Positions 1 through 64,000 of a DNA stretch of 64,000 nt are shown here, piece by piece. The position numbers were made by a program, and so were the translations under genes. The notes beneath the pieces are model-generated. The model had not been told where the DNA came from. It was given only the letters and a program-made list of their open reading frames with translations, and searched no databases. How positions within the stretch are numbered: the stretch's first letter is position 1; each line of letters opens with the position of its first letter. The DNA comes from Streptomyces sp. NBC_01723 (GTDB taxonomy: Bacteria; Actinomycetota; Actinomycetes; Streptomycetales; Streptomycetaceae): positions 2,096,001 to 2,160,000 of the forward strand of contig NZ_CP109171.1 in assembly GCF_036246005.1 (NCBI RefSeq), in the 5' to 3' direction.

Positions 1-272
1 TTGGCCAGGTTCTCCTTGATGCGCCGGATGCCCTGCTCCTGCTGGAGCGGATTGGTGCGCGAGGAGCCGAGGATGGTGCCGCCGCGGGGCAGGATGCCGC
101 GGACGGCCGGAATGTCGAGGCGGACGGTGTCGCCCTCCAGGGGGCCGCGCCAGCCGTCCCGGAAGCCGGTGAACTCGTAGCCGTACTCCTGGACTCCCTT
201 GCGGACGATGGCCCTGATGACGGCGTTGAGCCCGGGGCAGTCGCCGCCTCCGGTCAGTACTCCGACCTTCAT
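1..272 (-). CDS. pfkA: 6-phosphofructokinase, N-terminal part (runs off the window)
   Basis: This is the first 90 codons of an ATP- or PPi-dependent 6-phosphofructokinase, the committed step of glycolysis (fructose-6-phosphate to fructose-1,6-bisphosphate). The N-terminus begins MKVGVLTGGGDCPGLNAVIR, the glycine-rich nucleotide-binding start of the family, followed by GGTILGSSRTNP near residue 65-76. The ATG at 272 has an AAAGGGG ribosome site upstream. The gene lies next to a two-component system and about 5 kb from glkA, so two glycolytic entry enzymes are near each other. Only the start is visible, so ATP versus PPi use cannot be judged. Confidence 0.93.
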   Translation of the reverse strand, partial: MKVGVLTGGGDCPGLNAVIRAIVRKGVQEYGYEFTGFRDGWRGPLEGDTVRLDIPAVRGILPRGGTILGSSRTNPLQQEQGIRRIKENLA

Positions 273-324
273 CGCACAACCCCTTTGGGAGGGTGAGTGG
301 TTGGGGCCACTGTCCCGCGTGGGG

Positions 325-1002
325 TCAGGCGTCGTCCAGACCGCGTTCTATCGCGTACCGCACCAGCTCGACCCGGTTGTGCAGCTGGAGCTTGCCCAGG
401 GTGTTCTGGACGTGGTTCTGCACGGTGCGGTGGGAGATCACGAGGCGCTCGGCGATCTGCTTGTAGCTCAGGCCCTTGGCGACCAGGCGCAGCACCTCGG
501 TCTCCCGGTCGGTGAGCCGGGGCGCCCCGGGTTCGTCGGCGCCAGCGGCGGGGGCGGGTTCGGAGGCGAGGCGGCGGTACTCGCCGAGGACCAGGCCGGC
601 CAGGCCCGGCGTGAACACCGGGTCGCCGACGGCTGTACGGCGCACCGCGTCCTGCAACTCCTCGGTGGACGCCGACTTCAGCAGGTAGCCGGTCGCGCCG
701 GACTTCACCGCCTCCAGCACGTCGGCGTGCTCCCCGCTCGCCGAGAGGACGAGGACGCGCAGCCTCGGGTCGGCGCCGACGACCTCCTTGCAGACCTGGA
801 CGCCGGGCTTGCCGGGCAGATTGAGGTCGAGGACGAGGACCTCGGGCGCGGTGGCCCGGGCGCGGCGCACCGCCTGGTCCCCGTCGCCCGCGGTGGCGAC
901 CACGTCGAAGCCGGACTCGGCCAGGTCCCGGGCGACCGCGTCGCGCCACATCGGGTGGTCGTCGACCACCATGACCTTGATCGGTTCCCGTCGTTCACTC
1001 AT
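325..1002 (-). CDS. NarL/LuxR-family response regulator
   Basis: A 225-residue DNA-binding response regulator. The receiver domain is at residues 8-125, with acidic pocket VVDDHP and phospho-acceptor D59 in VLVLDLNLPG. A LuxR-type helix-turn-helix follows at about 155-220 (LTDRETEVLRLVAKGLSYKQ). The start overlaps the 3' end of the sensor kinase by 8 bp, so the two are translationally coupled and surely partners. Targets are not evident from the sequence. Confidence 0.95.
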   Translation of the reverse strand: MSERREPIKVMVVDDHPMWRDAVARDLAESGFDVVATAGDGDQAVRRARATAPEVLVLDLNLPGKPGVQVCKEVVGADPRLRVLVLSASGEHADVLEAVKSGATGYLLKSASTEELQDAVRRTAVGDPVFTPGLAGLVLGEYRRLASEPAPAAGADEPGAPRLTDRETEVLRLVAKGLSYKQIAERLVISHRTVQNHVQNTLGKLQLHNRVELVRYAIERGLDDA

Positions 1003-2236
1003 GGTCCGCTGCCTTCCCCCGGGCGGCGCCGCCGCCGGTTTCCTTCGGTGCCCTCAGTTCGACCTCCGTGCCCTGGCCGGGCACCGAGATCAGTTCGGCC
1101 GTGCCGCCGAGGTCGCGCAGCCGGCCCCGGATCGACAGGGCCACCCCGAGCCGCCCCTCGCCCTCGGCCTCGGCGAGCCGCCCGTCCGGGATGCCCGGTC
1201 CCTCGTCGCGGACGGTGACGATCACCTCGGCGGGCTCGTCCTCGACCAGGATCCAGGCCCGCGCCCGCTCACCGACGTGCACGCGTACGTTGTCCAGGGC
1301 GGCCCCCACGGCCGCCGCCAGCTCCCGCGCCGCGGCCGGGGCCAGCGGGACCGGCGCGCCCGGCTCGGCGAGGTGCACGAGGGAGCCGGCGTACGGGGCG
1401 AGCAGGGCCCGCAGGTCGACGGGGCCGTCCGGGTCCGCCGGTTCCGGTTCCTCCACCGCCCGGACGACCGCGCCCTCGGCGGTGTCCTCGGAGACGCGGG
1501 AGACCGGCACCAGGCCGCCGGAGACCAGGGTGCGCAGCGCCACCTCCTGCTCACCGGCCATCCGGCCCAGCTCGGCCGCCTCGCCGCCGATGACGGCGCC
1601 GCGCCGCTGCACCATGGCCAGCACCTGGAGGACGCTGTCGTGGATGTCCCGGGCGAGCCGTTCGCGTTCCCTGGTGGCCGCCTCGATCTCCAGGGCGCGG
1701 GCGAGGGTGCGCTCGGAGGCCCGGGCGACCTCGACGACGTAGCCGATGGCGATGGAGGCGACCCAGACGAGGATCACGTTGTGCACGGTGTCGCGGGCCG
1801 GGGTGCCGCGTTCGACCAGGTTGGCGACGGCGACCAGGGTGGAGGCGACGGCCGCCCAGCGCCAGCCGCCCTTGATGGCGAAGGCCAGGACGGAGCCGGC
1901 GGTCCATATCGACGGCAGGGTGGGGCCGCCGTCCATGACCCGCTCGTGGGCGTCGGCGAAGGGCGTGAGCAGGATGCCGGTGACCGCGATGGTGAGGTCG
2001 GCGGCGAGGAAGCGCTTGGTGCAGTTCGCGGCGCCCGCGACCTTCGGCAGGGTGGCGAGGGTCCAGACGAACAGGAGGGCGTAGTAGGCGACGGCGAGCC
2101 AGGGGCGGGCGAAGCCGGAGTAGGCGGTGGCGAAGAAGCCGATCGCGTACAGCATGGTCAGCACGCGGTAGCCGGCGAGCGCGCGCCACAGCGGCTGCTC
2201 GACCGACATCCGCATGACTCTCTCACGCCTGGCCAT
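995..2236 (-). CDS. Sensor histidine kinase (HisKA_3 type, MacS-like)
   Basis: A 413-residue membrane sensor kinase. About five hydrophobic segments occupy residues 20-170. A HisKA_3 dimerisation helix has H199 in RERLARDIHDSVLQVL, and a HATPase domain has DEGPGIPDG near residue 345-355. The MacS-like layout (membrane N-terminus, then HisKA_3 and HATPase) is typical of Streptomyces partners of LuxR-type regulators. The ATG at 2236 has a very strong GGGGGAGGGGGG ribosome site. It lies 33 bp downstream of the acyltransferase gene in the same direction, so plsC-like, kinase and regulator probably form one operon. The stimulus is unknown. Confidence 0.93.
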   Translation of the reverse strand: MARRERVMRMSVEQPLWRALAGYRVLTMLYAIGFFATAYSGFARPWLAVAYYALLFVWTLATLPKVAGAANCTKRFLAADLTIAVTGILLTPFADAHERVMDGGPTLPSIWTAGSVLAFAIKGGWRWAAVASTLVAVANLVERGTPARDTVHNVILVWVASIAIGYVVEVARASERTLARALEIEAATRERERLARDIHDSVLQVLAMVQRRGAVIGGEAAELGRMAGEQEVALRTLVSGGLVPVSRVSEDTAEGAVVRAVEEPEPADPDGPVDLRALLAPYAGSLVHLAEPGAPVPLAPAAARELAAAVGAALDNVRVHVGERARAWILVEDEPAEVIVTVRDEGPGIPDGRLAEAEGEGRLGVALSIRGRLRDLGGTAELISVPGQGTEVELRAPKETGGGAARGKAADHE

Positions 2237-2269
2237 GTCCCCCCTCCCCCGGGATACCGGTCTCCCGGG

Positions 2270-3067
2270 CTACGACCCGGTCGGATCCTTCTCGGCCTTC
2301 TCGGCCTTCTCGGCTTTGTCGGCCTTCTCCGCCTGGGCGAGTGCGGCCTTCGCCGCCTTGCCCGCCTCCTTCTCGGCCTTGGCCGCGTCCGCGATCTGCC
2401 GCTTCATCGCGGTCGCGTACATGTCGACGTACTCCTGGCCGGAGAGCTTCATGATCTCGTACATGACCTCGTCGGTCACCGCGCGGAGCACGAAGCGGTC
2501 GTGCTCCATGCCCTGGTAGCGGGAGAAGTCCAGGGGCCGGCCGATGCGGATGCCGGGCCGCATCAGCTTCGGCATCACCTGGCCGGGCGGCTGGATCTTC
2601 TCGGTGTCGATCATGGCGACCGGGATCACGGGCGCGCCGGTGGCCAGCGCGACGCGCGCGAGGCCGCCCGGCTTGCCCCGGTAGAGGCGGCCGTCGGGCG
2701 AGCGCGTGCCCTCGGGGTAGATGCCGAACAGCTCACCGCGCTCCAGGACCTCTATGCCGCTCCGGATGGCGGCCTCGCCGGCGCCGCGCGCGCCGGAGCG
2801 GTCCACCGGTAGCTGGCCGACGCCCTTGAAGAACGCGGCGGTGAGCCGTCCCTTGACGCCGGGGGTGTTGAAGTACTCGGCCTTGGCGATGAAGGTCACC
2901 TTGCGGTCGAGGACGGCGGGCAGGAAGAACGAGTCGGAGAACGACAGGTGGTTGCTCGCCAGAATGGCGGGGCCGTCGGCCGGGATGTGCTCCAGGCCCT
3001 CCACCCAGGGCCGGAAGGCGAGCTTCAGCGAACCCCCGACGGTGACCTTCATCGCGCCGTACAACAA
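2270..3067 (-). CDS. 1-acyl-sn-glycerol-3-phosphate acyltransferase family protein (PlsC-like)
   Basis: A 265-residue lysophospholipid acyltransferase, which transfers a fatty acyl chain to lysophosphatidic acid or a related acceptor at the membrane. The catalytic NHX4D box is NHLSFSD (about residues 38-44) and the substrate box is IYPEGTRSPDGRLYRGKPG (about 117-135). The last 40 residues are an Ala/Lys/Glu repeat tail (KAEKAEKAEK) absent from most homologues, possibly surface or membrane binding. It is first in a probable operon with the sensor kinase. The divergent region upstream holds the palindrome GGGTCAGACCC at 3090-3100. Acceptor specificity cannot be assigned. Confidence 0.9.
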   Translation of the reverse strand: MLYGAMKVTVGGSLKLAFRPWVEGLEHIPADGPAILASNHLSFSDSFFLPAVLDRKVTFIAKAEYFNTPGVKGRLTAAFFKGVGQLPVDRSGARGAGEAAIRSGIEVLERGELFGIYPEGTRSPDGRLYRGKPGGLARVALATGAPVIPVAMIDTEKIQPPGQVMPKLMRPGIRIGRPLDFSRYQGMEHDRFVLRAVTDEVMYEIMKLSGQEYVDMYATAMKRQIADAAKAEKEAGKAAKAALAQAEKADKAEKAEKAEKDPTGS

Positions 3068-3200
3068 CCGATTGCCTCCTGTGTCTGTGGGTCAGACCCT
3101 ATCCCGGGGCACCGTCAATGGCCCCGACGGCCCTGGTCGGTGTCAGTGCGGTCGCGTACGGTGAAGTACCCGCAAGTATCTGACGACAGGAGACCGAGAC

Positions 3201-4004
3201 GTGTCGGTCCTGCCCGGAGCCGAGCCGTTCCGCCACGAGGGCGGGGAGACCGGCGTCCTCCTCTGTCACGGCTTCACCGGTTCCCCGCAGTCGCTGCGCC
3301 CCTGGGCGCGGTATCTCGCCGCCCGCGACCTGACCGTCGCGCTTCCCCTGCTGCCCGGGCACGGCACCCGCTGGCAGGACATGCAGGTCACCGGCTGGCA
3401 GGACTGGTACGCGGAGGTGGACCGCGAGCTGCGCGCCCTGCGCGAGCGCTGCGCGCGGGTCTTCGTGGCCGGTCTTTCGATGGGCGGCGCGCTGGCGCTG
3501 CGGCTCGCCGCCAAGCACGGGGACGCGGTCTCCGGCGTCATGGTCGTCAACCCGGCGAACCGGGTGCACGGCGTGGCCCAGCACGCCCTGCCGGTCGTGC
3601 GCCATCTGCTGCCGGCGACGAAGGGCATCGCCAGCGACATCGCCAAGCCGCTCACCTCGGAGCTGGGATACGACAGGGTGCCGCTGCACGCGGCGCACTC
3701 GCTGCGCTCGTACTTCCGTCTCGCCGACGGCGACCTGCCGCAGGTGACGCAGCCGCTGCTGTTGCTGCGCAGCCCGCAGGACCACGTGGTGCCGCCGGCC
3801 GACTCGGCGCGGATCCTCGGCCGGGTGTCGTCCACGGACGTGACGGAGGTCCTGCTGGAACAGAGCTACCACGTGGCGACGTTGGACCACGATGCGGACC
3901 GGATCTTCGCGGAGAGCGTCGCGTTCATCGGCCGGCTCGCGCCCGGTTCCGTCAGGGAGCCGGAGCCCGGTCTCGGCAAGGAAGGGACGGCCGCAGGTGG
4001 CTGA
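3201..4004 (+). CDS. Alpha/beta-hydrolase, carboxylesterase/monoacylglycerol lipase-like
   Basis: A 267-residue serine hydrolase. The oxyanion strand is LLCHGFTGSPQ (residues 17-27), the nucleophile elbow is GLSMGG (about 93-98), the acid is probably in SPQDHVVPP and the catalytic His in QSYHVATLDHD. Length and motifs match the Est30/monoacylglycerol-lipase type of bacterial esterases. The GTG start has AGGAGA upstream. It faces the PlsC-like gene divergently and overlaps the following membrane-protein gene by 8 bp, forming a two-gene operon. A lipid-related substrate is inferred only from the neighbourhood. Confidence 0.9.
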   Translation: MSVLPGAEPFRHEGGETGVLLCHGFTGSPQSLRPWARYLAARDLTVALPLLPGHGTRWQDMQVTGWQDWYAEVDRELRALRERCARVFVAGLSMGGALALRLAAKHGDAVSGVMVVNPANRVHGVAQHALPVVRHLLPATKGIASDIAKPLTSELGYDRVPLHAAHSLRSYFRLADGDLPQVTQPLLLLRSPQDHVVPPADSARILGRVSSTDVTEVLLEQSYHVATLDHDADRIFAESVAFIGRLAPGSVREPEPGLGKEGTAAGG

Positions 4005-4611
4005 GCACGACTCCGACCGCGAGGACCGCGAGGAGCGGGAGCGGGAGCACCCCGAGGGGCGGGAGCGCGCGGCGGACCGCGGGCCCGAGGAGCAGGGCGG
4101 CGTGCCCCTCGACGAGGACGCCGCCTGGGCCGCGATCGTCGCCGGGTACGGGGACGAGCCGCCGGACCCGCCGGGCGCGAAGCCGTTCAAGTCGGTCGAG
4201 GACCTGGCGCTCCTGGAGCCCGAGACGAACGACGAGAAGCCCGCGCCGGACCAGCCGTCCTCGGCCCGGCCGCTGGGCAGCTCCGTCGCGTTCGCGCCCG
4301 GCGTCGGTCCCCGCGACCACACGCCGGCCGAGCCGTCCGACGACGACCTCGACGAGGACGACGAGGGGCACTTCGTGCCGCCCGAGCCGCCGCCGCTGCC
4401 CGAGGCGGACCCCACCGCGAAGTTCGCCTGGCTTGGCGTGCTCGGCGGGCCCGTGCTGCTCCTGCTGGCGGTGCTGTTCGGCTGGGACATGACCTGGTGG
4501 CTGACGACCCTCAGCATCGGCGGTTTCCTCGGCGGCTTCGCCACGCTGGTCATGCGGATGCGGACGGACGACGAGGACGACGACGATCCGGGGCGGGGCG
4601 CGGTGGTCTAG
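3997..4611 (+). CDS. Conserved acidic membrane protein of unknown function
   Basis: A 204-residue protein. I chose the GTG at 3997, inside the last codons of the hydrolase, because GGAAGGG lies just upstream and the segment before it is hydrolase sequence in another frame. The N-terminal 140 residues are highly acidic and probably disordered (EDREEREREHPEG, DDDLDEDDEG). Two hydrophobic segments follow (LGVLGGPVLLLLAVLFGW and TLSIGGFLGGFATLVMRM), then a short acidic tail. This suggests a small membrane protein with a large cytoplasmic acidic domain. Function is unknown; tight coupling suggests work with the hydrolase. Confidence 0.8.
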   Translation: MAEHDSDREDREEREREHPEGRERAADRGPEEQGGVPLDEDAAWAAIVAGYGDEPPDPPGAKPFKSVEDLALLEPETNDEKPAPDQPSSARPLGSSVAFAPGVGPRDHTPAEPSDDDLDEDDEGHFVPPEPPPLPEADPTAKFAWLGVLGGPVLLLLAVLFGWDMTWWLTTLSIGGFLGGFATLVMRMRTDDEDDDDPGRGAVV

Positions 4612-4650
4612 GCCTGTCTGGGACAGACCCCGGCCGGGCGGCCCCCGGGC

Positions 4651-5412
4651 TCAGGGCGTCGCGGGTACGCGGAGGGCGGTCAGGACCGGGAGGTGGTCCG
4701 TGGCCGCCCTCAGGTCCGCCTCGGCCACCCCGGCGAGCCCCAGCGGCACCCCGCAGCCCAGCACCTCGACGCCCTCGGTGACGAAGACGGCGTCGATGCG
4801 GCGGTCGGGCGCCGTGGGTGTGAACGTGTACTCGCCGCCCCAGGGCGCGGCGGTCCAGCAGTCCCGCAGCCCGTCGCCGAGGCGCCGGAAGGTGCGGCCG
4901 CCGGGGCGTTCGTTGAGGTCGCCGCCCGCGACCGCGTGCGGGACGTCCAGGGCGGCCAGCCGGTCGAGGAGGTGGCCCGCCTGCTCGTGGCGCTCCTCCG
5001 CCTCCAGGGAGAGGTGGCAGCTCAGGACACCGAGGCGGGCGCCGCCGAACCGGACCACGGCGGTGGCGAGGCCGCGCCGGTGCCGGCCGGGGGTGAGCGG
5101 GAGCAGTACGTCCTCGGTGCGCTCGACGGTGGCCCGCAGGGAGCACAGCAGCGCGGGGCCGGCCGCGGGGGCGCCGCCGGAGAGCAGAACCAGGCCGGAG
5201 GCGTCGGCGAGCCGGGTGAGCTTCTTGCGCCACCGGAAGAAGCGGGGGGCCTCCTGGAGGAGGACGAGGTCGGGGGCGCAGGCGGTGATGACACGGGCGA
5301 GGGCGTCGGTGTCGTCGCGCATCGAGCGGATGTTGTAGCTGAGGACGCGGACGACGGCGGAACCGTCCGGTTCGGTACGGGAGTTGGGGAGCGGGGGGAG
5401 GGATGTTGCCAT
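4651..5412 (-). CDS. Endonuclease/exonuclease/phosphatase (EEP) family protein
   Basis: A 253-residue Mg-dependent phosphoesterase of the DNase I/inositol-phosphatase fold. Visible motifs are VLSYNIRSM (about 23-31), LLQEAPRF with the metal-binding Glu (about 51-58), GDLNERPGG (Asp/Asn pair, about 159-167), RIDAVFV (about 201) and the C-terminal ATDHLPVL with catalytic Asp-His. All key residues are present. There is no signal peptide. It ends 36 bp from the convergent membrane-protein gene. The substrate (nucleic acid, phospholipid or other) cannot be told from sequence. Confidence 0.88.
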   Translation of the reverse strand: MATSLPPLPNSRTEPDGSAVVRVLSYNIRSMRDDTDALARVITACAPDLVLLQEAPRFFRWRKKLTRLADASGLVLLSGGAPAAGPALLCSLRATVERTEDVLLPLTPGRHRRGLATAVVRFGGARLGVLSCHLSLEAEERHEQAGHLLDRLAALDVPHAVAGGDLNERPGGRTFRRLGDGLRDCWTAAPWGGEYTFTPTAPDRRIDAVFVTEGVEVLGCGVPLGLAGVAEADLRAATDHLPVLTALRVPATP

Positions 5413-5483
5413 GCGGTCAATTTACGGGACCGCGGATCTTGCGCCGGACGGCTCGGGGCACGAGGTCCGTGGGCGACTGCCGG

Positions 5484-5524
5484 TTCGTCGTGGCTTGTCG
5501 CGCAGTTCCCCGCGCCCCTTCGGG
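5484..5524. repeat. Dispersed intergenic repeat, type A, copy 1
   Basis: The core TCGTGGCTTGTCGCGCAGTT followed by CCCCGCGCCCCT recurs, with small changes, at 11937-11990, 39069-39111 and 62955-62996, always between genes and at or near a 3' end. This copy sits between the EEP gene and the end of glkA. Confidence 0.8.
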
Positions 5525-5544
5525 AGCGTCCGGGCGCCGTTCGC

Positions 5545-6498
5545 CTACATGATCGGGTCGGGCTCCCGGGCCAGGTCGGCCGCGCCCACCAGGCCCGCCT
5601 TGTTGCCGAGTTGCGCGGCGACCACGTCGGCGACCGGGCGCCAGTTGCCGCCGACCAGCCAGCGCTTGTAGGACTTGCGGATCGGGTCGAGGACCAGGTC
5701 GCCCTCGTCGGAGAGGCCGCCGCCGACGATGAAGGCGGACGGGTCGAAGAGGGAGGCCAGGTCGGCGAGGCCGGCGCCGGCCCAGCGGGCCAGTTCCCGG
5801 TAGGAGTCGACGGCGACCGGGCAGCCCTGGCGGGCGGCCACGGAGATGTGCTTGCCCTCGATGCCCTCGGGGGTGCCGTCGCCGAGCGCGAGCAGCACCT
5901 CGGCGCGCTCGGGGGTGGCGTTGGCGCGCTGCTTGGCGTACCTCACCAGGGCCCGCCCGGAGGCGTACTGCTCCCAGCAGCCCTGCGAGCCGCAGCCGCA
6001 CAGCAGGCCGTCCGGGACCATGCGGATGTGGCCGAACTCGGCGGCCACGCCGAAGTGACCGCGGCGCAGCTTGTTGCCGATGATGATGCCGCCGCCGAGG
6101 CCGGTGCCGAGGGTGATGCAGATGACGTTGCGGTGGCCCTTGCCACCACCGAACTTGTACTCGCCCCAGGCGGCCGCGTTGGCGTCGTTCTCCACGACGA
6201 CCGGGAGGCCGACGCGAGCCTCGACCTTCTCCTTGAGCGGTTCCTGGCGCCAGTCGATGTTGGGCGCGAAGTAGACCGTGGAGCGCTGGCGGTTGACGTA
6301 TCCGGCGGCGCCGATGCCCACTCCGACGATCTCGTGCCCCACGCGTGCGCCCTCCACCGCGGAGGCGATGGCGTCCACGATGGCCTCGGGTGTGCTGGGG
6401 GTCGGCACCTTGTGGGTCGAGAGGATGTTGCCTTCCTCGTCGACCACGCCGGCCGCGATCTTCGTGCCGCCGATGTCGACGCCGATGGTGAGTCCCAT
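5545..6498 (-). CDS. glkA: Glucokinase (ROK family)
   Basis: A 317-residue ATP-dependent glucose kinase. The ATP site is VDIGGTKIAAG (residues 6-16), the sugar site includes ENDANAAAWGE (about 103-113), and the ROK zinc motif is GLLCGCGSQGCWEQY with EFGH just before it. I chose the ATG at 6498 (GAGGGA upstream); it gives the length known for Streptomyces GlkA. In Streptomyces this enzyme phosphorylates glucose and is also required for glucose repression of many genes (family knowledge). It lies 54 bp downstream of its conserved partner gene and probably shares a transcript with it. Confidence 0.97.
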   Translation of the reverse strand: MGLTIGVDIGGTKIAAGVVDEEGNILSTHKVPTPSTPEAIVDAIASAVEGARVGHEIVGVGIGAAGYVNRQRSTVYFAPNIDWRQEPLKEKVEARVGLPVVVENDANAAAWGEYKFGGGKGHRNVICITLGTGLGGGIIIGNKLRRGHFGVAAEFGHIRMVPDGLLCGCGSQGCWEQYASGRALVRYAKQRANATPERAEVLLALGDGTPEGIEGKHISVAARQGCPVAVDSYRELARWAGAGLADLASLFDPSAFIVGGGLSDEGDLVLDPIRKSYKRWLVGGNWRPVADVVAAQLGNKAGLVGAADLAREPDPIM

Positions 6499-6552
6499 GA
6501 ATCCCTCAGTTCGGTCGAGCCCCGCTATGGGCAACCGTACCCGAGGCGGGGC

Positions 6553-7089
6553 TCAGTCCAGGTCGATGCGCTGGCCCGGGCCGGTGCCCTCGTCGCCGTC
6601 GTCCCCGTCGCCGTCCCGGCGTTCGGCCTGGTCGCGGGGGTCGCGCGGGTCCTTGGCCGCGGCACTGCCGGTGGTCCAGCGGCGTTCCTGGTCCTGGACG
6701 GCGGAGCGGTAGGCGGCGAGGAGTTCACCGCCGGCGGCCGCGAGGTGGTCGAAGACGTCCGGGTTGCGCTCGATGACCGGTTCGACGGCGGCCTTGGCCT
6801 GCTGGACGACCTGCCGGAACACCTGCTGGGCGGCGGGTCCGGCGACCTGGCCGAGCAGCGGGGACTGGAGGCCGGACAGTTTGTCCGCCACGGTGTCGAC
6901 GAGCCGGCGCAGCTCCTCGGCGGCCGAGCCGGGCGGTACCCCGTACTCGGCACGGCGGCGGGCCTTCTCCGACTCCAGGTCCTCGGCGCACGCCGTCGCC
7001 CAGGCGTCGGCGTCGCTCGGTCGCGCGGCGTCGGCCCCGTCGGCCTCGTCGGGGCGGGGTGCCTCGGACGGGGGGAGCTTTTCGCTCAT
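6553..7089 (-). CDS. Conserved glkA-partner protein (DUF5304-like)
   Basis: A 178-residue soluble, charged protein. I used the ATG at 7089, which has AGGAG 7 nt upstream; the longer reading has no ribosome site. Residues 1-45 are acidic and low complexity. Residues 45-145 form an alpha-helical block (GSAAEELRRLVDTVADKLSG, then QQAKAAVEPVIERNPDVFDH), and the tail is again Asp/Glu/Arg-rich. No catalytic motif is visible. As I recall, the S. coelicolor orthologue immediately upstream of glkA (SCO2127) influences glucose kinase levels. The arrangement here supports a shared operon, but the mechanism is not visible. Confidence 0.85.
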   Translation of the reverse strand: MSEKLPPSEAPRPDEADGADAARPSDADAWATACAEDLESEKARRRAEYGVPPGSAAEELRRLVDTVADKLSGLQSPLLGQVAGPAAQQVFRQVVQQAKAAVEPVIERNPDVFDHLAAAGGELLAAYRSAVQDQERRWTTGSAAAKDPRDPRDQAERRDGDGDDGDEGTGPGQRIDLD

Positions 7090-7154
7090 GACGGACTCCT
7101 GACTACGTTTCGTCCTTACGACGTTACCCGAACGGACTCGGGCCCCGTGGCGGA

Positions 7155-8327
7155 TCAGCGCCCCCGCGGCCACAGCTGCGGGTCCGGCGCGAACCGGACG
7201 GCGAGTGTGCCCTCCCGCAGCGCGGCCCCGTCGACGGTGCAGCGGCGCAGCGCGGACGGCAGCGGAACGATCCGGCGGAACGGCCCGGCGGCGACGACCA
7301 GTTCGTCCTCACGGCGGACCAGGTCGAGTTCCTCGCGTACGGCGCCGGGCAGCGGGATGCGCCAGACCAGGACGCCGTCCTCGGCCAGCCGGTCGGTGAC
7401 GGGCCACTCGACCGGGGCGACGGCCGGGCCGGCGCCCGGCGCACCGAGCGCGGCGAGGTCGTCGGTGCCGCGCGGATCGCGGCCGAGGTGAGCGAGCGCG
7501 CGGACGTCGTACGTGCCGCGCCACTCCTCCAGCGTCTTGCGCTGCTGGGCGAGGGGGCCGGTGAGCCAGCTGTCGGCCGGGACCTCCTCGGGCAGCACGC
7601 GGTTGGCGATCAGCAGGTCGGTGCGCAGGCCGCGCAGGGCGAGGCCGAGGACGGCGGCGTGGACCGCGTCGGCGCCCGCCGGGCCGGGCTCGGCGACCAG
7701 CCGTACGACGGTGTTCCGGTCGGCGACGACGGCCTCGGCGGCGGCGAGTTCCAGCTCCCAGCGGGCCGCGGCCTCGTACAGCGCCTCGGCGGGCATGGGG
7801 ACGCCCGCGAGCCTGCCGAGGACGGGGCGCAGGGCGCGGGCCGCCTGCCGCTCGGGGGGCAGCAGCCGGCGCAGGCAGCGGCGCAGCTCCTCGGGGGCGG
7901 CGAGCAGGGCGAGGGCGCGCGGGGCGGGCGGGAGGTCGACGACGAGGAGGTCGTGCCGCTCGGCGAGGGCGGCGTCGCGCAGGGCGCGCAGCAGGGCGAG
8001 TTCGTCGGCGCCGGGGAGAGGGGTGAGTTCCTCGGGGTCGAGGCGGGAGGCGCCGAGGAGGTCGAGGGCGGAGGAGGCGCGGTCCTGGAGAGCGGCGAGG
8101 CCGTCCCGGAACCCCTGTGCGGCGTCCGGCCGCCAGGCGGTGAGGTGGGGTTCGACGGACGTCGGCGCCGGGCCGGTGCGCACCCCGAGCGCGGCGCCGA
8201 GGGTGTCGTCGCGGTCGGTGCCGAGCAGCAGGGTGCGGGTGCCCTGCCGGGCGGCGGCGAGCGCGGTGGCGGCCGCGACGGTGGTACGGCCGCTGCCGCC
8301 GGGGCCTGTGATCAGGATGGTGCGCAT
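7155..8327 (-). CDS. ArsA/GET3-like P-loop ATPase with altered Walker A
   Basis: A 390-residue protein starting MRTILITGPGGSGRTTVAAA: a ParA/ArsA-type P-loop in which the usual GKT lysine is Arg and the signature lysine of GKGG is Pro. A Walker-B-like strand is HDLLVVDLPP (about 128-137). NRVLPEEVPADSW matches the ArsA-family strand after the ATPase core, and the C-terminal 90 residues resemble the small beta domain of anion-transporting ATPase relatives. The ATG at 8327 is directly before the P-loop. It is followed 65 bp downstream by the glkA-partner gene. Nucleotide binding may be kept, but hydrolysis is doubtful. Confidence 0.8.
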   Translation of the reverse strand: MRTILITGPGGSGRTTVAAATALAAARQGTRTLLLGTDRDDTLGAALGVRTGPAPTSVEPHLTAWRPDAAQGFRDGLAALQDRASSALDLLGASRLDPEELTPLPGADELALLRALRDAALAERHDLLVVDLPPAPRALALLAAPEELRRCLRRLLPPERQAARALRPVLGRLAGVPMPAEALYEAAARWELELAAAEAVVADRNTVVRLVAEPGPAGADAVHAAVLGLALRGLRTDLLIANRVLPEEVPADSWLTGPLAQQRKTLEEWRGTYDVRALAHLGRDPRGTDDLAALGAPGAGPAVAPVEWPVTDRLAEDGVLVWRIPLPGAVREELDLVRREDELVVAAGPFRRIVPLPSALRRCTVDGAALREGTLAVRFAPDPQLWPRGR

Positions 8328-8410
8328 GAGGCTGAACGGTACCTTCGCGGCCCGGCGCCGGGCCGCGTGACGCCGGGGTGGTTCACGATTGCCCGCGGCT
8401 CGGCCGACGG

Positions 8411-8851
8411 TTACTTCGCCGGTGTTTCGACTCGCTTCTTCAAGCCCGCCAGCGCGCGGTCGATGATGACCTTCTCGGCCTTGCGCTTGATCATGCCCAG
8501 CATCGGGATCTTGACGTCGACGGTGAGCCGGTAGGTGACCTCCGTGCCCGTGCCCGCCGGGCGGAGCAGGTAGGAGCCGTCGAGTGAGCGCAGCATCTGC
8601 GACTTCACCAGCGTCCAGGACACCTCGTGCTCGCCGGTCCAGGTGTACGCCAGCGTCTGGTCGTCCTTGATCGCACCGGCGTCCATGACCAGCCGGACCT
8701 GTTCGGCGCGCCCCTGGGCGTCGCTGGCGAGGACCTCGGCCTCCTTCACCTCGCCGGTCCAGTCCGGGTAGCGGGCGAAGTCCGCGATCACCGACATGAC
8801 GTCGGCGGGTGCCGCCTCGATGGTGATGCTCGAGCTGGTGTGTTCCGCCAT
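8411..8851 (-). CDS. SRPBCC (START/polyketide-cyclase fold) family protein
   Basis: A 146-residue protein with the SRPBCC ligand-binding fold. The start SITIEAAPADVMSVIADFA and ARYPDWTGEVKEAEVL are typical of the PF03364/PF10604 group, as are LDGSYLLRPAGTGTEVTYRL and the C-terminal long helix IIDRALAGLKKRVE. There is no signal peptide. Such proteins bind hydrophobic ligands; Streptomyces has many of unknown role. It lies 83 bp upstream of the ArsA-like gene in the same direction. Confidence 0.88.
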   Translation of the reverse strand: MAEHTSSSITIEAAPADVMSVIADFARYPDWTGEVKEAEVLASDAQGRAEQVRLVMDAGAIKDDQTLAYTWTGEHEVSWTLVKSQMLRSLDGSYLLRPAGTGTEVTYRLTVDVKIPMLGMIKRKAEKVIIDRALAGLKKRVETPAK

Positions 8852-9008
8852 CGCCGTGGCTCCTCCGGATGCGGGCCGGTACAGGTGTCGTCGTGAGTCG
8901 TCTTGCGGTCCCGTGCGCCCGTGGCGCGCACGTGTGTGCCGCGTGAAGGCTATCGCGCACGGACGCCGCGACGGTCACCACCTGCCTGTGCGGCCCCGGT
9001 CGGAAAAA

Positions 9009-9806
9009 TCACCACTCCAGCACCCACGGCCGCCCGGTCGACGCGAAGTGGCCCACGTTCACGCACTCGGTGGCGCCGATGCGCATGCGACGGGCCAGCG
9101 GCTGGTGCACGTGCCCGAACAGCGCGTACCGGGGCCGGGTCCGCCGGATCGCGTCCAGCAGCGCCCGGCTGCCTCGTTCGAACCGCCGCGCCACCGTGTC
9201 GTAGACCAGGTCCGGCACCTGCGGCGGGATGTGGGTGCACAGCACGTCCACCTCTCCGACGGCCTCGATCTTCGCGGCGTACTCCTCGTCGCTGATCTCG
9301 TACGGCGTGCGCATCGGGCTGCGCAGGCCGCCGCCGACGAAGCCGAAGACCCGGCCGCCGATCTCCACCCGCTCCCCGTCGAGCACGGTCGTGCCGGGGC
9401 GGGCGTACTCGGGCCACAGCGGCGGCACGTCGACGTTGCCGTAGGTGGCGTACGTCGGGGTGGGGAAGGCGGCGAACAGCTCGGCGTACTGCTTGCGCAC
9501 CGCCCCCTCGATCAGCTTCGACCGGTCCTCGCCGACGCCCGCCCACAACCCCGCCCCGAACTCCCGCGCCTCGGCGAAGCGGCGGGCGGTGCGCAGCTCG
9601 ACGATGCGGTCGGCGTTCGCGACGCCGAACAGTTCGGGGAAGATGCCGCGCGAGTGGTCGGCGTAGTCGAGGAAGAGGACCAGGTCGCCGAGGCAGATCA
9701 GGGCGTCGGCGCCCTCGCCGGCCCTGGCCAGGTCGCGGGCGTTGCCGTGCACGTCGCTGACCACGTGGACGCGCGTGCTCGTGTTACGGGCCGGTGTGGG
9801 TGCCAT
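9009..9806 (-). CDS. Calcineurin-like metallophosphoesterase
   Basis: A 265-residue dimetal phosphoesterase. All five metal and catalytic blocks are present: VSDVHGN (about 16-22), LGDLVLFLD (about 39-47), YGNVDVPP (about 122-129), CTHIPPQ (about 190-196) and FGHVHQP (about 231-237). I used the ATG at 9806. A TTG three codons earlier at 9815 is possible, and neither has a clear ribosome site, so translation may be leaderless. The substrate could be a cyclic nucleotide, a nucleic-acid end or a phosphoprotein. Confidence 0.9.
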   Translation of the reverse strand: MAPTPARNTSTRVHVVSDVHGNARDLARAGEGADALICLGDLVLFLDYADHSRGIFPELFGVANADRIVELRTARRFAEAREFGAGLWAGVGEDRSKLIEGAVRKQYAELFAAFPTPTYATYGNVDVPPLWPEYARPGTTVLDGERVEIGGRVFGFVGGGLRSPMRTPYEISDEEYAAKIEAVGEVDVLCTHIPPQVPDLVYDTVARRFERGSRALLDAIRRTRPRYALFGHVHQPLARRMRIGATECVNVGHFASTGRPWVLEW

Positions 9807-9964
9807 GGCGATCAAGCGTAAGCAGCGCGCGCCTCTTGTGAACAGTGGCGGTCGGACCTGCGGTTACTGGCTGGTCGGTTGATCCGTCGACTACTGTGCG
9901 CAAAGGAAACCCCATCCGTGTGACGCGTCGAACATCTCGCGGGGACCCCCTGTCGGAGAACGCA

Positions 9965-9976
9965 TACCGGCGGGTA
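9965..9976. promoter_or_regulatory. Candidate repressor operator upstream of the acyl-CoA ligase gene
   Basis: TACCGGCGGGTA contains inverted TACC/GGTA half sites within ATACCGGCGGGTAACG. It lies about 124-135 bp upstream of the acyl-CoA ligase start in a 293-bp gap between divergent genes. TACC/GGTA palindromes are common operators of TetR-family regulators of lipid metabolism. This is inference from pattern and context only. Confidence 0.4.
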
Positions 9977-10099
9977 ACGTCCGGGCAGTCCAGTCGTGCT
10001 CAGGATTTCAACCACCTCCCGAGCACCAGCCCGAGCCTTGGACCGCACCGTCGCATCACACAGTGTCGTGGCGCCGGCGCCCTATGAGGAGCAGCAGTC

Positions 10100-11896
10100 T
10101 TGCGCGAGTTCAGCCTTCCGGCCTTGTACGAGGTCCCCGCGGACGGAAACCTGACCGACATCGTCCGCAGAAACGCCGCGCAGCATCCGGACGTCGCCGT
10201 CATCTCCCGCAAGGCGGCAGGCGCCTGGCAGGACGTGACGGCCCGCGAGTTCCTCGCCGAGGTGCACTCCGCCGCCAAGGGCCTGATCGCGTCCGGTGTC
10301 CAGCCGGGCGACCGGGTCGGCCTCATGTCCCGCACCCGCTACGAGTGGACGCTGCTGGACTTCGCCATCTGGAGCGCGGGCGCGATCACCGTGCCGGTGT
10401 ACGAAACCAGCTCGCCGGAGCAGGTGCGGTGGATCCTCAGCGACTCGGGGGCCACCGCCTGCGTCGTGGAGTCGGCCGGGCACTCCGCCGTCGTCGATTC
10501 GGTGCGCGAGGCGCTGCCCGCCCTCAAGAACCTCTGGCAGATCGACGCCGGCGCCGTTGAGGAACTGGGCCGCCTCGGCCAGGACGTCACCGACCGCGCC
10601 GTCGAGGAGCGCGGCTCGATCGCGAAGGCGGACGACCCCGCGACCATCGTCTACACCTCCGGCACCACCGGCCGCCCCAAGGGCTGCGTCCTCACCCACC
10701 GCAGCTTCTTCGCCGAGTGCGGGAACGTGGTCGAGCGCCTGCGACCCCTGTTCCGCACCGGTGAGTGCTCCGTCCTCCTCTTCCTGCCCCTCGCGCACGT
10801 CTTCGGGCGGCTGGTGCAGGTCGCGCCGATGATCGCGCCGATCAAGCTGGGCTGCGTCCCCGACATCAAGAACCTCACCGACGAGCTGGCCGCCTTCCGG
10901 CCGACGCTGATCCTCGGTGTGCCGCGCGTCTTCGAGAAGGTCTACAACTCGGCGCGCGCCAAGGCGCAGGCCGACGGCAAGGGCAAGATCTTCGACAAGG
11001 CGGCGGACACCGCCATCGCGTACAGCAGGGCGCTGGACACGCCGTCGGGTCCGTCCGTCGGCCTGAAGATCAAGCACAAGGTCTTCGACCGGCTCGTCTA
11101 CGGCAAGCTGCGCACGGTCCTCGGCGGACGCGGCGAGTACGCCATCTCCGGCGGCGCCCCGCTCGGCGAGCGGCTCGGCCACTTCTTCCGCGGCATCGGC
11201 TTCACGGTCCTGGAGGGCTACGGCCTGACCGAGTCCTGCGCCGCCACCGCCTTCAACCCCTGGGACCGGCAGAAGATCGGCACGGTCGGTCAGCCGCTGC
11301 CGGGCTCCGTGGTGCGCATCGCGGACGACGGCGAGGTGCTGCTGCACGGCGAGCACCTGTTCAAGGAGTACTGGAACAACCCGGGCGCGACCGCCGAGGC
11401 GCTGGCCGACGGCTGGTTCCACACCGGTGACATCGGCACCCTCGACGAGGACGGGTATCTGCGGATCACCGGCCGCAAGAAGGAGATCATCGTCACCGCC
11501 GGCGGCAAGAACGTCGCCCCGGCCGTGATCGAGGACCGCATCCGCGCGCACGCGCTGGTCGCGGAGTGCATGGTGGTCGGCGACGGGCGGCCCTTCGTGG
11601 GTGCGCTGGTCACCCTCGACGAGGAGTTCCTCGGACGGTGGTGCGCGGAGCACGGCAAGCCGGCCGGCTCCACGGCGGCGTCGCTGCGGGACGACGCGGA
11701 GCTGCTCGCCGAGATCCAGTCGGCGATCGACGACGGGAACTCGGCGGTCTCCAAGGCGGAGTCGGTGCGGAGGTTCCGGGTGCTGGGGGCTCAGTTCACC
11801 GAGGACTCCGGGCACTTGACGCCGTCGTTGAAGCTGAAGCGGAATGTCGTTGCCAAGGATTACGCGGGGGAGATCGAGGCGATTTACGCCAAGTAG
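10100..11896 (+). CDS. Long-chain fatty-acyl-CoA ligase (FACS-type AMP-dependent synthetase)
   Basis: A 598-residue adenylate-forming enzyme that activates fatty acids to acyl-CoA via acyl-AMP. The P-loop signature is VYTSGTTGRPKGCVLTH (residues 184-200). GYGLTESCAATAFN (about 374-387) is the A5 motif; WFHTGDIG and GRKKEIIVTAGGKNV (about 455-470) are the A7/A8 hinge and Lys region. The start is a TTG at 10100 with GAGGAGC upstream; the alignment-typical N-terminus MREFSLPALYEVP supports it. It is monocistronic between a divergent phosphoesterase and a convergent mannosyltransferase. Chain-length preference is not visible. Confidence 0.94.
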   Translation: MREFSLPALYEVPADGNLTDIVRRNAAQHPDVAVISRKAAGAWQDVTAREFLAEVHSAAKGLIASGVQPGDRVGLMSRTRYEWTLLDFAIWSAGAITVPVYETSSPEQVRWILSDSGATACVVESAGHSAVVDSVREALPALKNLWQIDAGAVEELGRLGQDVTDRAVEERGSIAKADDPATIVYTSGTTGRPKGCVLTHRSFFAECGNVVERLRPLFRTGECSVLLFLPLAHVFGRLVQVAPMIAPIKLGCVPDIKNLTDELAAFRPTLILGVPRVFEKVYNSARAKAQADGKGKIFDKAADTAIAYSRALDTPSGPSVGLKIKHKVFDRLVYGKLRTVLGGRGEYAISGGAPLGERLGHFFRGIGFTVLEGYGLTESCAATAFNPWDRQKIGTVGQPLPGSVVRIADDGEVLLHGEHLFKEYWNNPGATAEALADGWFHTGDIGTLDEDGYLRITGRKKEIIVTAGGKNVAPAVIEDRIRAHALVAECMVVGDGRPFVGALVTLDEEFLGRWCAEHGKPAGSTAASLRDDAELLAEIQSAIDDGNSAVSKAESVRRFRVLGAQFTEDSGHLTPSLKLKRNVVAKDYAGEIEAIYAK

Positions 11897-11936
11897 GGGC
11901 GCCTGTGGGGGTGCCGGGTGCGGTTCGTCGGCGGCC

Positions 11937-11990
11937 TTCGGGTCCGTCGGGGCCGGTCGCGCGGTTCCCCGCGCCCCTGAGGGGGCGCGG
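11937..11990. terminator. Type A repeat, copy 2, with terminator-like hairpin
   Basis: A diverged type A repeat ends in the hairpin CCGCGCCCC-TGAG-GGGGCGCGG (11969-11990, 9-bp perfect stem). It sits tail to tail between the acyl-CoA ligase and the mannosyltransferase, so it can end transcription from both sides. There is no T-tract, as is usual for Streptomyces. Confidence 0.65.
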
Positions 11991-12000
11991 TCACCCCGCG

Positions 12001-13143
12001 CTACAGCAGCGCCTTCAGGTGTTCCGCCAGTAGGTCCCAGCGCCACTTCTCCTCGACCCAGGCACGGCCCCGCTCCCCCATGCGGTGGCGGAGTTCGGGG
12101 TCGGCCAGGAGGGTGATGACGCGGTCGGCCGTGTCGTCGTGCGAGTCGCCGCGGACCACCCAGCCCGTCTCGCCGTCGAGTACCGCGTCCGGCGCGCCGC
12201 CGGAGTCGCCGGCGACGACGGGGAGGCCGGTCGCGGAGGCCTCCAGGTAGACGATGCCGAGGCCCTCGACGTCGAGGCCGCCGCGGCGAGTGCGGCAGGG
12301 CATGGCGAAGACGTCGCCGGCGCCGTAGTGCGCGGGCAGCTCGGACCAGGGCACGGCGCCCGTGAAGTGCACGGAGGCGGCGACGCCGGTGTCCTCGGCG
12401 AGGCGGCGCAGGTCCTTCTCGTAGGGGCCGCCGCCGACGATCAGCAGGACGGCGTCCGGTTCGGCCGCGAGGATGCGGGGCATGGCCCGGATCAGGGTGT
12501 CCTGGCCCTTGCGCGGTACCAGGCGTGAGACACACACCACGACGGGGCGCTCGGTCAGCCCGAGGCGGGCGCGGACCTCGTCGCCGCCGCTGCCCGGGTG
12601 GAAGGTCTTCTCGTCGACGCCGGGCGGCAGCTGCGTCATCCGTGCGGCGGCCGCCGGGGTGAGCGCGTCCGCTACGCGTGAGCGCGTGTACTCGCCGAGG
12701 TAGGTGATGGTGTCGGTCGACTCCCCGATACGGCGCAGCAGCTGCCGGGCGGCAGGCAGCTGGGCCCAGCCCGCCTCGTGGCCGTGGGTGGTCGCGACGA
12801 GGCGCTCGGCGCCCGCCCGGCGCAGCGTCGGTGCCATCAGGCCGAGGGGTGCCGCCGCGCCGAACCACACCGACGTGCAGCCGTGCTCGCGGAGCAGTCC
12901 GGCCGCGCGCCTGGTCGCGCCCGGCGTCGGCAGCAGCATCGTCGTACGGTCCCGTACGACGGTGAAGGGCTGCTCGGCGTCGAAGGCGGCGGTGGCCTCG
13001 ACGCCCTCGCGGCTCCGCTTCCAGGTGGAGGCGTAGACGACCAGCCGCTCGGGGTCCAGGCGCAGCGCCATGTTGTGCAGGAAGGCCTGGATGCCGCCCG
13101 GACGGGGCGGGAAGTCGTTCGTCACGATCAAGGTCTTGCGCAC
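12001..13143 (-). CDS. pimB: GT4-family glycosyltransferase, PimB'-like phosphatidylinositol mannosyltransferase
   Basis: A 380-residue GT-B glycosyltransferase. The N-terminal motif TNDFPPRPGGIQAFL (residues 8-22) is that of mycobacterial/corynebacterial PimB' enzymes, which use GDP-mannose to add the second mannose to phosphatidylinositol mannoside at the cytoplasmic face. The donor-site motifs are VSRLVPRKGQDTLI (about 202-215) and EGLGIVYLEASATGLPVV (about 287-304). There are no membrane segments. A GT87 membrane glycosyltransferase lies next to it, divergently, consistent with cell-envelope glycolipid assembly. The exact step is assigned by family resemblance. Confidence 0.82.
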   Translation of the reverse strand: MRKTLIVTNDFPPRPGGIQAFLHNMALRLDPERLVVYASTWKRSREGVEATAAFDAEQPFTVVRDRTTMLLPTPGATRRAAGLLREHGCTSVWFGAAAPLGLMAPTLRRAGAERLVATTHGHEAGWAQLPAARQLLRRIGESTDTITYLGEYTRSRVADALTPAAAARMTQLPPGVDEKTFHPGSGGDEVRARLGLTERPVVVCVSRLVPRKGQDTLIRAMPRILAAEPDAVLLIVGGGPYEKDLRRLAEDTGVAASVHFTGAVPWSELPAHYGAGDVFAMPCRTRRGGLDVEGLGIVYLEASATGLPVVAGDSGGAPDAVLDGETGWVVRGDSHDDTADRVITLLADPELRHRMGERGRAWVEEKWRWDLLAEHLKALL

Positions 13144-13265
13144 GCCGCCGACCCTACCGAACCCTCCGTGCGGGCCGGGGCCCGGCCGCGTCCTGTGGCA
13201 GACGCACAGGTGTCCGGGTCATCATGGCCGCACCGGCAGGGCGGACGCGGACGGGCAGGGAGCAC

Positions 13266-14507
13266 GTGGAGACGAGGGACGAGGGGCGGTCACCGCGGTG
13301 GCTGCTGACGGCCTGGGGCGCCACACGGCTGTTGCTGCTGCTGTTCGTGCTGAAGGTGCTGGTCTTCCCGGGTCCGGACGTCACCAGCGACGTGTCCGTC
13401 ATCTACCGGGGCTGGTGCGAGATCCTGCGCACCGGAACGTTTCCGCTGGACGACGTCACCTGGCAGTACCCGCCGGCGGCGGCCTTCGCGGTCCTCTCCC
13501 CCGGGCTGCTGCCCTTCCTGAAGTACGCCACGGCCTTCTTCGTCCTGGCCTGTGCCGTGGACCTGGCCGTGCTGGCGCTGCTGCGGCACGCGGGCCGGGG
13601 CGCGGGGCGCTCGCCGCGCGGGGCGTGGGTGTGGGTGGTGGGCGTGCCGCTGCTGGGCCCGACGGTGTACGCCCGCTACGACGTGATGGTCACCGCCGTC
13701 GCGGTGGCCGCGCTGCTGGCCGCGGGGCGGCATCCGCGGGTGGCGGGGGCCCTGGCGGCGCTCGGGGCGCTGCTGAAGGTCTGGCCGGCGCTGGTGCTGC
13801 TCGGGATGCGGGGGCGTGGGCCGTGGGTCGCGGCCGCGGTGAGCGGGGCGGGGCTGGCCGCGCTGTTCGTGGTGGCGATGCCGGGGGCGTTCGCGTTCCT
13901 GACGTTCCAGAGTGAGCGGGGCACCGAGGTGGAGTCGCTGGGGGCGCTGGTGTTCCACGTCGCCCGGCACTTCGGCTGGCAGGGCGAGGTGCTGCTGAAC
14001 TACGGCTCGGTGGAGTTCCTCGGCCCGTACGTGGGCGCGGTGAGCACGGTGGCCCTGGTGCTGAGCGCGCTCGGCTTCGGCTGGCTGCTCCTGTGGCGGC
14101 TGCGGGCGGCCCGGTTCGCGGCGCACACGGCGGCGGACGCGGCCTTCGTGGCGGTGCTGGTGTTCACGGTCACGAGCCGGGTGATCAGCCCGCAGTACAT
14201 GGTGTGGCTGGTCGGCCTCGCGGCGGTCTGCCGGTGCTACCGGGCGACCCGGATGCGGGTGCCGGCCACGCTGGTGCTGGCGGCGACCCCGGTGACGGCG
14301 CTGGAGTTCCCGGTCCTGTTCGCCGACGTCGTGGCGAGCACGCCTCTCGGCATCGCGCTCCTGGTCGTCCGCAACGGCCTGCTGGTGGCCGCCGCCCTGA
14401 TCGGGGCCCGTGCCCTGTGGCACGACGCCCGGCGACGCACTCCCGCCGCCCGGAGCGAACGGCTCACCACGACTCGCCCCACGGAGACGCCCGCCATCGC
14501 ACCGTGA
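13266..14507 (+). CDS. GT87-family polyprenol-linked glycosyltransferase, integral membrane
   Basis: A 413-residue multi-pass membrane protein with about 10-11 hydrophobic segments. The first loop carries DVSVIYRGWCEIL and the WQYPPAAAF motif, typical of GT87/DUF2029 alpha-mannosyltransferases that use polyprenyl-phosphate sugars outside the membrane. I chose the GTG at 13266, with CAGGGAG just before it; an in-frame start at 13224 would add 14 residues without a ribosome site. The Arg/Thr/Pro C-terminal tail is cytoplasmic and low complexity. The 3' end is part of a tandem duplication (14497-14671). Confidence 0.82.
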   Translation: METRDEGRSPRWLLTAWGATRLLLLLFVLKVLVFPGPDVTSDVSVIYRGWCEILRTGTFPLDDVTWQYPPAAAFAVLSPGLLPFLKYATAFFVLACAVDLAVLALLRHAGRGAGRSPRGAWVWVVGVPLLGPTVYARYDVMVTAVAVAALLAAGRHPRVAGALAALGALLKVWPALVLLGMRGRGPWVAAAVSGAGLAALFVVAMPGAFAFLTFQSERGTEVESLGALVFHVARHFGWQGEVLLNYGSVEFLGPYVGAVSTVALVLSALGFGWLLLWRLRAARFAAHTAADAAFVAVLVFTVTSRVISPQYMVWLVGLAAVCRCYRATRMRVPATLVLAATPVTALEFPVLFADVVASTPLGIALLVVRNGLLVAAALIGARALWHDARRRTPAARSERLTTTRPTETPAIAP

Positions 14508-14671
14508 CGCCGCGCGGCACCCCCGCTCCGTTGCCCAGCCCCCCGGAGCCAGGGCGCCTCAGCCCAGCTCGACCCGCAGACCTTCCGCCGTCGCACCGTG
14601 ACCCCGCGCGGCGTCCCCCTCCCGCGCCCCGGACCACACCCGCCCCTCCCGGGGGGCCTCAGCCCAGCTCG
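14497..14671. repeat. Degenerate tandem duplication of a tail-to-tail gene junction
   Basis: TCGCACCGTGACGCCGCGC, holding the GT87 stop, occurs at 14497 and again with one change at 14591. GCCTCAGCCCAGCTCG, the complement of the peptidase gene's Glu-Leu-Gly-stop, occurs at 14556 and 14656. The unit is about 94-100 bp and carries the ends of both convergent genes. The copy between the genes is non-coding debris. Confidence 0.7.
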
Positions 14672-15852
14672 CTCCGCACGTACTCCCGCCAGCGTGCCGT
14701 GAAGTCCTCGGGTGTCGTCCCGAGGGTCTCCTTCATCGCCGCCTCCACCGCGCCCGCGCGCTCGTCGTGGGTGCCCACGGCGCGGTAGAACGCGTCCAAG
14801 CGGTCCTCGCCCCACTGATCGGCGATCATGCGGCAGGCCAGCCAGCCGCCCTCGTAGGCGCGGGCCAGCTCGTCGGCGTCGGCGGTGAAGCCGAAGTCCT
14901 CGTCCGTCGGCAGTGCGCCGGGCACCCGGCCCTCGGACACCTCGCCGCGCAGCTCGGGAGCGGCCTCCTCGGGGTCGCGGTCGCTGCCGCGGTAGCCGAC
15001 CCAGTCGGCGTAGCCCTCGGAGAGCCACAGCGGGGTGGCGGCGGTGGTGTCGGCGCGGGTGGCGACGTGGGTGGTCTCGTGGGTGAGCACGACCTGCTTG
15101 CCGAGGCTGCCGAGCAGCCCGTACGCGTCGGGATTGACGATGATCCGGTCCGCCGGGGCGTGCTCCCGGCCGCCCGTCTCCCCCGTGGTGACCGCGGCGA
15201 TGCCCCGGTAGGACGAGGCGGGCGAGCCCAGCAGGCCCGCCATGCCCTCCACGGACCGGGGGACGAGCACGACGACCCGGCGGGCCCAGTCGCCGTCCCA
15301 GGCGTCGGAGACGGCGGGCACCGCCCGGTCGGCGAGCCCGGCGAAGGCGCGCAGGGCGCCGGTGGACTGCCCGACGCCGAGCACCAGGCTGTGCGTGCCG
15401 CGCACCACCCGGACCGTGCCCTGGTCCCAGGGCTGCTGGCCGGACTCCTCGGCGGGCCGCTCGGAGTCGACGGCCCACTCCCCGTCCGCACCGTCCCGGC
15501 TCAGCGCGACGGTGCGGTTCGCGGTGACGGCTCCCCGGTCGTAGCCGTCGACGCGGTAGCGCAGCTCGACCTCGGCGGTGGCGGTGTCGCCGCCGCGGTC
15601 CACGTCGGTCACCCGGTACGACCAGTCGGCCAGCGGAATCGCGCTCAGGTTGCCGAAGCCCGTCCCGGTGCCCGTACGGGCGTAGGCGGCCCGGTCGTGG
15701 CCGAGGACGGCCGCCGCGCGCCGGTCCAGCACCTTCTGCACCTCGGCCCGCACCGGGTCGGCGGTGCCCCTGCCGCCGCAGGCCACGAGGGCGACCAGCA
15801 GCAGGCACAGCGCCACCACCGAGGAACCCGACACCCGCGATCGACCAGCCAC
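14659..15852 (-). CDS. Secreted lipoprotein with gluzincin-like metallopeptidase motif
   Basis: A 397-residue predicted lipoprotein with signal peptide and lipobox (LLLVALVAC, Cys25). The N-terminal half (30-150) looks like an NTF2-like domain with conserved WSYRVTDVD and TATAEVELRYRVDGYDR. The C-terminal half has VVLTHETTHVATR (HExxH as HETTH, about 257) and WLSEGYADWVGY (about 279), the Glu motif of gluzincin peptidases. This suggests an extracytoplasmic zinc peptidase, though it matches no named family I can place. It converges on the GT87 gene. Activity is inferred from two motifs only. Confidence 0.72.
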   Translation of the reverse strand: MAGRSRVSGSSVVALCLLLVALVACGGRGTADPVRAEVQKVLDRRAAAVLGHDRAAYARTGTGTGFGNLSAIPLADWSYRVTDVDRGGDTATAEVELRYRVDGYDRGAVTANRTVALSRDGADGEWAVDSERPAEESGQQPWDQGTVRVVRGTHSLVLGVGQSTGALRAFAGLADRAVPAVSDAWDGDWARRVVVLVPRSVEGMAGLLGSPASSYRGIAAVTTGETGGREHAPADRIIVNPDAYGLLGSLGKQVVLTHETTHVATRADTTAATPLWLSEGYADWVGYRGSDRDPEEAAPELRGEVSEGRVPGALPTDEDFGFTADADELARAYEGGWLACRMIADQWGEDRLDAFYRAVGTHDERAGAVEAAMKETLGTTPEDFTARWREYVRSELG

Positions 15853-15922
15853 CTTCCCGATCGTACGGGCGCGTGGCGGTACGGGTGACAGGGCGGCGTT
15901 CCGGATCCGGTGCCGCGGCGGG

Positions 15923-16957
15923 TCAGACCCGGGTGATCGAGGAGACCGGCATCATGCCGACCGGGTCGTAGCGCACCGGCGCACCGGGGTAGGGCGCGTG
16001 GATCACCTGGCCGTTTCCGGCGTACATGCCGATGTGGCTGGCGTCGTCGCGGTAGGCGACGAGGTCGCCGGGCCGGGCCTCGGAGAGGGAGACCCGCTGC
16101 CCGCTGCCGGACTGCGCCTGCGAGGTGCGCGGCAGGCCGACCCCGGCCTGGGCGTACGCCCACTGGGTCAGGCCGGAGCAGTCGAAGCCGGAGGGGCCGT
16201 TGGCGCCCCACACGTACGGCTTGCCGAGGGCGGCGCGGGCGGCGGCGAACGCGGCGCCCGCGCGGCCGGAGGCGGGGCCCCCGGCGCCGGTGAGGGCGGT
16301 CAGGTCCGCGCGACCGGAGCGGGACCCGCGCTCGTAGCCCGCGCGTTCGCCGTCCGGGAGGGAGTTGACCAGCGCGCGCGCCTTGGCGAGCTTGCGTTCC
16401 ACGGTCTTCTTGTGCGCGGCGACGGCCTTGCGGCCCTTCTCCAGCTCGGAGAGCTTGTCGGCGGCCTCGGCGCGGTCCTGGGCGAGGTCGCGCATGGCCT
16501 GCTGGAGTTCCCGCAGCTCGCCCGCGTGGCGGATGGAGATCCGGTCGAGGACGGAGGCCCGCTCCAGGTATTCGTCCGGGTTCGCGGAGAGCAGCAGGGC
16601 CAGCGAGGGGTCGATGCCGCCTGAGCGGTACTGGGCGCCGGCCAGTGAACCGAGCGCGTCGCGCATGGAGTTGATCCGCTCCTGCTGCCGGGCGATCGAG
16701 TCCTGCGCGGTGCCGACCTCCTTCTGCAGGGCGTCGGTGCGCGCGTCGGCCTTGTTGTAGGCCTCGGTCGCCTGCTCCGCCTCGGTGTGCAGGCGGTCCA
16801 CCTCCGCTCGCCGGTCGTCCTGCGGGGCGGCCGGGGCCGCGGGCGCGGCGGTGGCCGGTACGGCGCCCAGGACTGCGGCGGCGACGGAGAGCAGGCCGAC
16901 GGCGGCGGCGGAGCCGCGGTCGAACCCGGACGGTGCAAGGCGGCGATGGGACCCCAC
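15923..16957 (-). CDS. Secreted NlpC/P60 peptidoglycan hydrolase (RipA-like)
   Basis: A 344-residue wall hydrolase. I used the GTG at 16957, preceded by AAGGAG; it yields a start like that of the neighbouring paralogue (GSHRR versus ASHRR). Signal peptide about 1-38 (ending ATAA). A long coiled coil spans about 40-220 (DRLHTEAEQATEAYNKADAR, KLSELEKGRKAVAAHKK). The NlpC/P60 domain is at 232-344, with catalytic Cys in GFDCSGLTQW, His in ASHIGMYAGNG and third polar residue in VIHAPYP. It should cleave D-Glu-meso/LL-DAP bonds in stem peptides outside the cell. A paralogue lies 212 bp upstream. Confidence 0.92.
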   Translation of the reverse strand: MGSHRRLAPSGFDRGSAAAVGLLSVAAAVLGAVPATAAPAAPAAPQDDRRAEVDRLHTEAEQATEAYNKADARTDALQKEVGTAQDSIARQQERINSMRDALGSLAGAQYRSGGIDPSLALLLSANPDEYLERASVLDRISIRHAGELRELQQAMRDLAQDRAEAADKLSELEKGRKAVAAHKKTVERKLAKARALVNSLPDGERAGYERGSRSGRADLTALTGAGGPASGRAGAAFAAARAALGKPYVWGANGPSGFDCSGLTQWAYAQAGVGLPRTSQAQSGSGQRVSLSEARPGDLVAYRDDASHIGMYAGNGQVIHAPYPGAPVRYDPVGMMPVSSITRV

Positions 16958-17057
16958 GGGAAGCCGCACTCCTTCCGCTGGCGGACGGGGAAACGCGGCA
17001 GACAGTAACCCCGTGACGGGGTACCGGCCAACGACCTCCGGGCGCCGCGCACGGCGG

Positions 17058-17091
17058 CGCCCCGCCGCTGACGCAGGTCACCGGCGGGGCG
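17058..17091. terminator. Strong GC hairpin between the two NlpC/P60 genes
   Basis: CGCCCCGCCG pairs with CGGCGGGGCG across CTGACGCAGGTCAC, whose TGAC/GTCA also pair: a 10+4-bp stem. It lies 3' of the upstream paralogue (17170-18210) and 5' of the downstream one, so the two genes are probably separate transcripts. Confidence 0.6.
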
Positions 17092-17169
17092 GGGGTCCAC
17101 AGGCCGTGCCGTGATTCGCCCGAACGGGCGGCATGGCGAGGGCGGTTCAGGGGTGGCGCGTGCTCCGGG

Positions 17170-18210
17170 TCAGACCCGCACGCCGAACATGAACGGGCCG
17201 CCGATGGTGCTCATCGACTCGTAGCGCACGACCGTGCCGGTACGCGGCGCGTGCAGGACCTGGCCGTTGCCGGCGTAAAGGCCGACGTGGTGCAGGTCGT
17301 TGAAGAAGAAGACGAGGTCGCCGACCTGGAGCTGGCTCATCGAGGAGATCCGGGTGCCCGCGCCGGTCTGCGCCTCGGAGGTGCGCGGGATGCCGACGCC
17401 GGCCTGGGCGTAGGCCCAGGAGGTCAGGCCCGAGCAGTCGAAGGAGGACGGGCCGGTGGCGCCGTAGACGTACGGCGTGCCTATCTTGCTCTGGGCGGCG
17501 GCGAAGGCGGCGGCGGCCCGGCCGGAGGCGGGGGTCCCGCTGCCGGAGAGGACCTCGCGCTCGCTGCTGCGGGTGGCGCGCTGCTCCTCGGCGGCGAGCG
17601 CGGCCTTCTCCTTCGCGGTGAGCGTGTTGAGCAGCTTCTGCGCGGAGGAGAGCTTGCCCTGGACTTCCTTCTTCTTGTTGCCCAGTTCGGTGCGGGTGGC
17701 GGAGAGGTCCTTGAGCTTCTCGGACGCCTCGGAGCGCTGCTGGGCGAGGTCGCGCTGCTTGCCCTGGATCTTCTTCAGCGCCTCGACCTGCTGACCGCTG
17801 AGCTGGTCGAGGGTGGAGGCCTTGTCCAGGTAGTTGTCCGGGTCGGCGGAGAGGAAGAGCTGGAGGGAGGGGTCGATACCGCCGGAGCGGTACTGGGCGC
17901 TGGCCATCGAACCGAGGCCGTCGCGCAGCTCGTTGAGCTCCTCCTGGCCGCGGGCGACGTTGTCCTGGATGGTGGAGATCTCCTTCTGGAGCTTCTCCTG
18001 CTTCTCCTTGGCGCCGTTGTACTTCTCGGTGGCCTTCTCGGCCTCCTCGTAGAGCTTGTCGACCTTGGCCTTGACCTCGTCCTTGCTCGGCTTCTCGCTC
18101 GGCGCGGCGTTGGCGGCCTGCGAGCTGAGAGCGACAGCGGCGGCGGCAGCGGTGGTGAGCACGGTCACGCGCGTGCGGCTCGGCTGCTTGGGACGACGGT
18201 GGGACGCCAC
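17170..18210 (-). CDS. Secreted NlpC/P60 peptidoglycan hydrolase
   Basis: A 346-residue paralogue of the next gene. The GTG at 18210 has AAGGAG 9 nt upstream; an upstream ATG lacks one. Signal peptide ends AANA (about residue 35). Coiled coil about 38-215 (KLYEEAEKATEKYNGAKEKQ). The NlpC/P60 domain is at 232-346, with SSFDCSGLTSW (Cys), LHHVGLYAGNG (His) and VLHAPRTG. A putative promoter (TTGACG-16-TAGTGT, 18391-18364) implies a leader of roughly 145 nt. I looked there for a c-di-AMP riboswitch, which controls some actinobacterial wall hydrolases, and did not find its core. Confidence 0.92.
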   Translation of the reverse strand: MASHRRPKQPSRTRVTVLTTAAAAAVALSSQAANAAPSEKPSKDEVKAKVDKLYEEAEKATEKYNGAKEKQEKLQKEISTIQDNVARGQEELNELRDGLGSMASAQYRSGGIDPSLQLFLSADPDNYLDKASTLDQLSGQQVEALKKIQGKQRDLAQQRSEASEKLKDLSATRTELGNKKKEVQGKLSSAQKLLNTLTAKEKAALAAEEQRATRSSEREVLSGSGTPASGRAAAAFAAAQSKIGTPYVYGATGPSSFDCSGLTSWAYAQAGVGIPRTSEAQTGAGTRISSMSQLQVGDLVFFFNDLHHVGLYAGNGQVLHAPRTGTVVRYESMSTIGGPFMFGVRV

Positions 18211-18363
18211 GGAGACGAGCTCCTTCTTGAGAGGGATCACCCGTTCGAGGGTTCGAGGGCTGACCCTAGTGACCCACTCGTGATCAGTTCAAATCCTCCG
18301 CCGAAAAATCCTGGTTACGCACCGCGTTCTTCGTCACAACTCACCTGCAGTGACGCTCGCCTG

Positions 18364-18391
18364 ACACTACGTTGCGTGACAGTTCCGTCAA
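18364..18391 (-). promoter_or_regulatory. Putative sigma-70-like promoter of the NlpC/P60 gene
   Basis: On the minus strand, TTGACG (18391-18386) and TAGTGT (18369-18364) are separated by 16 bp. It is the best promoter-like pair in the 231-bp gap before the gene. The start of transcription is not shown. Confidence 0.5.
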
Positions 18392-18441
18392 TTCAGGCAT
18401 AGGGTGCCTACGTTGCGGTTGGTGCGGATGTGAATGAGCGG

Positions 18442-19785
18442 CTAGGAAAGCCGCTTGAGGAGCACCACGGACGCCACCGGGCGCGCGCCGGCGCGCGCCA
18501 CGCCGTCGGCCACCTCGCGGTCGGTCGAGACGACGATGACGGGCCGTCCCGGCGGCTCGGCGCGCACCAGTTGGCGGATCAGCTCGTCGGCGGTGACGCC
18601 GGGCTTGGAGAAGAGCACCCGCACGCCGCGCGGCGGCGCGAGCAGCACCGGCGCCGCCAGTTCGGCCCCGTCGAAGACGCAGGTCATCTCGGCGCCGGTC
18701 TGGGCGGCGAGCTGGGAGAGCTGGCCGAGCAGCCGGAGCCGCTGCTTCTCCAGCGGCATCTGCGGATAGCCGGTCTTGGTGACGTTGTAGCCGTCGACGA
18801 CCAGGTGGGCCTGGGGCAGGGCGAGCAACTGGTCGAGGATGGCGGGGTCGTTCTCGGACAGGGCGCGCGCGGCGATGTCCTTCGGCGTCATCCGGCCGGG
18901 TTCGACCGCGTCCACGGTCTCGGCGGGCCGCACGGACACCGGAGGCAGCGCCAGCTCCCTGCGCAGCCCCTGGGTGGCGTCCAGCAGGGTGTCCAGGAGC
19001 AGCCGGACGCGCATGTCCTCGACGCTGCGCCCCTCGCGGGCGGCCTTGCGGGTGGCCTCCAGGGCCGCCTCCGCCTCCGCGAGGCGGGTCTTGAGCCGCC
19101 GGGACTCGCTCTCGGCGGCGGACACCTGGGTATGGCCCTCGGTGCGGACGGTGTCCATCTCGGCCTGGACCTTGCGCAGCGCGGCCTCGCCGCGCTTGAC
19201 GTCGCTGAGGGCCGAACGCAGCTTGCGCTGGAGCGCCTCGGTCTCCTTCTTGGCCGACTCCAGCTCGGCGCGCAGCCGCTCGGTCTCCGTCCGGGTGTGC
19301 TCCCGGGCCCGGGCCAGCTCCTCGTGCAGCCGCTCCAGCTCGGCGCGGCTCTCCTCGTCGGCACGCTCGGCGTCCGCGCGCTGCGCCTCCTCGCCGGCGG
19401 CGGTCACCAGCTTCACCCAGCCGTGCGGGCGCAGCACGTAGGCCGCGGCGGCCACGTCGAGCGGGTCGGCGGCCGGCGGCGGGGAGCCGGCTTCGAGGGC
19501 GCCGGCCAGCTCCGGCTGGGCGTCGCGGAACTTCTCGCCGATGCGCTGGCGGAACAGCGGGTCGCTCTCCACGGCGGCGGCCATGGCGTTGCCGGCGAAC
19601 TTGGCCCTGCGGTTGGGGGCGAACCTGGCGTACTGCCTCAGCTGCGCGGGCAGCTCGGCGAGAGTGAGTCCGCCGAAGCCGTCGGACACGATCTGCACGA
19701 CTCTGCGGCGCACGCCGTCGGGCAGCGGGCGGTCGAGCACCTCAGCGGCGCCGTCGCCCGGCCCCCCGTCGTGTGTCTCCACCAT
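18442..19785 (-). CDS. Coiled-coil protein with C-terminal NYN (YacP-like) ribonuclease domain
   Basis: A 447-residue protein. The N-terminal 1-125 region is globular (VSDGFGGLTLAELPAQLRQY). A long charged coiled coil spans about 130-260 (SRAELERLHEELARAREHTR). The C-terminal 150 residues are a NYN/PIN-like domain: HLVVDGYNVTKTGYP (about 324-338), TCVFDGAE (about 370) and VIVVSTDREVADGV (about 420), giving the acidic residues expected in the active site. YacP-like NYN proteins are RNA-processing nucleases, so an RNA-end role is likely. It ends upstream of the wall hydrolase but is probably its own unit. Confidence 0.87.
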   Translation of the reverse strand: MVETHDGGPGDGAAEVLDRPLPDGVRRRVVQIVSDGFGGLTLAELPAQLRQYARFAPNRRAKFAGNAMAAAVESDPLFRQRIGEKFRDAQPELAGALEAGSPPPAADPLDVAAAAYVLRPHGWVKLVTAAGEEAQRADAERADEESRAELERLHEELARAREHTRTETERLRAELESAKKETEALQRKLRSALSDVKRGEAALRKVQAEMDTVRTEGHTQVSAAESESRRLKTRLAEAEAALEATRKAAREGRSVEDMRVRLLLDTLLDATQGLRRELALPPVSVRPAETVDAVEPGRMTPKDIAARALSENDPAILDQLLALPQAHLVVDGYNVTKTGYPQMPLEKQRLRLLGQLSQLAAQTGAEMTCVFDGAELAAPVLLAPPRGVRVLFSKPGVTADELIRQLVRAEPPGRPVIVVSTDREVADGVARAGARPVASVVLLKRLS

Positions 19786-19848
19786 CCGTCATCCCCATGT
19801 CTCAGGGCGGTCCCGGCCGGGGACCGCCTCGTACGGGAACCGCTCCGC

Positions 19849-20088
19849 TCAGGAGGCGGCACCCGGCCTGTCCACGAGTTCCACCTGGTCCACGGCGTTG
19901 CACCAGCGACACCGCACCGACTCGACGGTCTCGCTGAGCACCTCGCGCTCCTCGACCTTCGGCTCGCCGGCCAGGTCGAGGTGGACGTACTCGACGACCT
20001 TCGAGGCCCGGGTCACGTCGAATCGGGTCAGGTTGCCGCACAGGGTGCAGCGCCACCGTGTCGTGTCCGTCGGCAGGGGAACCGTCAT
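19849..20088 (-). CDS. Small zinc-ribbon protein
   Basis: A 79-residue protein with two Cys pairs, WRCTLCGN (about 12-19) and VRCRWCNAVDQVEL (about 58-71), spaced as a zinc ribbon. The middle (TRFDVTRASKVVEYVHLDLA) is conserved-looking. I used the ATG at 20088. It lies 63 bp before the NYN protein in the same direction and may be cotranscribed. Function is unknown; nucleic-acid or protein binding is the usual role of such ribbons. Confidence 0.78.
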   Translation of the reverse strand: MTVPLPTDTTRWRCTLCGNLTRFDVTRASKVVEYVHLDLAGEPKVEEREVLSETVESVRCRWCNAVDQVELVDRPGAAS

Positions 20089-20245
20089 CGTGGCTGTTCG
20101 CTCTCTTCCAGTGTCGGTGACGCGCCGGGCTCCCCCGGTGCGTGTGGCTCGTAACCCTACGGCCTGGCGGGTACCCGTCGCCCGCGTGTCCACGGCGGCG
20201 AGGCGGTATGGGAGGTTGCGTTCCGTTACGTCATGCTCTGTGTCC

Positions 20246-21007
20246 ATGATCGGTAACTGGAGCAGGACGGCCCTCGGGACGGCTCGAACGCTCGGCACGG
20301 CCCTTACGCCACGGGGCCGCACGGCGCCGGTGACGTACACGCTGATCACGCTCTGCTGCGTACTGTTCCTGGTCAGCCCGGCGGCGGGCCTCAATCCGGT
20401 GTACGGCACCGGGGAGGAGCTGCTGGCCGCACAGCGCGCGTACTTCCGGCGCTGGGGCGTGATCCCCGCAGAACTGTTCGAGGGCTCCCCCGGTTCCGCG
20501 CTCACCCCCGCCACGGCGCTGTTCGTCCACGGCAGCTGGGTGCATCTGCTGGGCAACATGCTCTTCCTGTACGTCTTCGGCGCGATGACCGAGGAGCGCA
20601 TGAGCCGGTTCCAGTTCGCCCTGTTCTACCTCGGCTGCGGCTACCTGGCGCTGCTCGGCTACGCGGGCGCGAACGCCCACTCCCTGCAGTCCCTGGTCGG
20701 CGCCTCCGGGGCGATCTCCGCGATCCTCGGCGCGTTCCTGTTCCTCTTCCCCCGCGCCCGGGTGACCAGCCTCCTGCCCTTCCTCTTCTTCCTGCCCCTG
20801 CGCTTCCCGGCCTGGCTGGTCCTCCCCTTCTGGGCCGCCCTCCAGTGGATGGCGGCGGGCCGGGCCGGCGACGGCCCGGGGGTGGCGTACCTCGCCCACC
20901 TGGTGGGCTTCGGCCTGGGCTTCACTTTCGCGTGGGTGCGGTTCGGGCGTACGACTAGAGTGAAGAGCGTTCCAGTGGCGGCCCCCGAGGGAGAGAACCA
21001 GCCGTGA
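20246..21007 (+). CDS. Rhomboid-family intramembrane serine protease
   Basis: A 253-residue protein with about six membrane helices. The L1/TM2 motif is VHGSWVHLLGNMLFLYVFG (about 92-110), the catalytic serine is in LVGASGAISAILGAF (GASG, about 152) and the catalytic His in YLAHLVGFGLGF (about 219). All active residues are present, so it should cleave membrane proteins within the bilayer. The start is uncertain: ATG 20246 or GTG 20240, without a good ribosome site. The stop overlaps the next gene's GTG by 4 bp, so the two are coupled. Confidence 0.88.
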   Translation: MIGNWSRTALGTARTLGTALTPRGRTAPVTYTLITLCCVLFLVSPAAGLNPVYGTGEELLAAQRAYFRRWGVIPAELFEGSPGSALTPATALFVHGSWVHLLGNMLFLYVFGAMTEERMSRFQFALFYLGCGYLALLGYAGANAHSLQSLVGASGAISAILGAFLFLFPRARVTSLLPFLFFLPLRFPAWLVLPFWAALQWMAAGRAGDGPGVAYLAHLVGFGLGFTFAWVRFGRTTRVKSVPVAAPEGENQP

Positions 21008-21285
21008 TCAGCGCGATCGTGCTCATCAAGACCAGCGTGGACCGGATTCCCGAGATCGCGGAGCAGATCGCCGCGCTGGAGAGCGTCAGCGAGGTCTTCT
21101 CCGTCACCGGCACCTACGACCTGATCGCCATGGTGCGGGTGAGCCGGCACGAGGACCTGGCCGACGTCATCCCGGGCCGGATCAGCAAGATCCCGGGCGT
21201 GGAGGGCACCGACACCCACGTCGCGTTCCGGACGTACTCGCAGCACGACCTGGAGGCGGCGTTCGCCATCGGGCTCGACAGCTGA
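21004..21285 (+). CDS. Stand-alone Lrp/AsnC ligand-binding (RAM) domain protein
   Basis: A 93-residue protein made only of the Lrp/AsnC effector domain: AIVLIKTSVDRIPEIAEQIA, then VSEVFSVTGTYDLIAMVRV (about 29-47) and the C-terminal VEGTDTHVAFRTYS. There is no DNA-binding domain. Such single-domain proteins form decamer-like rings and bind amino acids or modulate full-length Lrp proteins (family knowledge). The GTG start overlaps the rhomboid stop (GTGA). Confidence 0.92.
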   Translation: MISAIVLIKTSVDRIPEIAEQIAALESVSEVFSVTGTYDLIAMVRVSRHEDLADVIPGRISKIPGVEGTDTHVAFRTYSQHDLEAAFAIGLDS

Positions 21286-21321
21286 GCCGACACTCCACGG
21301 GCCGTCGCGGATGAAGGGTTC

Positions 21322-21337
21322 TTCATGCGGGACTCAT
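21322..21337 (+). promoter_or_regulatory. Candidate OmpR-type direct repeat, copy 1
   Basis: TTCAT at 21322 and CTCAT at 21333 are phased by 11 bp, within TTCATGCGGGACTCATCG. A close relative lies at 23803-23829 after the response-regulator gene. The ATG of the 115-residue gene is inside this site, so if it is an operator either that start or the operator reading is wrong. Confidence 0.4.
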
Positions 21338-21672
21338 CGGAACCACCGGGTACCGGGCGCAACATCGGACGTATGGTCTTCTCCCGCCGGATGGCGGCCC
21401 TCGCCGCCGTCGTCCTGATCCCACTCGGCATCGCCGCGACCAGTTTCGCCCTCACCGACAGTCCGCAGGAGCCCAGGGTCCCGGCCAAGGTGGAGCTGGA
21501 GAGCGGCTCCCCCAGCCCGGCACCGGCCTCCTCCTCGCCCGACCCCACGCCCAGCGACCAGGTGGTGACCCGGCCGCCGGTGACGGACGGCCCTTCGGAT
21601 GACGACGATGACGACGACCGAGGCCGGGACGGCGGGGACGACGGAGCCGGCGACGACGGGGCCGACGGCTGA
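21325..21672 (+). CDS. Small membrane-anchored protein preceding the sensor kinase
   Basis: A 115-residue protein with one N-terminal hydrophobic segment (ALAAVVLIPLGIAATSFAL) and a Ser/Pro, then Asp/Gly-rich tail (DDDDDDDRGRDGGDDGAGDD). The ATG at 21325 has GAAGGG upstream; an internal ATG at 21373, just before the hydrophobic segment, is an alternative. The 3' end overlaps the kinase gene by 74 bp in another frame, so it is coupled to the two-component system. It may be an accessory sensor or an exported acidic peptide; I do not recognise a family. Confidence 0.65.
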   Translation: MRDSSEPPGTGRNIGRMVFSRRMAALAAVVLIPLGIAATSFALTDSPQEPRVPAKVELESGSPSPAPASSSPDPTPSDQVVTRPPVTDGPSDDDDDDDRGRDGGDDGAGDDGADG

Positions 21673-23110
21673 CCGTGAACGCCGACGGATCTCGGCCCGG
21701 GTCCGCATCCTGCTCTGGCTGCTGCTCGTGATGGCGGTCGCGCTCGCCTCGGTGGCGGCGACCACCCGCTCGATCCTGCTGCGCGACACCGACCAGCGGA
21801 TCAACGGCCTGCTCGCGCAGGAGGCCGGCGAGTTCGCCAACTTCGAGGAGCAGGGGTTCGACCCGGAGACCGGCCGCCCCTTCACCGACCCCGGCCGGCT
21901 GCTGCGGGTCTTCCTGGAGCGGCAGTACGCCGACCTGGACGAGGAACTGGTCGGCCTGGTGGGCGAGGTGGGCAGCAGGCCCACCCAGATCATCCAGCAG
22001 CGCGAGATCCCGGTCGACCGCCCCTTGCACGAGGACGCCGACGCCCGGCGCCGCATCCACGCCTCGCCCGACTCCACCGGCACCCTGGAGCGGCCCGAGG
22101 GCGAGATCCGCTGGGCCAAGGTCACCGTGGCCCGCTACGGCGGCGAACCGGCGGCCGCCTTCGTGGTCGCCTTCCACCCGGGGCGTGAACAGGCCCGCGC
22201 GGACGAGGTGTTCCGCGTGCTGCTCGCCATCTCCGGGGTCGCCCTGCTGATGACCACCGGCATCGCCTGGGTGGTCGCCGGCCGCATCCTCAAACCGGTG
22301 CGGCTCGTGCGGACCACGGCCGCGCAGCTCACCGAGCAGGACCTGACCCGGCGCATCCCGGTGCACGGCCACGACGACGTCGCCGCCCTGGCCGAGACCT
22401 TCAACGCCATGCTGGACCGGCTGGAGCGCGCCTTCGCCACCCAGCGCCGGTTCGTCGACGACGCGGGCCACGAACTGCGCACCCCCATCACCATCGTGCG
22501 CGGCCACCTGGAACTGATGGGCGACGAGCCCGCCGAGCGCGAGGAGACCGTCCGGCTCGTCACCGACGAACTGGACCGGATGAGCCGCATCGTCGAGGAC
22601 CTGCTGCTGCTCGCCAAGGCCGAACGCCCCGACTTCGTCACCCCCGAGCCGGTACAGCTGGCCGAACTCACCGCCGACGTCTACGTCAAGGCCCGCACCC
22701 TCGGGGACCGCGACTGGGTACTGGCGGAGGTCGCCGACCGGGAGGCCCTGCTCGACCCCCAGCGGATCACGCAGGCCATGGTGCAGCTCGCGCAGAACGC
22801 GGTGCAGCACACCACCACCGGCCAGACCATCCGCATCGGCTCCCGCGCCGACGGCGCCCGCGTCGAGCTGTACGTCGCCGACTCCGGCCCCGGGGTCCAG
22901 GCGCAGGACGCCGAGGTGATCTTCGAGCGGTTCCGGCGCGGCACGGCACGGCGCGGGGTGCGCGGCACGGGCGCCGGGCTCGGACTGTCGATCGTCCGGG
23001 CGATCGCCGAGGGCCACGGCGGCCGGGTCGACCTGCGCGCCACCGAGGGCGGCTGGGGGTGCCCCCGGACGGAGTCCGGGGGAGCCACCTTCGTACTGAC
23101 ACTCGACTGA
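21599..23110 (+). CDS. OmpR-type sensor histidine kinase (HAMP, HisKA, HATPase)
   Basis: A 503-residue kinase. TM1 is about 33-55, an extracellular loop about 60-205, TM2 about 206-228 and HAMP about 228-285 (GRILKPVRLVRTTAAQLTEQ). HisKA has H291 in FVDDAGHELRTPIT, and HATPase includes DSGPGVQAQDAE and GAGLGLSIVRAIAEGHGG. Near the end, GWGCPRTES (about 485-493) interrupts the usual run into GGATFVLTL and is encoded by a palindrome (see 23059-23086). It is followed 19 bp later by its response regulator. Confidence 0.94.
   Translation: MTTMTTTEAGTAGTTEPATTGPTADRERRRISARVRILLWLLLVMAVALASVAATTRSILLRDTDQRINGLLAQEAGEFANFEEQGFDPETGRPFTDPGRLLRVFLERQYADLDEELVGLVGEVGSRPTQIIQQREIPVDRPLHEDADARRRIHASPDSTGTLERPEGEIRWAKVTVARYGGEPAAAFVVAFHPGREQARADEVFRVLLAISGVALLMTTGIAWVVAGRILKPVRLVRTTAAQLTEQDLTRRIPVHGHDDVAALAETFNAMLDRLERAFATQRRFVDDAGHELRTPITIVRGHLELMGDEPAEREETVRLVTDELDRMSRIVEDLLLLAKAERPDFVTPEPVQLAELTADVYVKARTLGDRDWVLAEVADREALLDPQRITQAMVQLAQNAVQHTTTGQTIRIGSRADGARVELYVADSGPGVQAQDAEVIFERFRRGTARRGVRGTGAGLGLSIVRAIAEGHGGRVDLRATEGGWGCPRTESGGATFVLTLD
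23059..23086. repeat. Palindromic element inserted in frame in the kinase gene
   Basis: CCCCCGGAC-GGA-GTCCGGGGG (9-bp perfect stem, 23062-23082), flanked by GGGGGT and AGCC, adds about eight codons near the kinase C-terminus. The arrangement GGGGGT-CCCCC-arm-GGGGGA matches the elements at 27472-27497 and inside 53677-53893. Confidence 0.65.
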
Positions 23111-23129
23111 CTCCGGAAGAGGCACGTCC

Positions 23130-23795
23130 ATGAACCGCATCCTCATCGTCGAGGACGAGGAGCGCATCGCCTCCTTCGTCGAGAAGGGCCTGCGCGCCAA
23201 CGGCTTCACCACCACCGCCGTCGGCGACGGCGAGGCCGCCTACGAGTACGCACTCACCGGCGGCTTCGACCTGGTCGTGCTGGACATCGGGCTGCCCGGC
23301 CGGGACGGCTTCACGGTCCTGCGCGAGCTGCGCGAGGCCCGGGTGACGACCCCGGTGATCGTGCTGACCGCCCGGGACTCGGTCCGGGACACGGTGGCCG
23401 GCCTGGAGGGCGGCGCCGACGACTGGATGACCAAACCGTTCCGCTTCGAGGAACTGCTCGCCCGGGTGCGGCTGCGGCTGCGCACGGCGGCCCGCGCGCC
23501 TGAGGTGACGGTGCTGAAGTCGGGGGCGCTCAGCCTCGACCTGCGCACCCGCAGGGCCCGCTCCCAGGGGCGCACGGTCGACCTGACGGCCCGTGAGTTC
23601 GTGCTCCTGGAGCTGTTCCTGCGTCATCCGGGGCAGGTACTCTCCCGCGAGCAGATCCTGTCACACGTGTGGGGCTACGACTTCGACCCGGGCTCCAACA
23701 TCGTGGACGTCTACGTGCGGGCGCTGCGCAAGAAGCTCGGAGCGCAGCAGGTGGAGACCGTGCGCGGGATGGGGTACCGGCTGCCGGCCTGGTGA
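23130..23795 (+). CDS. OmpR/PhoB-family response regulator
   Basis: A 221-residue regulator. Receiver domain 1-115: ILIVEDEE, phospho-acceptor D52 in VVLDIGLPGRDGF and Lys in DDWMTKPFRF. A winged-helix DNA-binding domain spans about 128-220 (LTAREFVLLELFLRHPGQVL, then NIVDVYVRALRKKLG). It pairs with the kinase just upstream. Eight bases after its stop is a three-fold 11-bp-phased repeat that could be its own binding site before the SLC13 permease gene. Confidence 0.95.
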   Translation: MNRILIVEDEERIASFVEKGLRANGFTTTAVGDGEAAYEYALTGGFDLVVLDIGLPGRDGFTVLRELREARVTTPVIVLTARDSVRDTVAGLEGGADDWMTKPFRFEELLARVRLRLRTAARAPEVTVLKSGALSLDLRTRRARSQGRTVDLTAREFVLLELFLRHPGQVLSREQILSHVWGYDFDPGSNIVDVYVRALRKKLGAQQVETVRGMGYRLPAW

Positions 23796-23802
23796 AGTTT
23801 CC

Positions 23803-23829
23803 TTCATGTGACGCTCATCGATGGCTCAC
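23803..23829 (+). promoter_or_regulatory. Candidate OmpR-type direct repeats upstream of the permease gene
   Basis: TTCAT (23803), CTCAT (23814) and CTCAC (23825) are exactly 11 bp apart, the phasing of OmpR-family operators. They lie in the 57-bp gap between the regulator stop and the permease GTG. Copy 1 at 21322 shares TTCATG and CTCATCG. This is inference; no binding data. Confidence 0.45.
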
Positions 23830-23852
23830 CGCACCCGTGAACCCTCGATGAC

Positions 23853-25268
23853 GTGACGTTGAACCTCCGCCTCGCGGCGGCCCTGTGCGTGGCGCTGTCC
23901 CTGTGCGCGCTGCTGGCGGTCCCCGCCAACTTCCCCGCCCTGGGCGGCGACGCGCGGCTCACCCTGGCCGTGTTCGCGCTGGCGACCTGTGCCTGGATCG
24001 GCACGCCGATCGACGACACGTACATCGCGCTGGGCGCCGGGCTCGCGCTGACCGCGACCGGAGTGATCAGCAGCGACACCCTCTTCGGCACCCTCGGGGA
24101 CGCCACGGTGTGGCTGCTGATCTGCGCCTTCGTACTGGCGGCGGCGGTGGCGCGGACCGGGCTGGCCGGGCGGGCGGCGGCGTTCCTGGTCGGCGGGGCG
24201 CGCACCGTACGGCAGTTGGTGCACCTGACGACGGCCGCGCTGGTCGTGACCGCGTTCGCGGTGCCGGCCACGTCGGGCCGGGCGGCGCTCGCGCTGCCGG
24301 TGTTCCTGGCGCTCGCCAAGGCCCTCGCGGACCGGAAGCGGCTGGTGGTGATGCTGGCGCTGCTGTTCCCGACGGTGATCCTGCTGTCGGCGGTCGCCAC
24401 CCTGATCGGCGCGGGCGCGCACCTGATCACCGTGTCGGTGCTGTGGGAGGCGACCGGGAACCGGATCGGGTTCACGCAATGGCTGCTGCTGGGGCTGCCG
24501 CTGGCGGTGGCGTCCTCCCACCTGGCCGCCGAGACCGTGCTGCTGACCACCACGCGCCGGGCGGACCGGCAGGGCCCGGTCCACATCACCGCCGAGGAGA
24601 TACAGCGGCACAGCGAGAGCCCGGTCACCGGCCCCTGGACGCAGGCGGAGAAGCGCTGCGCCCTGCTGCTGGCCACGGTGGTGGCGCTGTGGTGCAGCGA
24701 GCCCCTGCACCACGTGTCGCCCGCCGTGGTGGCGCTGATCGGGGCGGTCGTCGCCTCCTCCCCCGCGCTGGGCACCGTACGGCTCAAGGACGCGCTGAAG
24801 ACGGTGCCCTGGTCGCTGCTGCTGTTCATGGCGGCGACCATGGCGATGGGCGTGGCGCTCGCGGACTCCGGGGCGGCGAAGTGGCTGGTGTCGGGGCTGC
24901 CCGCCCACGTGGCGCCGGCCCTCTTCCTCGGGGTCGTGGTCGCGGTGAGCACGGCGGCCCACCTGGTCCTCCAGTCCCGTTCGGCCCGCTCGTCCGTGCT
25001 GGTCCCGCTGGTGATCGCCGCGGCCGTCGGCGCGGGGGTCAACCCGGTCGCGGCGGCGCTCGCCTCGACCGCCGCGGCCGGTTTCTGCCACACGCTGCCG
25101 GCCTCCGCCAAGCCGGTCACGCTCTTCTCCGACATCCCCGGCACCCCCACCTACACCCCGCGCGACCTGCTGCGGCTGTCCGCCGTCCTGGCCCCGCTGA
25201 CCGCCCTCCTCGTGCTGTTCTTCGCCGCCGCCGTCTGGCCGCTGCTCGGCGTGCCCGTCACCCGATGA
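23853..25268 (+). CDS. SLC13/DASS-family anion permease
   Basis: A 471-residue membrane transporter with about 11-12 hydrophobic segments. It has the divalent-anion:Na+ symporter layout of two inverted repeats, with VPATSGRAALALPVFLALAK in the first half and SRSARSSVLVPLVIAAAVG in the second. These correspond to the SNT-type substrate/Na+ loops, although the canonical SNT triplet is not clear. The GTG at 23853 has no evident ribosome site. It overlaps the in-frame leader of glycerate kinase, which suggests glycerate or a related hydroxy-acid as substrate. Confidence 0.82.
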   Translation: MTLNLRLAAALCVALSLCALLAVPANFPALGGDARLTLAVFALATCAWIGTPIDDTYIALGAGLALTATGVISSDTLFGTLGDATVWLLICAFVLAAAVARTGLAGRAAAFLVGGARTVRQLVHLTTAALVVTAFAVPATSGRAALALPVFLALAKALADRKRLVVMLALLFPTVILLSAVATLIGAGAHLITVSVLWEATGNRIGFTQWLLLGLPLAVASSHLAAETVLLTTTRRADRQGPVHITAEEIQRHSESPVTGPWTQAEKRCALLLATVVALWCSEPLHHVSPAVVALIGAVVASSPALGTVRLKDALKTVPWSLLLFMAATMAMGVALADSGAAKWLVSGLPAHVAPALFLGVVVAVSTAAHLVLQSRSARSSVLVPLVIAAAVGAGVNPVAAALASTAAAGFCHTLPASAKPVTLFSDIPGTPTYTPRDLLRLSAVLAPLTALLVLFFAAAVWPLLGVPVTR

Positions 25269-25279
25269 AGGAGTCCGCC

Positions 25280-26554
25280 ATGTCCGCCATGTCCGCCCCG
25301 CCGTCTGTGCCCTCCGCGTCCTCCGCGTCCTCCAAACTGCACCGTGTCGTCGTCGCCCCCAGCGGCTTCAAGGAGTCGCTGTCCGCGCAGGCCGCCGCCG
25401 ACGCCATCGCGGCCGGTGTCCGCCGGGTGCTGCCGGCTGCCGAGATCGACCGGATCCCGCTGGTCGACGGCGGTGAGGGCACGGCCGTGGCGCTGGCCGC
25501 CGCGACCGGTGGGCGGCTGGTCGCGCTGGCCGCCACCGGCCCGGTCGGCGAGCCCGTCGGCACCCACTTCGCGCTGCTCGGCGGCCGGGACACGGCGGTG
25601 GTGGAGATGGCCGCGGTCGCGGGTCTGTCCCTGGTCCCCCGCGCCCTGCGCGACCCCGGCGCGACGACCACGTACGGCGTCGGCGAGCTGATCGGTGCCG
25701 CGCTCGACACCGGGGTGCGGCGGATCCTGGTCGGCTGCGGCGACTCCGGTACGTCGGACGGGGGCGCGGGGGCGCTCCAGGCGCTCGGGGCGCGGCTGCT
25801 GGACGCGGACGGCTTCGAACTGCCGCCCGGCGGGGGCGAGCTGGTCCGGCTGGCCCGGGTCGACCCGTCCGGCCTGGACACCCGCCTGAAGGACACCGAG
25901 CTGCTCGTCGCCTGCAATCCGTACAACGTGCTGTGCGGCGAGCGGGGCGTGGCCCGGGTGTTCGGCCCGCAGAAGGGGGCGACGCCCGCGCAGGTGGAGC
26001 AGTTGTCGGCCGGTCTGGAGAACTGGGCGCGCGTCCTCACCCGCGACCTCTCGGTCATCGGCACGGACCTGCGGGGCGGCCCCGGCACCGGTGCCTCCGG
26101 CGGACTCGGCGCCGGGCTGGCCGCCCTCGGCGCCCGGCTGCTGCCCCGTTTCGACGTGCTGCTCGACCACCTCGACCTGGACGCCCGCCTCGCCCGTGCC
26201 GACCTGGTGCTGACCGCCGAGGGCGCCCTGGACCACCAGACGCCGCGCGGCAAGGTACCGGCGGAGGTGGCCCGGCGCGCCAAGCTCCACGGCCGTCCGG
26301 TCCTCGCCCTGGCCGGCACGCTCGGCGAGGGCGCGCACGACGTGCCGGGGGTGGACGCCTGCCACGGGATCATGCCGGCCCCGATGGCGCTGGCGGACGC
26401 GCTGTCGCGGGCCGCCGAGCTGCTGACGGACGCCACGGAGCGGGCCCTGCGGATGGTTCTCCTCGGGTCGCGGCTGCCGGGCCGGCCGGCTCAGGCGGCG
26501 GAGCCCAGGGCGGCGGAGGTGTCGGGCACGCAGCGCCCGTCCTCGGTGCGGTAG
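25280..26554 (+). CDS. Glycerate kinase (type II, GckA/GlxK family)
   Basis: A 424-residue kinase that phosphorylates D-glycerate (2- or 3-position). Motifs: VVVAPSGFKESLSAQAAADA (about 25-44), IPLVDGGEGTAVALA (about 61-75), MAAVAGLSLVPRALRDP and the nucleotide region TAEGALDHQTPRGKVPAEVA. I chose the ATG at 25280, 7 nt after AAGGAG; an ATG at 25265 overlaps the permease stop. The last 64 bp overlap the convergent aminotransferase gene. With the permease it probably forms an uptake-and-activation pair under the upstream two-component system. Confidence 0.92.
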   Translation: MSAMSAPPSVPSASSASSKLHRVVVAPSGFKESLSAQAAADAIAAGVRRVLPAAEIDRIPLVDGGEGTAVALAAATGGRLVALAATGPVGEPVGTHFALLGGRDTAVVEMAAVAGLSLVPRALRDPGATTTYGVGELIGAALDTGVRRILVGCGDSGTSDGGAGALQALGARLLDADGFELPPGGGELVRLARVDPSGLDTRLKDTELLVACNPYNVLCGERGVARVFGPQKGATPAQVEQLSAGLENWARVLTRDLSVIGTDLRGGPGTGASGGLGAGLAALGARLLPRFDVLLDHLDLDARLARADLVLTAEGALDHQTPRGKVPAEVARRAKLHGRPVLALAGTLGEGAHDVPGVDACHGIMPAPMALADALSRAAELLTDATERALRMVLLGSRLPGRPAQAAEPRAAEVSGTQRPSSVR

Positions 26555-27891
26555 CTCCACCGGGCGCCGTCGCTGACCAGCTCCTTGACGGCGTGCACGA
26601 ACCGCTCGACGTGCTCGTCCGGGGTGCCGGCGCCGAAGCTCACGCGGATGGCGTTGAGGGACTTCTCCCCCGGCGCCGCCTCGGGGGCGCCGCACTCGCC
26701 CTGCGCCCCGGGCTCGCCGCCGAGCAGGGTGCGCACCAGCGGGTGGGCGCAGAACAGGCCGTCGCGCACCCCGATGCCGTACTCGGCGGAGAGCGCGGCC
26801 GCGAAGTGGGAGCTGTTCCAGCCGTCGACGACGAAGGAGAGCACGCCCACGCGGGGCGCGTCGTCGCCGAAGAGGGAGAGGATCCGCACCTCGGGCACCT
26901 CGGCGAGACCCTCCCGCACCTTGGCGATCAGGTACTCCTCGCGGGCGACGAGCGAGTCGAACCCGGCCTCGGTGAGCGCCTTGCAGGCGGAGGCGATCGA
27001 GTAGGCGCCGATGACGTTGGGCGAACCGGCCTCGTGCCGGGCGGCGCTCTCGTGCCAGCGCACGTCCACACCGCCGTCGGCGCGCCGGGTGACGCTGCGG
27101 CTGGCACCGCCGCCGGCGAGGTACGGCTCGGCCTCGCGCAGCCAGTCGGCCCGGCCGGCCAGCACGCCGGAGCCGAACGGGGCGTACAGCTTGTGGCCGG
27201 AGAAGGCGACCCAGTCGACGTCGAGGTCGCGCACGCTCACCGGGTGGTGCGGGGCGAGCTGGGCGGCGTCCAGCACGATCCGGGCGCCGTGCGCGTGCGC
27301 GGCGGCGGCCAGTTCACGCACCGGCCACAGCTCGCCGGTGACGTTGGAGGCGCCGGTGACGCAGACCAGGGCGGGCCCGTACGGCTCGCGGGCGGCGAGG
27401 GCGCGCTCCAGGGTCTCGACGGCCTCGGCGTGGGTGCGGGGGGCGTCGAGGTAGGTCACGTCCGCGTCCCTCCCCCTACGCCCTGCGGCGTGGGGGGACC
27501 CCCAGGGCAGCAGCGAGGCGTGGTGCTCGGTCTCGAAGACGAAGACCCGGCAGCCGGCGGGCAGCGCGCCGGCGAGCAGGTTGAGGGAGTCGGTGGTGGA
27601 CCGGGTGAACACGACCTGGTCGTCCTGCCGGCAGCCGAGGAACTCGGCGACGGTGTCGCGGGCGTTCTCGAACAGGTCGGTCGACAGCTGCGACAGGTAC
27701 CCGGCCCCGCGGTGCACGCTGCCGTAGTACGGGGCGTAGGCCGCCACGTCGTCCCAGACCCGCTGGAGAGCGGGGGCGCTGGCGGCGTAGTCGAGCGCGG
27801 CGTAGGTGACCTCGCCGCCGGTGACGAGCGGGACGGTGACGTCGCGGCCCAGAACGGGCAGCGGGGTGGTGACAGCAGTGGGTACGGACAT
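26491..27891 (-). CDS. Class V aminotransferase, cysteine desulfurase-like, SAM-riboswitch controlled
   Basis: A 466-residue PLP enzyme of the SufS/NifS group. FETEHHASLLPW (about 119-130) carries the cofactor-stacking His pair, VLDAAQLAPHHPV the Asp/Gln pair, and DWVAFSGHKLYAPFGSG the Schiff-base Lys (about 228-244). A cysteine in EPGAQGECGAPEA (about 413) lies in the position range of a mobile desulfurase loop, but I am not sure it is catalytic. GSPHAAGRRGRD (131-142) is an in-frame palindrome insertion. A SAM-IV-type riboswitch in the leader ties it to sulfur/methionine metabolism. Confidence 0.85.
   Translation of the reverse strand: MSVPTAVTTPLPVLGRDVTVPLVTGGEVTYAALDYAASAPALQRVWDDVAAYAPYYGSVHRGAGYLSQLSTDLFENARDTVAEFLGCRQDDQVVFTRSTTDSLNLLAGALPAGCRVFVFETEHHASLLPWGSPHAAGRRGRDADVTYLDAPRTHAEAVETLERALAAREPYGPALVCVTGASNVTGELWPVRELAAAAHAHGARIVLDAAQLAPHHPVSVRDLDVDWVAFSGHKLYAPFGSGVLAGRADWLREAEPYLAGGGASRSVTRRADGGVDVRWHESAARHEAGSPNVIGAYSIASACKALTEAGFDSLVAREEYLIAKVREGLAEVPEVRILSLFGDDAPRVGVLSFVVDGWNSSHFAAALSAEYGIGVRDGLFCAHPLVRTLLGGEPGAQGECGAPEAAPGEKSLNAIRVSFGAGTPDEHVERFVHAVKELVSDGARWSYRTEDGRCVPDTSAALGSAA
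27472..27497. repeat. Palindromic element inserted in frame in the aminotransferase gene
   Basis: CCCCCTACGCC-CTGC-GGCGTGGGGGG forms an 11-bp stem with one T-G pair. It codes, on the minus strand, for GSPHAAGRRGRD between the substrate-site loop and the next strand. Read on that strand, its outline is GGGGGT-CCCCC-arm-GGGGGA, as at 23059 and 53735. Confidence 0.65.
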
Positions 27892-27987
27892 GGCGGACTC
27901 CCGTGAGGACCAGCGCGAGGCAGAGCGCTGGGAAAGAGAAGAAGAGGGTGTGCGGAGGCGGGGCTCTGCGGCCCTATCGCATTCGCT

Positions 27988-28058
27988 GGTTCACGGGAGA
28001 CTCCCTCGGACGACCCAGGACCCCTGGTTTCGCGAGGGGTCCGCGCTTGCCGTGAACC
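27988..28058 (-). terminator. Expression platform of the SAM riboswitch (nested hairpins)
   Basis: GGACCCCT/AGGGGTCC (28018-28042, 8-bp stem) is enclosed by GGTTCACGG/CCGTGAACC (28050-28058 with 27988-27996, 9-bp perfect stem). The set lies just 3' of the aptamer and about 100 nt before the coding start, where a terminator or anti-terminator is expected. Confidence 0.6.
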
Positions 28059-28070
28059 TTGCTGTCCACG

Positions 28071-28154
28071 ACCTGGTCTTCACCCGGGGCACCCCGCCAC
28101 GGACGGAGGGTTGCCGGACAGTCGGCCGGGGCCTCATGACTGTCACTCATGACC
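28071..28154 (-). ncRNA. SAM-IV-type riboswitch aptamer
   Basis: On the minus strand the element begins GGTCATGAGTGACAGTCATG and closes with GGGTGAAGACC, giving the P1 pair GGTC/GACC. Between them are CCGGCAACCCTCC, holding the SAM-binding GGCAACC core, and GCGGGGTGCCCCGGG, a perfect small stem with the GGTGC element. This order matches the actinobacterial SAM-IV class (Rfam RF00634) as I know it. It lies in the 341-bp gap upstream of the cysteine desulfurase-like gene, with a two-hairpin expression platform after it. Confidence 0.85.
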
Positions 28155-28232
28155 TGTCGAAAAACTTATGGGAAGTGATCGGCGTCCCGCAACCCGAGTC
28201 CGGATCGCGGGACGCACGTCACACGGTGGGGC

Positions 28233-29297
28233 CTACGCGTTGCTGGCGGCCACCCAGCGGTCCAGGGCACGCTTGGCGGCGCCCGAGTCGATCGCCTCGG
28301 CCGCCCGGTCCATGCCGCCCCGGATGCGCTCCGGCAGGGGTCCCTCGCCGCCCTCCAGAGCGACCAGGGCGGCCGCCGAGTTCAGCAGCACGGCGTCCCG
28401 CACGGGGCCCGTCTCGCCGTTCAGCAGGCGCCTGGCGACGTCGGCGTTGTAGGAGGCGTCGGCGCCGCGCAGGGCCTCGACCGGCACCAGTTCGAGGCCG
28501 ACGTCGCGCGGGTCGAAGGTCTCCTCGGTCACCCGGCCGTCGCGCACGACCCAGACCCGGGAGGTGGCGGTCGTGGTCAGCTCGTCGAGGCCGTCGTCGC
28601 CCCGGAAGACCAGGGACGAGTGGCCGCGCTCGGCGAAGACACCGGCGATGATCGGCGCCATCCGGGCGTGGGCGACGCCGATCGCCTGGGCCTTGACCTT
28701 CGCGGGGTTGGTCAGCGGGCCGAGGAAGTTGAACACCGTGCGGATGCCGAGCTGGCCGCGCGCCGAGGCCACGTGGCGCAGCGCCGGGTGGAACTTCACG
28801 GCGAAGCAGAAGGTGATGCCGGCCTCGTCGGCGACCTCGGCGACCCGCTGCGGAGTCAGCTCCAGGTTGACGCCCAGCTTCTCCAGTACGTCGGAGGCGC
28901 CGGACGCGGAGGAGGCGGCGCGGTTGCCGTGCTTGACGACCTTCGCGCCGGTGCCGGCCACGACGATCGCCGACATGGTGGAGATGTTGACCGTCTTCGC
29001 GCCGTCGCCCCCGGTCCCGACGATGTCGACGGTCTCGCCCGGCACCTCGATGACGTTGGCGTGCGCGTACATGGTGCGGACCAGACCGGAGATCTCCTCC
29101 ACGGTCTCGCCCTTGAACCGGAGGCCCACCGCGAGGCCGGCGATCTGCGCGTCGGTCGCCTCGCCGCGCATGATCACGTCCAGCGCCCACGCGGTGTCGT
29201 CCTGGGACAGGTCGTGGCCGTCCAGCAGCCGGTTCAGCAGGGCGGGCCAGGAGCGGCCGCCCGCGGTGTCGCCTCCAGCGGGGGTCACAGCGCTCAT
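28233..29297 (-). CDS. trpD: Anthranilate phosphoribosyltransferase
   Basis: A 354-residue enzyme of tryptophan synthesis, joining anthranilate and PRPP. The PRPP/metal site is [20 protein letters not shown] (about 88-107), followed by [20 protein letters not shown] (about 119-138) and later [12 protein letters not shown] and [14 protein letters not shown]. Length and all binding motifs are normal. It is a stand-alone trpD, away from other trp genes, between the respiratory cluster and the SAM-riboswitch gene, and is probably monocistronic. Confidence 0.97.
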
Positions 29298-29365
29298 GGT
29301 CGCTCCTGATGGTCGTAGGTCGTGGAGAAGGAGTGTGGTCCCACCCTATCCAGCCCCGGGCACGG

Positions 29366-29402
29366 CGAAGGGCCCCGTCCGCGGAACGGACGGGGCCCTT
29401 CG
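29366..29402. terminator. Bidirectional-looking hairpin downstream of qcrB
   Basis: CGAAGGGCCCCGTCCG-CGGAA-CGGACGGGGCCCTTCG is a 16-bp perfect stem with 5-base loop. It lies 25 bp after the qcrB stop and upstream of trpD, so it ends the qcr transcript. Confidence 0.85.
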
Positions 29403-29427
29403 ACCGTGGTGTGGCGACGCGGGAGGG

Positions 29428-31065
29428 TCAGTGGTGGCCGTGGCCGCTCGTGATCTCCTTGTACTCCTCGACGGTCGGCTTCGGAATCTGCGACTCCTCG
29501 CCGTAGTACGACTCGCTCAGCTTGGCGCGGAGCTTCTCGCCGCGGGACACCTTGCGCTCGACGCCGTTCTCGTCGACCGTCGGGCCGATCTCGGCCGGCT
29601 TGTACTGCTCGTGCGCGGTGAGGGTGTGCAGCTGCTCCTGGCTGAGCGGCTCGTGCACCTCGATGAACTCACCGTGCGGCAGGCGCTTGATGATGCCCGA
29701 CTCGCGGCCGTGCAGCACCTTCTCCTTGTCCCGGCGCTGGAGGCCGAGGCAGATCCGCTTGGTGGCGATGAACGCGAGGACCGGCCCGACGAAGAACGCG
29801 ATGCGGACGAACCAGGTGATCGCGTTGATCGACAGGTGGAAGTGGGTGGCCCACAGGTCGTTGCCGCCACCGATCAGCAGCACGAAGTACACCGTCATCC
29901 AGGCGACGCCGAAGGCGGTGCGCGTCGGGGCGTTGCGCGGGCGGTCCAGGATGTGGTGCTCGCGCTTGTCCCCGGTGACCCAGGACTCGATGAACGGGTA
30001 GACCGCGATCGCGACCAGCACCAGCGGGAAGATCAGCAGTGGGATGAACACGCCCAGGGCGAGTGTGTGACCCCAGAAGTTGATCTCCCAGCCCGGCATC
30101 ACGCGGATCAGGCCCTCGGAGAAGCCCATGTACCAGTCGGGCTGTGCGCCGGTGGAGACCTGGTCCGGCCGGTAGGGGCCGATGGCCCAGATCGGGTTGA
30201 TCGTGGCGATGGCCGAGACGGCGGCGATCACACCGAAGACCAGGAAGAAGAAGCCTCCGGCCTTCGCCATGTACACCGGCAGCAGCGGCATGCCGACGAC
30301 GTTCTTGTTGGTCTTGCCGGGACCCGCGAACTGCGTGTGCTTGTGGTAGAAGACCAGGATCAGGTGGCCGACCACCAGGCCGAGCATGATGCCCGGCAGC
30401 AGCAGGATGTGGATCGAGTAGAACCGGGCCACGAAGTCGTGTCCGGGGAACTCCCCGCCGAACAGGAAGAACGAGATGTACGTGCCGACGATCGGCACGG
30501 ACAGGATCGCGCCCTCCATGAAGCGGATACCGGTGCCGGAGAGCAGGTCGTCCGGGAGCGAGTAACCGGTGAAGCCGGTGAACATGCCGAGGACGAGCAG
30601 CAGGAAGCCGAACAGCCAGTTGATCTCACGCGGCTTGCGGAACGCGCCGGTGAAGAAGACGCGCATCATGTGCACGAACATGCCGGCCAGGAAGATCAGC
30701 GCCGCCCAGTGGTGGATCTGCCGGATGAGCAGACCGCCGCGGACGTCGAAGCTGATGTCCAGCGTGGAGGCGTACGCCTCACTCATCAGCTGGCCCTGGA
30801 GCGGCACGTACGAGCCGTGGTACGTGACCTCGTTCATCGACGGGTGGAAGAACAGCGTCAGGTACACACCCGTGAGGATGATGATGATGAAGCTGTAGAG
30901 GCAGATCTCACCCAGCATGAACGACCAGTGGTCGGGGAAGATCTTGCGCATGTTGGCCTTGGCCAGGGAGTAGATCCCCAGCCGGCCGTCGGCCCAGTCG
31001 GCGACGCGCTCGCCGGCCGGTGCCTTCCCGCGAGAGCGCGGGGCTTCGTTGGGTGTAGTACTCAT
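29428..31065 (-). CDS. qcrB: Cytochrome bc1 complex cytochrome b subunit
   Basis: A 545-residue membrane cytochrome b of the actinobacterial menaquinol:cytochrome c reductase, holding both b hemes and the quinol sites. Eight or more membrane helices are visible. Heme ligands lie in RQIHHWAALIFLAGMFVHMM (about 113-132) and RFYSIHILLLPG plus VGHLILVFYHKHT. The quinol-site loop has WAIGPYRPDQVSTG in place of PEWY, with ADWY as QPDWYMGFSEG. A C-terminal extension typical of Actinobacteria runs past 430. ATG at 31065 overlaps qcrA by 4 bp. Length equals that known for Streptomyces. Confidence 0.97.
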   Translation of the reverse strand: MSTTPNEAPRSRGKAPAGERVADWADGRLGIYSLAKANMRKIFPDHWSFMLGEICLYSFIIIILTGVYLTLFFHPSMNEVTYHGSYVPLQGQLMSEAYASTLDISFDVRGGLLIRQIHHWAALIFLAGMFVHMMRVFFTGAFRKPREINWLFGFLLLVLGMFTGFTGYSLPDDLLSGTGIRFMEGAILSVPIVGTYISFFLFGGEFPGHDFVARFYSIHILLLPGIMLGLVVGHLILVFYHKHTQFAGPGKTNKNVVGMPLLPVYMAKAGGFFFLVFGVIAAVSAIATINPIWAIGPYRPDQVSTGAQPDWYMGFSEGLIRVMPGWEINFWGHTLALGVFIPLLIFPLVLVAIAVYPFIESWVTGDKREHHILDRPRNAPTRTAFGVAWMTVYFVLLIGGGNDLWATHFHLSINAITWFVRIAFFVGPVLAFIATKRICLGLQRRDKEKVLHGRESGIIKRLPHGEFIEVHEPLSQEQLHTLTAHEQYKPAEIGPTVDENGVERKVSRGEKLRAKLSESYYGEESQIPKPTVEEYKEITSGHGHH

Positions 31066-32120
31066 CCGCGCTCCCAGAAGGAAGGACCGACGGGCTCGTC
31101 GAAGTCGCCGAGCGCTTCGAGGTACCCCTCGTCGTTCACGCCGATGCGCAGCTGCGGCAGGGCGTGACCCGCGGGACCGAAGATCACCCGGGCACCGTCG
31201 GCAAGGTCGAAGGTGGACTGGTGGCAGGGGCAGAGCGCGTGGTGCGTCTGCTGCTCGTACAGGGAGATCGGGCAACCGACGTGGGTGCAGATCTTCGAGT
31301 ACGCCACGATGCCCTCGTGCGACCACTCGAGCTCGCGCTTGTCCTTGATGGCGTCCGGCTCCAGCCGGATGATCATCAGGGCCGCCTTGGCGATCTCGTT
31401 CATGAACCCCTCGTCGTGCTCCTCCAGGCCCTCGGGCTTGGCGAAGGTGAGGGAGCCCACCGCGACGTCGGCGGGACGCAGCGGCTCGTTGGTGTTCATG
31501 TTGACGAGCAGCTTGCCCTTGGACCACATGGTGTGGCGGAGGCTGGTGCCGGGCAGCGGGCCGAGGTCGCGCAGCAGGACGACGCCGGAGAGCGGCACCA
31601 GGGTGAGCGCGCCCAGCATCGTGTTGCGGATCAGCTTGCGGCGCCCGATCACGGACTCCTTGGCGCCCTGCTTGAAGTCCGCGTGGACCTTGGCACGGGT
31701 CTCGGTGTCGGCCTCGATCGCGTGCCGCTCGTCGGCGACCTCCTCGTCGGACATCAGGGTGCGGGCCCAGTGGACCGCGCCCGCGCCGATCGCGAACAGC
31801 GCGACGCCGAGCGTCATGCCGAGCGCGAAGTTCAGCGCGCTGATGTGACCGAGCGGCCAGATGTAGACCGGCTTGTCGACCGGGATCGCCACGAACGAGG
31901 CGATGAAGCCGACGGTGGCCAGCATCGACACCGTGAACAGCAGGGCGACCGTGCGCTCGGACCGCTTGGCGGCCCGCTCGTCGATGTCCTGGATCCGGTG
32001 TTCGTGGGGCGGCAGCCCCGGGTCGGCGAACGGGTTCTCCTCGTCCGCGACCTTCACCGCGCCGTGCGCGTGGCCCTGCTCAGCGGGCAGGTTCTCTTCT
32101 GGAATGTCTTGGCTACTCAT
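31062..32120 (-). CDS. qcrA: Cytochrome bc1 complex Rieske iron-sulfur subunit
   Basis: A 352-residue Rieske protein. The N-terminal part is hydrophilic (1-60), then three membrane helices (about 57-190), the actinobacterial form, unlike the single anchor elsewhere. The C-terminal [2Fe-2S] domain has CTHVGCPI (about 280) and CPCHQSTFD (about 298), giving Cys/His ligands and disulfide cysteines. It passes electrons from menaquinol to the diheme cytochrome. ATGA overlaps link it to both qcrC and qcrB. Confidence 0.97.
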   Translation of the reverse strand: MSSQDIPEENLPAEQGHAHGAVKVADEENPFADPGLPPHEHRIQDIDERAAKRSERTVALLFTVSMLATVGFIASFVAIPVDKPVYIWPLGHISALNFALGMTLGVALFAIGAGAVHWARTLMSDEEVADERHAIEADTETRAKVHADFKQGAKESVIGRRKLIRNTMLGALTLVPLSGVVLLRDLGPLPGTSLRHTMWSKGKLLVNMNTNEPLRPADVAVGSLTFAKPEGLEEHDEGFMNEIAKAALMIIRLEPDAIKDKRELEWSHEGIVAYSKICTHVGCPISLYEQQTHHALCPCHQSTFDLADGARVIFGPAGHALPQLRIGVNDEGYLEALGDFDEPVGPSFWERG

Positions 32121-32926
32121 GACTTCTTGGCCTTTGCGGTCCGAGCGGCGACCCAGACGGCGACCGCGATCAGCGCGCCCAGTCCGAAGACCCACGCGAA
32201 CAGACCCTCACTGACCGGACCCAGTCCACCGAGGCTGAGACCACCGGGCTCGACGGTGTCGTCACCGTTGACCGCGTCCAGGTAGGCGATGATGTCCTTC
32301 TTGTTCTGCTCCGACAGCGTGGTGTCGGGGAAGGAGGGCATGTTCTGCGGGCCGGTCTGCATGGCCTCGTAGATGTGCTTGGGGTCGACACCCTCGAGGG
32401 TCGGCGCGTACTTGCCGTGCGTCAGGGCGCCGCCCTTGCCGGTGAAGTTGTGGCACTGCGCGCAGTTGGTGCGGAACAGCTCGCCACCCTTGGCGATGTC
32501 CGCGCCCTCCGGGCCGTACTTCTCCTCCGAGGGGACGGCGGGGCCGGCACCCAGCGAGGCGATGTAGGCCGCGAGCTGGTCGATCTCCGCCTGGGAGTAG
32601 ATGACCTTCTTCTTCGGGACCTGCGCGCCGGGCTGCTGGGCCGGCATGCGGCCGGTGCCGACCTGGAAGTCGACGGCGGCGGCGCCCACGCCCACCAGGC
32701 TCGGGCCGTCGGTGGTGCCCTGCCCTCCGGTGCCGTGGCAACTGGCGCAGCCGACGGCATAGAGCTTCTTGCCCTCGTCGATGGCGAGGGACTGGGCGGT
32801 TTCATCGGCCTGCGCCTTGCTCGCGGGTGCGAACGCGGCGTACAGCCCCCCTGTGCATGCCAGCGCGAGGAGTAGGACGACGAGCGCCGCCAGCGGATGG
32901 CGTCGTCGTGCGGAGAGCTTTTTCAC
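32117..32926 (-). CDS. qcrC: Cytochrome bc1 complex diheme cytochrome c subunit
   Basis: A 269-residue membrane-bound diheme c-type cytochrome. An N-terminal anchor/signal (ALVVLLLALACTGGLYAAFA), two CXXCH heme sites, CASCHGTGG (about 59) and CAQCHNFTG (about 156), and a C-terminal helix (LFAWVFGLGALIAVAVWV). In Actinobacteria it replaces both cytochrome c1 and soluble cytochrome c, wiring the bc1 complex directly to the aa3 oxidase. First of the qcrCAB operon, and downstream of ctaE. Confidence 0.97.
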   Translation of the reverse strand: MKKLSARRRHPLAALVVLLLALACTGGLYAAFAPASKAQADETAQSLAIDEGKKLYAVGCASCHGTGGQGTTDGPSLVGVGAAAVDFQVGTGRMPAQQPGAQVPKKKVIYSQAEIDQLAAYIASLGAGPAVPSEEKYGPEGADIAKGGELFRTNCAQCHNFTGKGGALTHGKYAPTLEGVDPKHIYEAMQTGPQNMPSFPDTTLSEQNKKDIIAYLDAVNGDDTVEPGGLSLGGLGPVSEGLFAWVFGLGALIAVAVWVAARTAKAKKS

Positions 32927-32991
32927 GGATTACCCCGGTGTCAGGATCTTCTGCGTCGATGCTTCTGGTATTGCGCGGGTGCGTGCCGCGA

Positions 32992-33612
32992 CTACTTGAT
33001 CATGTAGATCGTGGCGAAGAGGCCGATCCAGACGACATCGACGAAGTGCCAGTAATAGGACACGACGATGGCCGCGGTCGCCTGCTCGTGGGTGAACCTC
33101 CGGGCCGCGTAGGTGCGGCCGAGGACCAGCAGGAAGGCGATGAGGCCGCCCGTCACGTGCAGTCCGTGGAAGCCGGTGGTCAGGTAGAACGCCGAGCCGT
33201 ACGGGTCGGACGAGAGCGAGAGACCCTCGTGCTTGACCAGCTCGGTGTACTCGAACACCTGACCGCCGATGAAGATCGCACCCATCACGAAGGTGACGAT
33301 GAACCACATCCGGAGCTTCTTCACGTCACCGCGCTCGGCCGCGAACACGCCGAGCTGACAGGTGAGGGAGGAGAGCACCAGGATCGTGGTGTTCGTCGCG
33401 GAGAACGGGAAGTTCAGCGCGTCGGCCTTCTCGGACCAGAAGTCCGGGCCGGTCACCGATCGCAGGGTGAAGTACATCGCGAAGAGGGCCGCGAAGAACA
33501 TCAGCTCGGAACTCAACCAGATGATGGTTCCGACGCTGGTGAGGTTCGGCCGGTTGACCGACGGGTGCGCGTGCCCGGTTTCTACTGTCGTTGCTGTCGC
33601 CACGACCGACAT
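32992..33612 (-). CDS. ctaE: Cytochrome c oxidase subunit III
   Basis: A 206-residue membrane subunit III of the aa3 oxidase, with about five helices (short five-helix form). Motifs include [20 protein letters not shown] (about 28-47), [19 protein letters not shown] and [19 protein letters not shown] at the C-terminus. It precedes qcrCAB by 65 bp, so ctaE-qcrCAB is probably one operon. The 207-bp gap upstream holds divergent promoters and nothing else I can name. Confidence 0.96.
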
Positions 33613-33819
33613 TATGTCGGTCGCTTATCCCGCCCTCACCCCGGGGGGTGCCGTTCGGAGTGTCCGCCCCGTCTGTACTGCCCGTATGGCCCATCGAACG
33701 GCCCGTCGAAGCCGTGTCCCAACCGGTGTTGACGAGGTGTTCAAGGGAGTAGCATCCGGCCCAACGGGCTACGACAGCCACGACAGCCTTACCGGTCTTC
33801 ACCGCGTATCGGAGGAAGC

Positions 33820-34221
33820 ATGCAGGCGACCGCCACGGTGCTGGTCTACAGCGACGACTCCAACACCCGCGAACAGGTGCGGCTCGCGACCGGCCGCCGG
33901 CCGGCTCCGGACGTCCCCGTCGTCGAGTTCGTGGAGTGCGCCACCCCGGCCGCCGTGATCAAGGAGCTGGACAAGGGCGGGATCGACGTCTGCGTGCTGG
34001 ACGGGGAGGCCGTTCCCATGGGCGGCATGGGGGTCTGCCGCCAGATCAAGGACGAGGTCTTCATGTGCCCGCCGGTGCTGCTGCTGATCGCGCGGCCGCA
34101 GGATGCGTGGCTGGCCACGTGGAGTCGGGCGGAGGCGGCTGTGACGCTGCCGGTGGAGCCGGTGGAGTTCGCGGGTGCGCTGGCCGCGCTGCTGCGGGAG
34201 AAGCGGCTCCAGGGCGTTTAG
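33820..34221 (+). CDS. Orphan receiver-like (pseudo-receiver) protein
   Basis: A 133-residue single-domain protein with the response-regulator fold outline: VLVYSDDSNTREQV (two acidic residues, about 7-20), VCVLDGEAVPMGGMGVCRQI (Asp at about 60) and a C-terminal strand AAVTLPVEPVEFAG where the conserved Lys-Pro is replaced by Val-Glu-Pro. There is no output domain. TCGGAGGA lies right before the ATG, and TTGACG-15-TAGCAT (33729-33755) may be its promoter. It sits between the two halves of the respiratory cluster, so a role there is likely but unproven. Confidence 0.75.
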   Translation: MQATATVLVYSDDSNTREQVRLATGRRPAPDVPVVEFVECATPAAVIKELDKGGIDVCVLDGEAVPMGGMGVCRQIKDEVFMCPPVLLLIARPQDAWLATWSRAEAAVTLPVEPVEFAGALAALLREKRLQGV

Positions 34222-34265
34222 GACGCCTGAGGGGGCGGGGGCGGGAGTCGTGCGGCGGGTGCGGC

Positions 34266-34330
34266 TGCGTCGTGGCTTGTCGCGCCCACGCGGCGGAGCC
34301 GCATATCGCACAGCCCCGCCCCCCGGCGGC
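34266..34330. repeat. Dispersed intergenic repeat, type B, copy 1
   Basis: GCGTCGTGGCTTGTCGCGCC, then CACGCGGCGGAGCCGC, then CACAGCCCCGCCCCC. A second copy is at 63028-63092. It shares its first 18 bases with type A but continues with a GCGGCGGAGCCGC arm. It lies tail to tail between the receiver-like gene and the L,D-transpeptidase gene. Confidence 0.7.
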
Positions 34331-34349
34331 GCTGCCCCGGGGGGCGTCG

Positions 34350-35624
34350 TCACACGCTCTCAGGTCGCAGCCGGGCCTGCTCTCCGGTGCCGGAGGCGCT
34401 GCCCCCGCCGCCCGTGAGGGCGCTGCCGGTGCGCCACTTGTTCCAGTCCAGGTTCCAGTCGCCGAAGCCGTTGCCGAACGGCTCCATCATCTCGCCGCCG
34501 GAGTTGACCACCTCCACGAGGTCGCCCTCCTGGACGGCCTTGAAGAACCACTCCGCGTTGGCGGTGCTCATGCCGACGCAGCCGTGACTGACGTTGGCCG
34601 AGCCCTGGGAGCCGACGGACCAGGGGGCGGCGTGCACGTACTCGCCGCTCCAGGTGACGCGGGTGGCGAAGTGGACCGGCAGGTCGTACGACTCCGAGGA
34701 GCCCTCGGCGATGCCCACGGTCGTGCTGCGCATGCGTACGAAGGGTTCCTTGCCGAGGACGACCTTGACGCCGTTGCGGGTGTCGAAGCCGGGCTTGCCG
34801 GTGGTGACCGGGATCTGCTTGATCTCCTCGCCGTCCTGGAAGACCGTCAGCGTGTGTGCGGCGGCGTCGGTGACGGCCACCACCCGGTCGTCCGTGGTGA
34901 TCTTCAGGGGCTTGGCGGCGCCGCCCCACATCCGGTCGCCGACCTTGATGCCTTCGAGGGTGCTGCGCACCTGAACGGTCGCGTGCGCGGGCCAGAACTC
35001 CTTCGGGCGGTAGTGGAGCTTCTTGTCGTCCACCCAGTGCCAGGCGCCCTCCACCGCGGGCGTCGAGTCCACCTTCAGCGCACGCTCCACTATGGCCCGC
35101 TGCGCCTTGTCCTTGACCGGCTGGCTCAGCTCCGCGGTGACGGGCTGGCCGACCCCGTACGCGCCCGCCTTGGGCCCGAAGGTGATGCCCAGGGTCTTCT
35201 TGGCGCCGGGCTTGCCCGTCTCGAAGGTGAGCACCTTGCGGCCGGGCGCCCCGTCGTCGTCCTCGGTGCTGACCCGCACCGTGTAGCTGGCGTTGGCGGC
35301 CAGGGGTGAGGTGCTGTGCCAGCGGGCGCCGTCGGCGGACAGCTCGCCGGCGACGTAGCGGCCGGACGCGTCCATGGCCGTGACGTCCGTGATGCGCCCG
35401 TCGGCGCCCTCGGCGACGACCTCCAGGGGTTTGTCCGGGTCGGCCTTCTTCCCGGCGTCCTTGGGGCCGTTGAAGGAGATCTGGCCGGCCGCGTCGTAGG
35501 GCGAGGCCGACAGCGGGTTGTCGTCGTCCGTGCAGGCGGTGACGCCCGTGGCGAGGGCCATCACCAGCAGGGTGCAGCCGACGACCGTACGCCCCCGCGC
35601 CTGGAAGTGAACCGTGTCGCTCAT
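34350..35624 (-). CDS. L,D-transpeptidase lipoprotein with Ig-like domains
   Basis: A 424-residue predicted lipoprotein (lipobox LATGVTAC, Cys31). Two Ig-like domains (about 45-250) precede a YkuD catalytic domain (about 250-385) with VHAAPW (about 333) and SHGCVGMSTANAEWFF, holding the catalytic Cys. It forms 3-3 (mDAP/LL-DAP) peptidoglycan crosslinks outside the membrane and resembles mycobacterial LdtMt2-type enzymes in layout. A Gly/Ser-rich tail ends the protein. It sits inside the cytochrome oxidase cluster, separated from ctaF by a strong terminator. Confidence 0.93.
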   Translation of the reverse strand: MSDTVHFQARGRTVVGCTLLVMALATGVTACTDDDNPLSASPYDAAGQISFNGPKDAGKKADPDKPLEVVAEGADGRITDVTAMDASGRYVAGELSADGARWHSTSPLAANASYTVRVSTEDDDGAPGRKVLTFETGKPGAKKTLGITFGPKAGAYGVGQPVTAELSQPVKDKAQRAIVERALKVDSTPAVEGAWHWVDDKKLHYRPKEFWPAHATVQVRSTLEGIKVGDRMWGGAAKPLKITTDDRVVAVTDAAAHTLTVFQDGEEIKQIPVTTGKPGFDTRNGVKVVLGKEPFVRMRSTTVGIAEGSSESYDLPVHFATRVTWSGEYVHAAPWSVGSQGSANVSHGCVGMSTANAEWFFKAVQEGDLVEVVNSGGEMMEPFGNGFGDWNLDWNKWRTGSALTGGGGSASGTGEQARLRPESV

Positions 35625-35700
35625 GGCCTCACGCTAGGGAGCCACGTCAAGGACGGCACGGTGGGTAATCCGGACGAGTGAAAGGCGTACGGCATGCGAA

Positions 35701-35734
35701 GGGCCCGGACGCTCCTGACGGAGTGTCCGGGCCC
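35701..35734. terminator. Terminator downstream of ctaCDF
   Basis: GGGCCCGGACGCTCC-TGAC-GGAGTGTCCGGGCCC is a 15-bp stem with one G-T pair. It lies 19 bp after the ctaF stop. Confidence 0.85.
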
Positions 35735-35752
35735 CTCTGTGCTCAGCGCGTG

Positions 35753-36151
35753 CTACTGGGTGCGGTTCTCACCGCGGTAGTACTCGAAGACCCAGCCGAA
35801 CAGGCCGACCAGGATCACCGGTGCCGAGAAGTACATGATCCACCAGCCGACGGCCACGCCCAGGAAGGCGAGCGCACCGCCGAGACCGAGCGCGAGCGGC
35901 TGCCAGCTGTGCGGGCTGAAGAACCCGACCTCGCCGGCGTCGTCCGCGACGTCCGCCTCCTTGTTGTCCTGCGCACCGACGTCGACCCGCTTGGCCGTGA
36001 AGGCCAGGTAGAAGCCGATCATGATGGACAGGCCGAAGGCCAGGAAGAGCGCCGTGGTGCCGGCCGGCTCCTTGGACCAGTAGCCGTAGACGACCGCCAC
36101 GACGAGGATGAAGACGCTCAACCAGATGAACATCTTGCCCTGGATCTTCAC
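35753..36151 (-). CDS. ctaF: Cytochrome c oxidase subunit IV, actinobacterial type
   Basis: A 132-residue small subunit with four membrane helices in two hairpins ([39 protein letters not shown], and two in the second half), joined by an acidic loop. [20 protein letters not shown] is typical of the actinobacterial aa3 subunit IV. The GTG at 36151 overlaps the ctaD stop by 4 bp and has GGAGG 7 nt upstream. Length matches the family. Confidence 0.95.
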
Positions 36152-37884
36152 TTCCCGGCCTCCTTGCCGCCGGCGAGGGTCTTCTCCCCGTGACCGACGT
36201 TCTCCAGCTGGTCGATCGCCGAGATCTCGGGGTGGTGCAGGTCGAACGCCGGGGATTCGCTGCGGATGCGCGGCAGGGTGAGGAAGTTGTGCCGCGGCGG
36301 CGGGCAGGAGGTCGCCCACTCCAGCGAACGCCCGTAGCCCCACGGGTCGTCCACCTCGACCGGCTTGCCGTACTTGGCCGTCTTCCAGATGTTGTAGAAG
36401 AACGGCAGGATCGACGCGCCGAGCAGGAACGAGCTGATCGTCGAGATCGTGTTCAGGGCGGTGAACCCGTCGGCCGCCAGGTAGTCGGCGTACCGGCGCG
36501 GCATGCCCTCGGCGCCCAGCCAGTGCTGGACCAGGAACGTGCCGTGGAAGCCGACGAAGAGCGTCCAGAACGTGATCTTGCCCAGGCGCTCGTCGAGCAG
36601 CTTGCCGGTGAACTTCGGCCACCAGAAGTGGAAGCCCGCGAACATCGCGAACACCACCGTGCCGAACACCACGTAGTGGAAGTGCGCCACCACGAAGTAC
36701 GAGTCCGAGACGTGGAAGTCCAGCGGCGGCGAGGCCAGGATGACACCGGTCAGACCACCGAAGAGGAAGGTGATCAGGAAGCCGGTGGACCACAGCATCG
36801 GTGTCTCGAAGGACAGCGAGCCCTTCCACATGGTGCCGATCCAGTTGAAGAACTTCACACCGGTCGGGACCGCGATCAGGAAGGTCATGAAGGAGAAGAA
36901 GGGCAACAGCACGCCGCCCGTGACGTACATGTGGTGCGCCCACACCGTCACCGACAGACCCGCGATCGCGATGGTCGCCGCGACCAGACCCGTGTAACCG
37001 AAGATCGGCTTGCGGGAGAAGACCGGGATGATCTCACTGACGATGCCGAAGAACGGCAGCGCGATGATGTACACCTCGGGATGGCCGAAGAACCAGAACA
37101 GGTGCTGCCACAGCAGCGCCCCGCCGTTGGCCGAGTCGAAGATGTGCGCACCGAACTTGCGGTCCGCCTCCAGCGCGAACAGGGCCGCGGCCAGCACCGG
37201 GAAGGCCAGCAGGACCAGCACCGCGGTGAGCAGCACGTTCCAGGTGAAGATCGGCATCCGGAACATCGTCATGCCGGGCGCGCGCATGCAGATGATCGTG
37301 GTGATGAAGTTGACCGCGCCGAGGATGGTGCCGAAGCCGGAGAAGGCCAGACCCATGATCCACAGGTCGCCGCCGATGCCGGGCGAGTGCACCGCGTCGG
37401 ACAGCGGGGAGTAGGCGAACCAGCCGAAGTCGGCCGCGCCCTGCGGGGTCAGGAACCCGCCCACCGCGATGGTCGAGCCGAACAGGTACAGCCAGTAGGC
37501 GAACATGTTCAGCCGCGGGAACGCCACGTCCGGCGCACCGATCTGCAGCGGCATGATCCAGTTCGTGAAGCCGGCGAACAGCGGCGTCGCGAACATCAGC
37601 AGCATGATCGTGCCGTGCATCGTGAACGCCTGGTTGAACTGCTCGTTCGACATGATCTGCAGACCCGGCCGGGCCAGCTCGGCGCGCATGAAGAGCGCCA
37701 TCACGCCGCCGATGCAGAAGAAGGCGAACGACGTCACCAGATACAGCGTGCCGATCGTCTTGTGGTCAGTGGTCGTCAGCCACTTGATCACGACGTTGCC
37801 GGGCTGCTTGCGCCGTACCGGCAGCTCGTTCTCGTACGAGTCCTCCGCTGCCGAGGCACCCTGGGGTTCGTTGAGGATGCTCAC
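36148..37884 (-). CDS. ctaD: Cytochrome c oxidase subunit I (aa3 type)
   Basis: A 578-residue catalytic subunit with 12 helices. Heme a ligand His in [20 protein letters not shown] (about 91), CuB/heme a3 site [19 protein letters not shown] (His-Pro-Glu-Val-Tyr, about 267), the His pair in [10 protein letters not shown], and [18 protein letters not shown] (about 402) for both hemes. It reduces O2 and pumps protons. The GTG start at 37884 gives the usual Streptomyces length; it overlaps ctaC and ctaF by 4 bp each. Confidence 0.97.
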
Positions 37885-38840
37885 AGGTTGTTCGTCTCCC
37901 GGTTCTTCTCGTGGCTCGTCTGCGCGATGCCTGCGGGAACGTAACCGGTCTGCCCCTTCTTCACGAGGTCCTGGAGGTGCTGCTCGTAGCGCTCCGGGGA
38001 GACGACCTTCACGTTGAACAGCATCCGGGAGTGGTCCACGCCGCACAGCTCGGCGCACTTGCCGAGGAAGGTGCCCTCCTTGTTGGGGGTCACCTCGAAG
38101 GCGTTGGTGTGGCCCGGAATGACGTCCTGCTTCATGAGGAACGGCACCACCCAGAAGGAGTGGATGACGTCACGCGAGGTCAGGACGAAGCGAACCGTCT
38201 TGCCCTTGGGGAGCCAGAGGGTCGGACCGGGGTTGTCGGTCTGCGGGTTCCGCGTGCTCGGGGTACCGCAGTCGTAGGTGCCGCCGGCGTTCGCCGGGAA
38301 GTCCTCCTTGAACCGGTCCGGGATGGCGGACAGTTCCTCGGAGGTCTTGGCGTCACCGGAGGAACCGTTGACGCTCTCGACGTAGTTGAAGCACCAGCTC
38401 CACTGGAAGCCGACCACGTTGACCGTGACGTCGGGCTTCTTCTTGAGGCTCAGGAGCTCGGACTCGTCACGCGCGGTGAAGTAGAACAGCACCGAGACGA
38501 TGACGAGCGGAACCATGGTGTACAGCGCCTCGATGGGCAGGTTGTACCTGGTCTGTGGAGGGACCTCGACCTTGGTGCGGCTGCGCCGGTGGAAGAACAC
38601 ACTCCACAGGATCAGGCCCCACACCAGCACGCCGGTGGCCAGCGCGGCAGCCCAGGATCCCTGCCAGAGGGAGAGGATCCGCGGAGCCTCTTCCGTGGTT
38701 GGGGTGGGCAAGCCGAGGCGGGGGAAGTCCTCGTATGTGCAACCTGTGGCGGTCGCCAGGACCAGGCCCGCGGTCAGTGCCTGCAGCAGCTTCCGCCGCA
38801 TCGGGCGCCGCGGCGAGCGGTCGGAGCCGTTGGGACTCAC
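37881..38840 (-). CDS. ctaC: Cytochrome c oxidase subunit II
   Basis: A 319-residue lipoprotein subunit. Signal and lipobox LATATGC (about Cys34), two membrane helices (about 55-130) and a C-terminal cupredoxin domain with the CuA site: [20 protein letters not shown] (about 238-257) and [12 protein letters not shown] (about 273-284). A loop insertion with [15 protein letters not shown] is typical of the actinobacterial form, which contacts the QcrC diheme subunit. GTG at 38840 has GGGAAGG upstream. First gene of ctaC-ctaD-ctaF. Confidence 0.96.
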
Positions 38841-39068
38841 GTAGCGCCTTCCCGAGAGTCTCGCCCGCGCTGTTCGGCTGCGGCCTTCTCGCTGGTCGGT
38901 CGCCGCCCTGCGTCGGGCAGGGGTTTGATGTTTATGCGGACCAAACCCTAGCCGACGCCCTCCGGGGGGTCGCGGGGAGGGTGGCATACGCGCCGGGGGT
39001 CACTCTTTAAGGGTGGGATGGGGTGCCTACGGGGGTGGTGGGCGGGCGTTGTCTCGCGGCTGACGGTG

Positions 39069-39111
39069 CGTCGTGGCTTGTCGCGCCGTCCCCGCGCCCC
39101 TAAGGGGGCGC
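39069..39111. terminator. Type A repeat, copy 3, with hairpin, between divergent genes
   Basis: TGCGTCGTGGCTTGTCGCGC, then CCCCGCGCCCC, ending in GCGCCCC-TAAG-GGGGCGC (39094-39111, 7-bp stem). It lies in the 300-bp gap between ctaC and the desulfurase-TusA gene. Both flanking genes start here, so it cannot serve as a 3' terminator for either; it may insulate them. Confidence 0.55.
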
Positions 39112-39128
39112 CGCACCACCCGGCGTTC

Positions 39129-39134
39129 TAGCGT
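39129..39134 (+). promoter_or_regulatory. -10 element for a leaderless transcript
   Basis: TAGCGT ends 6 nt before the GTG at 39141, the spacing seen when transcription begins at the start codon itself. No ribosome site is present. Confidence 0.6.
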
Positions 39135-39140
39135 TGTCCC

Positions 39141-40523
39141 GTGGCCTACTTCGACGCTGCTTCCGCTGCACCCCTTCATTCCGTTGCCCAGCAGGCGCTG
39201 CTGGCCTCTCTTGACGAGGGGTGGGCCGATCCCGCGCGGCTCTACAGGGAGGGGCGCCGGGCGCGGCTGCTGCTCGACGCCGCCCGGGAGGCCGCCGCCG
39301 AGGCGGTGGGGTGCCGGGCCGACGAGCTGGTGTTCACCCCTTCGGGGACGCGGGCGGTGCATTCAGGGGTGGCGGGTGCGCTGGCCGGGCGGCGGCGCGT
39401 CGGACGCCACCTGATCGTGTCGGCCGTCGAACACTCCTCCGTACTCCACGCGGCCGAGGAGCTGGAGCGTGACGGCGGGACCGTCACCCAGGTCCCCGTG
39501 GACCGCGCCGGCGCGGTGGACGCGGGGGCCTTCGCCGCGGCCCTCGGTGACGGCACCGCGCTGGCCTGCCTCCAGTCGGCCAACCACGAGGTCGGCACCG
39601 AGCAGCCGGTGGCGCGGGTGGCGGAGGCCTGCCGGGCGGCGGGCGTGCCCCTGCTGGTGGACGCGGCCCAGTCGCTGGGCTGGGGGAAGGTGCAGGGCGA
39701 CTGGTCGCTGCTCACGGCCAGCGCGCACAAGTGGGGCGGGCCCTCGGGGGTCGGGCTGCTGGCCGTACGCAAGGGGGTGCGGTTCGCGCCGCAAGGGGCG
39801 GCGGACGAGAGGGAGTCGGGACGGGCGCCCGGGTTCGAGAACCTCCCGGCGATCGTGGCCGCGGCGGCGTCGCTGCGGGCGGTGCGGGCCGAGGCCGCGC
39901 AGGAGGCGGCCCGGCTGCGGGAGCTGACGGAGCGGATCCGGGCGCGGGTGCCCGGCCTGGTGCCGGACGTCGAGGTGGTCGGCGACGCGGTGCGGCGGCT
40001 GCCCGGGATCGTCACCTTCTCGTGTCTCTATGTCGACGGGGAGACTCTGCTGCACGAGCTGGACCGGGCCGGCTTCTCCGTCTCGTCCGGGTCGTCCTGC
40101 ACCAGCAGCACGCTGACGCCGAGCCACGTCCTCAAGGCGATGGGCGTGCTGACCGAGGGCAACGTCCGGGTGTCGCTGCCCCCGGGGACGCCGGCCGAGG
40201 ACGTGGAACGGTTCCTCGAGGTGCTGCCGGGCGCGGTGGCCGCGGTGCGGGAGAGGCTGGGCGCGCCGGCGGCCGCGGAGTCCGCCCCGGAGACCGGGGC
40301 GGACCTCGTCGTGGACGCCATCGGCCGCCGCTGCCCGATCCCGGTCATCGAACTGGCCAAGGTCATCGGCGACGTCCCCGTCGGCGGAACGGTCCGAGTG
40401 CTGTCCGACGACGAGGCCGCCCGCCTGGACATTCCGGCATGGTGCGAGATGCGGGGCCAGGAGTACGTGGGCGAGGAGCGGGCGGACCGGGGGACGGCTT
40501 ACTTGGTACGCCGGATCGGCTGA
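39141..40523 (+). CDS. Cysteine desulfurase-TusA fusion protein
   Basis: A 460-residue fusion. Residues 1-375 are an IscS/NifS-type cysteine desulfurase: SAVEHSSVLHAAEEL (about 94), LLVDAAQSLGWGKV (about 173), SAHKWGGPSGVGLLA (PLP Lys about 195) and the catalytic cysteine in SSGSSCTSSTLTPSH (about 320). Residues 390-460 are a complete TusA/SirA sulfur-carrier domain: VVDAIGRRCPIPVIELAKVI with the CPxP cysteine. This couples sulfane-sulfur release directly to its acceptor, for Fe-S clusters, tRNA thiolation or other thio-cofactors. Leaderless GTG start. Confidence 0.93.
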   Translation: MAYFDAASAAPLHSVAQQALLASLDEGWADPARLYREGRRARLLLDAAREAAAEAVGCRADELVFTPSGTRAVHSGVAGALAGRRRVGRHLIVSAVEHSSVLHAAEELERDGGTVTQVPVDRAGAVDAGAFAAALGDGTALACLQSANHEVGTEQPVARVAEACRAAGVPLLVDAAQSLGWGKVQGDWSLLTASAHKWGGPSGVGLLAVRKGVRFAPQGAADERESGRAPGFENLPAIVAAAASLRAVRAEAAQEAARLRELTERIRARVPGLVPDVEVVGDAVRRLPGIVTFSCLYVDGETLLHELDRAGFSVSSGSSCTSSTLTPSHVLKAMGVLTEGNVRVSLPPGTPAEDVERFLEVLPGAVAAVRERLGAPAAAESAPETGADLVVDAIGRRCPIPVIELAKVIGDVPVGGTVRVLSDDEAARLDIPAWCEMRGQEYVGEERADRGTAYLVRRIG

Positions 40524-40534
40524 CTGGCCAAGGT

Positions 40535-40568
40535 GCGCGGGGCGGTGTCGATTTGCGGCACCGCCGCG
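40535..40568. terminator. Hairpin between convergent genes
   Basis: GCGCGG-GGCGGTG pairs with CACCGCC-GCG across about 11 bases (GGCGGTG/CACCGCC core, 40541-40565). It lies 12 bp after the desulfurase-TusA stop and before the adenosine kinase 3' end. Confidence 0.5.
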
Positions 40569-40606
40569 TGAGCCCGACCAGCCCCCCACGACCCGCACCC
40601 GACGAC

Positions 40607-41581
40607 TCAGCCCAGCCGTCCCCGGACCTCCTCCGCGGCCTCGTCCCCGTACGCCTTGGTGAACCGCTCCATGAAGTGCCCCCGGCGCAGCTGGTACTCC
40701 TGCGTACCGACCGTCTCGATGACGAGGGTCGCCAGCATGCAGCCCACCTGCGCCGCCCGCTCCAGCGAGACCCCCCATGCCAGTCCCGACATGAACCCGG
40801 CCCGGAAGGCGTCGCCGACCCCCGTCGGGTCGGCCTTGCGCTCCTCGTCGGGCACGCCGACCTCGATGGTCTCCTCGCCGGCCCGCTCGATCCGTACGCC
40901 CCGCGCGCCGAGGGTGGTGACGCGGTGCCCCACGCGGCCGAGGATCTCCTCGTCCGTCCAGCCGGTCTTGGTCTCGATGAGCCCCTTCTCGTACTCGTTG
41001 GAGAAGAGGTAGGTCGCCCCGTCCAGCAGTATCCGGATCTCGTCGCCGTTCATCCGGGCGATCTGCTGGGAGAAGTCCGCGGCGAAGGGGATGGACCGCG
41101 CGCGGCACTCCTCGGTGTGCCGGAGCATCGCCTCCGGGTCGTCGGCGCCGATGGAGACCAGGTCGAGGCCGCCCACGCGGTCGGCGACGGTCTTCAGCTC
41201 GATGAGGCGGGCCTCGCTCATCGCGCCCGTGTAGAAGGAGCCGATCTGGTTGTGGTCGGCGTCGGTGGTGCAGACGAAGCGGGCGGTGTGCAGGGTCTCG
41301 GAGATGCGCACCGAGCCGGTGTCGACGCCGTGCCGGTCCAGCCAGGCGCGGTACTCGGCGAAGTCCGAGCCGGCCGCGCCGACCAGGATCGGCCGGATGC
41401 CGAGCTGGCCCATGCCGAAGGCGATGTTCGCGGCGACGCCGCCCCGGCGTACGTCCAGCTGGTCGACCAGGAAGGAGAGCGAGACCGTGTGCAGCTGGTC
41501 CGCGACGAGCTGGTCGGAGAATCGGCCGGGAAAGGTCATGAGGTGGTCGGTGGCGATGGAGCCGGTGACTGCGATGCGCAC
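40607..41581 (-). CDS. adoK: Adenosine kinase, PfkB family
   Basis: A 324-residue PfkB-family kinase. The N-terminus RIAVTGSIATDHLMTFPGRF and RRGGVAANIAFGMGQLGI (about 46-63), and the active site DPTGVGDAFRAGFMSG (Asp base, about 255-270), match the actinobacterial adenosine kinase of the mycobacterial AdoK type closely, also in its place near the cta genes. It makes AMP from adenosine and ATP. GTG start at 41581 with AGGAGAGAG upstream. The annotation "ribokinase/fructokinase" is common for this group but less likely. Confidence 0.88.
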   Translation of the reverse strand: MRIAVTGSIATDHLMTFPGRFSDQLVADQLHTVSLSFLVDQLDVRRGGVAANIAFGMGQLGIRPILVGAAGSDFAEYRAWLDRHGVDTGSVRISETLHTARFVCTTDADHNQIGSFYTGAMSEARLIELKTVADRVGGLDLVSIGADDPEAMLRHTEECRARSIPFAADFSQQIARMNGDEIRILLDGATYLFSNEYEKGLIETKTGWTDEEILGRVGHRVTTLGARGVRIERAGEETIEVGVPDEERKADPTGVGDAFRAGFMSGLAWGVSLERAAQVGCMLATLVIETVGTQEYQLRRGHFMERFTKAYGDEAAEEVRGRLG

Positions 41582-41659
41582 GGCGTGGACTCTCTCCTGA
41601 GAGGAGGCGGGTTGACAGTTCACGCTACCCGGGACCGCCTCGCGATCGAAGCAGGCAAA

Positions 41660-41672
41660 ACTACCCGGTAGT
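41660..41672. promoter_or_regulatory. Candidate operator between divergent adoK and a small gene
   Basis: ACTACC-C-GGTAGT, a 6+1+6 perfect inverted repeat. It lies 79 bp upstream of adoK and 42 bp upstream of the small leaderless gene, near a likely -35 position of the latter. The regulator is unknown. Confidence 0.45.
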
Positions 41673-41713
41673 ACAACTTTCTTCGCGGTCCGTGACGTGC
41701 CTACGGTGCTGTT

Positions 41714-41923
41714 ATGACGAACCTGAGGACCGCCGACCCCGCCCCGGCCGACCTGGACGGCGACCTGGCGTCGCTGCGCGGTGACTGCGCCCGGATGACC
41801 CCGCGCTGGTCGGCCCCGGCTCACGTCGCCACCCGCCCGGTGCCCGTCTCGCTGCTCCACGGCGTACGGGTGCCGCAGACGTCGGCCCGGTTGCTGGAGG
41901 CGATGTCGGACTACGGCGACTGA
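41714..41923 (+). CDS. Small conserved-looking protein, leaderless
   Basis: A 69-residue protein ending PVSLLHGVRVPQTSARLLEA then MSDYGD. TACGGT (41702-41707) lies exactly 6 nt before the ATG, which fits a leaderless transcript and supports it as a real gene. There is no signal peptide, membrane segment or Cys/His cluster. I do not recognise a family. The inverted repeat at 41660 may control it. Confidence 0.6.
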   Translation: MTNLRTADPAPADLDGDLASLRGDCARMTPRWSAPAHVATRPVPVSLLHGVRVPQTSARLLEAMSDYGD

Positions 41924-42015
41924 GCCGTTCGGGCGACGCGCGCCGTCGCCGGGAACCGGATGCCCGCCCACCGCGTCCCATCGCTGTCCCCGGTAACAGC
42001 TGAAGGAGCGATGCG

Positions 42016-43536
42016 GTGAACAGCGAGCGACCCGACAACGACGCCACCGCCGCCGACGAGGCCGGCACCGGGCGTCCCGCGCGACGGCGTCCCTCCGCGG
42101 CCGTCGTCGCGTCGGTCGCCGCCGCCGTGCTGCTGGTCGGCACGGGCGGTGCCTACCTGGCCACGTCCGCCTCCGGCGGCGACGCGGACGGCGGTACGGC
42201 GTCCGGGGCGTCGGGCGACGACACTCCCCCGCCGCTGGCCCTGGACGACCACGGGACGTCCCCCGGCGGCGGTACGGACGCGACGAACGGCATCGCGCCC
42301 GGTGAGCCCGACCCGTACGGCGTCATCTACCGCGCCGACGGCTCCCTCCCCGAAGGGCCCGGCTCGGCGCCCGTGTACCGGACGAAGGGCGAGGTCACCG
42401 AGGCGGAGGTGGCCCGGCTGGCCGAGGCGCTCGGGGTGGCGGGCGCACCGCGCGTCCAGGGCGGGGCCTGGAAGGTCGGCAACGCCAAGGACGGCTCGGG
42501 GCCCCTGCTGACGGTGACCACGCAGGCGCCGGGCACCTGGACGTTCCACCGCTACACACCCGGCACCGACGACTGCAAGAAGGGCGCCGTGTGCCAGGCC
42601 CCGTCGGCCGACGGGAGCCCGGTGAGCGAGGCGGCCGCGAAGAAGGCGGCGGCGCCGGTGCTGAAGGCGCTGGGCCAGGACGACGCCAAGCTGGACGCGG
42701 GCCAGGTCATGGGCGTGCGGCGGGCCGTGAACGCCGAACCCGAGGTCGGCGGGCTGCCCACACACGGCTGGACGACCGGCGTGGTCGTCGGTGCCCAGGG
42801 CGACGTGGTCGGCGGCAGCGGGCAGGTCAAGGCGCCGGTCAAGGGGGACACGTACCCCGTCCTGGACGCGAAGGAGGCCCTGGCGCTGCTGAACTCGCCG
42901 GGCGGTGGTTCCGGGCCCGGCGTGGGAGGCATCGGGGGCTGCGCGAGCCCGGTGCCGCACGAGGACGGCGCGGACACGCCGTGCGCGCCGCCGACCGGCT
43001 CACCGGAGAAGCCCGGGAAGCAGACGGTCACCGTCGAGGACGCGGTGTTCGGTCTGGCCGCGCATCCGGTGCGGGGGCGGCAGACGCTGGTGCCCTCCTG
43101 GCTGTTCGAGGTGCGCGCGCCGGGCGCGGAGGACAGTTCCATGGTCACGTATCCGGCGGTCGAGCCGAAGTACCTGACCACCGCGGCCCCGGCCTCGCCG
43201 TCCCCGTCCGACGAGCCGACCTCCAAGCCGGGCGAGCCGCGGGACGTGCGGGTGAACGGGTACACGGCCGCGGGCGGAGAGCTGACCGTGCACTTCACGG
43301 GCGGGGTCTGCGCGGACTACGAGGCGAAGGCCGAGGAGGAGGACGGGGAGGTGACCGTGACGGTGACCGAGACCCCGCATCCGGACAAGGTGTGCATCCT
43401 GATCGCCAAGGAGTACGAGCGCACGGTGCGGCTCGACGAACCGCTCGGTGACCGGAAGGTCGTGGGCACGGACGGCGAGAAGGTCCCGCTGCACAAGCCC
43501 GGCGCGCGGCTGCCGGCGCCCTCCGGGGGCCGGTGA
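42016..43536 (+). CDS. Large membrane-anchored extracellular protein of unknown function
   Basis: A 506-residue protein. A short cytoplasmic Arg-rich start is followed by one membrane segment (SAAVVASVAAAVLLVGTGGAYL, about 27-48; stop-transfer or uncleaved signal) and a large exported part. Gly/Asp/Thr-rich linkers (about 52-100) lead to three repeated-looking beta regions: YRTKGEVTEAEVARLAEALG (about 117), DAKEALALLNSPGGG (about 285) and DVRVNGYTAAGGELTVHFTG (about 410). YRTKGEVTEAEVARLAEALG resembles the start of a YcdB/PepSY-like unit, but I am unsure. A 20-bp perfect terminator follows. Confidence 0.78.
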   Translation: MNSERPDNDATAADEAGTGRPARRRPSAAVVASVAAAVLLVGTGGAYLATSASGGDADGGTASGASGDDTPPPLALDDHGTSPGGGTDATNGIAPGEPDPYGVIYRADGSLPEGPGSAPVYRTKGEVTEAEVARLAEALGVAGAPRVQGGAWKVGNAKDGSGPLLTVTTQAPGTWTFHRYTPGTDDCKKGAVCQAPSADGSPVSEAAAKKAAAPVLKALGQDDAKLDAGQVMGVRRAVNAEPEVGGLPTHGWTTGVVVGAQGDVVGGSGQVKAPVKGDTYPVLDAKEALALLNSPGGGSGPGVGGIGGCASPVPHEDGADTPCAPPTGSPEKPGKQTVTVEDAVFGLAAHPVRGRQTLVPSWLFEVRAPGAEDSSMVTYPAVEPKYLTTAAPASPSPSDEPTSKPGEPRDVRVNGYTAAGGELTVHFTGGVCADYEAKAEEEDGEVTVTVTETPHPDKVCILIAKEYERTVRLDEPLGDRKVVGTDGEKVPLHKPGARLPAPSGGR

Positions 43537-43554
43537 CACCGGGCGCGTGAGCGG

Positions 43555-43600
43555 AAGAGGGCGGCGGCCCGGGGTTCTCGCCCCGGGCCGCCGCCCTCTT
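43555..43600. terminator. Very strong bidirectional terminator
   Basis: AAGAGGGCGGCGGCCCGGGG-TTCTCG-CCCCGGGCCGCCGCCCTCTT: a 20-bp perfect stem. It lies between the convergent membrane protein and erpA genes. It ends in CTCTT on the plus strand and CTCTT on the minus strand, close to a T-tract for Streptomyces. Confidence 0.92.
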
Positions 43601-43628
43601 CGTGTCGCGTGCGCGTGTGCCGCGCGGC

Positions 43629-43985
43629 TCAGCTGAAGGAGTCGCCGCAGGCGCAGGAACCCGTCGCGTTCGGGTTGTCGATCGTGAAGCCCTGCTTCTC
43701 GATCGTGTCCACGAAGTCGATGGTGGCGCCGCCCAGGTACGGCGCGCTCATGCGGTCGGTGGTGACCTTGACGCCGTCGAAGTCCTTCACCACGTCGCCG
43801 TCGAGCGAGCGCTCGTCGAAGAAGAGCTGGTAGCGCAGGCCGGAGCAGCCACCGGGCTGGACGGCTACGCGCAGCGCGAGGTCGTCACGGCCTTCCTGGT
43901 CGAGCAGGGCCTTGACCTTGGCCGCGGCGGCGTCGGTCACGATGATGCCGTCGGTGACGGTGGTGGACTCGTCCGATACGGACAT
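43629..43985 (-). CDS. erpA: A-type iron-sulfur cluster insertion protein
   Basis: A 118-residue HesB/IscA/ErpA protein. The three cluster ligands are the Cys in VQPGGCSGLRYQLFF (about 47) and the pair in TGSCACGDSF (about 111-113). It delivers Fe-S clusters to targets, and the divergent neighbour nadA encodes a [4Fe-4S] enzyme. ATG at 43985 with GGGAGAG upstream. Monocistronic. Confidence 0.95.
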   Translation of the reverse strand: MSVSDESTTVTDGIIVTDAAAAKVKALLDQEGRDDLALRVAVQPGGCSGLRYQLFFDERSLDGDVVKDFDGVKVTTDRMSAPYLGGATIDFVDTIEKQGFTIDNPNATGSCACGDSFS

Positions 43986-44160
43986 CTACATCTCTCCCGG
44001 GTTGTACGGAGACTGCTTACCGACGGTTTCAACCGGCGGAGCCGCGGATTCATTCCGGGCGGGCCCGAGTCTTTGTCCTCGGTGTTCCCTTCATGCTCGC
44101 ACACGCCCCGCCCACGGTAAGCGGCACCGGGATTCACGTCACACCGACACGATGGGCATC

Positions 44161-44205
44161 GTCAAACTGACGTGAAGCGGTTATGATATATAGCGTCAGT
44201 TAGAC
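44161..44205. promoter_or_regulatory. nadA promoter and inverted-repeat operator
   Basis: GTCAAACTGACG (44161-44172) and GCGTCAGTTAGAC (44193-44205) are inverted copies (one mismatch), with centres about 32 bp (three helical turns) apart. Between them is an AT-rich stretch with a -10-like TATGAT (44182-44187). A repressor dimer on both sides would loop over the promoter. NAD-responsive repression is inferred from the gene. Confidence 0.55.
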
Positions 44206-44228
44206 GAAAAGTAGAAAGGGTGCGTGTC

Positions 44229-45413
44229 GTGACCACCGCCCAAACCCAGGAGCTCGACGTACAGCCGACGCCCCTCGCCCTGCTGCTGCTCGGCCGTGAG
44301 GCCGACCCGAGGAGCGAGCGCGGCGTGGAGTGCCCGGGCGACCTGCCCTCGCCCTCCGACCCGGACCTGGTCGCACGCGCCCGCGCGGCCAAGGAGAAGC
44401 TCGGGGACAAGGTCTTCGTCCTCGGCCACCACTACCAGCGCGACGAGGTCATCCAGTTCGCCGACGTCACGGGTGACTCCTTCAAGCTGGCCCGGGACGC
44501 GGCCGCGCGCCCGGAGGCCGAGTACATCGTCTTCTGCGGTGTGCACTTCATGGCGGAGTCGGCCGACATCCTGACCTCCGACGACCAGAAGGTGGTCCTG
44601 CCCGACCTGGCCGCCGGGTGCTCCATGGCGGACATGGCCACCGCCGAGCAGGTCGCCGAGTGCTGGGACGCGCTGACCGAGGCCGGGATCGCCGAGCAGG
44701 TCGTGCCCGTCTCGTACATGAACTCGTCGGCGGACATCAAGGCGTTCACCGGCAAGCACGGCGGCACCATCTGCACCTCGTCCAACGCCAAGCGTGCCCT
44801 GGACTGGGCCTTCGAGCAGGGCGAGAAGGTGCTGTTCCTGCCCGACCAGCACCTGGGCCGCAACACCGCGGTGCGGGACATGGGCATGACGCTCGAGGAC
44901 TGCGTCGTCTACAACCCGCACAAGCCGAACGGCGGGCTGACCGCCGAGGAGCTGCGCGGCGCGAAGATGATCCTCTGGCGGGGGCACTGCTCGGTGCACG
45001 GCCGCTTCAGCCTCGACTCGGTGAACGACGTGCGCGAGCGCATACCCGGGGTGAACGTCCTCGTGCACCCCGAGTGCAAGCACGAGGTCGTCGCGGCGGC
45101 GGACTACGTCGGCTCGACCGAGTACATCATCAAGGCCCTGGAGGCGGCCCCGGCCGGTTCCAAGTGGGCCATCGGGACCGAGCTGAACCTGGTCCGGCGG
45201 CTGGCGAACCGTTTCGCTGCGGAGGACAAGGAGATCGTCTTCCTCGACAAGACGGTCTGCTTCTGCTCGACGATGAACCGCATCGACCTGCCGCACCTGG
45301 TCTGGACGCTGGAGTCACTGGCCGAGGGCACGCTGGTCAATCGCATCCAGGTGGACACGGAGACGGAGGCGTTCGCGAAGCTGGCGCTCGAGCGGATGCT
45401 GGCGCTGCCGTAG
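44229..45413 (+). CDS. nadA: Quinolinate synthase A
   Basis: A 394-residue [4Fe-4S] enzyme that condenses iminoaspartate with dihydroxyacetone phosphate in de novo NAD synthesis. VLGHHYQRDEVIQFAD (about 62-77) is the substrate His motif. Cluster cysteines are in VFCGVHFMAES (about 104), WRGHCSVHGRF (about 256) and DKTVCFCSTM (about 345). SYMNSSADIKAFTG is also diagnostic. I chose GTG 44229, 8 nt after AAAGG; the in-frame GTG at 44220 overlaps the ribosome site. No nadB or nadC follows here. Confidence 0.96.
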   Translation: MTTAQTQELDVQPTPLALLLLGREADPRSERGVECPGDLPSPSDPDLVARARAAKEKLGDKVFVLGHHYQRDEVIQFADVTGDSFKLARDAAARPEAEYIVFCGVHFMAESADILTSDDQKVVLPDLAAGCSMADMATAEQVAECWDALTEAGIAEQVVPVSYMNSSADIKAFTGKHGGTICTSSNAKRALDWAFEQGEKVLFLPDQHLGRNTAVRDMGMTLEDCVVYNPHKPNGGLTAEELRGAKMILWRGHCSVHGRFSLDSVNDVRERIPGVNVLVHPECKHEVVAAADYVGSTEYIIKALEAAPAGSKWAIGTELNLVRRLANRFAAEDKEIVFLDKTVCFCSTMNRIDLPHLVWTLESLAEGTLVNRIQVDTETEAFAKLALERMLALP

Positions 45414-45448
45414 CGGGTTCCGTCCCACCCACCCTGTGCGGGGTGCCG

Positions 45449-45505
45449 GAAATGGCGGAGGTCCCGCCCGACACCGTCGGTGTCGAACGGGACCTCCGTC
45501 ATTTC
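45449..45505. terminator. Long bidirectional terminator between nadA and the RND exporter
   Basis: GAAATGGCGGAGGTCCCG pairs with CGGGACCTCCGTCATTTC, and CGACACC with GGTGTCG, around a 3-base loop: about 27 bp with three mismatches. The two genes converge here. Confidence 0.88.
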
Positions 45506-45511
45506 GCGGTC

Positions 45512-48500
45512 TCAGACCTTCGCCGGCTCCGGCTCGTCCGAAGCCGCCGCCTGCGGCGGCACGTCGCCGCCGCCCTTCTTCGCCGCCCGCTTCTTCGCGC
45601 GCCGCTCCTTGCGGAGTTCCAGCATCGCGTACAGCGTCGGGACCAGCAGGAGGGTCAGCAGGGTCGAGGTGACCAGGCCGCCGATCACGACCACCGCGAG
45701 CGGCTGGGCGATGAAACCGCCCTCGCCGGTGACGCCCAGCGCCATCGGGAGGAGGGCGAAGATCGTCGCCAGGGCCGTCATCAGGATGGGCCGCAGCCGG
45801 TGCCGGCCGCCCTCGACGACCGCTTCGACCACGCCGTAGCCCTGCTTGCGGTACTGGTTGATCAGGTCGATCAGCACGATCGCGTTGGTGACCACGATGC
45901 CGATCAGCATCAGCATGCCGATCATCGCCGGGACGCCCATCGGGGTGCCCGTGGCGATCAGCAGGCCGATCGCGCCGGTCGCCGCGAACGGGATGGACAC
46001 CAGCAGGATCAGCGGCTGGGCCAGCGACCGGAAGGTGCCGACCAGCAGCATGAACACGATCGCGATCGCCGCGAGCATGGCGAGGCCCAGGTTGACGAAG
46101 GCCTCGTCCTGGTCCGCCGTGACGCCGCCGATCTCGGCGGTGGCGCCGGCCGGCAGGTCCAGCGCGTTGATCCTCGACTGGAGGTCGGTGCCGACCGCGC
46201 CGGTGTTGTCGCCGGTCGGCTTGGCGGTGATGGTCGCCGCGCGCTGACCGTCGATCCGGGTCATCGAGACCGGACCGTCCACCAGTCGCACGGTGGCGAT
46301 GTCACCGAGCTTGGCCGGACCCAGGTCCAGGGCCTTCAGTTCGGCGATCGTCTCGGCGGGCTGCGCCGACCGGATCACGACGTCGCGCTCGGTGTCCTCC
46401 AGGGTCGCCTTGGCCGCGGGCGTGCCGCGCACGGCCTGGCCGACGGCGGCGCCGAGCGTCTGGTCGGTGAAACCGGCCTCGGCGGCGCGGGCGTTGGCCT
46501 TGACCGAGATGCGCGGCACGCTCTGCGCCAGGTCGCTGGTGACGTCGGTGACGTCGTCGAGGCCGGCGACCGTCTTGCGGACCTGCTCGGAGGCGTCCCG
46601 GAGCACCTTCGCGTCGGCCGCCTTGACGACGACGCTCAGGTCCTGGCTGCCGAAGCCGTCACCGGCGGCGACCGTGGTGGTGCCGATGCCGTCGAGCTTC
46701 GCGAGACCGTCCTCGATGTGGTCCTGGACGTCCTCGGAGGACGCGGAGTCCTCCAGCATGATCTGGTACGACGCCTGGTTGGTGTCCGTACCGCCGCCGA
46801 AGGCGGCCATGAAGCCGGACGAGCCGATGGTGACCTGGTAGTCCTTGACGCCCTCGGTGTCGCCGAGCAGCTTCTCGACCTTCTTCGCCTGGGCGTCGGT
46901 CGCGCCGAGGCTGGTGCCCGGCTTCAGCTCCTGCTTGACGCTGAGGACCTCCTGCTCGCCCTGGTCGAAGAAGTTCGTCTTCAGCAGCGGCGCCATGCCG
47001 AAGGTGCCGATCAGCACGACGACCGCGATGGCCACGCTGGTCAGCCGGCGGCGGGTGGCGAAGCGCAGGACGGGGACGTAGAAGCGCTGGAGGCGGCTCC
47101 TGGCCTCCTTCTCCTCGGCCAGCCTGCGGGCTTCGGCGGCGTCCTCGGGGGTGCCCTTCGGGGGCCGCAGGAACCAGTACGACAGGACCGGGACGACCGT
47201 CAGCGACACCAGCAGGGACGCCAGCAGCGCGGCGGTGACGGTGAGGCTGAAGGAGCCGAACAGCTCGCCGACCATGCCGCCGACCAGACCGATCGGCAGG
47301 AAGACGGCGACCGTGGTGAGCGTCGAGGAGGTGACCGCTCCGGCGACCTCGCGCACGGCCTGGAGGATGGCCTCCCGGCGCTCCTCGCCGTAGCCGAGGT
47401 GGCGCTTGATGTTCTCCAGGACCACGATCGAGTCGTCGACGACCCGGCCGATGGCGATGGTCAGCGCGCCCAGCGTCAGCATGTTCAGCGACAGGTCGCG
47501 CGTCCACAGGACGATCAGCGCCAGCACCACCGACAGCGGGATGGAGACCGCGGTGACCAGGGTGGAGCGGACGGACGCCAGGAAGACCAGGATGATCAGG
47601 ACGGCGAAGAGCAGACCGAGCCCGCCCTCCGTGGTCAGACCGGAGATGGCCTTGGAGACCGCCGGGCCCTGGTCGCTGACGACAGTCAGTTCCGCGCCGG
47701 AGCCGAGCTGCTCGCGCAGGTCGGGAAGCTTGTCCTCGACCGCGTTCGAGATGGCGACCGCGCTGCCGTCGTGGTCCATCGTCACGGCGACGGCGAGGGA
47801 CGGCTTGCCGTCGGTGCGGGTGAGGGAGTCGGCCTTGGCCTCCTCCTCCTTGACGGTGGCGACGTCGCCGAGGCGGACGGGCTTGTCGACGCCCTCGCCG
47901 GTGACCATGAGGTCCTGGATCTGCTTGAGCGAGGTGAAGCCGCCGCCGACCTGGACGGTGCGGTTGGCGCCGTCCTCGTCGAAGGAGCCCGCGGGGACGG
48001 TGGCGCCGCCGGCCTGGAGGGACTGGGCGAGCACCTGCGGGCTCACCCCGGCCGCGGCCAGCTTCGCCGGGTCCGGCGTGACGGTGACCTCGACGTCGCG
48101 CACGCCGTCGACGGTGACCTGGGCGACGCCGTCGATGTCCTTCAGCTCGGAGACGACCGTCCTGTCGAGCCGGTCGGCCAGCGCCTGCTGGTCCTCGTCC
48201 GAGGTGACGGCGAGGACGACGGTCGGGATGTCGTCCGTCGAGCCGGAGATGACCTGCGGGTCGACGTCGTCGGGGAGCTGCGCGCGGGCCCGGTTGACGG
48301 CCTGCTGGACGTCGGCGACGAGCTGCTGGGTGTTCGGGCCGTAGTCGAAGGACGCCATGATGACGGCGTTGCCCTCGCTGGCGGTGGCCGTGACGCCCGA
48401 TATCCCGTCGACGGCTTCGAGGCTGTCCTCGATGGGCTCGACGACCTGCTTCTCGACCACGTCCGGGGAGGCGCCCTGGTACGGCGCGAGCACGGACACC

Positions 48501-48634
48501 ATGGGGAGTTCGATGGTGGGCAGCAGCTGCTGCTTGAGCTGGGGGATCGCGATCGCCCCGAAGACGAGCGCGACGATCGACATCAGCCCGATCAGGGCCC
48601 GTTGCGCGAGGCTGAATCTCGACAGCCAGGACAT
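45512..48634 (-). CDS. RND-superfamily (HAE1/AcrB-like) efflux transporter
   Basis: A 1040-residue exporter with 12 membrane helices and two large extracytoplasmic loops. N-terminal TM1 (ALIGLMSIVALVFGAIAI), the proton-relay TM4 (AIGRVVDDSIVVLENIKRHL, Asp-Asp at about 406) and its C-terminal counterpart (GIVVTNAIVLIDLINQYR) are clear. It resembles B. subtilis SwrC and Gram-positive HAE1 proteins rather than the MmpL group. Proton-driven export of a lipid, surfactant or drug is likely. There is no membrane-fusion protein nearby. A two-component pair follows upstream in the same orientation. Confidence 0.92.
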   Translation of the reverse strand: MSWLSRFSLAQRALIGLMSIVALVFGAIAIPQLKQQLLPTIELPMVSVLAPYQGASPDVVEKQVVEPIEDSLEAVDGISGVTATASEGNAVIMASFDYGPNTQQLVADVQQAVNRARAQLPDDVDPQVISGSTDDIPTVVLAVTSDEDQQALADRLDRTVVSELKDIDGVAQVTVDGVRDVEVTVTPDPAKLAAAGVSPQVLAQSLQAGGATVPAGSFDEDGANRTVQVGGGFTSLKQIQDLMVTGEGVDKPVRLGDVATVKEEEAKADSLTRTDGKPSLAVAVTMDHDGSAVAISNAVEDKLPDLREQLGSGAELTVVSDQGPAVSKAISGLTTEGGLGLLFAVLIILVFLASVRSTLVTAVSIPLSVVLALIVLWTRDLSLNMLTLGALTIAIGRVVDDSIVVLENIKRHLGYGEERREAILQAVREVAGAVTSSTLTTVAVFLPIGLVGGMVGELFGSFSLTVTAALLASLLVSLTVVPVLSYWFLRPPKGTPEDAAEARRLAEEKEARSRLQRFYVPVLRFATRRRLTSVAIAVVVLIGTFGMAPLLKTNFFDQGEQEVLSVKQELKPGTSLGATDAQAKKVEKLLGDTEGVKDYQVTIGSSGFMAAFGGGTDTNQASYQIMLEDSASSEDVQDHIEDGLAKLDGIGTTTVAAGDGFGSQDLSVVVKAADAKVLRDASEQVRKTVAGLDDVTDVTSDLAQSVPRISVKANARAAEAGFTDQTLGAAVGQAVRGTPAAKATLEDTERDVVIRSAQPAETIAELKALDLGPAKLGDIATVRLVDGPVSMTRIDGQRAATITAKPTGDNTGAVGTDLQSRINALDLPAGATAEIGGVTADQDEAFVNLGLAMLAAIAIVFMLLVGTFRSLAQPLILLVSIPFAATGAIGLLIATGTPMGVPAMIGMLMLIGIVVTNAIVLIDLINQYRKQGYGVVEAVVEGGRHRLRPILMTALATIFALLPMALGVTGEGGFIAQPLAVVVIGGLVTSTLLTLLLVPTLYAMLELRKERRAKKRAAKKGGGDVPPQAAASDEPEPAKV

Positions 48635-48790
48635 GGGTCAGGGTCTCTCTTCTGTGGCCGAGCGGAGGGGACGGGGCAGGTCTGTACGCCCACCCCACCA
48701 CCCTGGGCCATGGGCGGCCCCGGTTCCCTAGCCCGCAGGTCCATTTCCTTATCCGGCGCCTACTGCCGCCGCAGTACACGCGGGTAGAGC

Positions 48791-49474
48791 TCACTCCACC
48801 CTTGGACGTACCAGCCCGGATTCGTACGCGATCACGACCAGCTGGGCGCGGTCGCGGGCGCCCAGCTTGGCCATGGCCCGGTTCACGTGCGTCTTCACGG
48901 TGAGCGGGCTGACCTCGAGGCGCTCGGCGATCTCGTCGTTGGAGTGCCCGCCGGCGACCTGGACCAGGACCTCGCGCTCCCGTCCGGTCAGCGTCTCCAG
49001 CCGCTCGGCGCGGGCGGGGTCGCCGTCCTCCCCGGCCGTGCCGTCCTGGGCGAGGAAGCGGGCGATCAGACCCTTGGTGGCGGTCGGCGACAGCAGGGCC
49101 TCCCCGCCGGCCGCGACGCGGATCGCGCTGAGCAGCTCGTCCGGTTCGGAGCCCTTGCCGAGGAAGCCCGAGGCGCCCGCGCGCAGCGACTGCACCACGT
49201 AGTCGTCGACCTCGAAGGTGGTCAGTATGACGACCCGGACGTAGGCGAGGGCGGGGTCGGCGCTGATCAGGCGGGTGGCCGCGAGGCCGTCCGTGCCGGG
49301 CATGCGGATGTCCATCAGCACCACGTCGGCCCGCCGCTCGGCGGCCAGCCGGGCCGCCTCCGCGCCGTCGGACGCCTCCCCCACCACCTCCATGTCGGGC
49401 TCGGAGTCGACCAGCACCCGGAAGGCGCTGCGCAGCAACGCCTGGTCGTCGGCGAGCAGGACACGGATCGTCAT
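48791..49474 (-). CDS. NarL/LuxR-family response regulator
   Basis: A 227-residue regulator. Receiver 1-120: RVLLADDQ, phospho-acceptor D55 in VVLMDIRMPGTDG, Lys in FLGKGSEP. LuxR HTH at about 160-225 (LTGREREVLVQVAGGHSNDE, then LTVKTHVNRAMAKLG). Overlaps its sensor kinase by 4 bp. The RND exporter lies 156 bp downstream and may be its target. Confidence 0.95.
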   Translation of the reverse strand: MTIRVLLADDQALLRSAFRVLVDSEPDMEVVGEASDGAEAARLAAERRADVVLMDIRMPGTDGLAATRLISADPALAYVRVVILTTFEVDDYVVQSLRAGASGFLGKGSEPDELLSAIRVAAGGEALLSPTATKGLIARFLAQDGTAGEDGDPARAERLETLTGREREVLVQVAGGHSNDEIAERLEVSPLTVKTHVNRAMAKLGARDRAQLVVIAYESGLVRPRVE

Positions 49475-50700
49475 ACGGGGTCCTCCGCGGCATCGGTGCG
49501 GCTTCTGACCGGAAGGATCGCATGGACCCGGAAGCCGCCTCCGTAGCGGGGACCGGTGGTGAGGGTGCCGCGCACGGCGGCGACGCGCTCGCGCATCCCG
49601 AGCAGCCCGTGGCCGCCGCTGTCCGGGGCCGAGCCGTCCCCGGCGCCGTCGCCGGTTCCGTCGTCGAGGACGGTCACCTCGATGTTCGGCCCCACCCGTA
49701 CGACGCTGACCTCGGCCTTCGCCCGCTGTCCCGCGTGCTTGCGGACGTTGGTCAGCGCCTCCTGGATGATCCGGTAGGCGGCCAGGTCGACGGCGGCGGG
49801 CAGTTCGGTGCCCTGGTCGGCGCGGGCCACCTCGACGGGCAGCCCGGAGTGGTGGAAGGTCCCGACGAGTTCGTCCAGCCGGTCGAGGCCGGGAGCGGGC
49901 TCGGTCGGCGCCTCCGGGTCGCCCGACTGGCGGAGCAGCCCCACGGTGGCCCGCAGTTCATCCAGCGCGCTGCGGCTGGCGTCCCGTACGTGGGCGAGGG
50001 CCTCCTTGGCCTGGTCGGGCCGCTTGTCCATGACGTGCGAGGCCACCCCGGCCTGGACGTTGACCAGGGCGATGTGGTGGGCGACCACGTCGTGCAGGTC
50101 GCGGGCGATCCGCAGCCGTTCCTCGGCGACCCGGCGGCGGGCCTCCTCCTCGCGGGTGCGCTCGGCCTTCTCGGCCCGGTCCCGGATGGCCTGCACGAAG
50201 GCGCGGCGGCTGCGGACGGCGTCCCCGGCGCTGGCACCGATGCCGGTCCAGGCGAAGACGGCGAGGTTCTCCTGCGCGTACCAGGGCAGCGGCCCGAACA
50301 GCATGGCGGCGCCGGTCAGCACCGTCATGGTGAGCAGGCCGACCCGCCAGGTGGTGGGGCGGTCGGTGGAGGCGGCGACGGTGTACAGGGCGATGACGGC
50401 GGACATCACCACGGGTGCGCGGGGGTCGCCGGTGATGCTCTCGACGACGGAGACCGAGCCGGTCACGCCGAGGACCACGAGCGGGGCGCGGCGGCGGAAG
50501 GCGAGGGCGGCGGCGCCTACGGCCATCAGGACCAGGCTGAGCACGGCGGGCGTGCGCAGGCTCCAGGTGACGCCCTCGGGTCCGTGCGGGTCGGCGAAGG
50601 AGCCCGCGACCATGCACACCAGGACCGCCGCGGCGAGGGCGGTGTCCAGTGCGGAGGGGTGGGCGCCGAGGGTGCAGCGGGCGCGGGCGAGGGTGCTCAC
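49471..50700 (-). CDS. Sensor histidine kinase (HisKA_3 type)
   Basis: A 409-residue kinase with about five N-terminal membrane segments (about 18-160), HisKA_3 with H203 in LRIARDLHDVVAHHIALV, then HATPase with EALTNVRKHAG (N box, about 310) and SGGHGLLGMRERVAAVRG (G box). Length and layout are as in DesK-like Streptomyces kinases. The first gene of a two-gene operon with the regulator. Confidence 0.95.
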   Translation of the reverse strand: MSTLARARCTLGAHPSALDTALAAAVLVCMVAGSFADPHGPEGVTWSLRTPAVLSLVLMAVGAAALAFRRRAPLVVLGVTGSVSVVESITGDPRAPVVMSAVIALYTVAASTDRPTTWRVGLLTMTVLTGAAMLFGPLPWYAQENLAVFAWTGIGASAGDAVRSRRAFVQAIRDRAEKAERTREEEARRRVAEERLRIARDLHDVVAHHIALVNVQAGVASHVMDKRPDQAKEALAHVRDASRSALDELRATVGLLRQSGDPEAPTEPAPGLDRLDELVGTFHHSGLPVEVARADQGTELPAAVDLAAYRIIQEALTNVRKHAGQRAKAEVSVVRVGPNIEVTVLDDGTGDGAGDGSAPDSGGHGLLGMRERVAAVRGTLTTGPRYGGGFRVHAILPVRSRTDAAEDPV

Positions 50701-50735
50701 GGCTGTTTACGGTAGCTGGAGTGGGCGTGGCTCTT

Positions 50736-50770
50736 GACTGGGCCCGCGTTCAGGACTGGGCCCGCGTGCA
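50736..50770. repeat. Short tandem repeat, 2 x 18 bp
   Basis: GACTGGGCCCGCGTTCAG is followed by GACTGGGCCCGCGTGCAG. It lies in the 185-bp gap between the kinase gene start and the PspA-associated gene. Confidence 0.75.
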
Positions 50771-50781
50771 GTGGGCGTCTG

Positions 50782-50860
50782 CTGGGGGCTGCGCCCCCAG
50801 ACCCCCGCTTCGGCCTGAACGGCCTCGTCCTCAAACTCCGGACGGGCCGCAAGATCCGGG
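50782..50860. repeat. Dispersed Streptomyces-type intergenic repeat with hairpin
   Basis: CTGGGGGC-TGC-GCCCCCAG (8-bp stem, 50782-50800) is followed by ACCCCCGCTTCGGCCTGAAC and CCTCGTCCTCAAACTCCGGA. This order (GGGGG-hairpin, CCCCCGCT, CTCGTCCTCAAAC, CCGGACGGGC) is one I recall as widespread in Streptomyces intergenic DNA. It lies 3' of the PspA-associated gene and may end that transcript. Confidence 0.65.
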
Positions 50861-50885
50861 CGGGCCGGAAGGCGAAGCCACCAGT

Positions 50886-51167
50886 TCAACCGCCCGGAAT
50901 GAGGCCGTCGTCGCTCAGCAGTTCCTGGACCTCCTCCAGGGTGGCGTCCGGGGAGGGGAGGATGAGGTCCGACGGCTCCAGGGAGTCCTCGGGGAGGGGC
51001 TCGCCGAGGTCGCGGACCTTGGCGAGGAGGGCCTGGAGGGTGGCGCGGAAGCCGGGGCCGTCGCCGTTCTCCATCTCGGCCAGGAGTTCGTCGTCCAGCT
51101 TGTCCAGCTCCGCGAGCCGGTCGTCGGCCAGCGTCAGCTGTCCCTCCCCCATGATCCGTACGATCAT
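50886..51167 (-). CDS. PspA-associated protein (PspAA family)
   Basis: A 93-residue small acidic protein: MIVRIMGEGQLTLADDRLAE at the start, then LDKLDDELLAEMENGDGP and LEPSDLILPSPDATLEEVQE. This is the PspAA pattern, found almost always next to PspA. It lies 23 bp after pspA and is surely cotranscribed. It probably adjusts PspA membrane binding or assembly (family knowledge; mechanism unsettled). Confidence 0.9.
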   Translation of the reverse strand: MIVRIMGEGQLTLADDRLAELDKLDDELLAEMENGDGPGFRATLQALLAKVRDLGEPLPEDSLEPSDLILPSPDATLEEVQELLSDDGLIPGG

Positions 51168-51190
51168 GTCGGCCCTCCTAGGCGCGTGGG

Positions 51191-51994
51191 CTACTGCTTG
51201 TCGAAGCGCGGGGTGTCCTGCGGCTGCTGCTGGGACTGCGTCCTGTCCTGACCCTCGCCGCCCTCGATGGCCTGCCGGTCGGCGGTGCTGCCACCGGCCA
51301 GCTCGGCCTTCATGCGCTGGAGCTCCAGCTCTACATCCGTACCACCGGAGAGCCGGTCCAGCTCGGCCTGGATGTCGTCCTTGTGCATGCCGGACTGGTC
51401 GTCGAGGGCACCGGAGGCGAGCAGCTCGTCGATGGCGCCGGCCCGGGCCTGGAGCTGGGCGGTCTTGTCCTCCGCCCGCTGGATGGCCAGGCCGACGTCG
51501 CCCATCTCCTCGGAGATGCCGGAGAACGCCTCGCCGATACGGGTCTGCGCCTGGGCCGCCGTGTAGGTGGCCTTGATGGTCTCCTTCTTCGTGCGGAAGG
51601 CGTCCACCTTGGCCTGGAGCCGCTGGGCCGCCAGAGTGAGCTTCTCCTCCTCGCCCTGGAGGGTGGCGTGCTGCGTCTCCAGGTCGGTGACCTGCTGCTG
51701 GAGGGCGGCCCGGCGGGAGAGCGCCTCGCGGGCGAGGTCCTCACGGCCCAGCGCCAGCGCCTTGCGGCCCTGGTCCTCCAGCTTGCCCGACTGGGACTGG
51801 AGCTGGTTGAGCTGCAGCTCCAGGCGCTTGCGGCTGGTCGCCACGTCGGCGACCCCGCGGCGCACCTTCTGCAGCAGCTCCAGCTGCTTCTGGTACGAGT
51901 AATCGAGGGTCTCGCGCGGGTCCTCGGCCCGGTCCAGGGCCTTGTTGGCCTTCGCGCGGAAGATCATCCCCATACGCTTCATGACACCGCTCAT
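51191..51994 (-). CDS. pspA: PspA/IM30-family envelope-stress protein
   Basis: A 267-residue ESCRT-III-like protein. MKRMGMIFRAKANKALDRAE (from residue 5) is the amphipathic helix 0/1, then DPRETLDYSYQKQLELLQKV and a long coiled coil to about 190. The C-terminus is Gln/Gly-rich. It binds stressed membranes. I chose ATG 51994; ATG 51982 is possible. The signature QKQLELLQKVRRGVADV is typical of actinobacterial PspA. The divergent neighbour is the DUF3043 gene. Confidence 0.95.
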   Translation of the reverse strand: MSGVMKRMGMIFRAKANKALDRAEDPRETLDYSYQKQLELLQKVRRGVADVATSRKRLELQLNQLQSQSGKLEDQGRKALALGREDLAREALSRRAALQQQVTDLETQHATLQGEEEKLTLAAQRLQAKVDAFRTKKETIKATYTAAQAQTRIGEAFSGISEEMGDVGLAIQRAEDKTAQLQARAGAIDELLASGALDDQSGMHKDDIQAELDRLSGGTDVELELQRMKAELAGGSTADRQAIEGGEGQDRTQSQQQPQDTPRFDKQ

Positions 51995-52277
51995 GGGCTT
52001 CGCGCGCCCCCTTCTGGCCGACTCCGGCTCCAGCGACTGCAACAGAACCCACAGTACGGGCCCTGCATCCATTACCGCACTGTTCGGGGACGGATGCGCT
52101 CATCCCCAAGGACGACTGCGTACGCTCCCGATCCGGCGCAAGGAGTAGGTGCTCCCCGGGGTTGTCCGGAATGACCGGTGTCCGGGGGCGTACGCAAAGT
52201 CCCCTCTGTCCCCCTACTGACGACCGGCGTTGCCGGATCGTTCCCCACCGGACTGGGGTCCACACCCCCGCACCCCG

Positions 52278-52283
52278 TACCCT
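52278..52283 (+). promoter_or_regulatory. -10 element for a near-leaderless transcript
   Basis: TACCCT ends 8 nt before the GTG at 52292, with no ribosome site between. The 297-bp gap upstream (to pspA) otherwise shows only ordinary sequence. Confidence 0.5.
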
Positions 52284-52291
52284 TGGGTTTT

Positions 52292-52888
52292 GTGTTCCGT
52301 AGCCGTGCCAAGGATGAGAAGGCCCAGAGCGCCAGCGCGCCGGTGACCGACTCCACTCAGCCCCGTGACCCGCAGGCCCCCAAGGGCAGGCCCACGCCCA
52401 AGCGCAGCGTGGCCCAGTCCCAGCGCCGCAGCGTCGCCAATACGCCGTTGACGCGCAAGGACGCCGCCAAGCGGCAGCGCGAGGATCGGCGGACCGCGAT
52501 GGCACGCCAGCGCGAGGCGCTGGCGAAGGGCGACGAGCGGTACCTGCCGGCCCGCGACAAGGGCCCGGTCCGCAGGTTCGCGCGCGACTTCGTCGACTCG
52601 CGGTTCAACATCGCGGAGTACTTCCTGCCGATGGCCGTGATCATTCTCGTGCTGAGCATGGTCCGCGTCGCCTCGCTGCAGAACGTCGCGCTGCTGCTGT
52701 GGCTGGTCGTGATCGTGCTGATCGTGCTGGACTCGATCGTCACCGGCGTCCGGCTGAAGAAGCGCCTCGCCGAGCGGTTCCCCGACGAGCGCCGCCGCGG
52801 CGCCGTCGCCTACGCCCTGATGCGGTCGCTCCAGATGCGTCGCCTGCGGCTGCCCAAGCCCCAGGTCAAGCGCGGAGAGCGGCCCTGA
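52292..52888 (+). CDS. DUF3043-family membrane protein
   Basis: A 198-residue protein beginning MFRSRAKDEKA from a GTG, the usual start in this family. Residues 1-85 are basic and soluble (RRSVANTPLTRKDAAKRQRE, then DRRTAMARQREALAKGDERY). Two membrane helices follow (YFLPMAVIILVLSMVRVA and ALLLWLVVIVLIVLDSIVTG), then a conserved basic end (GVRLKKRLAERFPDE). Function is unknown. Its stop overlaps the CTG of the methyltransferase gene, so the two are coupled. Confidence 0.88.
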   Translation: MFRSRAKDEKAQSASAPVTDSTQPRDPQAPKGRPTPKRSVAQSQRRSVANTPLTRKDAAKRQREDRRTAMARQREALAKGDERYLPARDKGPVRRFARDFVDSRFNIAEYFLPMAVIILVLSMVRVASLQNVALLLWLVVIVLIVLDSIVTGVRLKKRLAERFPDERRRGAVAYALMRSLQMRRLRLPKPQVKRGERP

Positions 52889-53673
52889 GCACGACGCCTT
52901 TCGCCGGTGACGCGGCCCAGAGCTGGACAGCGAAACTGCCGGGTCTGCGCGACGTCGTACGGCAGGAGATGGTGGCGCGACAGCTGGACGAGCAGATAGC
53001 CGGCCGTTTCGCCGTGGGCAGGCGCCTGCGGGTGCTCGACGTCGGCATGGGCCAGGGCACCCAGGCGCTGCGGCTGGCACGGGCCGGGCACCAGGTGACC
53101 GGCGTGGAGCGGGACGCCACGATGATCGCCGCGGCGCGGGACGCGCTGGCCGGGCAGCCGGAGGGCATCAGGGAGCGGATGCGGATCGTCGAGGGCGACG
53201 GCCGGGACACCGGCGTGCACTTCCTGCCCGGCAGCTTCGACGTGGTGCTCTGCCACGGCGTACTCATGTACGTCGAGGAACCCGATCCACTGCTCGCGGG
53301 GCTGGCCCGGATGCTCGCCCCGGGCGGCCTGCTGTCGCTCCTGGTGCGCAACGGCGACGCGCTCGCCATGCGCCCTGGACTGCACGGCGACTGGGCCGGC
53401 GCGCTGACCGCCTTCGACACCACGCAGTACCGGAACCGCCTCGGCCTCGATGTGCGCGCGGACCGGCTGGCGACACTGACGGCGAAGCTCGCGAGCATCG
53501 GCGCCCCGCTGCACGTCTGGTACGGCGTCCGGGTCTTCACGGACACGGCGACCGACGAGACCGCTCCCCCGGCCGACCTCGAACCCCTGCTGGCCGCCGA
53601 GGAGCGGGCCGGCCGGACGGACCCGTACCGCGGGACAGCGGCGCTGCTGCATCTGTGCGGAGTGCGCGGCTAG
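52885..53673 (+). CDS. SAM-dependent methyltransferase with CTG start
   Basis: A 262-residue class I methyltransferase. Motif I is LRVLDVGMGQGTQALRLARA (about 45-64), with the acidic end VTGVERD, motif II/III EGDGRDTGVHFLPGSFDVVL and SHGVLMYVEEP-like LCHGVLMYVEEPDPLLAGL. No ATG/GTG/TTG exists in frame near the 5' end. CTG at 52885 has GGAGAG 7 nt upstream and forms a 4-bp CTGA overlap with the DUF3043 stop, and it gives the N-terminus LSTTPFAGDAAQSW. The substrate is unknown. Confidence 0.85.
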   Translation: MSTTPFAGDAAQSWTAKLPGLRDVVRQEMVARQLDEQIAGRFAVGRRLRVLDVGMGQGTQALRLARAGHQVTGVERDATMIAAARDALAGQPEGIRERMRIVEGDGRDTGVHFLPGSFDVVLCHGVLMYVEEPDPLLAGLARMLAPGGLLSLLVRNGDALAMRPGLHGDWAGALTAFDTTQYRNRLGLDVRADRLATLTAKLASIGAPLHVWYGVRVFTDTATDETAPPADLEPLLAAEERAGRTDPYRGTAALLHLCGVRG

Positions 53674-53676
53674 GCC

Positions 53677-53893
53677 TGTCCGCAAAGTCCTGCCGTCCGC
53701 CCGGAGGGCGGGCCCCGCGGCGTCCGGTGCGTGCTCTGGGGGTCCCCCCGGCCGGAGGCTGGGGGAATGCCGGGCGCAGCCCCTCGTACTGGGCGTACTC
53801 GGGGCTTCGCCCGGTGCGGCGAGAGTGCGTGCCGGGCGTCGCGGGACTGGGGGCACCTCCCGGCCGGAGGCTGGGGGAAGGACTTTGCGGACA
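53677..53893. mobile_element. MITE-like palindromic element with 15-bp terminal inverted repeats
   Basis: TGTCCGCAAAGTCCT (53677-53691) and AGGACTTTGCGGACA (53879-53893) are perfect inverted repeats 217 bp apart. Inside are two direct copies of a CTGGGGGNNCC.CCCGGCCGGAGG unit (near 53737 and 53845, ending GGCTGGGGGAA) and GC-rich arms (GTGCCGGGCGTCGCGGG, GGGCGTACTCGGGGCTTCGC). There is no coding capacity for a transposase. It fills the gap between the methyltransferase and protease genes. Confidence 0.7.
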
Positions 53894-53969
53894 CGGCCTG
53901 GGGCCTGTCCGGCGCCCGTTCGGGTGTTCACCGGAAGCCGCCGCCGGGGTGCGCGGTGAGACTCGGGGC

Positions 53970-55046
53970 ATGGACGCTTCCCGTACCCGTGTGCCACGTC
54001 GGCTCGGTCCCGTCGCCGCGTGGGCCTGCGCCCTGCTGCTGGTGACCGGCTGTTCCGGATCCGGCCGGGGCTCCGGCGGCGCACGGGAGGGCGACACGGC
54101 GCAGGCCGCCGCGCCGCACGCGGCCAACGACCTCCAGGCCGACTACGAGCGGGTGATCAAGGACGTACTGCCGTCGGTCGTGCAGATCCAGGCGGGCGAC
54201 TCGCTGGGGTCGGGGGTCGTGTACGACGGCAAGGGGCACGTCGTCACCAACGCGCACGTCGTCGGGGACCGCGAGTCCTTCCGGGTGACGACGGCCCGCA
54301 GCGAGGGCGCCCTGGCCGCGCGGCTCGTCTCCTCGTACCCGGAGCAGGACCTGGCGGTCATCAAGCTGGACCGGCTGCCGGACGGGCTGAAGACCGCCCG
54401 TTTCGGTGACTCCGCGAAGGTCGCCGTCGGGCAGATCGTGCTGGCGATGGGTTCGCCGCTCGGCCTGTCCTCCAGCGTGACGCAGGGCATCGTGTCGGCG
54501 ACCGGGCGGACCGTCACGGAGGGCAGCAGCGGGGGCGGCACGGGCGCGACCATCGCCAACATGGTGCAGACGTCCGCGGCCATCAACCCCGGCAACAGCG
54601 GGGGCGCCCTGGTGAACCTGGACGGCCAGGTCATCGGCATCCCGACGCTGGCGGCGACCGACCCGGGCATGGGCGACAGCGCGGCACCGGGCATCGGCTT
54701 CGCGATCCCGGCGTCGATGGTGCGGACGGTCGCCGACCAGATCGTCGAGGACGGCCGGGTCACCGACTCGGGCCGGGCGGCGCTGGGCATCACCGCCCGT
54801 ACGGTCGTCGACGACGACTACCGTCCCGCGGGCGTGGCCGTCGTCGAAGTGAGCGACGGCGGGGCCGCGGACGACGCGGGAATGCGTCCCGGCGACGTCA
54901 TCGTCAGGGTCGGGGACACCGGCATCACCACCATCACCTCCCTGGCCGAGGCCCTGGCCTCGATGGCGCCGGGCGACCGGACGAAGGTGACCTACACCCG
55001 GGACGGCGACGAGCGCACCGCCGAGGTGACGCTGGGCGAGCAGTGA
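53970..55046 (+). CDS. HtrA/DegP-like trypsin-fold serine protease lipoprotein with PDZ domain
   Basis: A 358-residue protease. Signal and lipobox LLLVTGC (Cys28). The triad is in VVTNAHVVGD (His, about 93), QDLAVIKLD (Asp, about 129) and INPGNSGGALVN (Ser, about 213). The PDZ domain is about 265-355 (DDAGMRPGDVIVRVGDTGIT). It would degrade misfolded proteins on the outer face of the membrane. ATG at 53970; ribosome site weak. PspA, about 2 kb away, is also an envelope-stress protein. Confidence 0.93.
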   Translation: MDASRTRVPRRLGPVAAWACALLLVTGCSGSGRGSGGAREGDTAQAAAPHAANDLQADYERVIKDVLPSVVQIQAGDSLGSGVVYDGKGHVVTNAHVVGDRESFRVTTARSEGALAARLVSSYPEQDLAVIKLDRLPDGLKTARFGDSAKVAVGQIVLAMGSPLGLSSSVTQGIVSATGRTVTEGSSGGGTGATIANMVQTSAAINPGNSGGALVNLDGQVIGIPTLAATDPGMGDSAAPGIGFAIPASMVRTVADQIVEDGRVTDSGRAALGITARTVVDDDYRPAGVAVVEVSDGGAADDAGMRPGDVIVRVGDTGITTITSLAEALASMAPGDRTKVTYTRDGDERTAEVTLGEQ

Positions 55047-55080
55047 CGGGGACGCGACCGCCCCCGCCCGCTCCCCGTGC

Positions 55081-55326
55081 CTACGCCTCCGAGGCCTCGG
55101 ACGCCTCGGCGCTCTCGGCACCCTCGGCGTGCAGGCTCATCGGGCCGTAGATCTCGGTGGCGTCCTCGAAGAGCCGCACCTGGTCCGCGCCGCCCTCCTT
55201 GAGCTGCTGCCAGTACTCCCCGATCCAGGACTCGGCGTCCCCTTGCGTGGTGAACTCCTCGGGCTCCACCGCGGGCTGGACCTCCGTCCCGCCGGCCGTC
55301 TCGAACCGCCACGTCCATGCCGCCAT
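55081..55326 (-). CDS. Small conserved hypothetical protein
   Basis: An 81-residue protein: AAWTWRFETAGGTEVQPAVE, then SWIGEYWQQLKEGGADQVRL and an Ala/Glu/Ser tail. The ATG at 55326 has TTGGAGG 6 nt upstream. There are no Cys, signal or membrane segment. It lies convergent to the protease gene. Function is unknown; the pattern is common in Streptomyces. Confidence 0.78.
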   Translation of the reverse strand: MAAWTWRFETAGGTEVQPAVEPEEFTTQGDAESWIGEYWQQLKEGGADQVRLFEDATEIYGPMSLHAEGAESAEASEASEA

Positions 55327-55488
55327 GTACGCCTCCAAGATGTGAGCACATGCAGAGCGGATGCCGGATCTTGGTCCGGCCTCCGACCGCAGCCTATGCG
55401 CTGAGCGGGGTGCGCCGTACAAGGCGGTGCGTGCTCCTTGGGGGCCTCGGGCGCGCACGTCGCCGGGCGACCGGCGAAAATCGGGTGC

Positions 55489-56688
55489 GTGGACGTGACT
55501 CTGCTCGGCACCGGTGCCCCCGCGGGACTCCCCCGCCCCGACTGTCCCTGCGCGGCCTGTGCCGCGGCGCAGGGCGAGCAGGCGCGCGCGGCGACCGCGT
55601 TGCTGGTCGACGGTGCGCTGCTGCTCGACCTGACGCCGGGCGCCGCGTTCGCCGCGGCCCGCGCCGGGCGCTCCCTGACCGGCGTACGGCAGGTGCTGCT
55701 CTCCCATCCGCACGACGGGCCCGCGGTGGAGGTGCCGGCCGGGCTGCCGCAGCCGGGGCGGGTGCCGGACGGGCGGGAGCTGGCGGTGCTGACCGGGCAC
55801 CGGGTGCGGGCGGTGGCACTGGACGCGCCGGGCACGGGTTACGCCGTGACGGGGCCGGACGGCCGGCGGCTCCTCTACGTGCCGCCGGGCGGCGCCCCGG
55901 CCGGTCTGGAGGAGCCGGCGGAGCCGTACGACCTGATCGTCGCGGACGTGGTGGGGCGGCCGGACGCGCTGGCGAAGCTGCGGGCGGTCGGCGCGGCGGG
56001 CCCGACGACGGACGTCGTCGCCGTCCACCTGGACCACGACGTGCCGCCCGGCCCGGAACTGGCGCGGCGGCTCGCGGCGGCCGGGGCGAGGGCCGTGCCC
56101 GACGGCACGACCCTGACGGTGGGCGCCTACGAGGACGTACCCGACGTACCCCGGCGCACCCTCGTGCTGGGCGGCGCCCGGTCGGGCAAGTCGGTGGAGG
56201 CCGAACGCCGCCTGGAGTCCTTCCCGGACGTGCTCTACGTGGCCACCGGCGGCTCCCGGGGCGGCGACACCGAGTGGGCGTCCCGGGTCTGCGCCCACCG
56301 GGAACGGCGCCCGGGTTCGTGGCGCACCGCCGAGACCTGCGACCTGGTGCCGCTGCTGAAGGACGACGGCCCGCCCCTCCTGATCGACTGCCTGTCGCTG
56401 TGGCTGACGGACGCGATGGACGCGGTGGGCGCGTGGGACGACGCGGAGTGGTCCGGCGGGGGTGAACGGGCCCTCGGGGACCGGGTACGGGAGCTGACGG
56501 AGGCGGTCCGCGCCACCCGGCGTACGGTCGTCGCGGTGTCGAACGAGGTGGGCTCGGGCATCGTCCCGGCCACCGCGTCCGGCCGCCGCTACCGGGACGA
56601 ACTCGGGCGGCTGAACGCGGCGTTCGCGAACGAGTGCGAGCAGGTGCTGCTGGTGGTGGCGGGCCAGGCCCTGGTGCTACGCGGCTGA
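55489..56688 (+). CDS. cobU: Metallo-beta-lactamase-like domain fused to CobU (adenosylcobinamide kinase/guanylyltransferase)
   Basis: A 399-residue fusion. Residues 1-215 have a metallo-beta-lactamase-like fold outline: TLLGTGAPAGLPRPDCPCAA (a PhnP-like start with Cys pair) and LLSHPHDGPAVEV, where the metal HxHxDH is degenerate (HPHDG), and VHLDHDVPPG. Residues 222-399 are complete CobU: the P-loop LVLGGARSGKSVEAERRL (about 224), LYVATGGSRGGD (about 246) and VAVSNEVGSGIVPATASGR. CobU phosphorylates adenosylcobinamide and then forms GDP-cobinamide. GTG 55489 was chosen; ribosome site weak. Confidence 0.88.
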   Translation: MDVTLLGTGAPAGLPRPDCPCAACAAAQGEQARAATALLVDGALLLDLTPGAAFAAARAGRSLTGVRQVLLSHPHDGPAVEVPAGLPQPGRVPDGRELAVLTGHRVRAVALDAPGTGYAVTGPDGRRLLYVPPGGAPAGLEEPAEPYDLIVADVVGRPDALAKLRAVGAAGPTTDVVAVHLDHDVPPGPELARRLAAAGARAVPDGTTLTVGAYEDVPDVPRRTLVLGGARSGKSVEAERRLESFPDVLYVATGGSRGGDTEWASRVCAHRERRPGSWRTAETCDLVPLLKDDGPPLLIDCLSLWLTDAMDAVGAWDDAEWSGGGERALGDRVRELTEAVRATRRTVVAVSNEVGSGIVPATASGRRYRDELGRLNAAFANECEQVLLVVAGQALVLRG

Positions 56689-57396
56689 CCCGTCCCGGCG
56701 CGCGACGACCCGGTGCCCCCGGGCGCCGCCGAGCACGGTGCAGCCCTGGGCCACCAACTCGGCGGCCAGGCCGACGGGATGCGCGGGAAGGATCCGGCGC
56801 GGGTCCGCCACCCCGACGAGCAGATGACCACCGGGCCGCAGCACCCGCACCGCCGCCCGCAGTTCGGCCCGTGGGTCGGGCACGCTCTCCAGGTACTGGA
56901 AGAGACTCACGACGTCGTAGCGGGCGCGCAGCCGGGACGCGATGTGCGGGTCAGTCAGCCGCCCCACGAACGCCTCCTCGACCCGCTCCACCGCACGGGC
57001 CCGCAGCACGCGGTGGGTGGCGTCCAGGCCGTCGAACGAGGTGTACGGGAAGTGCGCGCGGGCGGCGTGCGGGAAGTCGGCGTCGCCGGTGCCGACGTCC
57101 AGCCAGCTCTCGGGCTCGGGGCAGTGGCGGAGCATCGCGCGGGCGGCGAGCGCGTGTCTCAGCCGGACCCCGGCCCGGAGCGCAGGGTGCCCGGTCTCCG
57201 CCGGGACCGGCGGGTTCCTGAACCCGAGCCGGCAGTCCGCGCACCTCTCGAGAACGGACCGGCCGGGTTCGCCCTGCCGCGGCTCCTCGCGTCGCGGCCG
57301 TGCCCGCAGCCGACGCGAGCCGCACCAGGGGCAGTCCGCGCGGTAGGGCCCGTAGCGGGGGACGGGAGGCACCGAGGGGGCGGGGGGTGCGGACAT
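56677..57396 (-). CDS. Zinc-ribbon SAM-dependent methyltransferase
   Basis: A 239-residue protein. An N-terminal Cys4 ribbon (CPWCGSRR, about 22; RCADCRLGFRNPP, about 51) is followed by a class I methyltransferase: SWLDVGTGDADFPHAARAHF (about 96-115), SFDGLDAT and YDVVSLFQYLESVPDPRAEL. RVLRPGGHLLVGVADPRRIL is the typical post-motif strand. It overlaps cobU tail to tail by 12 bp. Such ribbons are common in methyltransferases acting on sugars or peptidoglycan-type lipids; the substrate here is unknown. Confidence 0.85.
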   Translation of the reverse strand: MSAPPAPSVPPVPRYGPYRADCPWCGSRRLRARPRREEPRQGEPGRSVLERCADCRLGFRNPPVPAETGHPALRAGVRLRHALAARAMLRHCPEPESWLDVGTGDADFPHAARAHFPYTSFDGLDATHRVLRARAVERVEEAFVGRLTDPHIASRLRARYDVVSLFQYLESVPDPRAELRAAVRVLRPGGHLLVGVADPRRILPAHPVGLAAELVAQGCTVLGGARGHRVVARRDGSAA

Positions 57397-57539
57397 GGGC
57401 GGCTCCCGAGACGAGTACGAACGACAATCCAGGCAAAACGTTACGTAGGTGATCGCGTTCCGGGGTGCAACGACGCCGCCCGGGCGCGCTGCCCACGGGC
57501 CCTCCTCGGTGTTCGACCGGGGCCGGTACTGTTCGGCGA

Positions 57540-58616
57540 ATGAGCTCGCTGAATCTCGACGACTTCACCGACCTGATCGAGCGCCCGGACGGCGGCGTAC
57601 GTCGCGACGCGGAGGCGCGCCGGGAGCGTCAGGTCGTGCCGCCCGGAGCGCTGGGCCGCCTGGACGAACTGGGCGAGTGGCTGGCCGCGGCGCAGTCCGC
57701 CGTGCCGGTGCGGCCCGTCGAACGGCCCCGGGCCGTGCTCTTCGCCGGCGACCACCGGATCGCCGAACTGGGTGTCTCCGCGCGGCCCGCGGGCGGTGCG
57801 GGCGAGTTGGTGCGCGAGGTGCTGGAGGGCGGCCGGCCGGTGTCGGTGCTCGCCCGGCGCCTCGGTGTGCCGGTCCGCGTCGTCGACATGTCGCTGGACT
57901 GCGACCCCGAGACGCTGCCGGCCGAGGTCTCCGGCCACCGGGTGCGGCGCGGCGCGGGGCGCATCGACATCGAGGACGCGCTGACCCCGGAGGAGGCGGA
58001 GGCCGCCTTCCGGGCCGGGATGGCGGTGGCCGACGAGGAGGCCGACTCGGGCACGGACCTGGTGGTGCTCGGCGATGTGAGCGTGGGCGGGACGACGGCG
58101 GCGGGCGTGCTGGTCGCGGCGCTGTGCGGGACCGACGCGTCGGTCGTCACCGGGCGGGGCGGGCTGCCCATCGACGACCTGGCCTGGATGCGGAAGTGCG
58201 CGGCGATCCGGGACGCGTTGCGCCGCGCCCGGCCGGTACTCGGCGACCAGTTGCAGCTTCTCGCCACCGTGGGCGGCGCGGACCTCACCGCCATGACGGG
58301 CTTCCTGCTCCAGGCCGCGGTGCGGAAGATGCCGGTGATCCTGGACGGCGTCGTGTCGGCCGCCTGCGCGCTGGTCGGACAGCGGGTCGCCTTCCGGGCG
58401 CCGGACTGGTGGCTGGCGTCGCACGACAGCGGCGAGCCGGGCCAGGCGAAGGCGCTGGACCGGATGGCCCTGGAGCCGCTGCTGTCCCAGGGTGTGACGG
58501 TGGGTGAGGGCACGGGGGGTCTGCTGGCCCTGCCCCTGGTCCAGGCCGCGGCGGCACTGGCCGCGGAGCTGCCGGAGAAGTCGTCCGCCGACAAGGCCGT
58601 CACCGCCGCCGAGTAG
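57540..58616 (+). CDS. cobT: Nicotinate-nucleotide:dimethylbenzimidazole phosphoribosyltransferase
   Basis: A 358-residue enzyme of the B12 lower-ligand pathway, making alpha-ribazole phosphate. GALGRLDELGEWLAAAQS (about 41) is the N-terminal helix. VLFAGDHRIAELGVSARPAG (about 67-86), VLGDVSVGGTTAAGVLVAAL (about 181) and the catalytic-Glu motif QGVTVGEGTGGLLALPLVQA (about 319-338) are clear. I chose ATG 57540; the longer reading lacks a ribosome site. It lies between the other cob genes of the window but is not in one operon with them. Confidence 0.95.
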   Translation: MSSLNLDDFTDLIERPDGGVRRDAEARRERQVVPPGALGRLDELGEWLAAAQSAVPVRPVERPRAVLFAGDHRIAELGVSARPAGGAGELVREVLEGGRPVSVLARRLGVPVRVVDMSLDCDPETLPAEVSGHRVRRGAGRIDIEDALTPEEAEAAFRAGMAVADEEADSGTDLVVLGDVSVGGTTAAGVLVAALCGTDASVVTGRGGLPIDDLAWMRKCAAIRDALRRARPVLGDQLQLLATVGGADLTAMTGFLLQAAVRKMPVILDGVVSAACALVGQRVAFRAPDWWLASHDSGEPGQAKALDRMALEPLLSQGVTVGEGTGGLLALPLVQAAAALAAELPEKSSADKAVTAAE

Positions 58617-58703
58617 TCCGCACCGGGCGCGGGTGCGGGGCCTGGGGTGGGTGCGGGCCGGGGGTGGACGCTGCCGGGTCGGTCCGCACAGGCGCCGCGG
58701 GCG

Positions 58704-59447
58704 TCAGCGCTCAGGGTCCGGGCGGCCCCCGATCCAGTCCTGGAGGGCGCGGCGTGGGCCGGACCAGCGGCGGTCGTGGTGGTAGGCCCGCAAGCGGGCG
58801 CGAGCGCGGGCGCGGGGGCGGCCGGCGTAGAAGCGGCGGGCCCAGAGCGAGCCGGGCCGGGCCAGCCGGACCGCGCCGATCAGCGCGATCAAAGGCACGA
58901 TCACACCGAAGATCGCGAGCCGCGCCTTCCCCTTGGCCAGGGCGAGCAGCGAGAACAGGAAGTTCCCCGCGACGGTCGTGATGACGCTCGCCCGGTCCTG
59001 CAACTCGTCCTGGTCCACCCCGTCGACCCCGAACGGCGTGAACCCGGCGAGGACCAGCCCCACCAGAGCCGCCGTGACCACCACGACCTCCACGCTCTGG
59101 CGCCCCGCCTCGGTCCAGTACACGTCGTCGAGGTGCAGGATCAGCGCGAACTCGTCCAGGACCAGCCCCGCCCCGAGGCCGAAGACCACGGCCGCGACGG
59201 CGGACCCGAACCCGTGCCGTCCCCCCGCCACCGCCCCGAACCCCCCGAGGACGGTCAGCAGGACCCCGGGCACCACGTGGTGGATGTGCACCCCGCCGGC
59301 CTGGACATTCCCGAACGGCCCCTTCCCCGCCCGGATCAGACGCGTGACGACCCGGGTGATCACGAACGTCAGCACGAAGGACCCCAGGGCGAGCAGCAGT
59401 GGCAGCTTTCCGGGCTCCACGATGTTCCGCTGCCACCAATCTCCCAT
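58704..59447 (-). CDS. Integral membrane protein, leaderless
   Basis: A 247-residue protein with about six hydrophobic segments and an Arg-rich cytoplasmic tail (RPRARARARLRAYHHDRRW). The loop GGVHIHHVVPGVLLTVLGGF (about 51-70) has three histidines, and DEFALILHLDDVYWTEAGRQ (about 100-119) is acidic/His-rich, so it may bind a metal. TAAAGT-like TAAAGT (59459-59454 on the minus strand) lies 6 nt before the ATG: a leaderless promoter. Function is unknown. Confidence 0.75.
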   Translation of the reverse strand: MGDWWQRNIVEPGKLPLLLALGSFVLTFVITRVVTRLIRAGKGPFGNVQAGGVHIHHVVPGVLLTVLGGFGAVAGGRHGFGSAVAAVVFGLGAGLVLDEFALILHLDDVYWTEAGRQSVEVVVVTAALVGLVLAGFTPFGVDGVDQDELQDRASVITTVAGNFLFSLLALAKGKARLAIFGVIVPLIALIGAVRLARPGSLWARRFYAGRPRARARARLRAYHHDRRWSGPRRALQDWIGGRPDPER

Positions 59448-59453
59448 ATGCGC

Positions 59454-59459
59454 ACTTTA
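59454..59459 (-). promoter_or_regulatory. -10 element for the leaderless membrane-protein gene
   Basis: TAAAGT on the minus strand, then 6 nt (GCGCAT), then ATG at 59447. It shares the 63-bp divergent region with the cobS -10 at 59499-59504. Confidence 0.6.
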
Positions 59460-59498
59460 TCCCCGCCCCTCGTCAACGCCCTGCCAACCGCCTCCGGG

Positions 59499-59504
59499 TA
59501 CTCT
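59499..59504 (+). promoter_or_regulatory. -10 element for leaderless cobS
   Basis: TACTCT, then 6 nt (GCGCCG), then GTG at 59511. No ribosome site is present. No cobalamin riboswitch core is visible in the short gap. Confidence 0.6.
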
Positions 59505-59510
59505 GCGCCG

Positions 59511-60293
59511 GTGTCCAGGACCCCCTCCCCCGACGGCCTCCGCTTCGCCTTCGGCACCCTCACCGTGTTCCCGGTCAAGGTGACCCGCTGGGACAGGGAG
59601 GCGGCACGCGCCGGCATGCTGTGCGCGCCACTGGCCGGGCTGGCCGTCGGTGCCGCGGCCGCCGGGACCGGGCTCCTGCTGCTGTTCCTGGGCGCCGGCA
59701 GCCTCCTCGCCGCCGTGGCCACCGCCGCCGTTCCCGCCGTCCTCACGCGGGGACTGCACCTGGACGGCCTGGCCGACACCGCGGACGGACTGGGCAGCGG
59801 CAAGCCCGCCGAGGACGCCCTGCGGATCATGAAGCAGTCGGACATCGGGCCGTTCGGCGTACTCGCCCTGCTGTTCACGCTCCTCGCCCAGGTCGCCGCG
59901 CTGGCGCAGGCCTACGACGGCTCCTGGGCCCGGGGCGCGCTCGCCGCCGTGGTCTCGGCGACCGCCGCCCGGCTGGCGCTCACGCTGGCCGCCCGCGCGG
60001 GCGTGCCCGCCGCCCGCCCGGAGGGACTGGGCGCCGCGGTCGCGGGGGTGGTCCCGACCGCCGCGGCGCTGGGTGCGGCCGCCGCCGTCACCCTGGCGGC
60101 CGCGGGCGCGGGCGCGCTCCTGGGGCCGAACGACGTCGTACGCACGGCCCTCGCCGTACTGTGCGCCGCGGCCGCGGCCGAACTGCTCCTGCGGCACTGC
60201 GTCCGCCGTTTCGGCGGCGTCACGGGCGACGTCTTCGGCGGCGTCGCGGAGACGGCGGCCACCACGGCACTGGTGGTCTCGGTCCTCGGCTGA
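59511..60293 (+). CDS. cobS: Adenosylcobinamide-GDP ribazoletransferase
   Basis: A 260-residue membrane enzyme that joins adenosylcobinamide-GDP with alpha-ribazole in the last steps of B12 synthesis. The start RFAFGTLTVFPVKVTRWD (about 10-27) and the metal/substrate motif LTRGLHLDGLADTADGLGSG (about 81-100), then FGGVTGDVFGGVAETAATTA at the C-terminus, are diagnostic. About six membrane segments. Together with cobU and cobT it completes the nucleotide-loop set. Leaderless GTG. Confidence 0.94.
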   Translation: MSRTPSPDGLRFAFGTLTVFPVKVTRWDREAARAGMLCAPLAGLAVGAAAAGTGLLLLFLGAGSLLAAVATAAVPAVLTRGLHLDGLADTADGLGSGKPAEDALRIMKQSDIGPFGVLALLFTLLAQVAALAQAYDGSWARGALAAVVSATAARLALTLAARAGVPAARPEGLGAAVAGVVPTAAALGAAAAVTLAAAGAGALLGPNDVVRTALAVLCAAAAAELLLRHCVRRFGGVTGDVFGGVAETAATTALVVSVLG

Positions 60294-60324
60294 TCCGGGA
60301 GCAGGAGCCGAGCGGGCACCGGCC

Positions 60325-61125
60325 TCAGCAGGCCTCGCGCTCCACTCCCAGCTCGTACTTCTTCAGCATCGAACTGAGCCGCATCTTCCGGGACTCGGCG
60401 CAGAACCGCTCGGTGGGCAGCTCGTACTCGACGTGGAAGACCGCCTTGTCCGCCTCGATGAACGGCTGGTTGTCACCGCACTCGCCGTACTGCGCGCACT
60501 GCTCGTTGACCGCGAAGTCGAAGTCGTCGACCAGTTCGGGGATCTGGTCGAGGTCGTTCTTGAGCCCGACGGCCATCCCGCGTTCGTGGGCGAGTTCGGC
60601 GATCAGCCGGTTGTAGCGGAGCTGGTCGTCCGCGGTGAGGGGGAAGCCGGTCTCGTTCCGGTAGCCGTCCATGTTGTCCGGCTCGACGGCGTCGAAGCCC
60701 TTCTCCCGGCACATGTCGAGGCGTTCGGCCATCAGGGGCTCCAGGACGTCCGTCGCGCGGATGTCCAGCCACCGCTCGCCCTCCCACCCGTTGCCCTTGC
60801 CCAGCACGGACTCGGGGAACTTCGCCGCGTCGGGCCGGAAGTCCTCCCAGGCGCCGGTGGAGAGGTAGCAGATGACCTTGCGGCCGTCGTCGTGCAGACC
60901 GGCGACCGTGGCCTTCGTGTGGTCGAAGCCGTCGATGTCGTAGACCGGCACGTCCACGGAGGTGTCGAGCTTCCCGCTGAGCTGCCACTGCCAGGCGGTG
61001 CCGGGCCGCGGCCGCCAGTGGTCCGCGGCGTCCCCACCGTCCCCGCCGCCCCCGCCGTCAACGGGAGACGAGGTGCAGCCCGCGAGCAGCAGGAGGAGGG
61101 CTATCGACAGGACCGGGCGTCTCAC
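60325..61125 (-). CDS. GH114-like (endo-alpha-1,4-polygalactosaminidase family) lipoprotein
   Basis: A 266-residue lipoprotein with lipobox LLLLAGC (Cys17) and a TIM-barrel of the GH114/TM1410 type. Characteristic blocks are WQWQLSGKLDTSVDVPVYDI (about 45), KVICYLSTGAWEDFRPD (about 83), EKGFDAVEPDNMDGYRNETG (about 139, catalytic Glu/Asp), VGLKNDLDQIPEL (about 185) and FDFAVNEQCAQYGEC (about 203). It probably hydrolyses an alpha-linked galactosaminyl or related glycan. GTG at 61125 has GGAG 8 nt upstream. Confidence 0.88.
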   Translation of the reverse strand: MRRPVLSIALLLLLAGCTSSPVDGGGGGDGGDAADHWRPRPGTAWQWQLSGKLDTSVDVPVYDIDGFDHTKATVAGLHDDGRKVICYLSTGAWEDFRPDAAKFPESVLGKGNGWEGERWLDIRATDVLEPLMAERLDMCREKGFDAVEPDNMDGYRNETGFPLTADDQLRYNRLIAELAHERGMAVGLKNDLDQIPELVDDFDFAVNEQCAQYGECGDNQPFIEADKAVFHVEYELPTERFCAESRKMRLSSMLKKYELGVEREAC

Positions 61126-61376
61126 GGGGGTGCTCCAGGGTGTGGGGTGGCGCGGTGGCGTACCCCAGGAATGATCTCTCATCCCGGGTACCCGGCGGGA
61201 AACCGCGGACCCGCGGGAGCGGACGCGCGCGGGCGCGAGCGTAGGCTCGTCCCGGGTGTTCGCCCGCCCGGGCGAGGACCGCGTCGCAGGAGGGATCCAG
61301 GGTCGGATGTCGGGCCCGGTCGACCCACCCGCATTCGGCCACACCAGACTTCATACGGAAGCGAGAATTCACCACC

Positions 61377-62912
61377 GTGACTGCTCTCACTCTCAGCACC
61401 GCAGCGGCGCCCGGCCTCCGGGCCGACGCGATCGTGATCGGTGTCGCCAAGGACACGGCGGCCAAGTCCCAGGGCCTGGTCGTCGCACCCGGCGCCGAGG
61501 CCGTGGACAAGGCGTACGACGGCCGGCTCGCCGGCGTCCTGGAGACCCTCGGTGCCTCCGGCGCCGAGGGCGAGGTGACGAAGCTGCCCGCTCCGTCCGG
61601 CTTCAAGGCACCCCTCGTGGTGGCGGTGGGTCTCGGCGCCCGGCCCGAGAAGGACGCCGCCTTCGACGCCGAGGCGCTGCGCAAGGCGGCCGGTGTCGCC
61701 GCCCGCACCCTGGCCGGCGCCAAGAAGGCCGCCTTCGCCCTCCCGCTCACCGAGGCCGCCGACGCCGGCGCCGTCGGTGAGGGAGTGCTGCTCGGCGCGT
61801 ACTCCTTCGACGCCTACAAGGAGAAGGGCGCCGCCAAGGCCAGGAACGGCAAGGCCCCGCTGGCGGAGGCCACGCTGCTCGGCGGCAAGCCCCGCGACAA
61901 GGCGTACAAGGCCGCGATCGAGCGTGCCGCGGCCGTGGCCGAGGAGCTGAACCGCGCCCGCGACCTGGTCAACACCCCGCCGAACGACCTGAACCCGGAG
62001 GCGTTCGCGGCGATCGCGCAGGCCGCGGCCAAGGAGCACGGCATCAAGGTGCAGGTGCTCGACGAGAAGGCGCTGGCCAAGGGCGGCTACGGCGGCATCC
62101 TGGGCGTCGGTGCCGGGTCCGCGGCGGGTCCGCGGCTGGTGAAGCTGTCGTACACGTCGTCCAAGGCGACGAAGTCCCTGGCGTTCGTCGGCAAGGGCAT
62201 CACCTACGACTCGGGCGGCATCTCGCTGAAGCCGGCCGGGCACAACGAGACGATGAAGTGCGACATGGCCGGTGCCGCCGCCGTGTTCGCCGCCGTCGTC
62301 GCCGCCGCGCGTCTGGGCCTGGAGGTCAACGTGACCGGCTGGCTGGCGCTGGCCGAGAACATGCCCTCGGGCTCGGCGACGCGCCCGGGTGACGTGCTGC
62401 GGATGTACAGCGGCAAGACGGTGGAGGTGCTCAACACCGACGCCGAGGGGCGGCTGGTGCTCGCGGACGCGCTGTGGGCGGCCTCGCAGGAGAAGCCGGA
62501 CGCGATCATCGACGTGGCGACGCTGACCGGCGCGATGATGCTGGCGCTGGGCAGCCGGACGTACGGGGTCATGGCGAACGACGACGCGTTCCGCGCCGCG
62601 GTGCACGAGGCGGCGGAGGAGGTCGGCGAGCCGGCCTGGCCGATGCCGCTGCCGGAGCACCTGCGCAAGGGGATGGACTCGGCGACCGCTGACATCGCGA
62701 ACATGGGTGAGCGGATGGGCGGCGGTCTGGTGGCCGGCCTCTTCCTGCGCGAGTTCGTGGGCGAGGGCATCGCCTGGGCGCACCTGGACATCGCGGGCCC
62801 GGCGTTCAACGAGAGCGGTCCCTTCGGGTACACGCCGAAGGGTGGCACGGGTACGGCGGTGCGGACGCTGGTCCGCGTGGCCGAGCTGACGGCTGCGGGT
62901 GACCTGGGCTAG
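61377..62912 (+). CDS. pepA: Leucyl aminopeptidase (M17)
   Basis: A 511-residue cytosolic M17 aminopeptidase. The catalytic domain (about 190-500) shows FVGKGITYDSGGISLKPAG (metal-binding Lys/Asp), MKCDMAGAAAVFAAV (Asp), NTDAEGRLVLADAL (the family signature with metal-binding Asp/Glu and catalytic Arg) and TLTGAMMLALG. The N-terminal alpha/beta domain is present. GTG start with GCGAGA upstream. It forms hexamers that cut N-terminal residues and may bind DNA in some species. Monocistronic. Confidence 0.97.
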   Translation: MTALTLSTAAAPGLRADAIVIGVAKDTAAKSQGLVVAPGAEAVDKAYDGRLAGVLETLGASGAEGEVTKLPAPSGFKAPLVVAVGLGARPEKDAAFDAEALRKAAGVAARTLAGAKKAAFALPLTEAADAGAVGEGVLLGAYSFDAYKEKGAAKARNGKAPLAEATLLGGKPRDKAYKAAIERAAAVAEELNRARDLVNTPPNDLNPEAFAAIAQAAAKEHGIKVQVLDEKALAKGGYGGILGVGAGSAAGPRLVKLSYTSSKATKSLAFVGKGITYDSGGISLKPAGHNETMKCDMAGAAAVFAAVVAAARLGLEVNVTGWLALAENMPSGSATRPGDVLRMYSGKTVEVLNTDAEGRLVLADALWAASQEKPDAIIDVATLTGAMMLALGSRTYGVMANDDAFRAAVHEAAEEVGEPAWPMPLPEHLRKGMDSATADIANMGERMGGGLVAGLFLREFVGEGIAWAHLDIAGPAFNESGPFGYTPKGGTGTAVRTLVRVAELTAAGDLG

Positions 62913-62954
62913 GGGCGCTCGAGAGCTCGGGGGTGCGGGTGATCTTGCGACCGC

Positions 62955-62996
62955 GGGTCCGTCGTGGCTGGTCGCGCAGTTCCCCGCGCCCCTGGC
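62955..62996. repeat. Dispersed intergenic repeat, type A, copy 4
   Basis: GGTCCGTCGTGGCTGGTCGC, then GCAGTTCCCCGCGCCCCT. It lies 43 bp after the pepA stop. Confidence 0.75.
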
Positions 62997-63027
62997 GGCA
63001 CTGTCGTGCCGTCGGCGGCAAGTGAAC

Positions 63028-63092
63028 GTGGCTCGTCGCGCCCGCGCGGCGGAGCCGCTGTCAGACCCAGCCCCGCGCCCCTGGCGGCGTCG
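63028..63092. repeat. Dispersed intergenic repeat, type B, copy 2
   Basis: CGTGGCTCGTCGCGCCCGCG, then CGGCGGAGCCGC, then CAGCCCCGCGCCCCTGGCGG. It lies next to type A copy 4. The rest of the 372-bp gap holds the lpdA upstream region, with no gene I can support. Confidence 0.7.
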
Positions 63093-63284
63093 CTCCTCCC
63101 GCGGCCACAGGGAACGTGGGGCGTCTCACACCCCGGCCCCACGTCTCGTTCGCCTCTCACAAGTGCGAAGATGGAGCCCGGCAGGACAGGGCCCACCCAA
63201 GGGCCGAGAACAATGAGCGGCCGGACACCAGCCGCCGACCGGTCACTGGAGACCGGCGTGGCGCACATGCATGGAGGACGTGAC

Positions 63285-64000
63285 GTGGCGAACGACGCCA
63301 GCACCGTTTTCGACCTAGTGATCCTCGGCGGTGGCAGCGGTGGTTACGCCGCGGCCCTGCGCGGGGCGCAGCTGGGCCTGGACGTCGCCCTGATCGAGAA
63401 GGGCAAGGTCGGCGGTACCTGCCTGCACAACGGCTGCATTCCTACGAAGGCCCTGCTGCACGCGGGCGAGATCGCCGACCAGGCCCGCGAGAGCGAGCAG
63501 TTCGGTGTGAAGGCCACCTTCGAGGGCATCGACATGGCGGCCGTCCACAAGTACAAGGACGACGTGATCTCGGGCCTCTACAAGGGCCTGCAGGGTCTGA
63601 TCGCCTCGCGCAAGGTGACCTACATCGAGGGCGAGGGCCGGCTGTCCTCGCCGACCTCCGTGGATGTGAACGGTCAGCGGGTCCAGGGCCGGCACGTGCT
63701 GCTGGCGACCGGCTCCGTGCCGAAGTCGCTGCCCGGCCTGGACATCGACGGCGAGCGGATCATCTCGTCCGACCACGCCCTCAAGCTCGACCGCGTGCCG
63801 AAGTCCGCAATCGTGCTCGGCGGCGGCGTCATCGGCGTCGAGTTCGCCTCCGCGTGGAAGTCCTTCGGCGCCGACGTCACGATCATCGAGGGCCTCAAGC
63901 ACCTCGTCCCGGTCGAGGACGAGAACAGCTCCAAGCTGCTGGAGCGCGCCTTCCGCAAGCGCGGCATCAAGTTCAACCTGGGCACCTTCTTCGAGAAGGC
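63285..64000 (+). CDS. lpdA: Dihydrolipoyl dehydrogenase, N-terminal part (runs off the window)
   Basis: The first 238 residues of the FAD-dependent E3 component of pyruvate and 2-oxoglutarate dehydrogenase complexes. FAD-binding FDLVILGGGSGGYAAALRGA (about 9-28), redox disulfide VGGTCLHNGCIPTKALLHAG (about 44-63), GSVPKSLPG and the NAD-binding IVLGGGVIGVEFASAWKSFG (about 182-201) are present. I chose GTG 63285 with GGAGG 7 nt upstream. An in-frame ATG at 63213 would add 24 residues without a good ribosome site. Confidence 0.96.
   Translation, partial: MANDASTVFDLVILGGGSGGYAAALRGAQLGLDVALIEKGKVGGTCLHNGCIPTKALLHAGEIADQARESEQFGVKATFEGIDMAAVHKYKDDVISGLYKGLQGLIASRKVTYIEGEGRLSSPTSVDVNGQRVQGRHVLLATGSVPKSLPGLDIDGERIISSDHALKLDRVPKSAIVLGGGVIGVEFASAWKSFGADVTIIEGLKHLVPVEDENSSKLLERAFRKRGIKFNLGTFFEK

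Follow-up and report, generated by a model that had tools for sequence, protein, structure and literature searches.

In the 64,000-nucleotide stretch of Streptomyces sp. NBC_01723 analyzed in this work (the window), a SAM-sensing leader stands before a cysteine desulfurase-like gene, and this locus raises the question of how the SAM signal reaches the gene and which pathway the enzyme serves. In a sequence-only reading of the window, the riboswitch had been pictured as acting directly on the gene. That picture missed two elements: an upstream open reading frame (uORF) of six codons, conserved at 138 of the 138 loci examined in the genus, and the complementarity of the gene Shine-Dalgarno sequence (SD) to the region of the uORF start. 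Our results indicate that this uORF probably relays the SAM signal to the enzyme gene.

The SAM-IV aptamer and its desulfurase gene

The riboswitch is a real SAM-IV element. The Rfam model RF00634 matched at full length (model positions 1-116) at 28038-28154 of the minus strand, scoring 112.6 bits (gathering score 38, E-value 5.4e-20), and it was the sole match when the 64 kb were scanned with Rfam at gathering thresholds. The covariance-model check proposed with the sequence-only reading thus gave a significant, full-length match, and the call of a SAM-IV-type riboswitch on the minus strand stands, as do the P1 helix (GGTC at 28154-28151 and GACC at 28078-28075) and the GGCAACC core, which are present as described there; P1, core and 3' tail all agree with the model. 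The span assigned at that time, 28071-28154, was too short: the final helix and the 3' tail lie outside it, and the true reach is to 28038. Directly 5' of the aptamer lies a candidate promoter, picked by eye, made of the promoter-like motifs TTGCGG (28192-28187) and TAAGTT (28168-28163; 28163-28192 altogether, minus strand). An open reading frame 5' of the riboswitch (28233-29297, minus strand) presumably encodes the anthranilate phosphoribosyltransferase TrpD, judging by its sequence. The whole 8.85 Mb genome holds one SAM-IV copy, and 118 of the 121 genus genomes carry at least one match. In one of these (G040, C1:8784920-8785304, locus L091), two matches on opposite strands lie about 130 bases apart, perhaps as a divergent pair.

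The gene behind the aptamer (26491-27891, minus strand) encodes a protein of 466 residues which had been called a class V aminotransferase/desulfurase, and profile and structure matches place it among the class V PLP enzymes, in the SufS group. The alignment with SufS-type structures spans about residues 6-388 of the 466, and in it Lys234 and Cys381 fall on the sites of the PLP lysine and of the catalytic cysteine in those structures; we take the two residues to have these roles here. Whereas the fold alignment and both residues are shared with SufS desulfurases, the protein reached 253.3 bits with TIGR01979 (SufS), below its cut-off of 475.1 bits, and sits behind a SAM riboswitch. A second desulfurase-like gene, on the plus strand at 39141-40523, does join a class V domain to a TusA domain (PF00266 and PF01206), as had been read from its translation.

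The association of SAM-IV with such a gene has been reported before: in S. lividans a SAM-IV element precedes SLIV_26975, listed as 'Cysteine desulfurase (Thiamine metabolism)' (PMC8079986, Table 3), and in S. clavuligerus the class V PLP enzyme CRV15_21540 has a SAM-IV leader, according to the available part of PMC8269248. The riboswitch-gene pairing is therefore not new. It extends beyond the genus, as SAM-IV stands shortly 5' of desulfurase relatives (46-49% identical) at five loci outside it. We scanned nine proteins behind other SAM-IV copies. Outside the genus, SAM-IV precedes MetY (O-acetylhomoserine sulfhydrylase) at L161, L162, L169 and L178 and MetX (homoserine O-acetyltransferase) at L184, and in genome G313 a desulfurase (L159), MetY (L178) and MetX (L184) each lie behind such an element. 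Further copies within the genus precede an amino-acid ABC transporter (L072) and a peptide/nickel-type binding protein (L083), and the scan gave nothing for the proteins at L082 and L085. In addition, rhodanese-like genes (L177, L179) and MetX-like genes (L172, L176) were recognized by eye behind SAM-IV.

This company bears on the enzyme's role, which had been proposed to lie in methionine or cysteine recycling rather than in bulk Fe-S assembly. The proposal gains from the reach of the SAM-IV/desulfurase link beyond the genus and from the methionine genes, and the genes found behind other SAM-IV copies hint at the role itself: the likeliest would be the delivery of sulfur from cysteine for homocysteine synthesis at low SAM, and the company fits such a supply rather than bulk Fe-S assembly. 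If true, a further type of desulfurase would be tied to methionine supply. In its full-length match, its conserved parts and the methionine genes found behind it elsewhere, the aptamer is like the rest of RF00634; the difference, in the genus of the window, is the six-codon uORF that comes after it.

A conserved six-codon reading frame

Side-by-side reading of 31 leaders revealed a near-identical stretch separating the aptamer from the gene. In the window it reads GTG AAC CAG CGA ATG CGA TAG (27974-27994, minus strand; peptide MNQRMR), and its SD, GAGGGAG (28001-28007, minus strand), lies 6 nt 5' of the start. The comparison began with 148 loci that have a desulfurase match (E up to 1e-20), from which four duplicates and L159, where the script found no core motif, were excluded; the 143 distinct loci with an aptamer core comprise 138 in the genus and 5 outside. 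The pattern [G/A]TG-NNN-NNN-CGA-ATG-NNN-TAG was present at 138 of the 138 genus loci examined, each with a purine SD-like motif 6-9 nt 5' of the start, and at none of the five extra-genus loci with SAM-IV before desulfurase relatives (0/5). Among the genus loci the start codon is GTG in 132 and ATG in 6, the stop is TAG in all 138, the peptide is MSKRMR in 102 and codon 6 encodes arginine in 130. Between uORF and gene lie 61-319 nt, without a constant reading frame.

These figures bear on the possibility that an ordinary SAM-IV acts directly on the desulfurase gene, as the earlier reading had it, and that the uORF has no role. The extra-genus aptamers do stand before relatives of the gene without a uORF (0/5), so that the association of aptamer and gene can do without one. 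However, the presence of the uORF at every genus locus examined and a leader between uORF and gene that is both long and variable are hard to reconcile with this explanation, which we consider very improbable.

The uORF belongs to this position. Of 16 genomes of the genus, 15 contain the exact 21-mer pattern a single time each, the exception being G010 with a variant last codon (L064), and the search with this exact pattern found no second copy elsewhere in these genomes and none in 10 other genomes of the order (0/10). A scan of named genomes with the 3' part of the pattern returned at least 119 stretches, 103 of which have a SAM-IV core just upstream (100 from Streptomycetaceae, 2 from unplaced Actinobacteria records and 1 from a record labelled Microtetraspora). 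Among the matches listed are also two more Streptomyces stretches that end early, and 14 in other organisms where no core was found, by estimate a number no higher than expected by chance. A literature search limited to open-licence papers found no description of the uORF.

We further counted the least number of changes at each position on the tree of the desulfurase gene. The three positions of the start codon changed 3/0/0 times, all between G and A, and those of codon 6 changed 4/4/32 times, whereas codon 4, codon 5 and the stop each gave 0/0/0, and the blocks CGAATG and TAGG showed zero change across the 138 loci. At least 32 of 40 codon-6 changes at the third position have a chance of 1.8e-9, if sites are taken as equal and independent. 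As far as comparison goes, this pattern is a coding signature together with a further, unexplained constraint on the nucleotides. Translation of the uORF is favoured by the unconstrained third position of codon 6, the exchange of GTG and ATG and the kept SD spacing. A purely coding reading appears to be contradicted in part by codon 4, invariant even at its wobble base: CGA makes up 5 of 205 arginine codons in eight genes of the window, yet it is fixed here, which implies selection on something besides the amino acid.

The constraint at codon 4 would be expected if the 21 nt were not translated at all and formed a conserved RNA element, a site for a protein or for pairing, while the riboswitch acted structurally on the gene SD. 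The invariance of CGAATG and TAGG beyond what amino-acid selection alone would give, the rarity of the fixed CGA and an arginine at codon 6 that is not always kept speak for such an element. Against it, an untranslated element would have to explain why the start varies between GTG and ATG only, why the changes in codon 6 pile up at its third position (32, compared with 4 at each of the other two), and why the SD spacing stays within 6-9 nt, and we regard this possibility as quite improbable.

Complementary strands on both sides of the uORF

Between the aptamer and the uORF, a middle hairpin (28018-28042, minus strand) pairs GGACCCCT at 28042-28035 with AGGGGTCC at 28025-28018 and is conserved in relatives. 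In an alignment of 108 of the 138 genus loci, chosen by similarity, its strands (GGACCCC/GGGGUCC) are found in 105 of the 108 and the seven counted pairs form in 100%; C-G/U-A changes occur at one pair, with 17 cells changed on both sides. Two nested hairpins had earlier been placed at 27988-28058: the inner one is this hairpin and stands, and the outer one (GGTTCACGG at 28058-28050 with CCGTGAACC at 27996-27988) had to be rejected, as it reaches at least 8 bp in 4 of 138 loci and is 5 bp long in 121; its two strands are the last helix strand of the aptamer and the uORF start.

The 3' strand of the middle hairpin continues into CCUGGUC, the complement of GACCAGG, that is, of the P1 3' strand and three further bases (28072-28078, minus strand). 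We call this the anti-P1 strand; in the window it is CCTGGGTC at 28012-28019 (minus strand), with an extra G, and pairs at 6 of 7 positions without a bulge. The counts cover 137 of the 138 loci, L128 being left out because the searched P1 motif is absent there. CCTGGTC is present in 105 of the 137, and the best partner of GACCAGG within the last 45 nt 5' of the uORF matches 7/7 in 115, compared with 4.1% for all aptamer heptamers, 4.7% for scrambled ones and 36 of 137 for the next best aptamer offset. Furthermore, the 5' strand of the middle hairpin can pair with the uORF SD: 97 of 135 loci allow a helix of at least 5 bp, compared with 6.8% in the control. No covariation between CCCUCG in this strand and the uORF SD was found, as the mean stays the same when partners are exchanged between loci (5.60 against 5.51). 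The anti-P1 and the SD:anti-SD strands are conserved and not covarying; among the switch pairings, covariation is seen in the middle hairpin alone. Pairing of UCCU with the uORF SD is equally good when slid by -1, and UCCU is retained as a possible uORF anti-SD.

The consequences of the two alternatives were followed by forced folds of 133 of the 138 loci, a test that is biased because the pairs themselves are imposed. Imposing anti-P1 instead of P1 leaves the uORF SD more open in 124 of the 133 loci (mean openness 0.37 against 0.21), by more than 0.2 in just 40 of them, and the start codon shows the opposite trend (0.54 open under P1, 0.22 under anti-P1). For the leader in the window, the free fold is more stable than either forced fold, by 7.5 and 11.9 kcal/mol, and it keeps the uORF SD mostly paired (0.14 open). 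Three loci (L014, L063 and L095) have no middle hairpin, and their uORF SD comes almost directly after the aptamer, which perhaps blocks it by itself. Together, these strands point towards a switch that would be off with SAM and on without it.

On the other side, the strand CTCCCGTGA (CUCCCGUGA; 27991-27999, minus strand), which overlaps the uORF start codon, is the complement of TCACGGGAG (UCACGGGAG; 27898-27906, minus strand), which includes the desulfurase SD. The 9 bp between 27999-27991 and 27906-27898 are part of the minimum free energy fold of 27885-28010, the leader without the aptamer (z of -2.12; 7 of 200 shuffles as stable), with a predicted pairing probability of 0.999 for the helix (the same leader, L001). 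A helix of at least 9 bp was found in 51 of the 72 loci (out of 138) whose gene start is aligned, against 1.1% in the control. When the search was left open, runs of at least 8, a length that scrambled strands reach in 10.3%, turned up at 80 of 138 loci; 79 of these 80 runs have ATG, GTG or TTG within the next 3-15 nt and 76 end within 40 nt 5' of the estimated gene start. When the gene SD was picked blind to pairing (137 of 138 loci), 85.4% of the cells pair. The predicted pairing between gene SD and uORF start strand exceeds 0.5 in 119 of 135 loci, a count from the 135 of 137 that were folded, without a shuffled control. Covariation in this helix is slight: when partners are exchanged between loci, 85.0% of the cells still pair (sd 0.23), compared with the observed 85.4%, and a tree test at one position found five independent pairs, of which on average 3.5 agreed in direction and 0.1 went the opposite way (median p 0.25). 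A run of at least 7 is present in 82 of the 137 loci, and on the tree this state switches no fewer than 14 times. Among the six loci with an ATG start, L158 alone has the matching U in its SD strand and the other five are mismatched. The frequent switches and these mismatches somewhat lower our confidence in the relay.

The signal might also pass through transcription only. According to this possibility, the uORF ribosome would shield a terminator, either Rho-dependent or a hairpin, beginning at the uORF stop, and the SD complementarity would be a by-product of pyrimidine-rich and purine-rich stretches. Several features of the leader are consistent with it. A small hairpin, GGGC...GCCC (27961-27974, minus strand), has the G of the stop codon as its first base, and helix counts in relatives show that the helix begins at the stop G in 116 of 138 loci, with a mean of 4.75 bp against 3.47 in shuffled sequences and a fold z below -1 in 69 of 138. 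It is followed by a C-rich, G-poor stretch (27907-27960, minus strand), possibly a Rho loading region, whose composition was measured over the relatives and not over the window alone: C exceeds G in 138 of 138 uORF-gene intervals (pooled, 44.8% C and 24.1% G) and is at least twice as frequent in 55. The variable distance without a fixed frame, the run below 7 in 55 of 137 loci and the weak covariation would likewise be expected. In the available part of PMC8269248, moreover, the leader with SAM-IV before the class V gene of S. clavuligerus is described as a premature transcription unit, with CRV15_21540 among the most extreme genes for the drop from premature transcript to gene, and that part gives no base-level position for the premature 3' end and mentions no Rho test. 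A precedent is the Mbox of M. tuberculosis (pe20), where a translational platform on the conserved uORF rv1805A is combined with Rho-dependent termination (PMC12810186, as far as available).

A role for transcription alone is nevertheless opposed by the position of the complementarity, since 76 of 138 loci have a run of at least 8 close to the gene start whereas scrambled strands place a run of 8 at an SD-like place (ATG or GTG at the same distance) in 2.0%, and by the drop to 30-59% of cells paired when the blindly picked SD is slid by 1-4 nt. Besides, the stop hairpin is short: a strong intrinsic terminator at the stop as the sole cause was rejected, as 123 of 138 helices have 4-5 bp, and the hairpin is too short for a convincing intrinsic terminator. 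We take the transcription-only relay seriously while judging it unlikely. An early end of transcription in the leader may occur alongside the translational relay.

A proposed relay and its relation to known systems

Comparison of the loci shows aptamer and uORF as well as the complementary strands and where they lie, and altogether these suggest a model in which SAM-IV gates translation of the six-codon uORF and the uORF gates the desulfurase gene; we put this model, taken as a whole, slightly above even. In the SAM-bound state, P1 and the 3' pseudoknot would form, the CCCUCG strand of the middle hairpin would hold the uORF SD and ribosomes would not enter the uORF. The start strand of the idle uORF (CUCCCGUGA) would then be free to pair with UCACGGGAG, including the desulfurase SD, and keep the gene off, while the untranslated C-rich leader may also permit an early end of transcription. 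At low SAM, CCUGG(G)UC would pair with GACCAGG, opening P1 and freeing the uORF SD; ribosomes on the uORF would block pairing of the start strand, so that the gene SD opens, and a ribosome on the UAG would cover the hairpin that starts there. The enzyme would then likely release sulfur from cysteine for the synthesis of homocysteine and methionine.

It is tempting to speculate that the leader holds two sensors in series, the SAM aptamer and the uORF itself, with the ribosome pausing on the fixed CGA-AUG-NNN-UAG, although we consider this rather unlikely. Pauses might arise at the rare CGA, at the lone internal Met codon if charged Met-tRNA is short or at a UAG that RF1 alone reads, and the length of the pause would determine for what time the start strand of the uORF and the stop hairpin stay open. 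UAG is read by RF1 alone, and methylation of RF1 costs SAM. If this were true, the leader would read SAM, methionine and perhaps the speed of termination jointly, and we know of no shorter conserved uORF gated by a riboswitch.

Relays of riboswitch and uORF are known from M. tuberculosis, and the combination of SAM-IV and uORF thus varies a known theme. Expression of ppe2 behind a B12 riboswitch needs translation of the small uORF uPPE2; the two frames overlap by AUGA, ppe2 has no SD, and the authors conclude that the effect was not due to Rho (PMC11260477, in its available part). Our leader is similar in having a riboswitch and a small uORF on which the gene would depend, and differs from that description in that uORF and gene are 61-319 nt apart and the gene SD is complementary to the uORF start. 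The Mbox, as far as the accessible text of PMC12810186 describes it, has Mg2+ as ligand, and its rv1805A has a paralogue elsewhere in the genome; here, in contrast, the ligand class is SAM, the frame has six codons and the exact pattern was found once per genome searched. Short ORFs before metabolic genes are also known from Streptomyces, where eight translated amino-acid leader peptides mostly contain several codons for the regulated amino acid (PMC8079986, Table 4). The six-codon uORF shares this arrangement without being one of the eight, for which the part of that paper at hand mentions no riboswitch. SAM-IV leaders have hitherto been listed as aptamer plus gene, and the tiny conserved frame lies just past the end of the Rfam model. 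If the relay holds, the riboswitch-uORF logic of M. tuberculosis (B12, Mg2+) would extend to SAM and to Streptomyces.

Some further SAM-IV copies are accompanied by small frames of their own. Near a contig end, the copy L073 is followed by a variant uORF, GTG CGA ATG CGA ATG CGG TAG (MRMRMR), whose SD lies just a few bases past the aptamer and whose downstream gene is beyond the contig. Other in-genus copies are followed by small ORFs of a type that we take to be the cysteine leader peptide (e.g. ...RRRHIDLQRITSCLC). A regular expression for cysteine leader peptides matched 8 of 20 loci (L082, L083, L084, L087, L090, L091, L180 and L181), where L180 repeats the place of L083 and the ORFs of L091 and L181 end in Tyr, and more ORFs of this type, missed by the expression, were seen by eye at L072 and L074-L079. 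At those further copies, a SAM aptamer would appear to stand in series with a cysteine-type leader.
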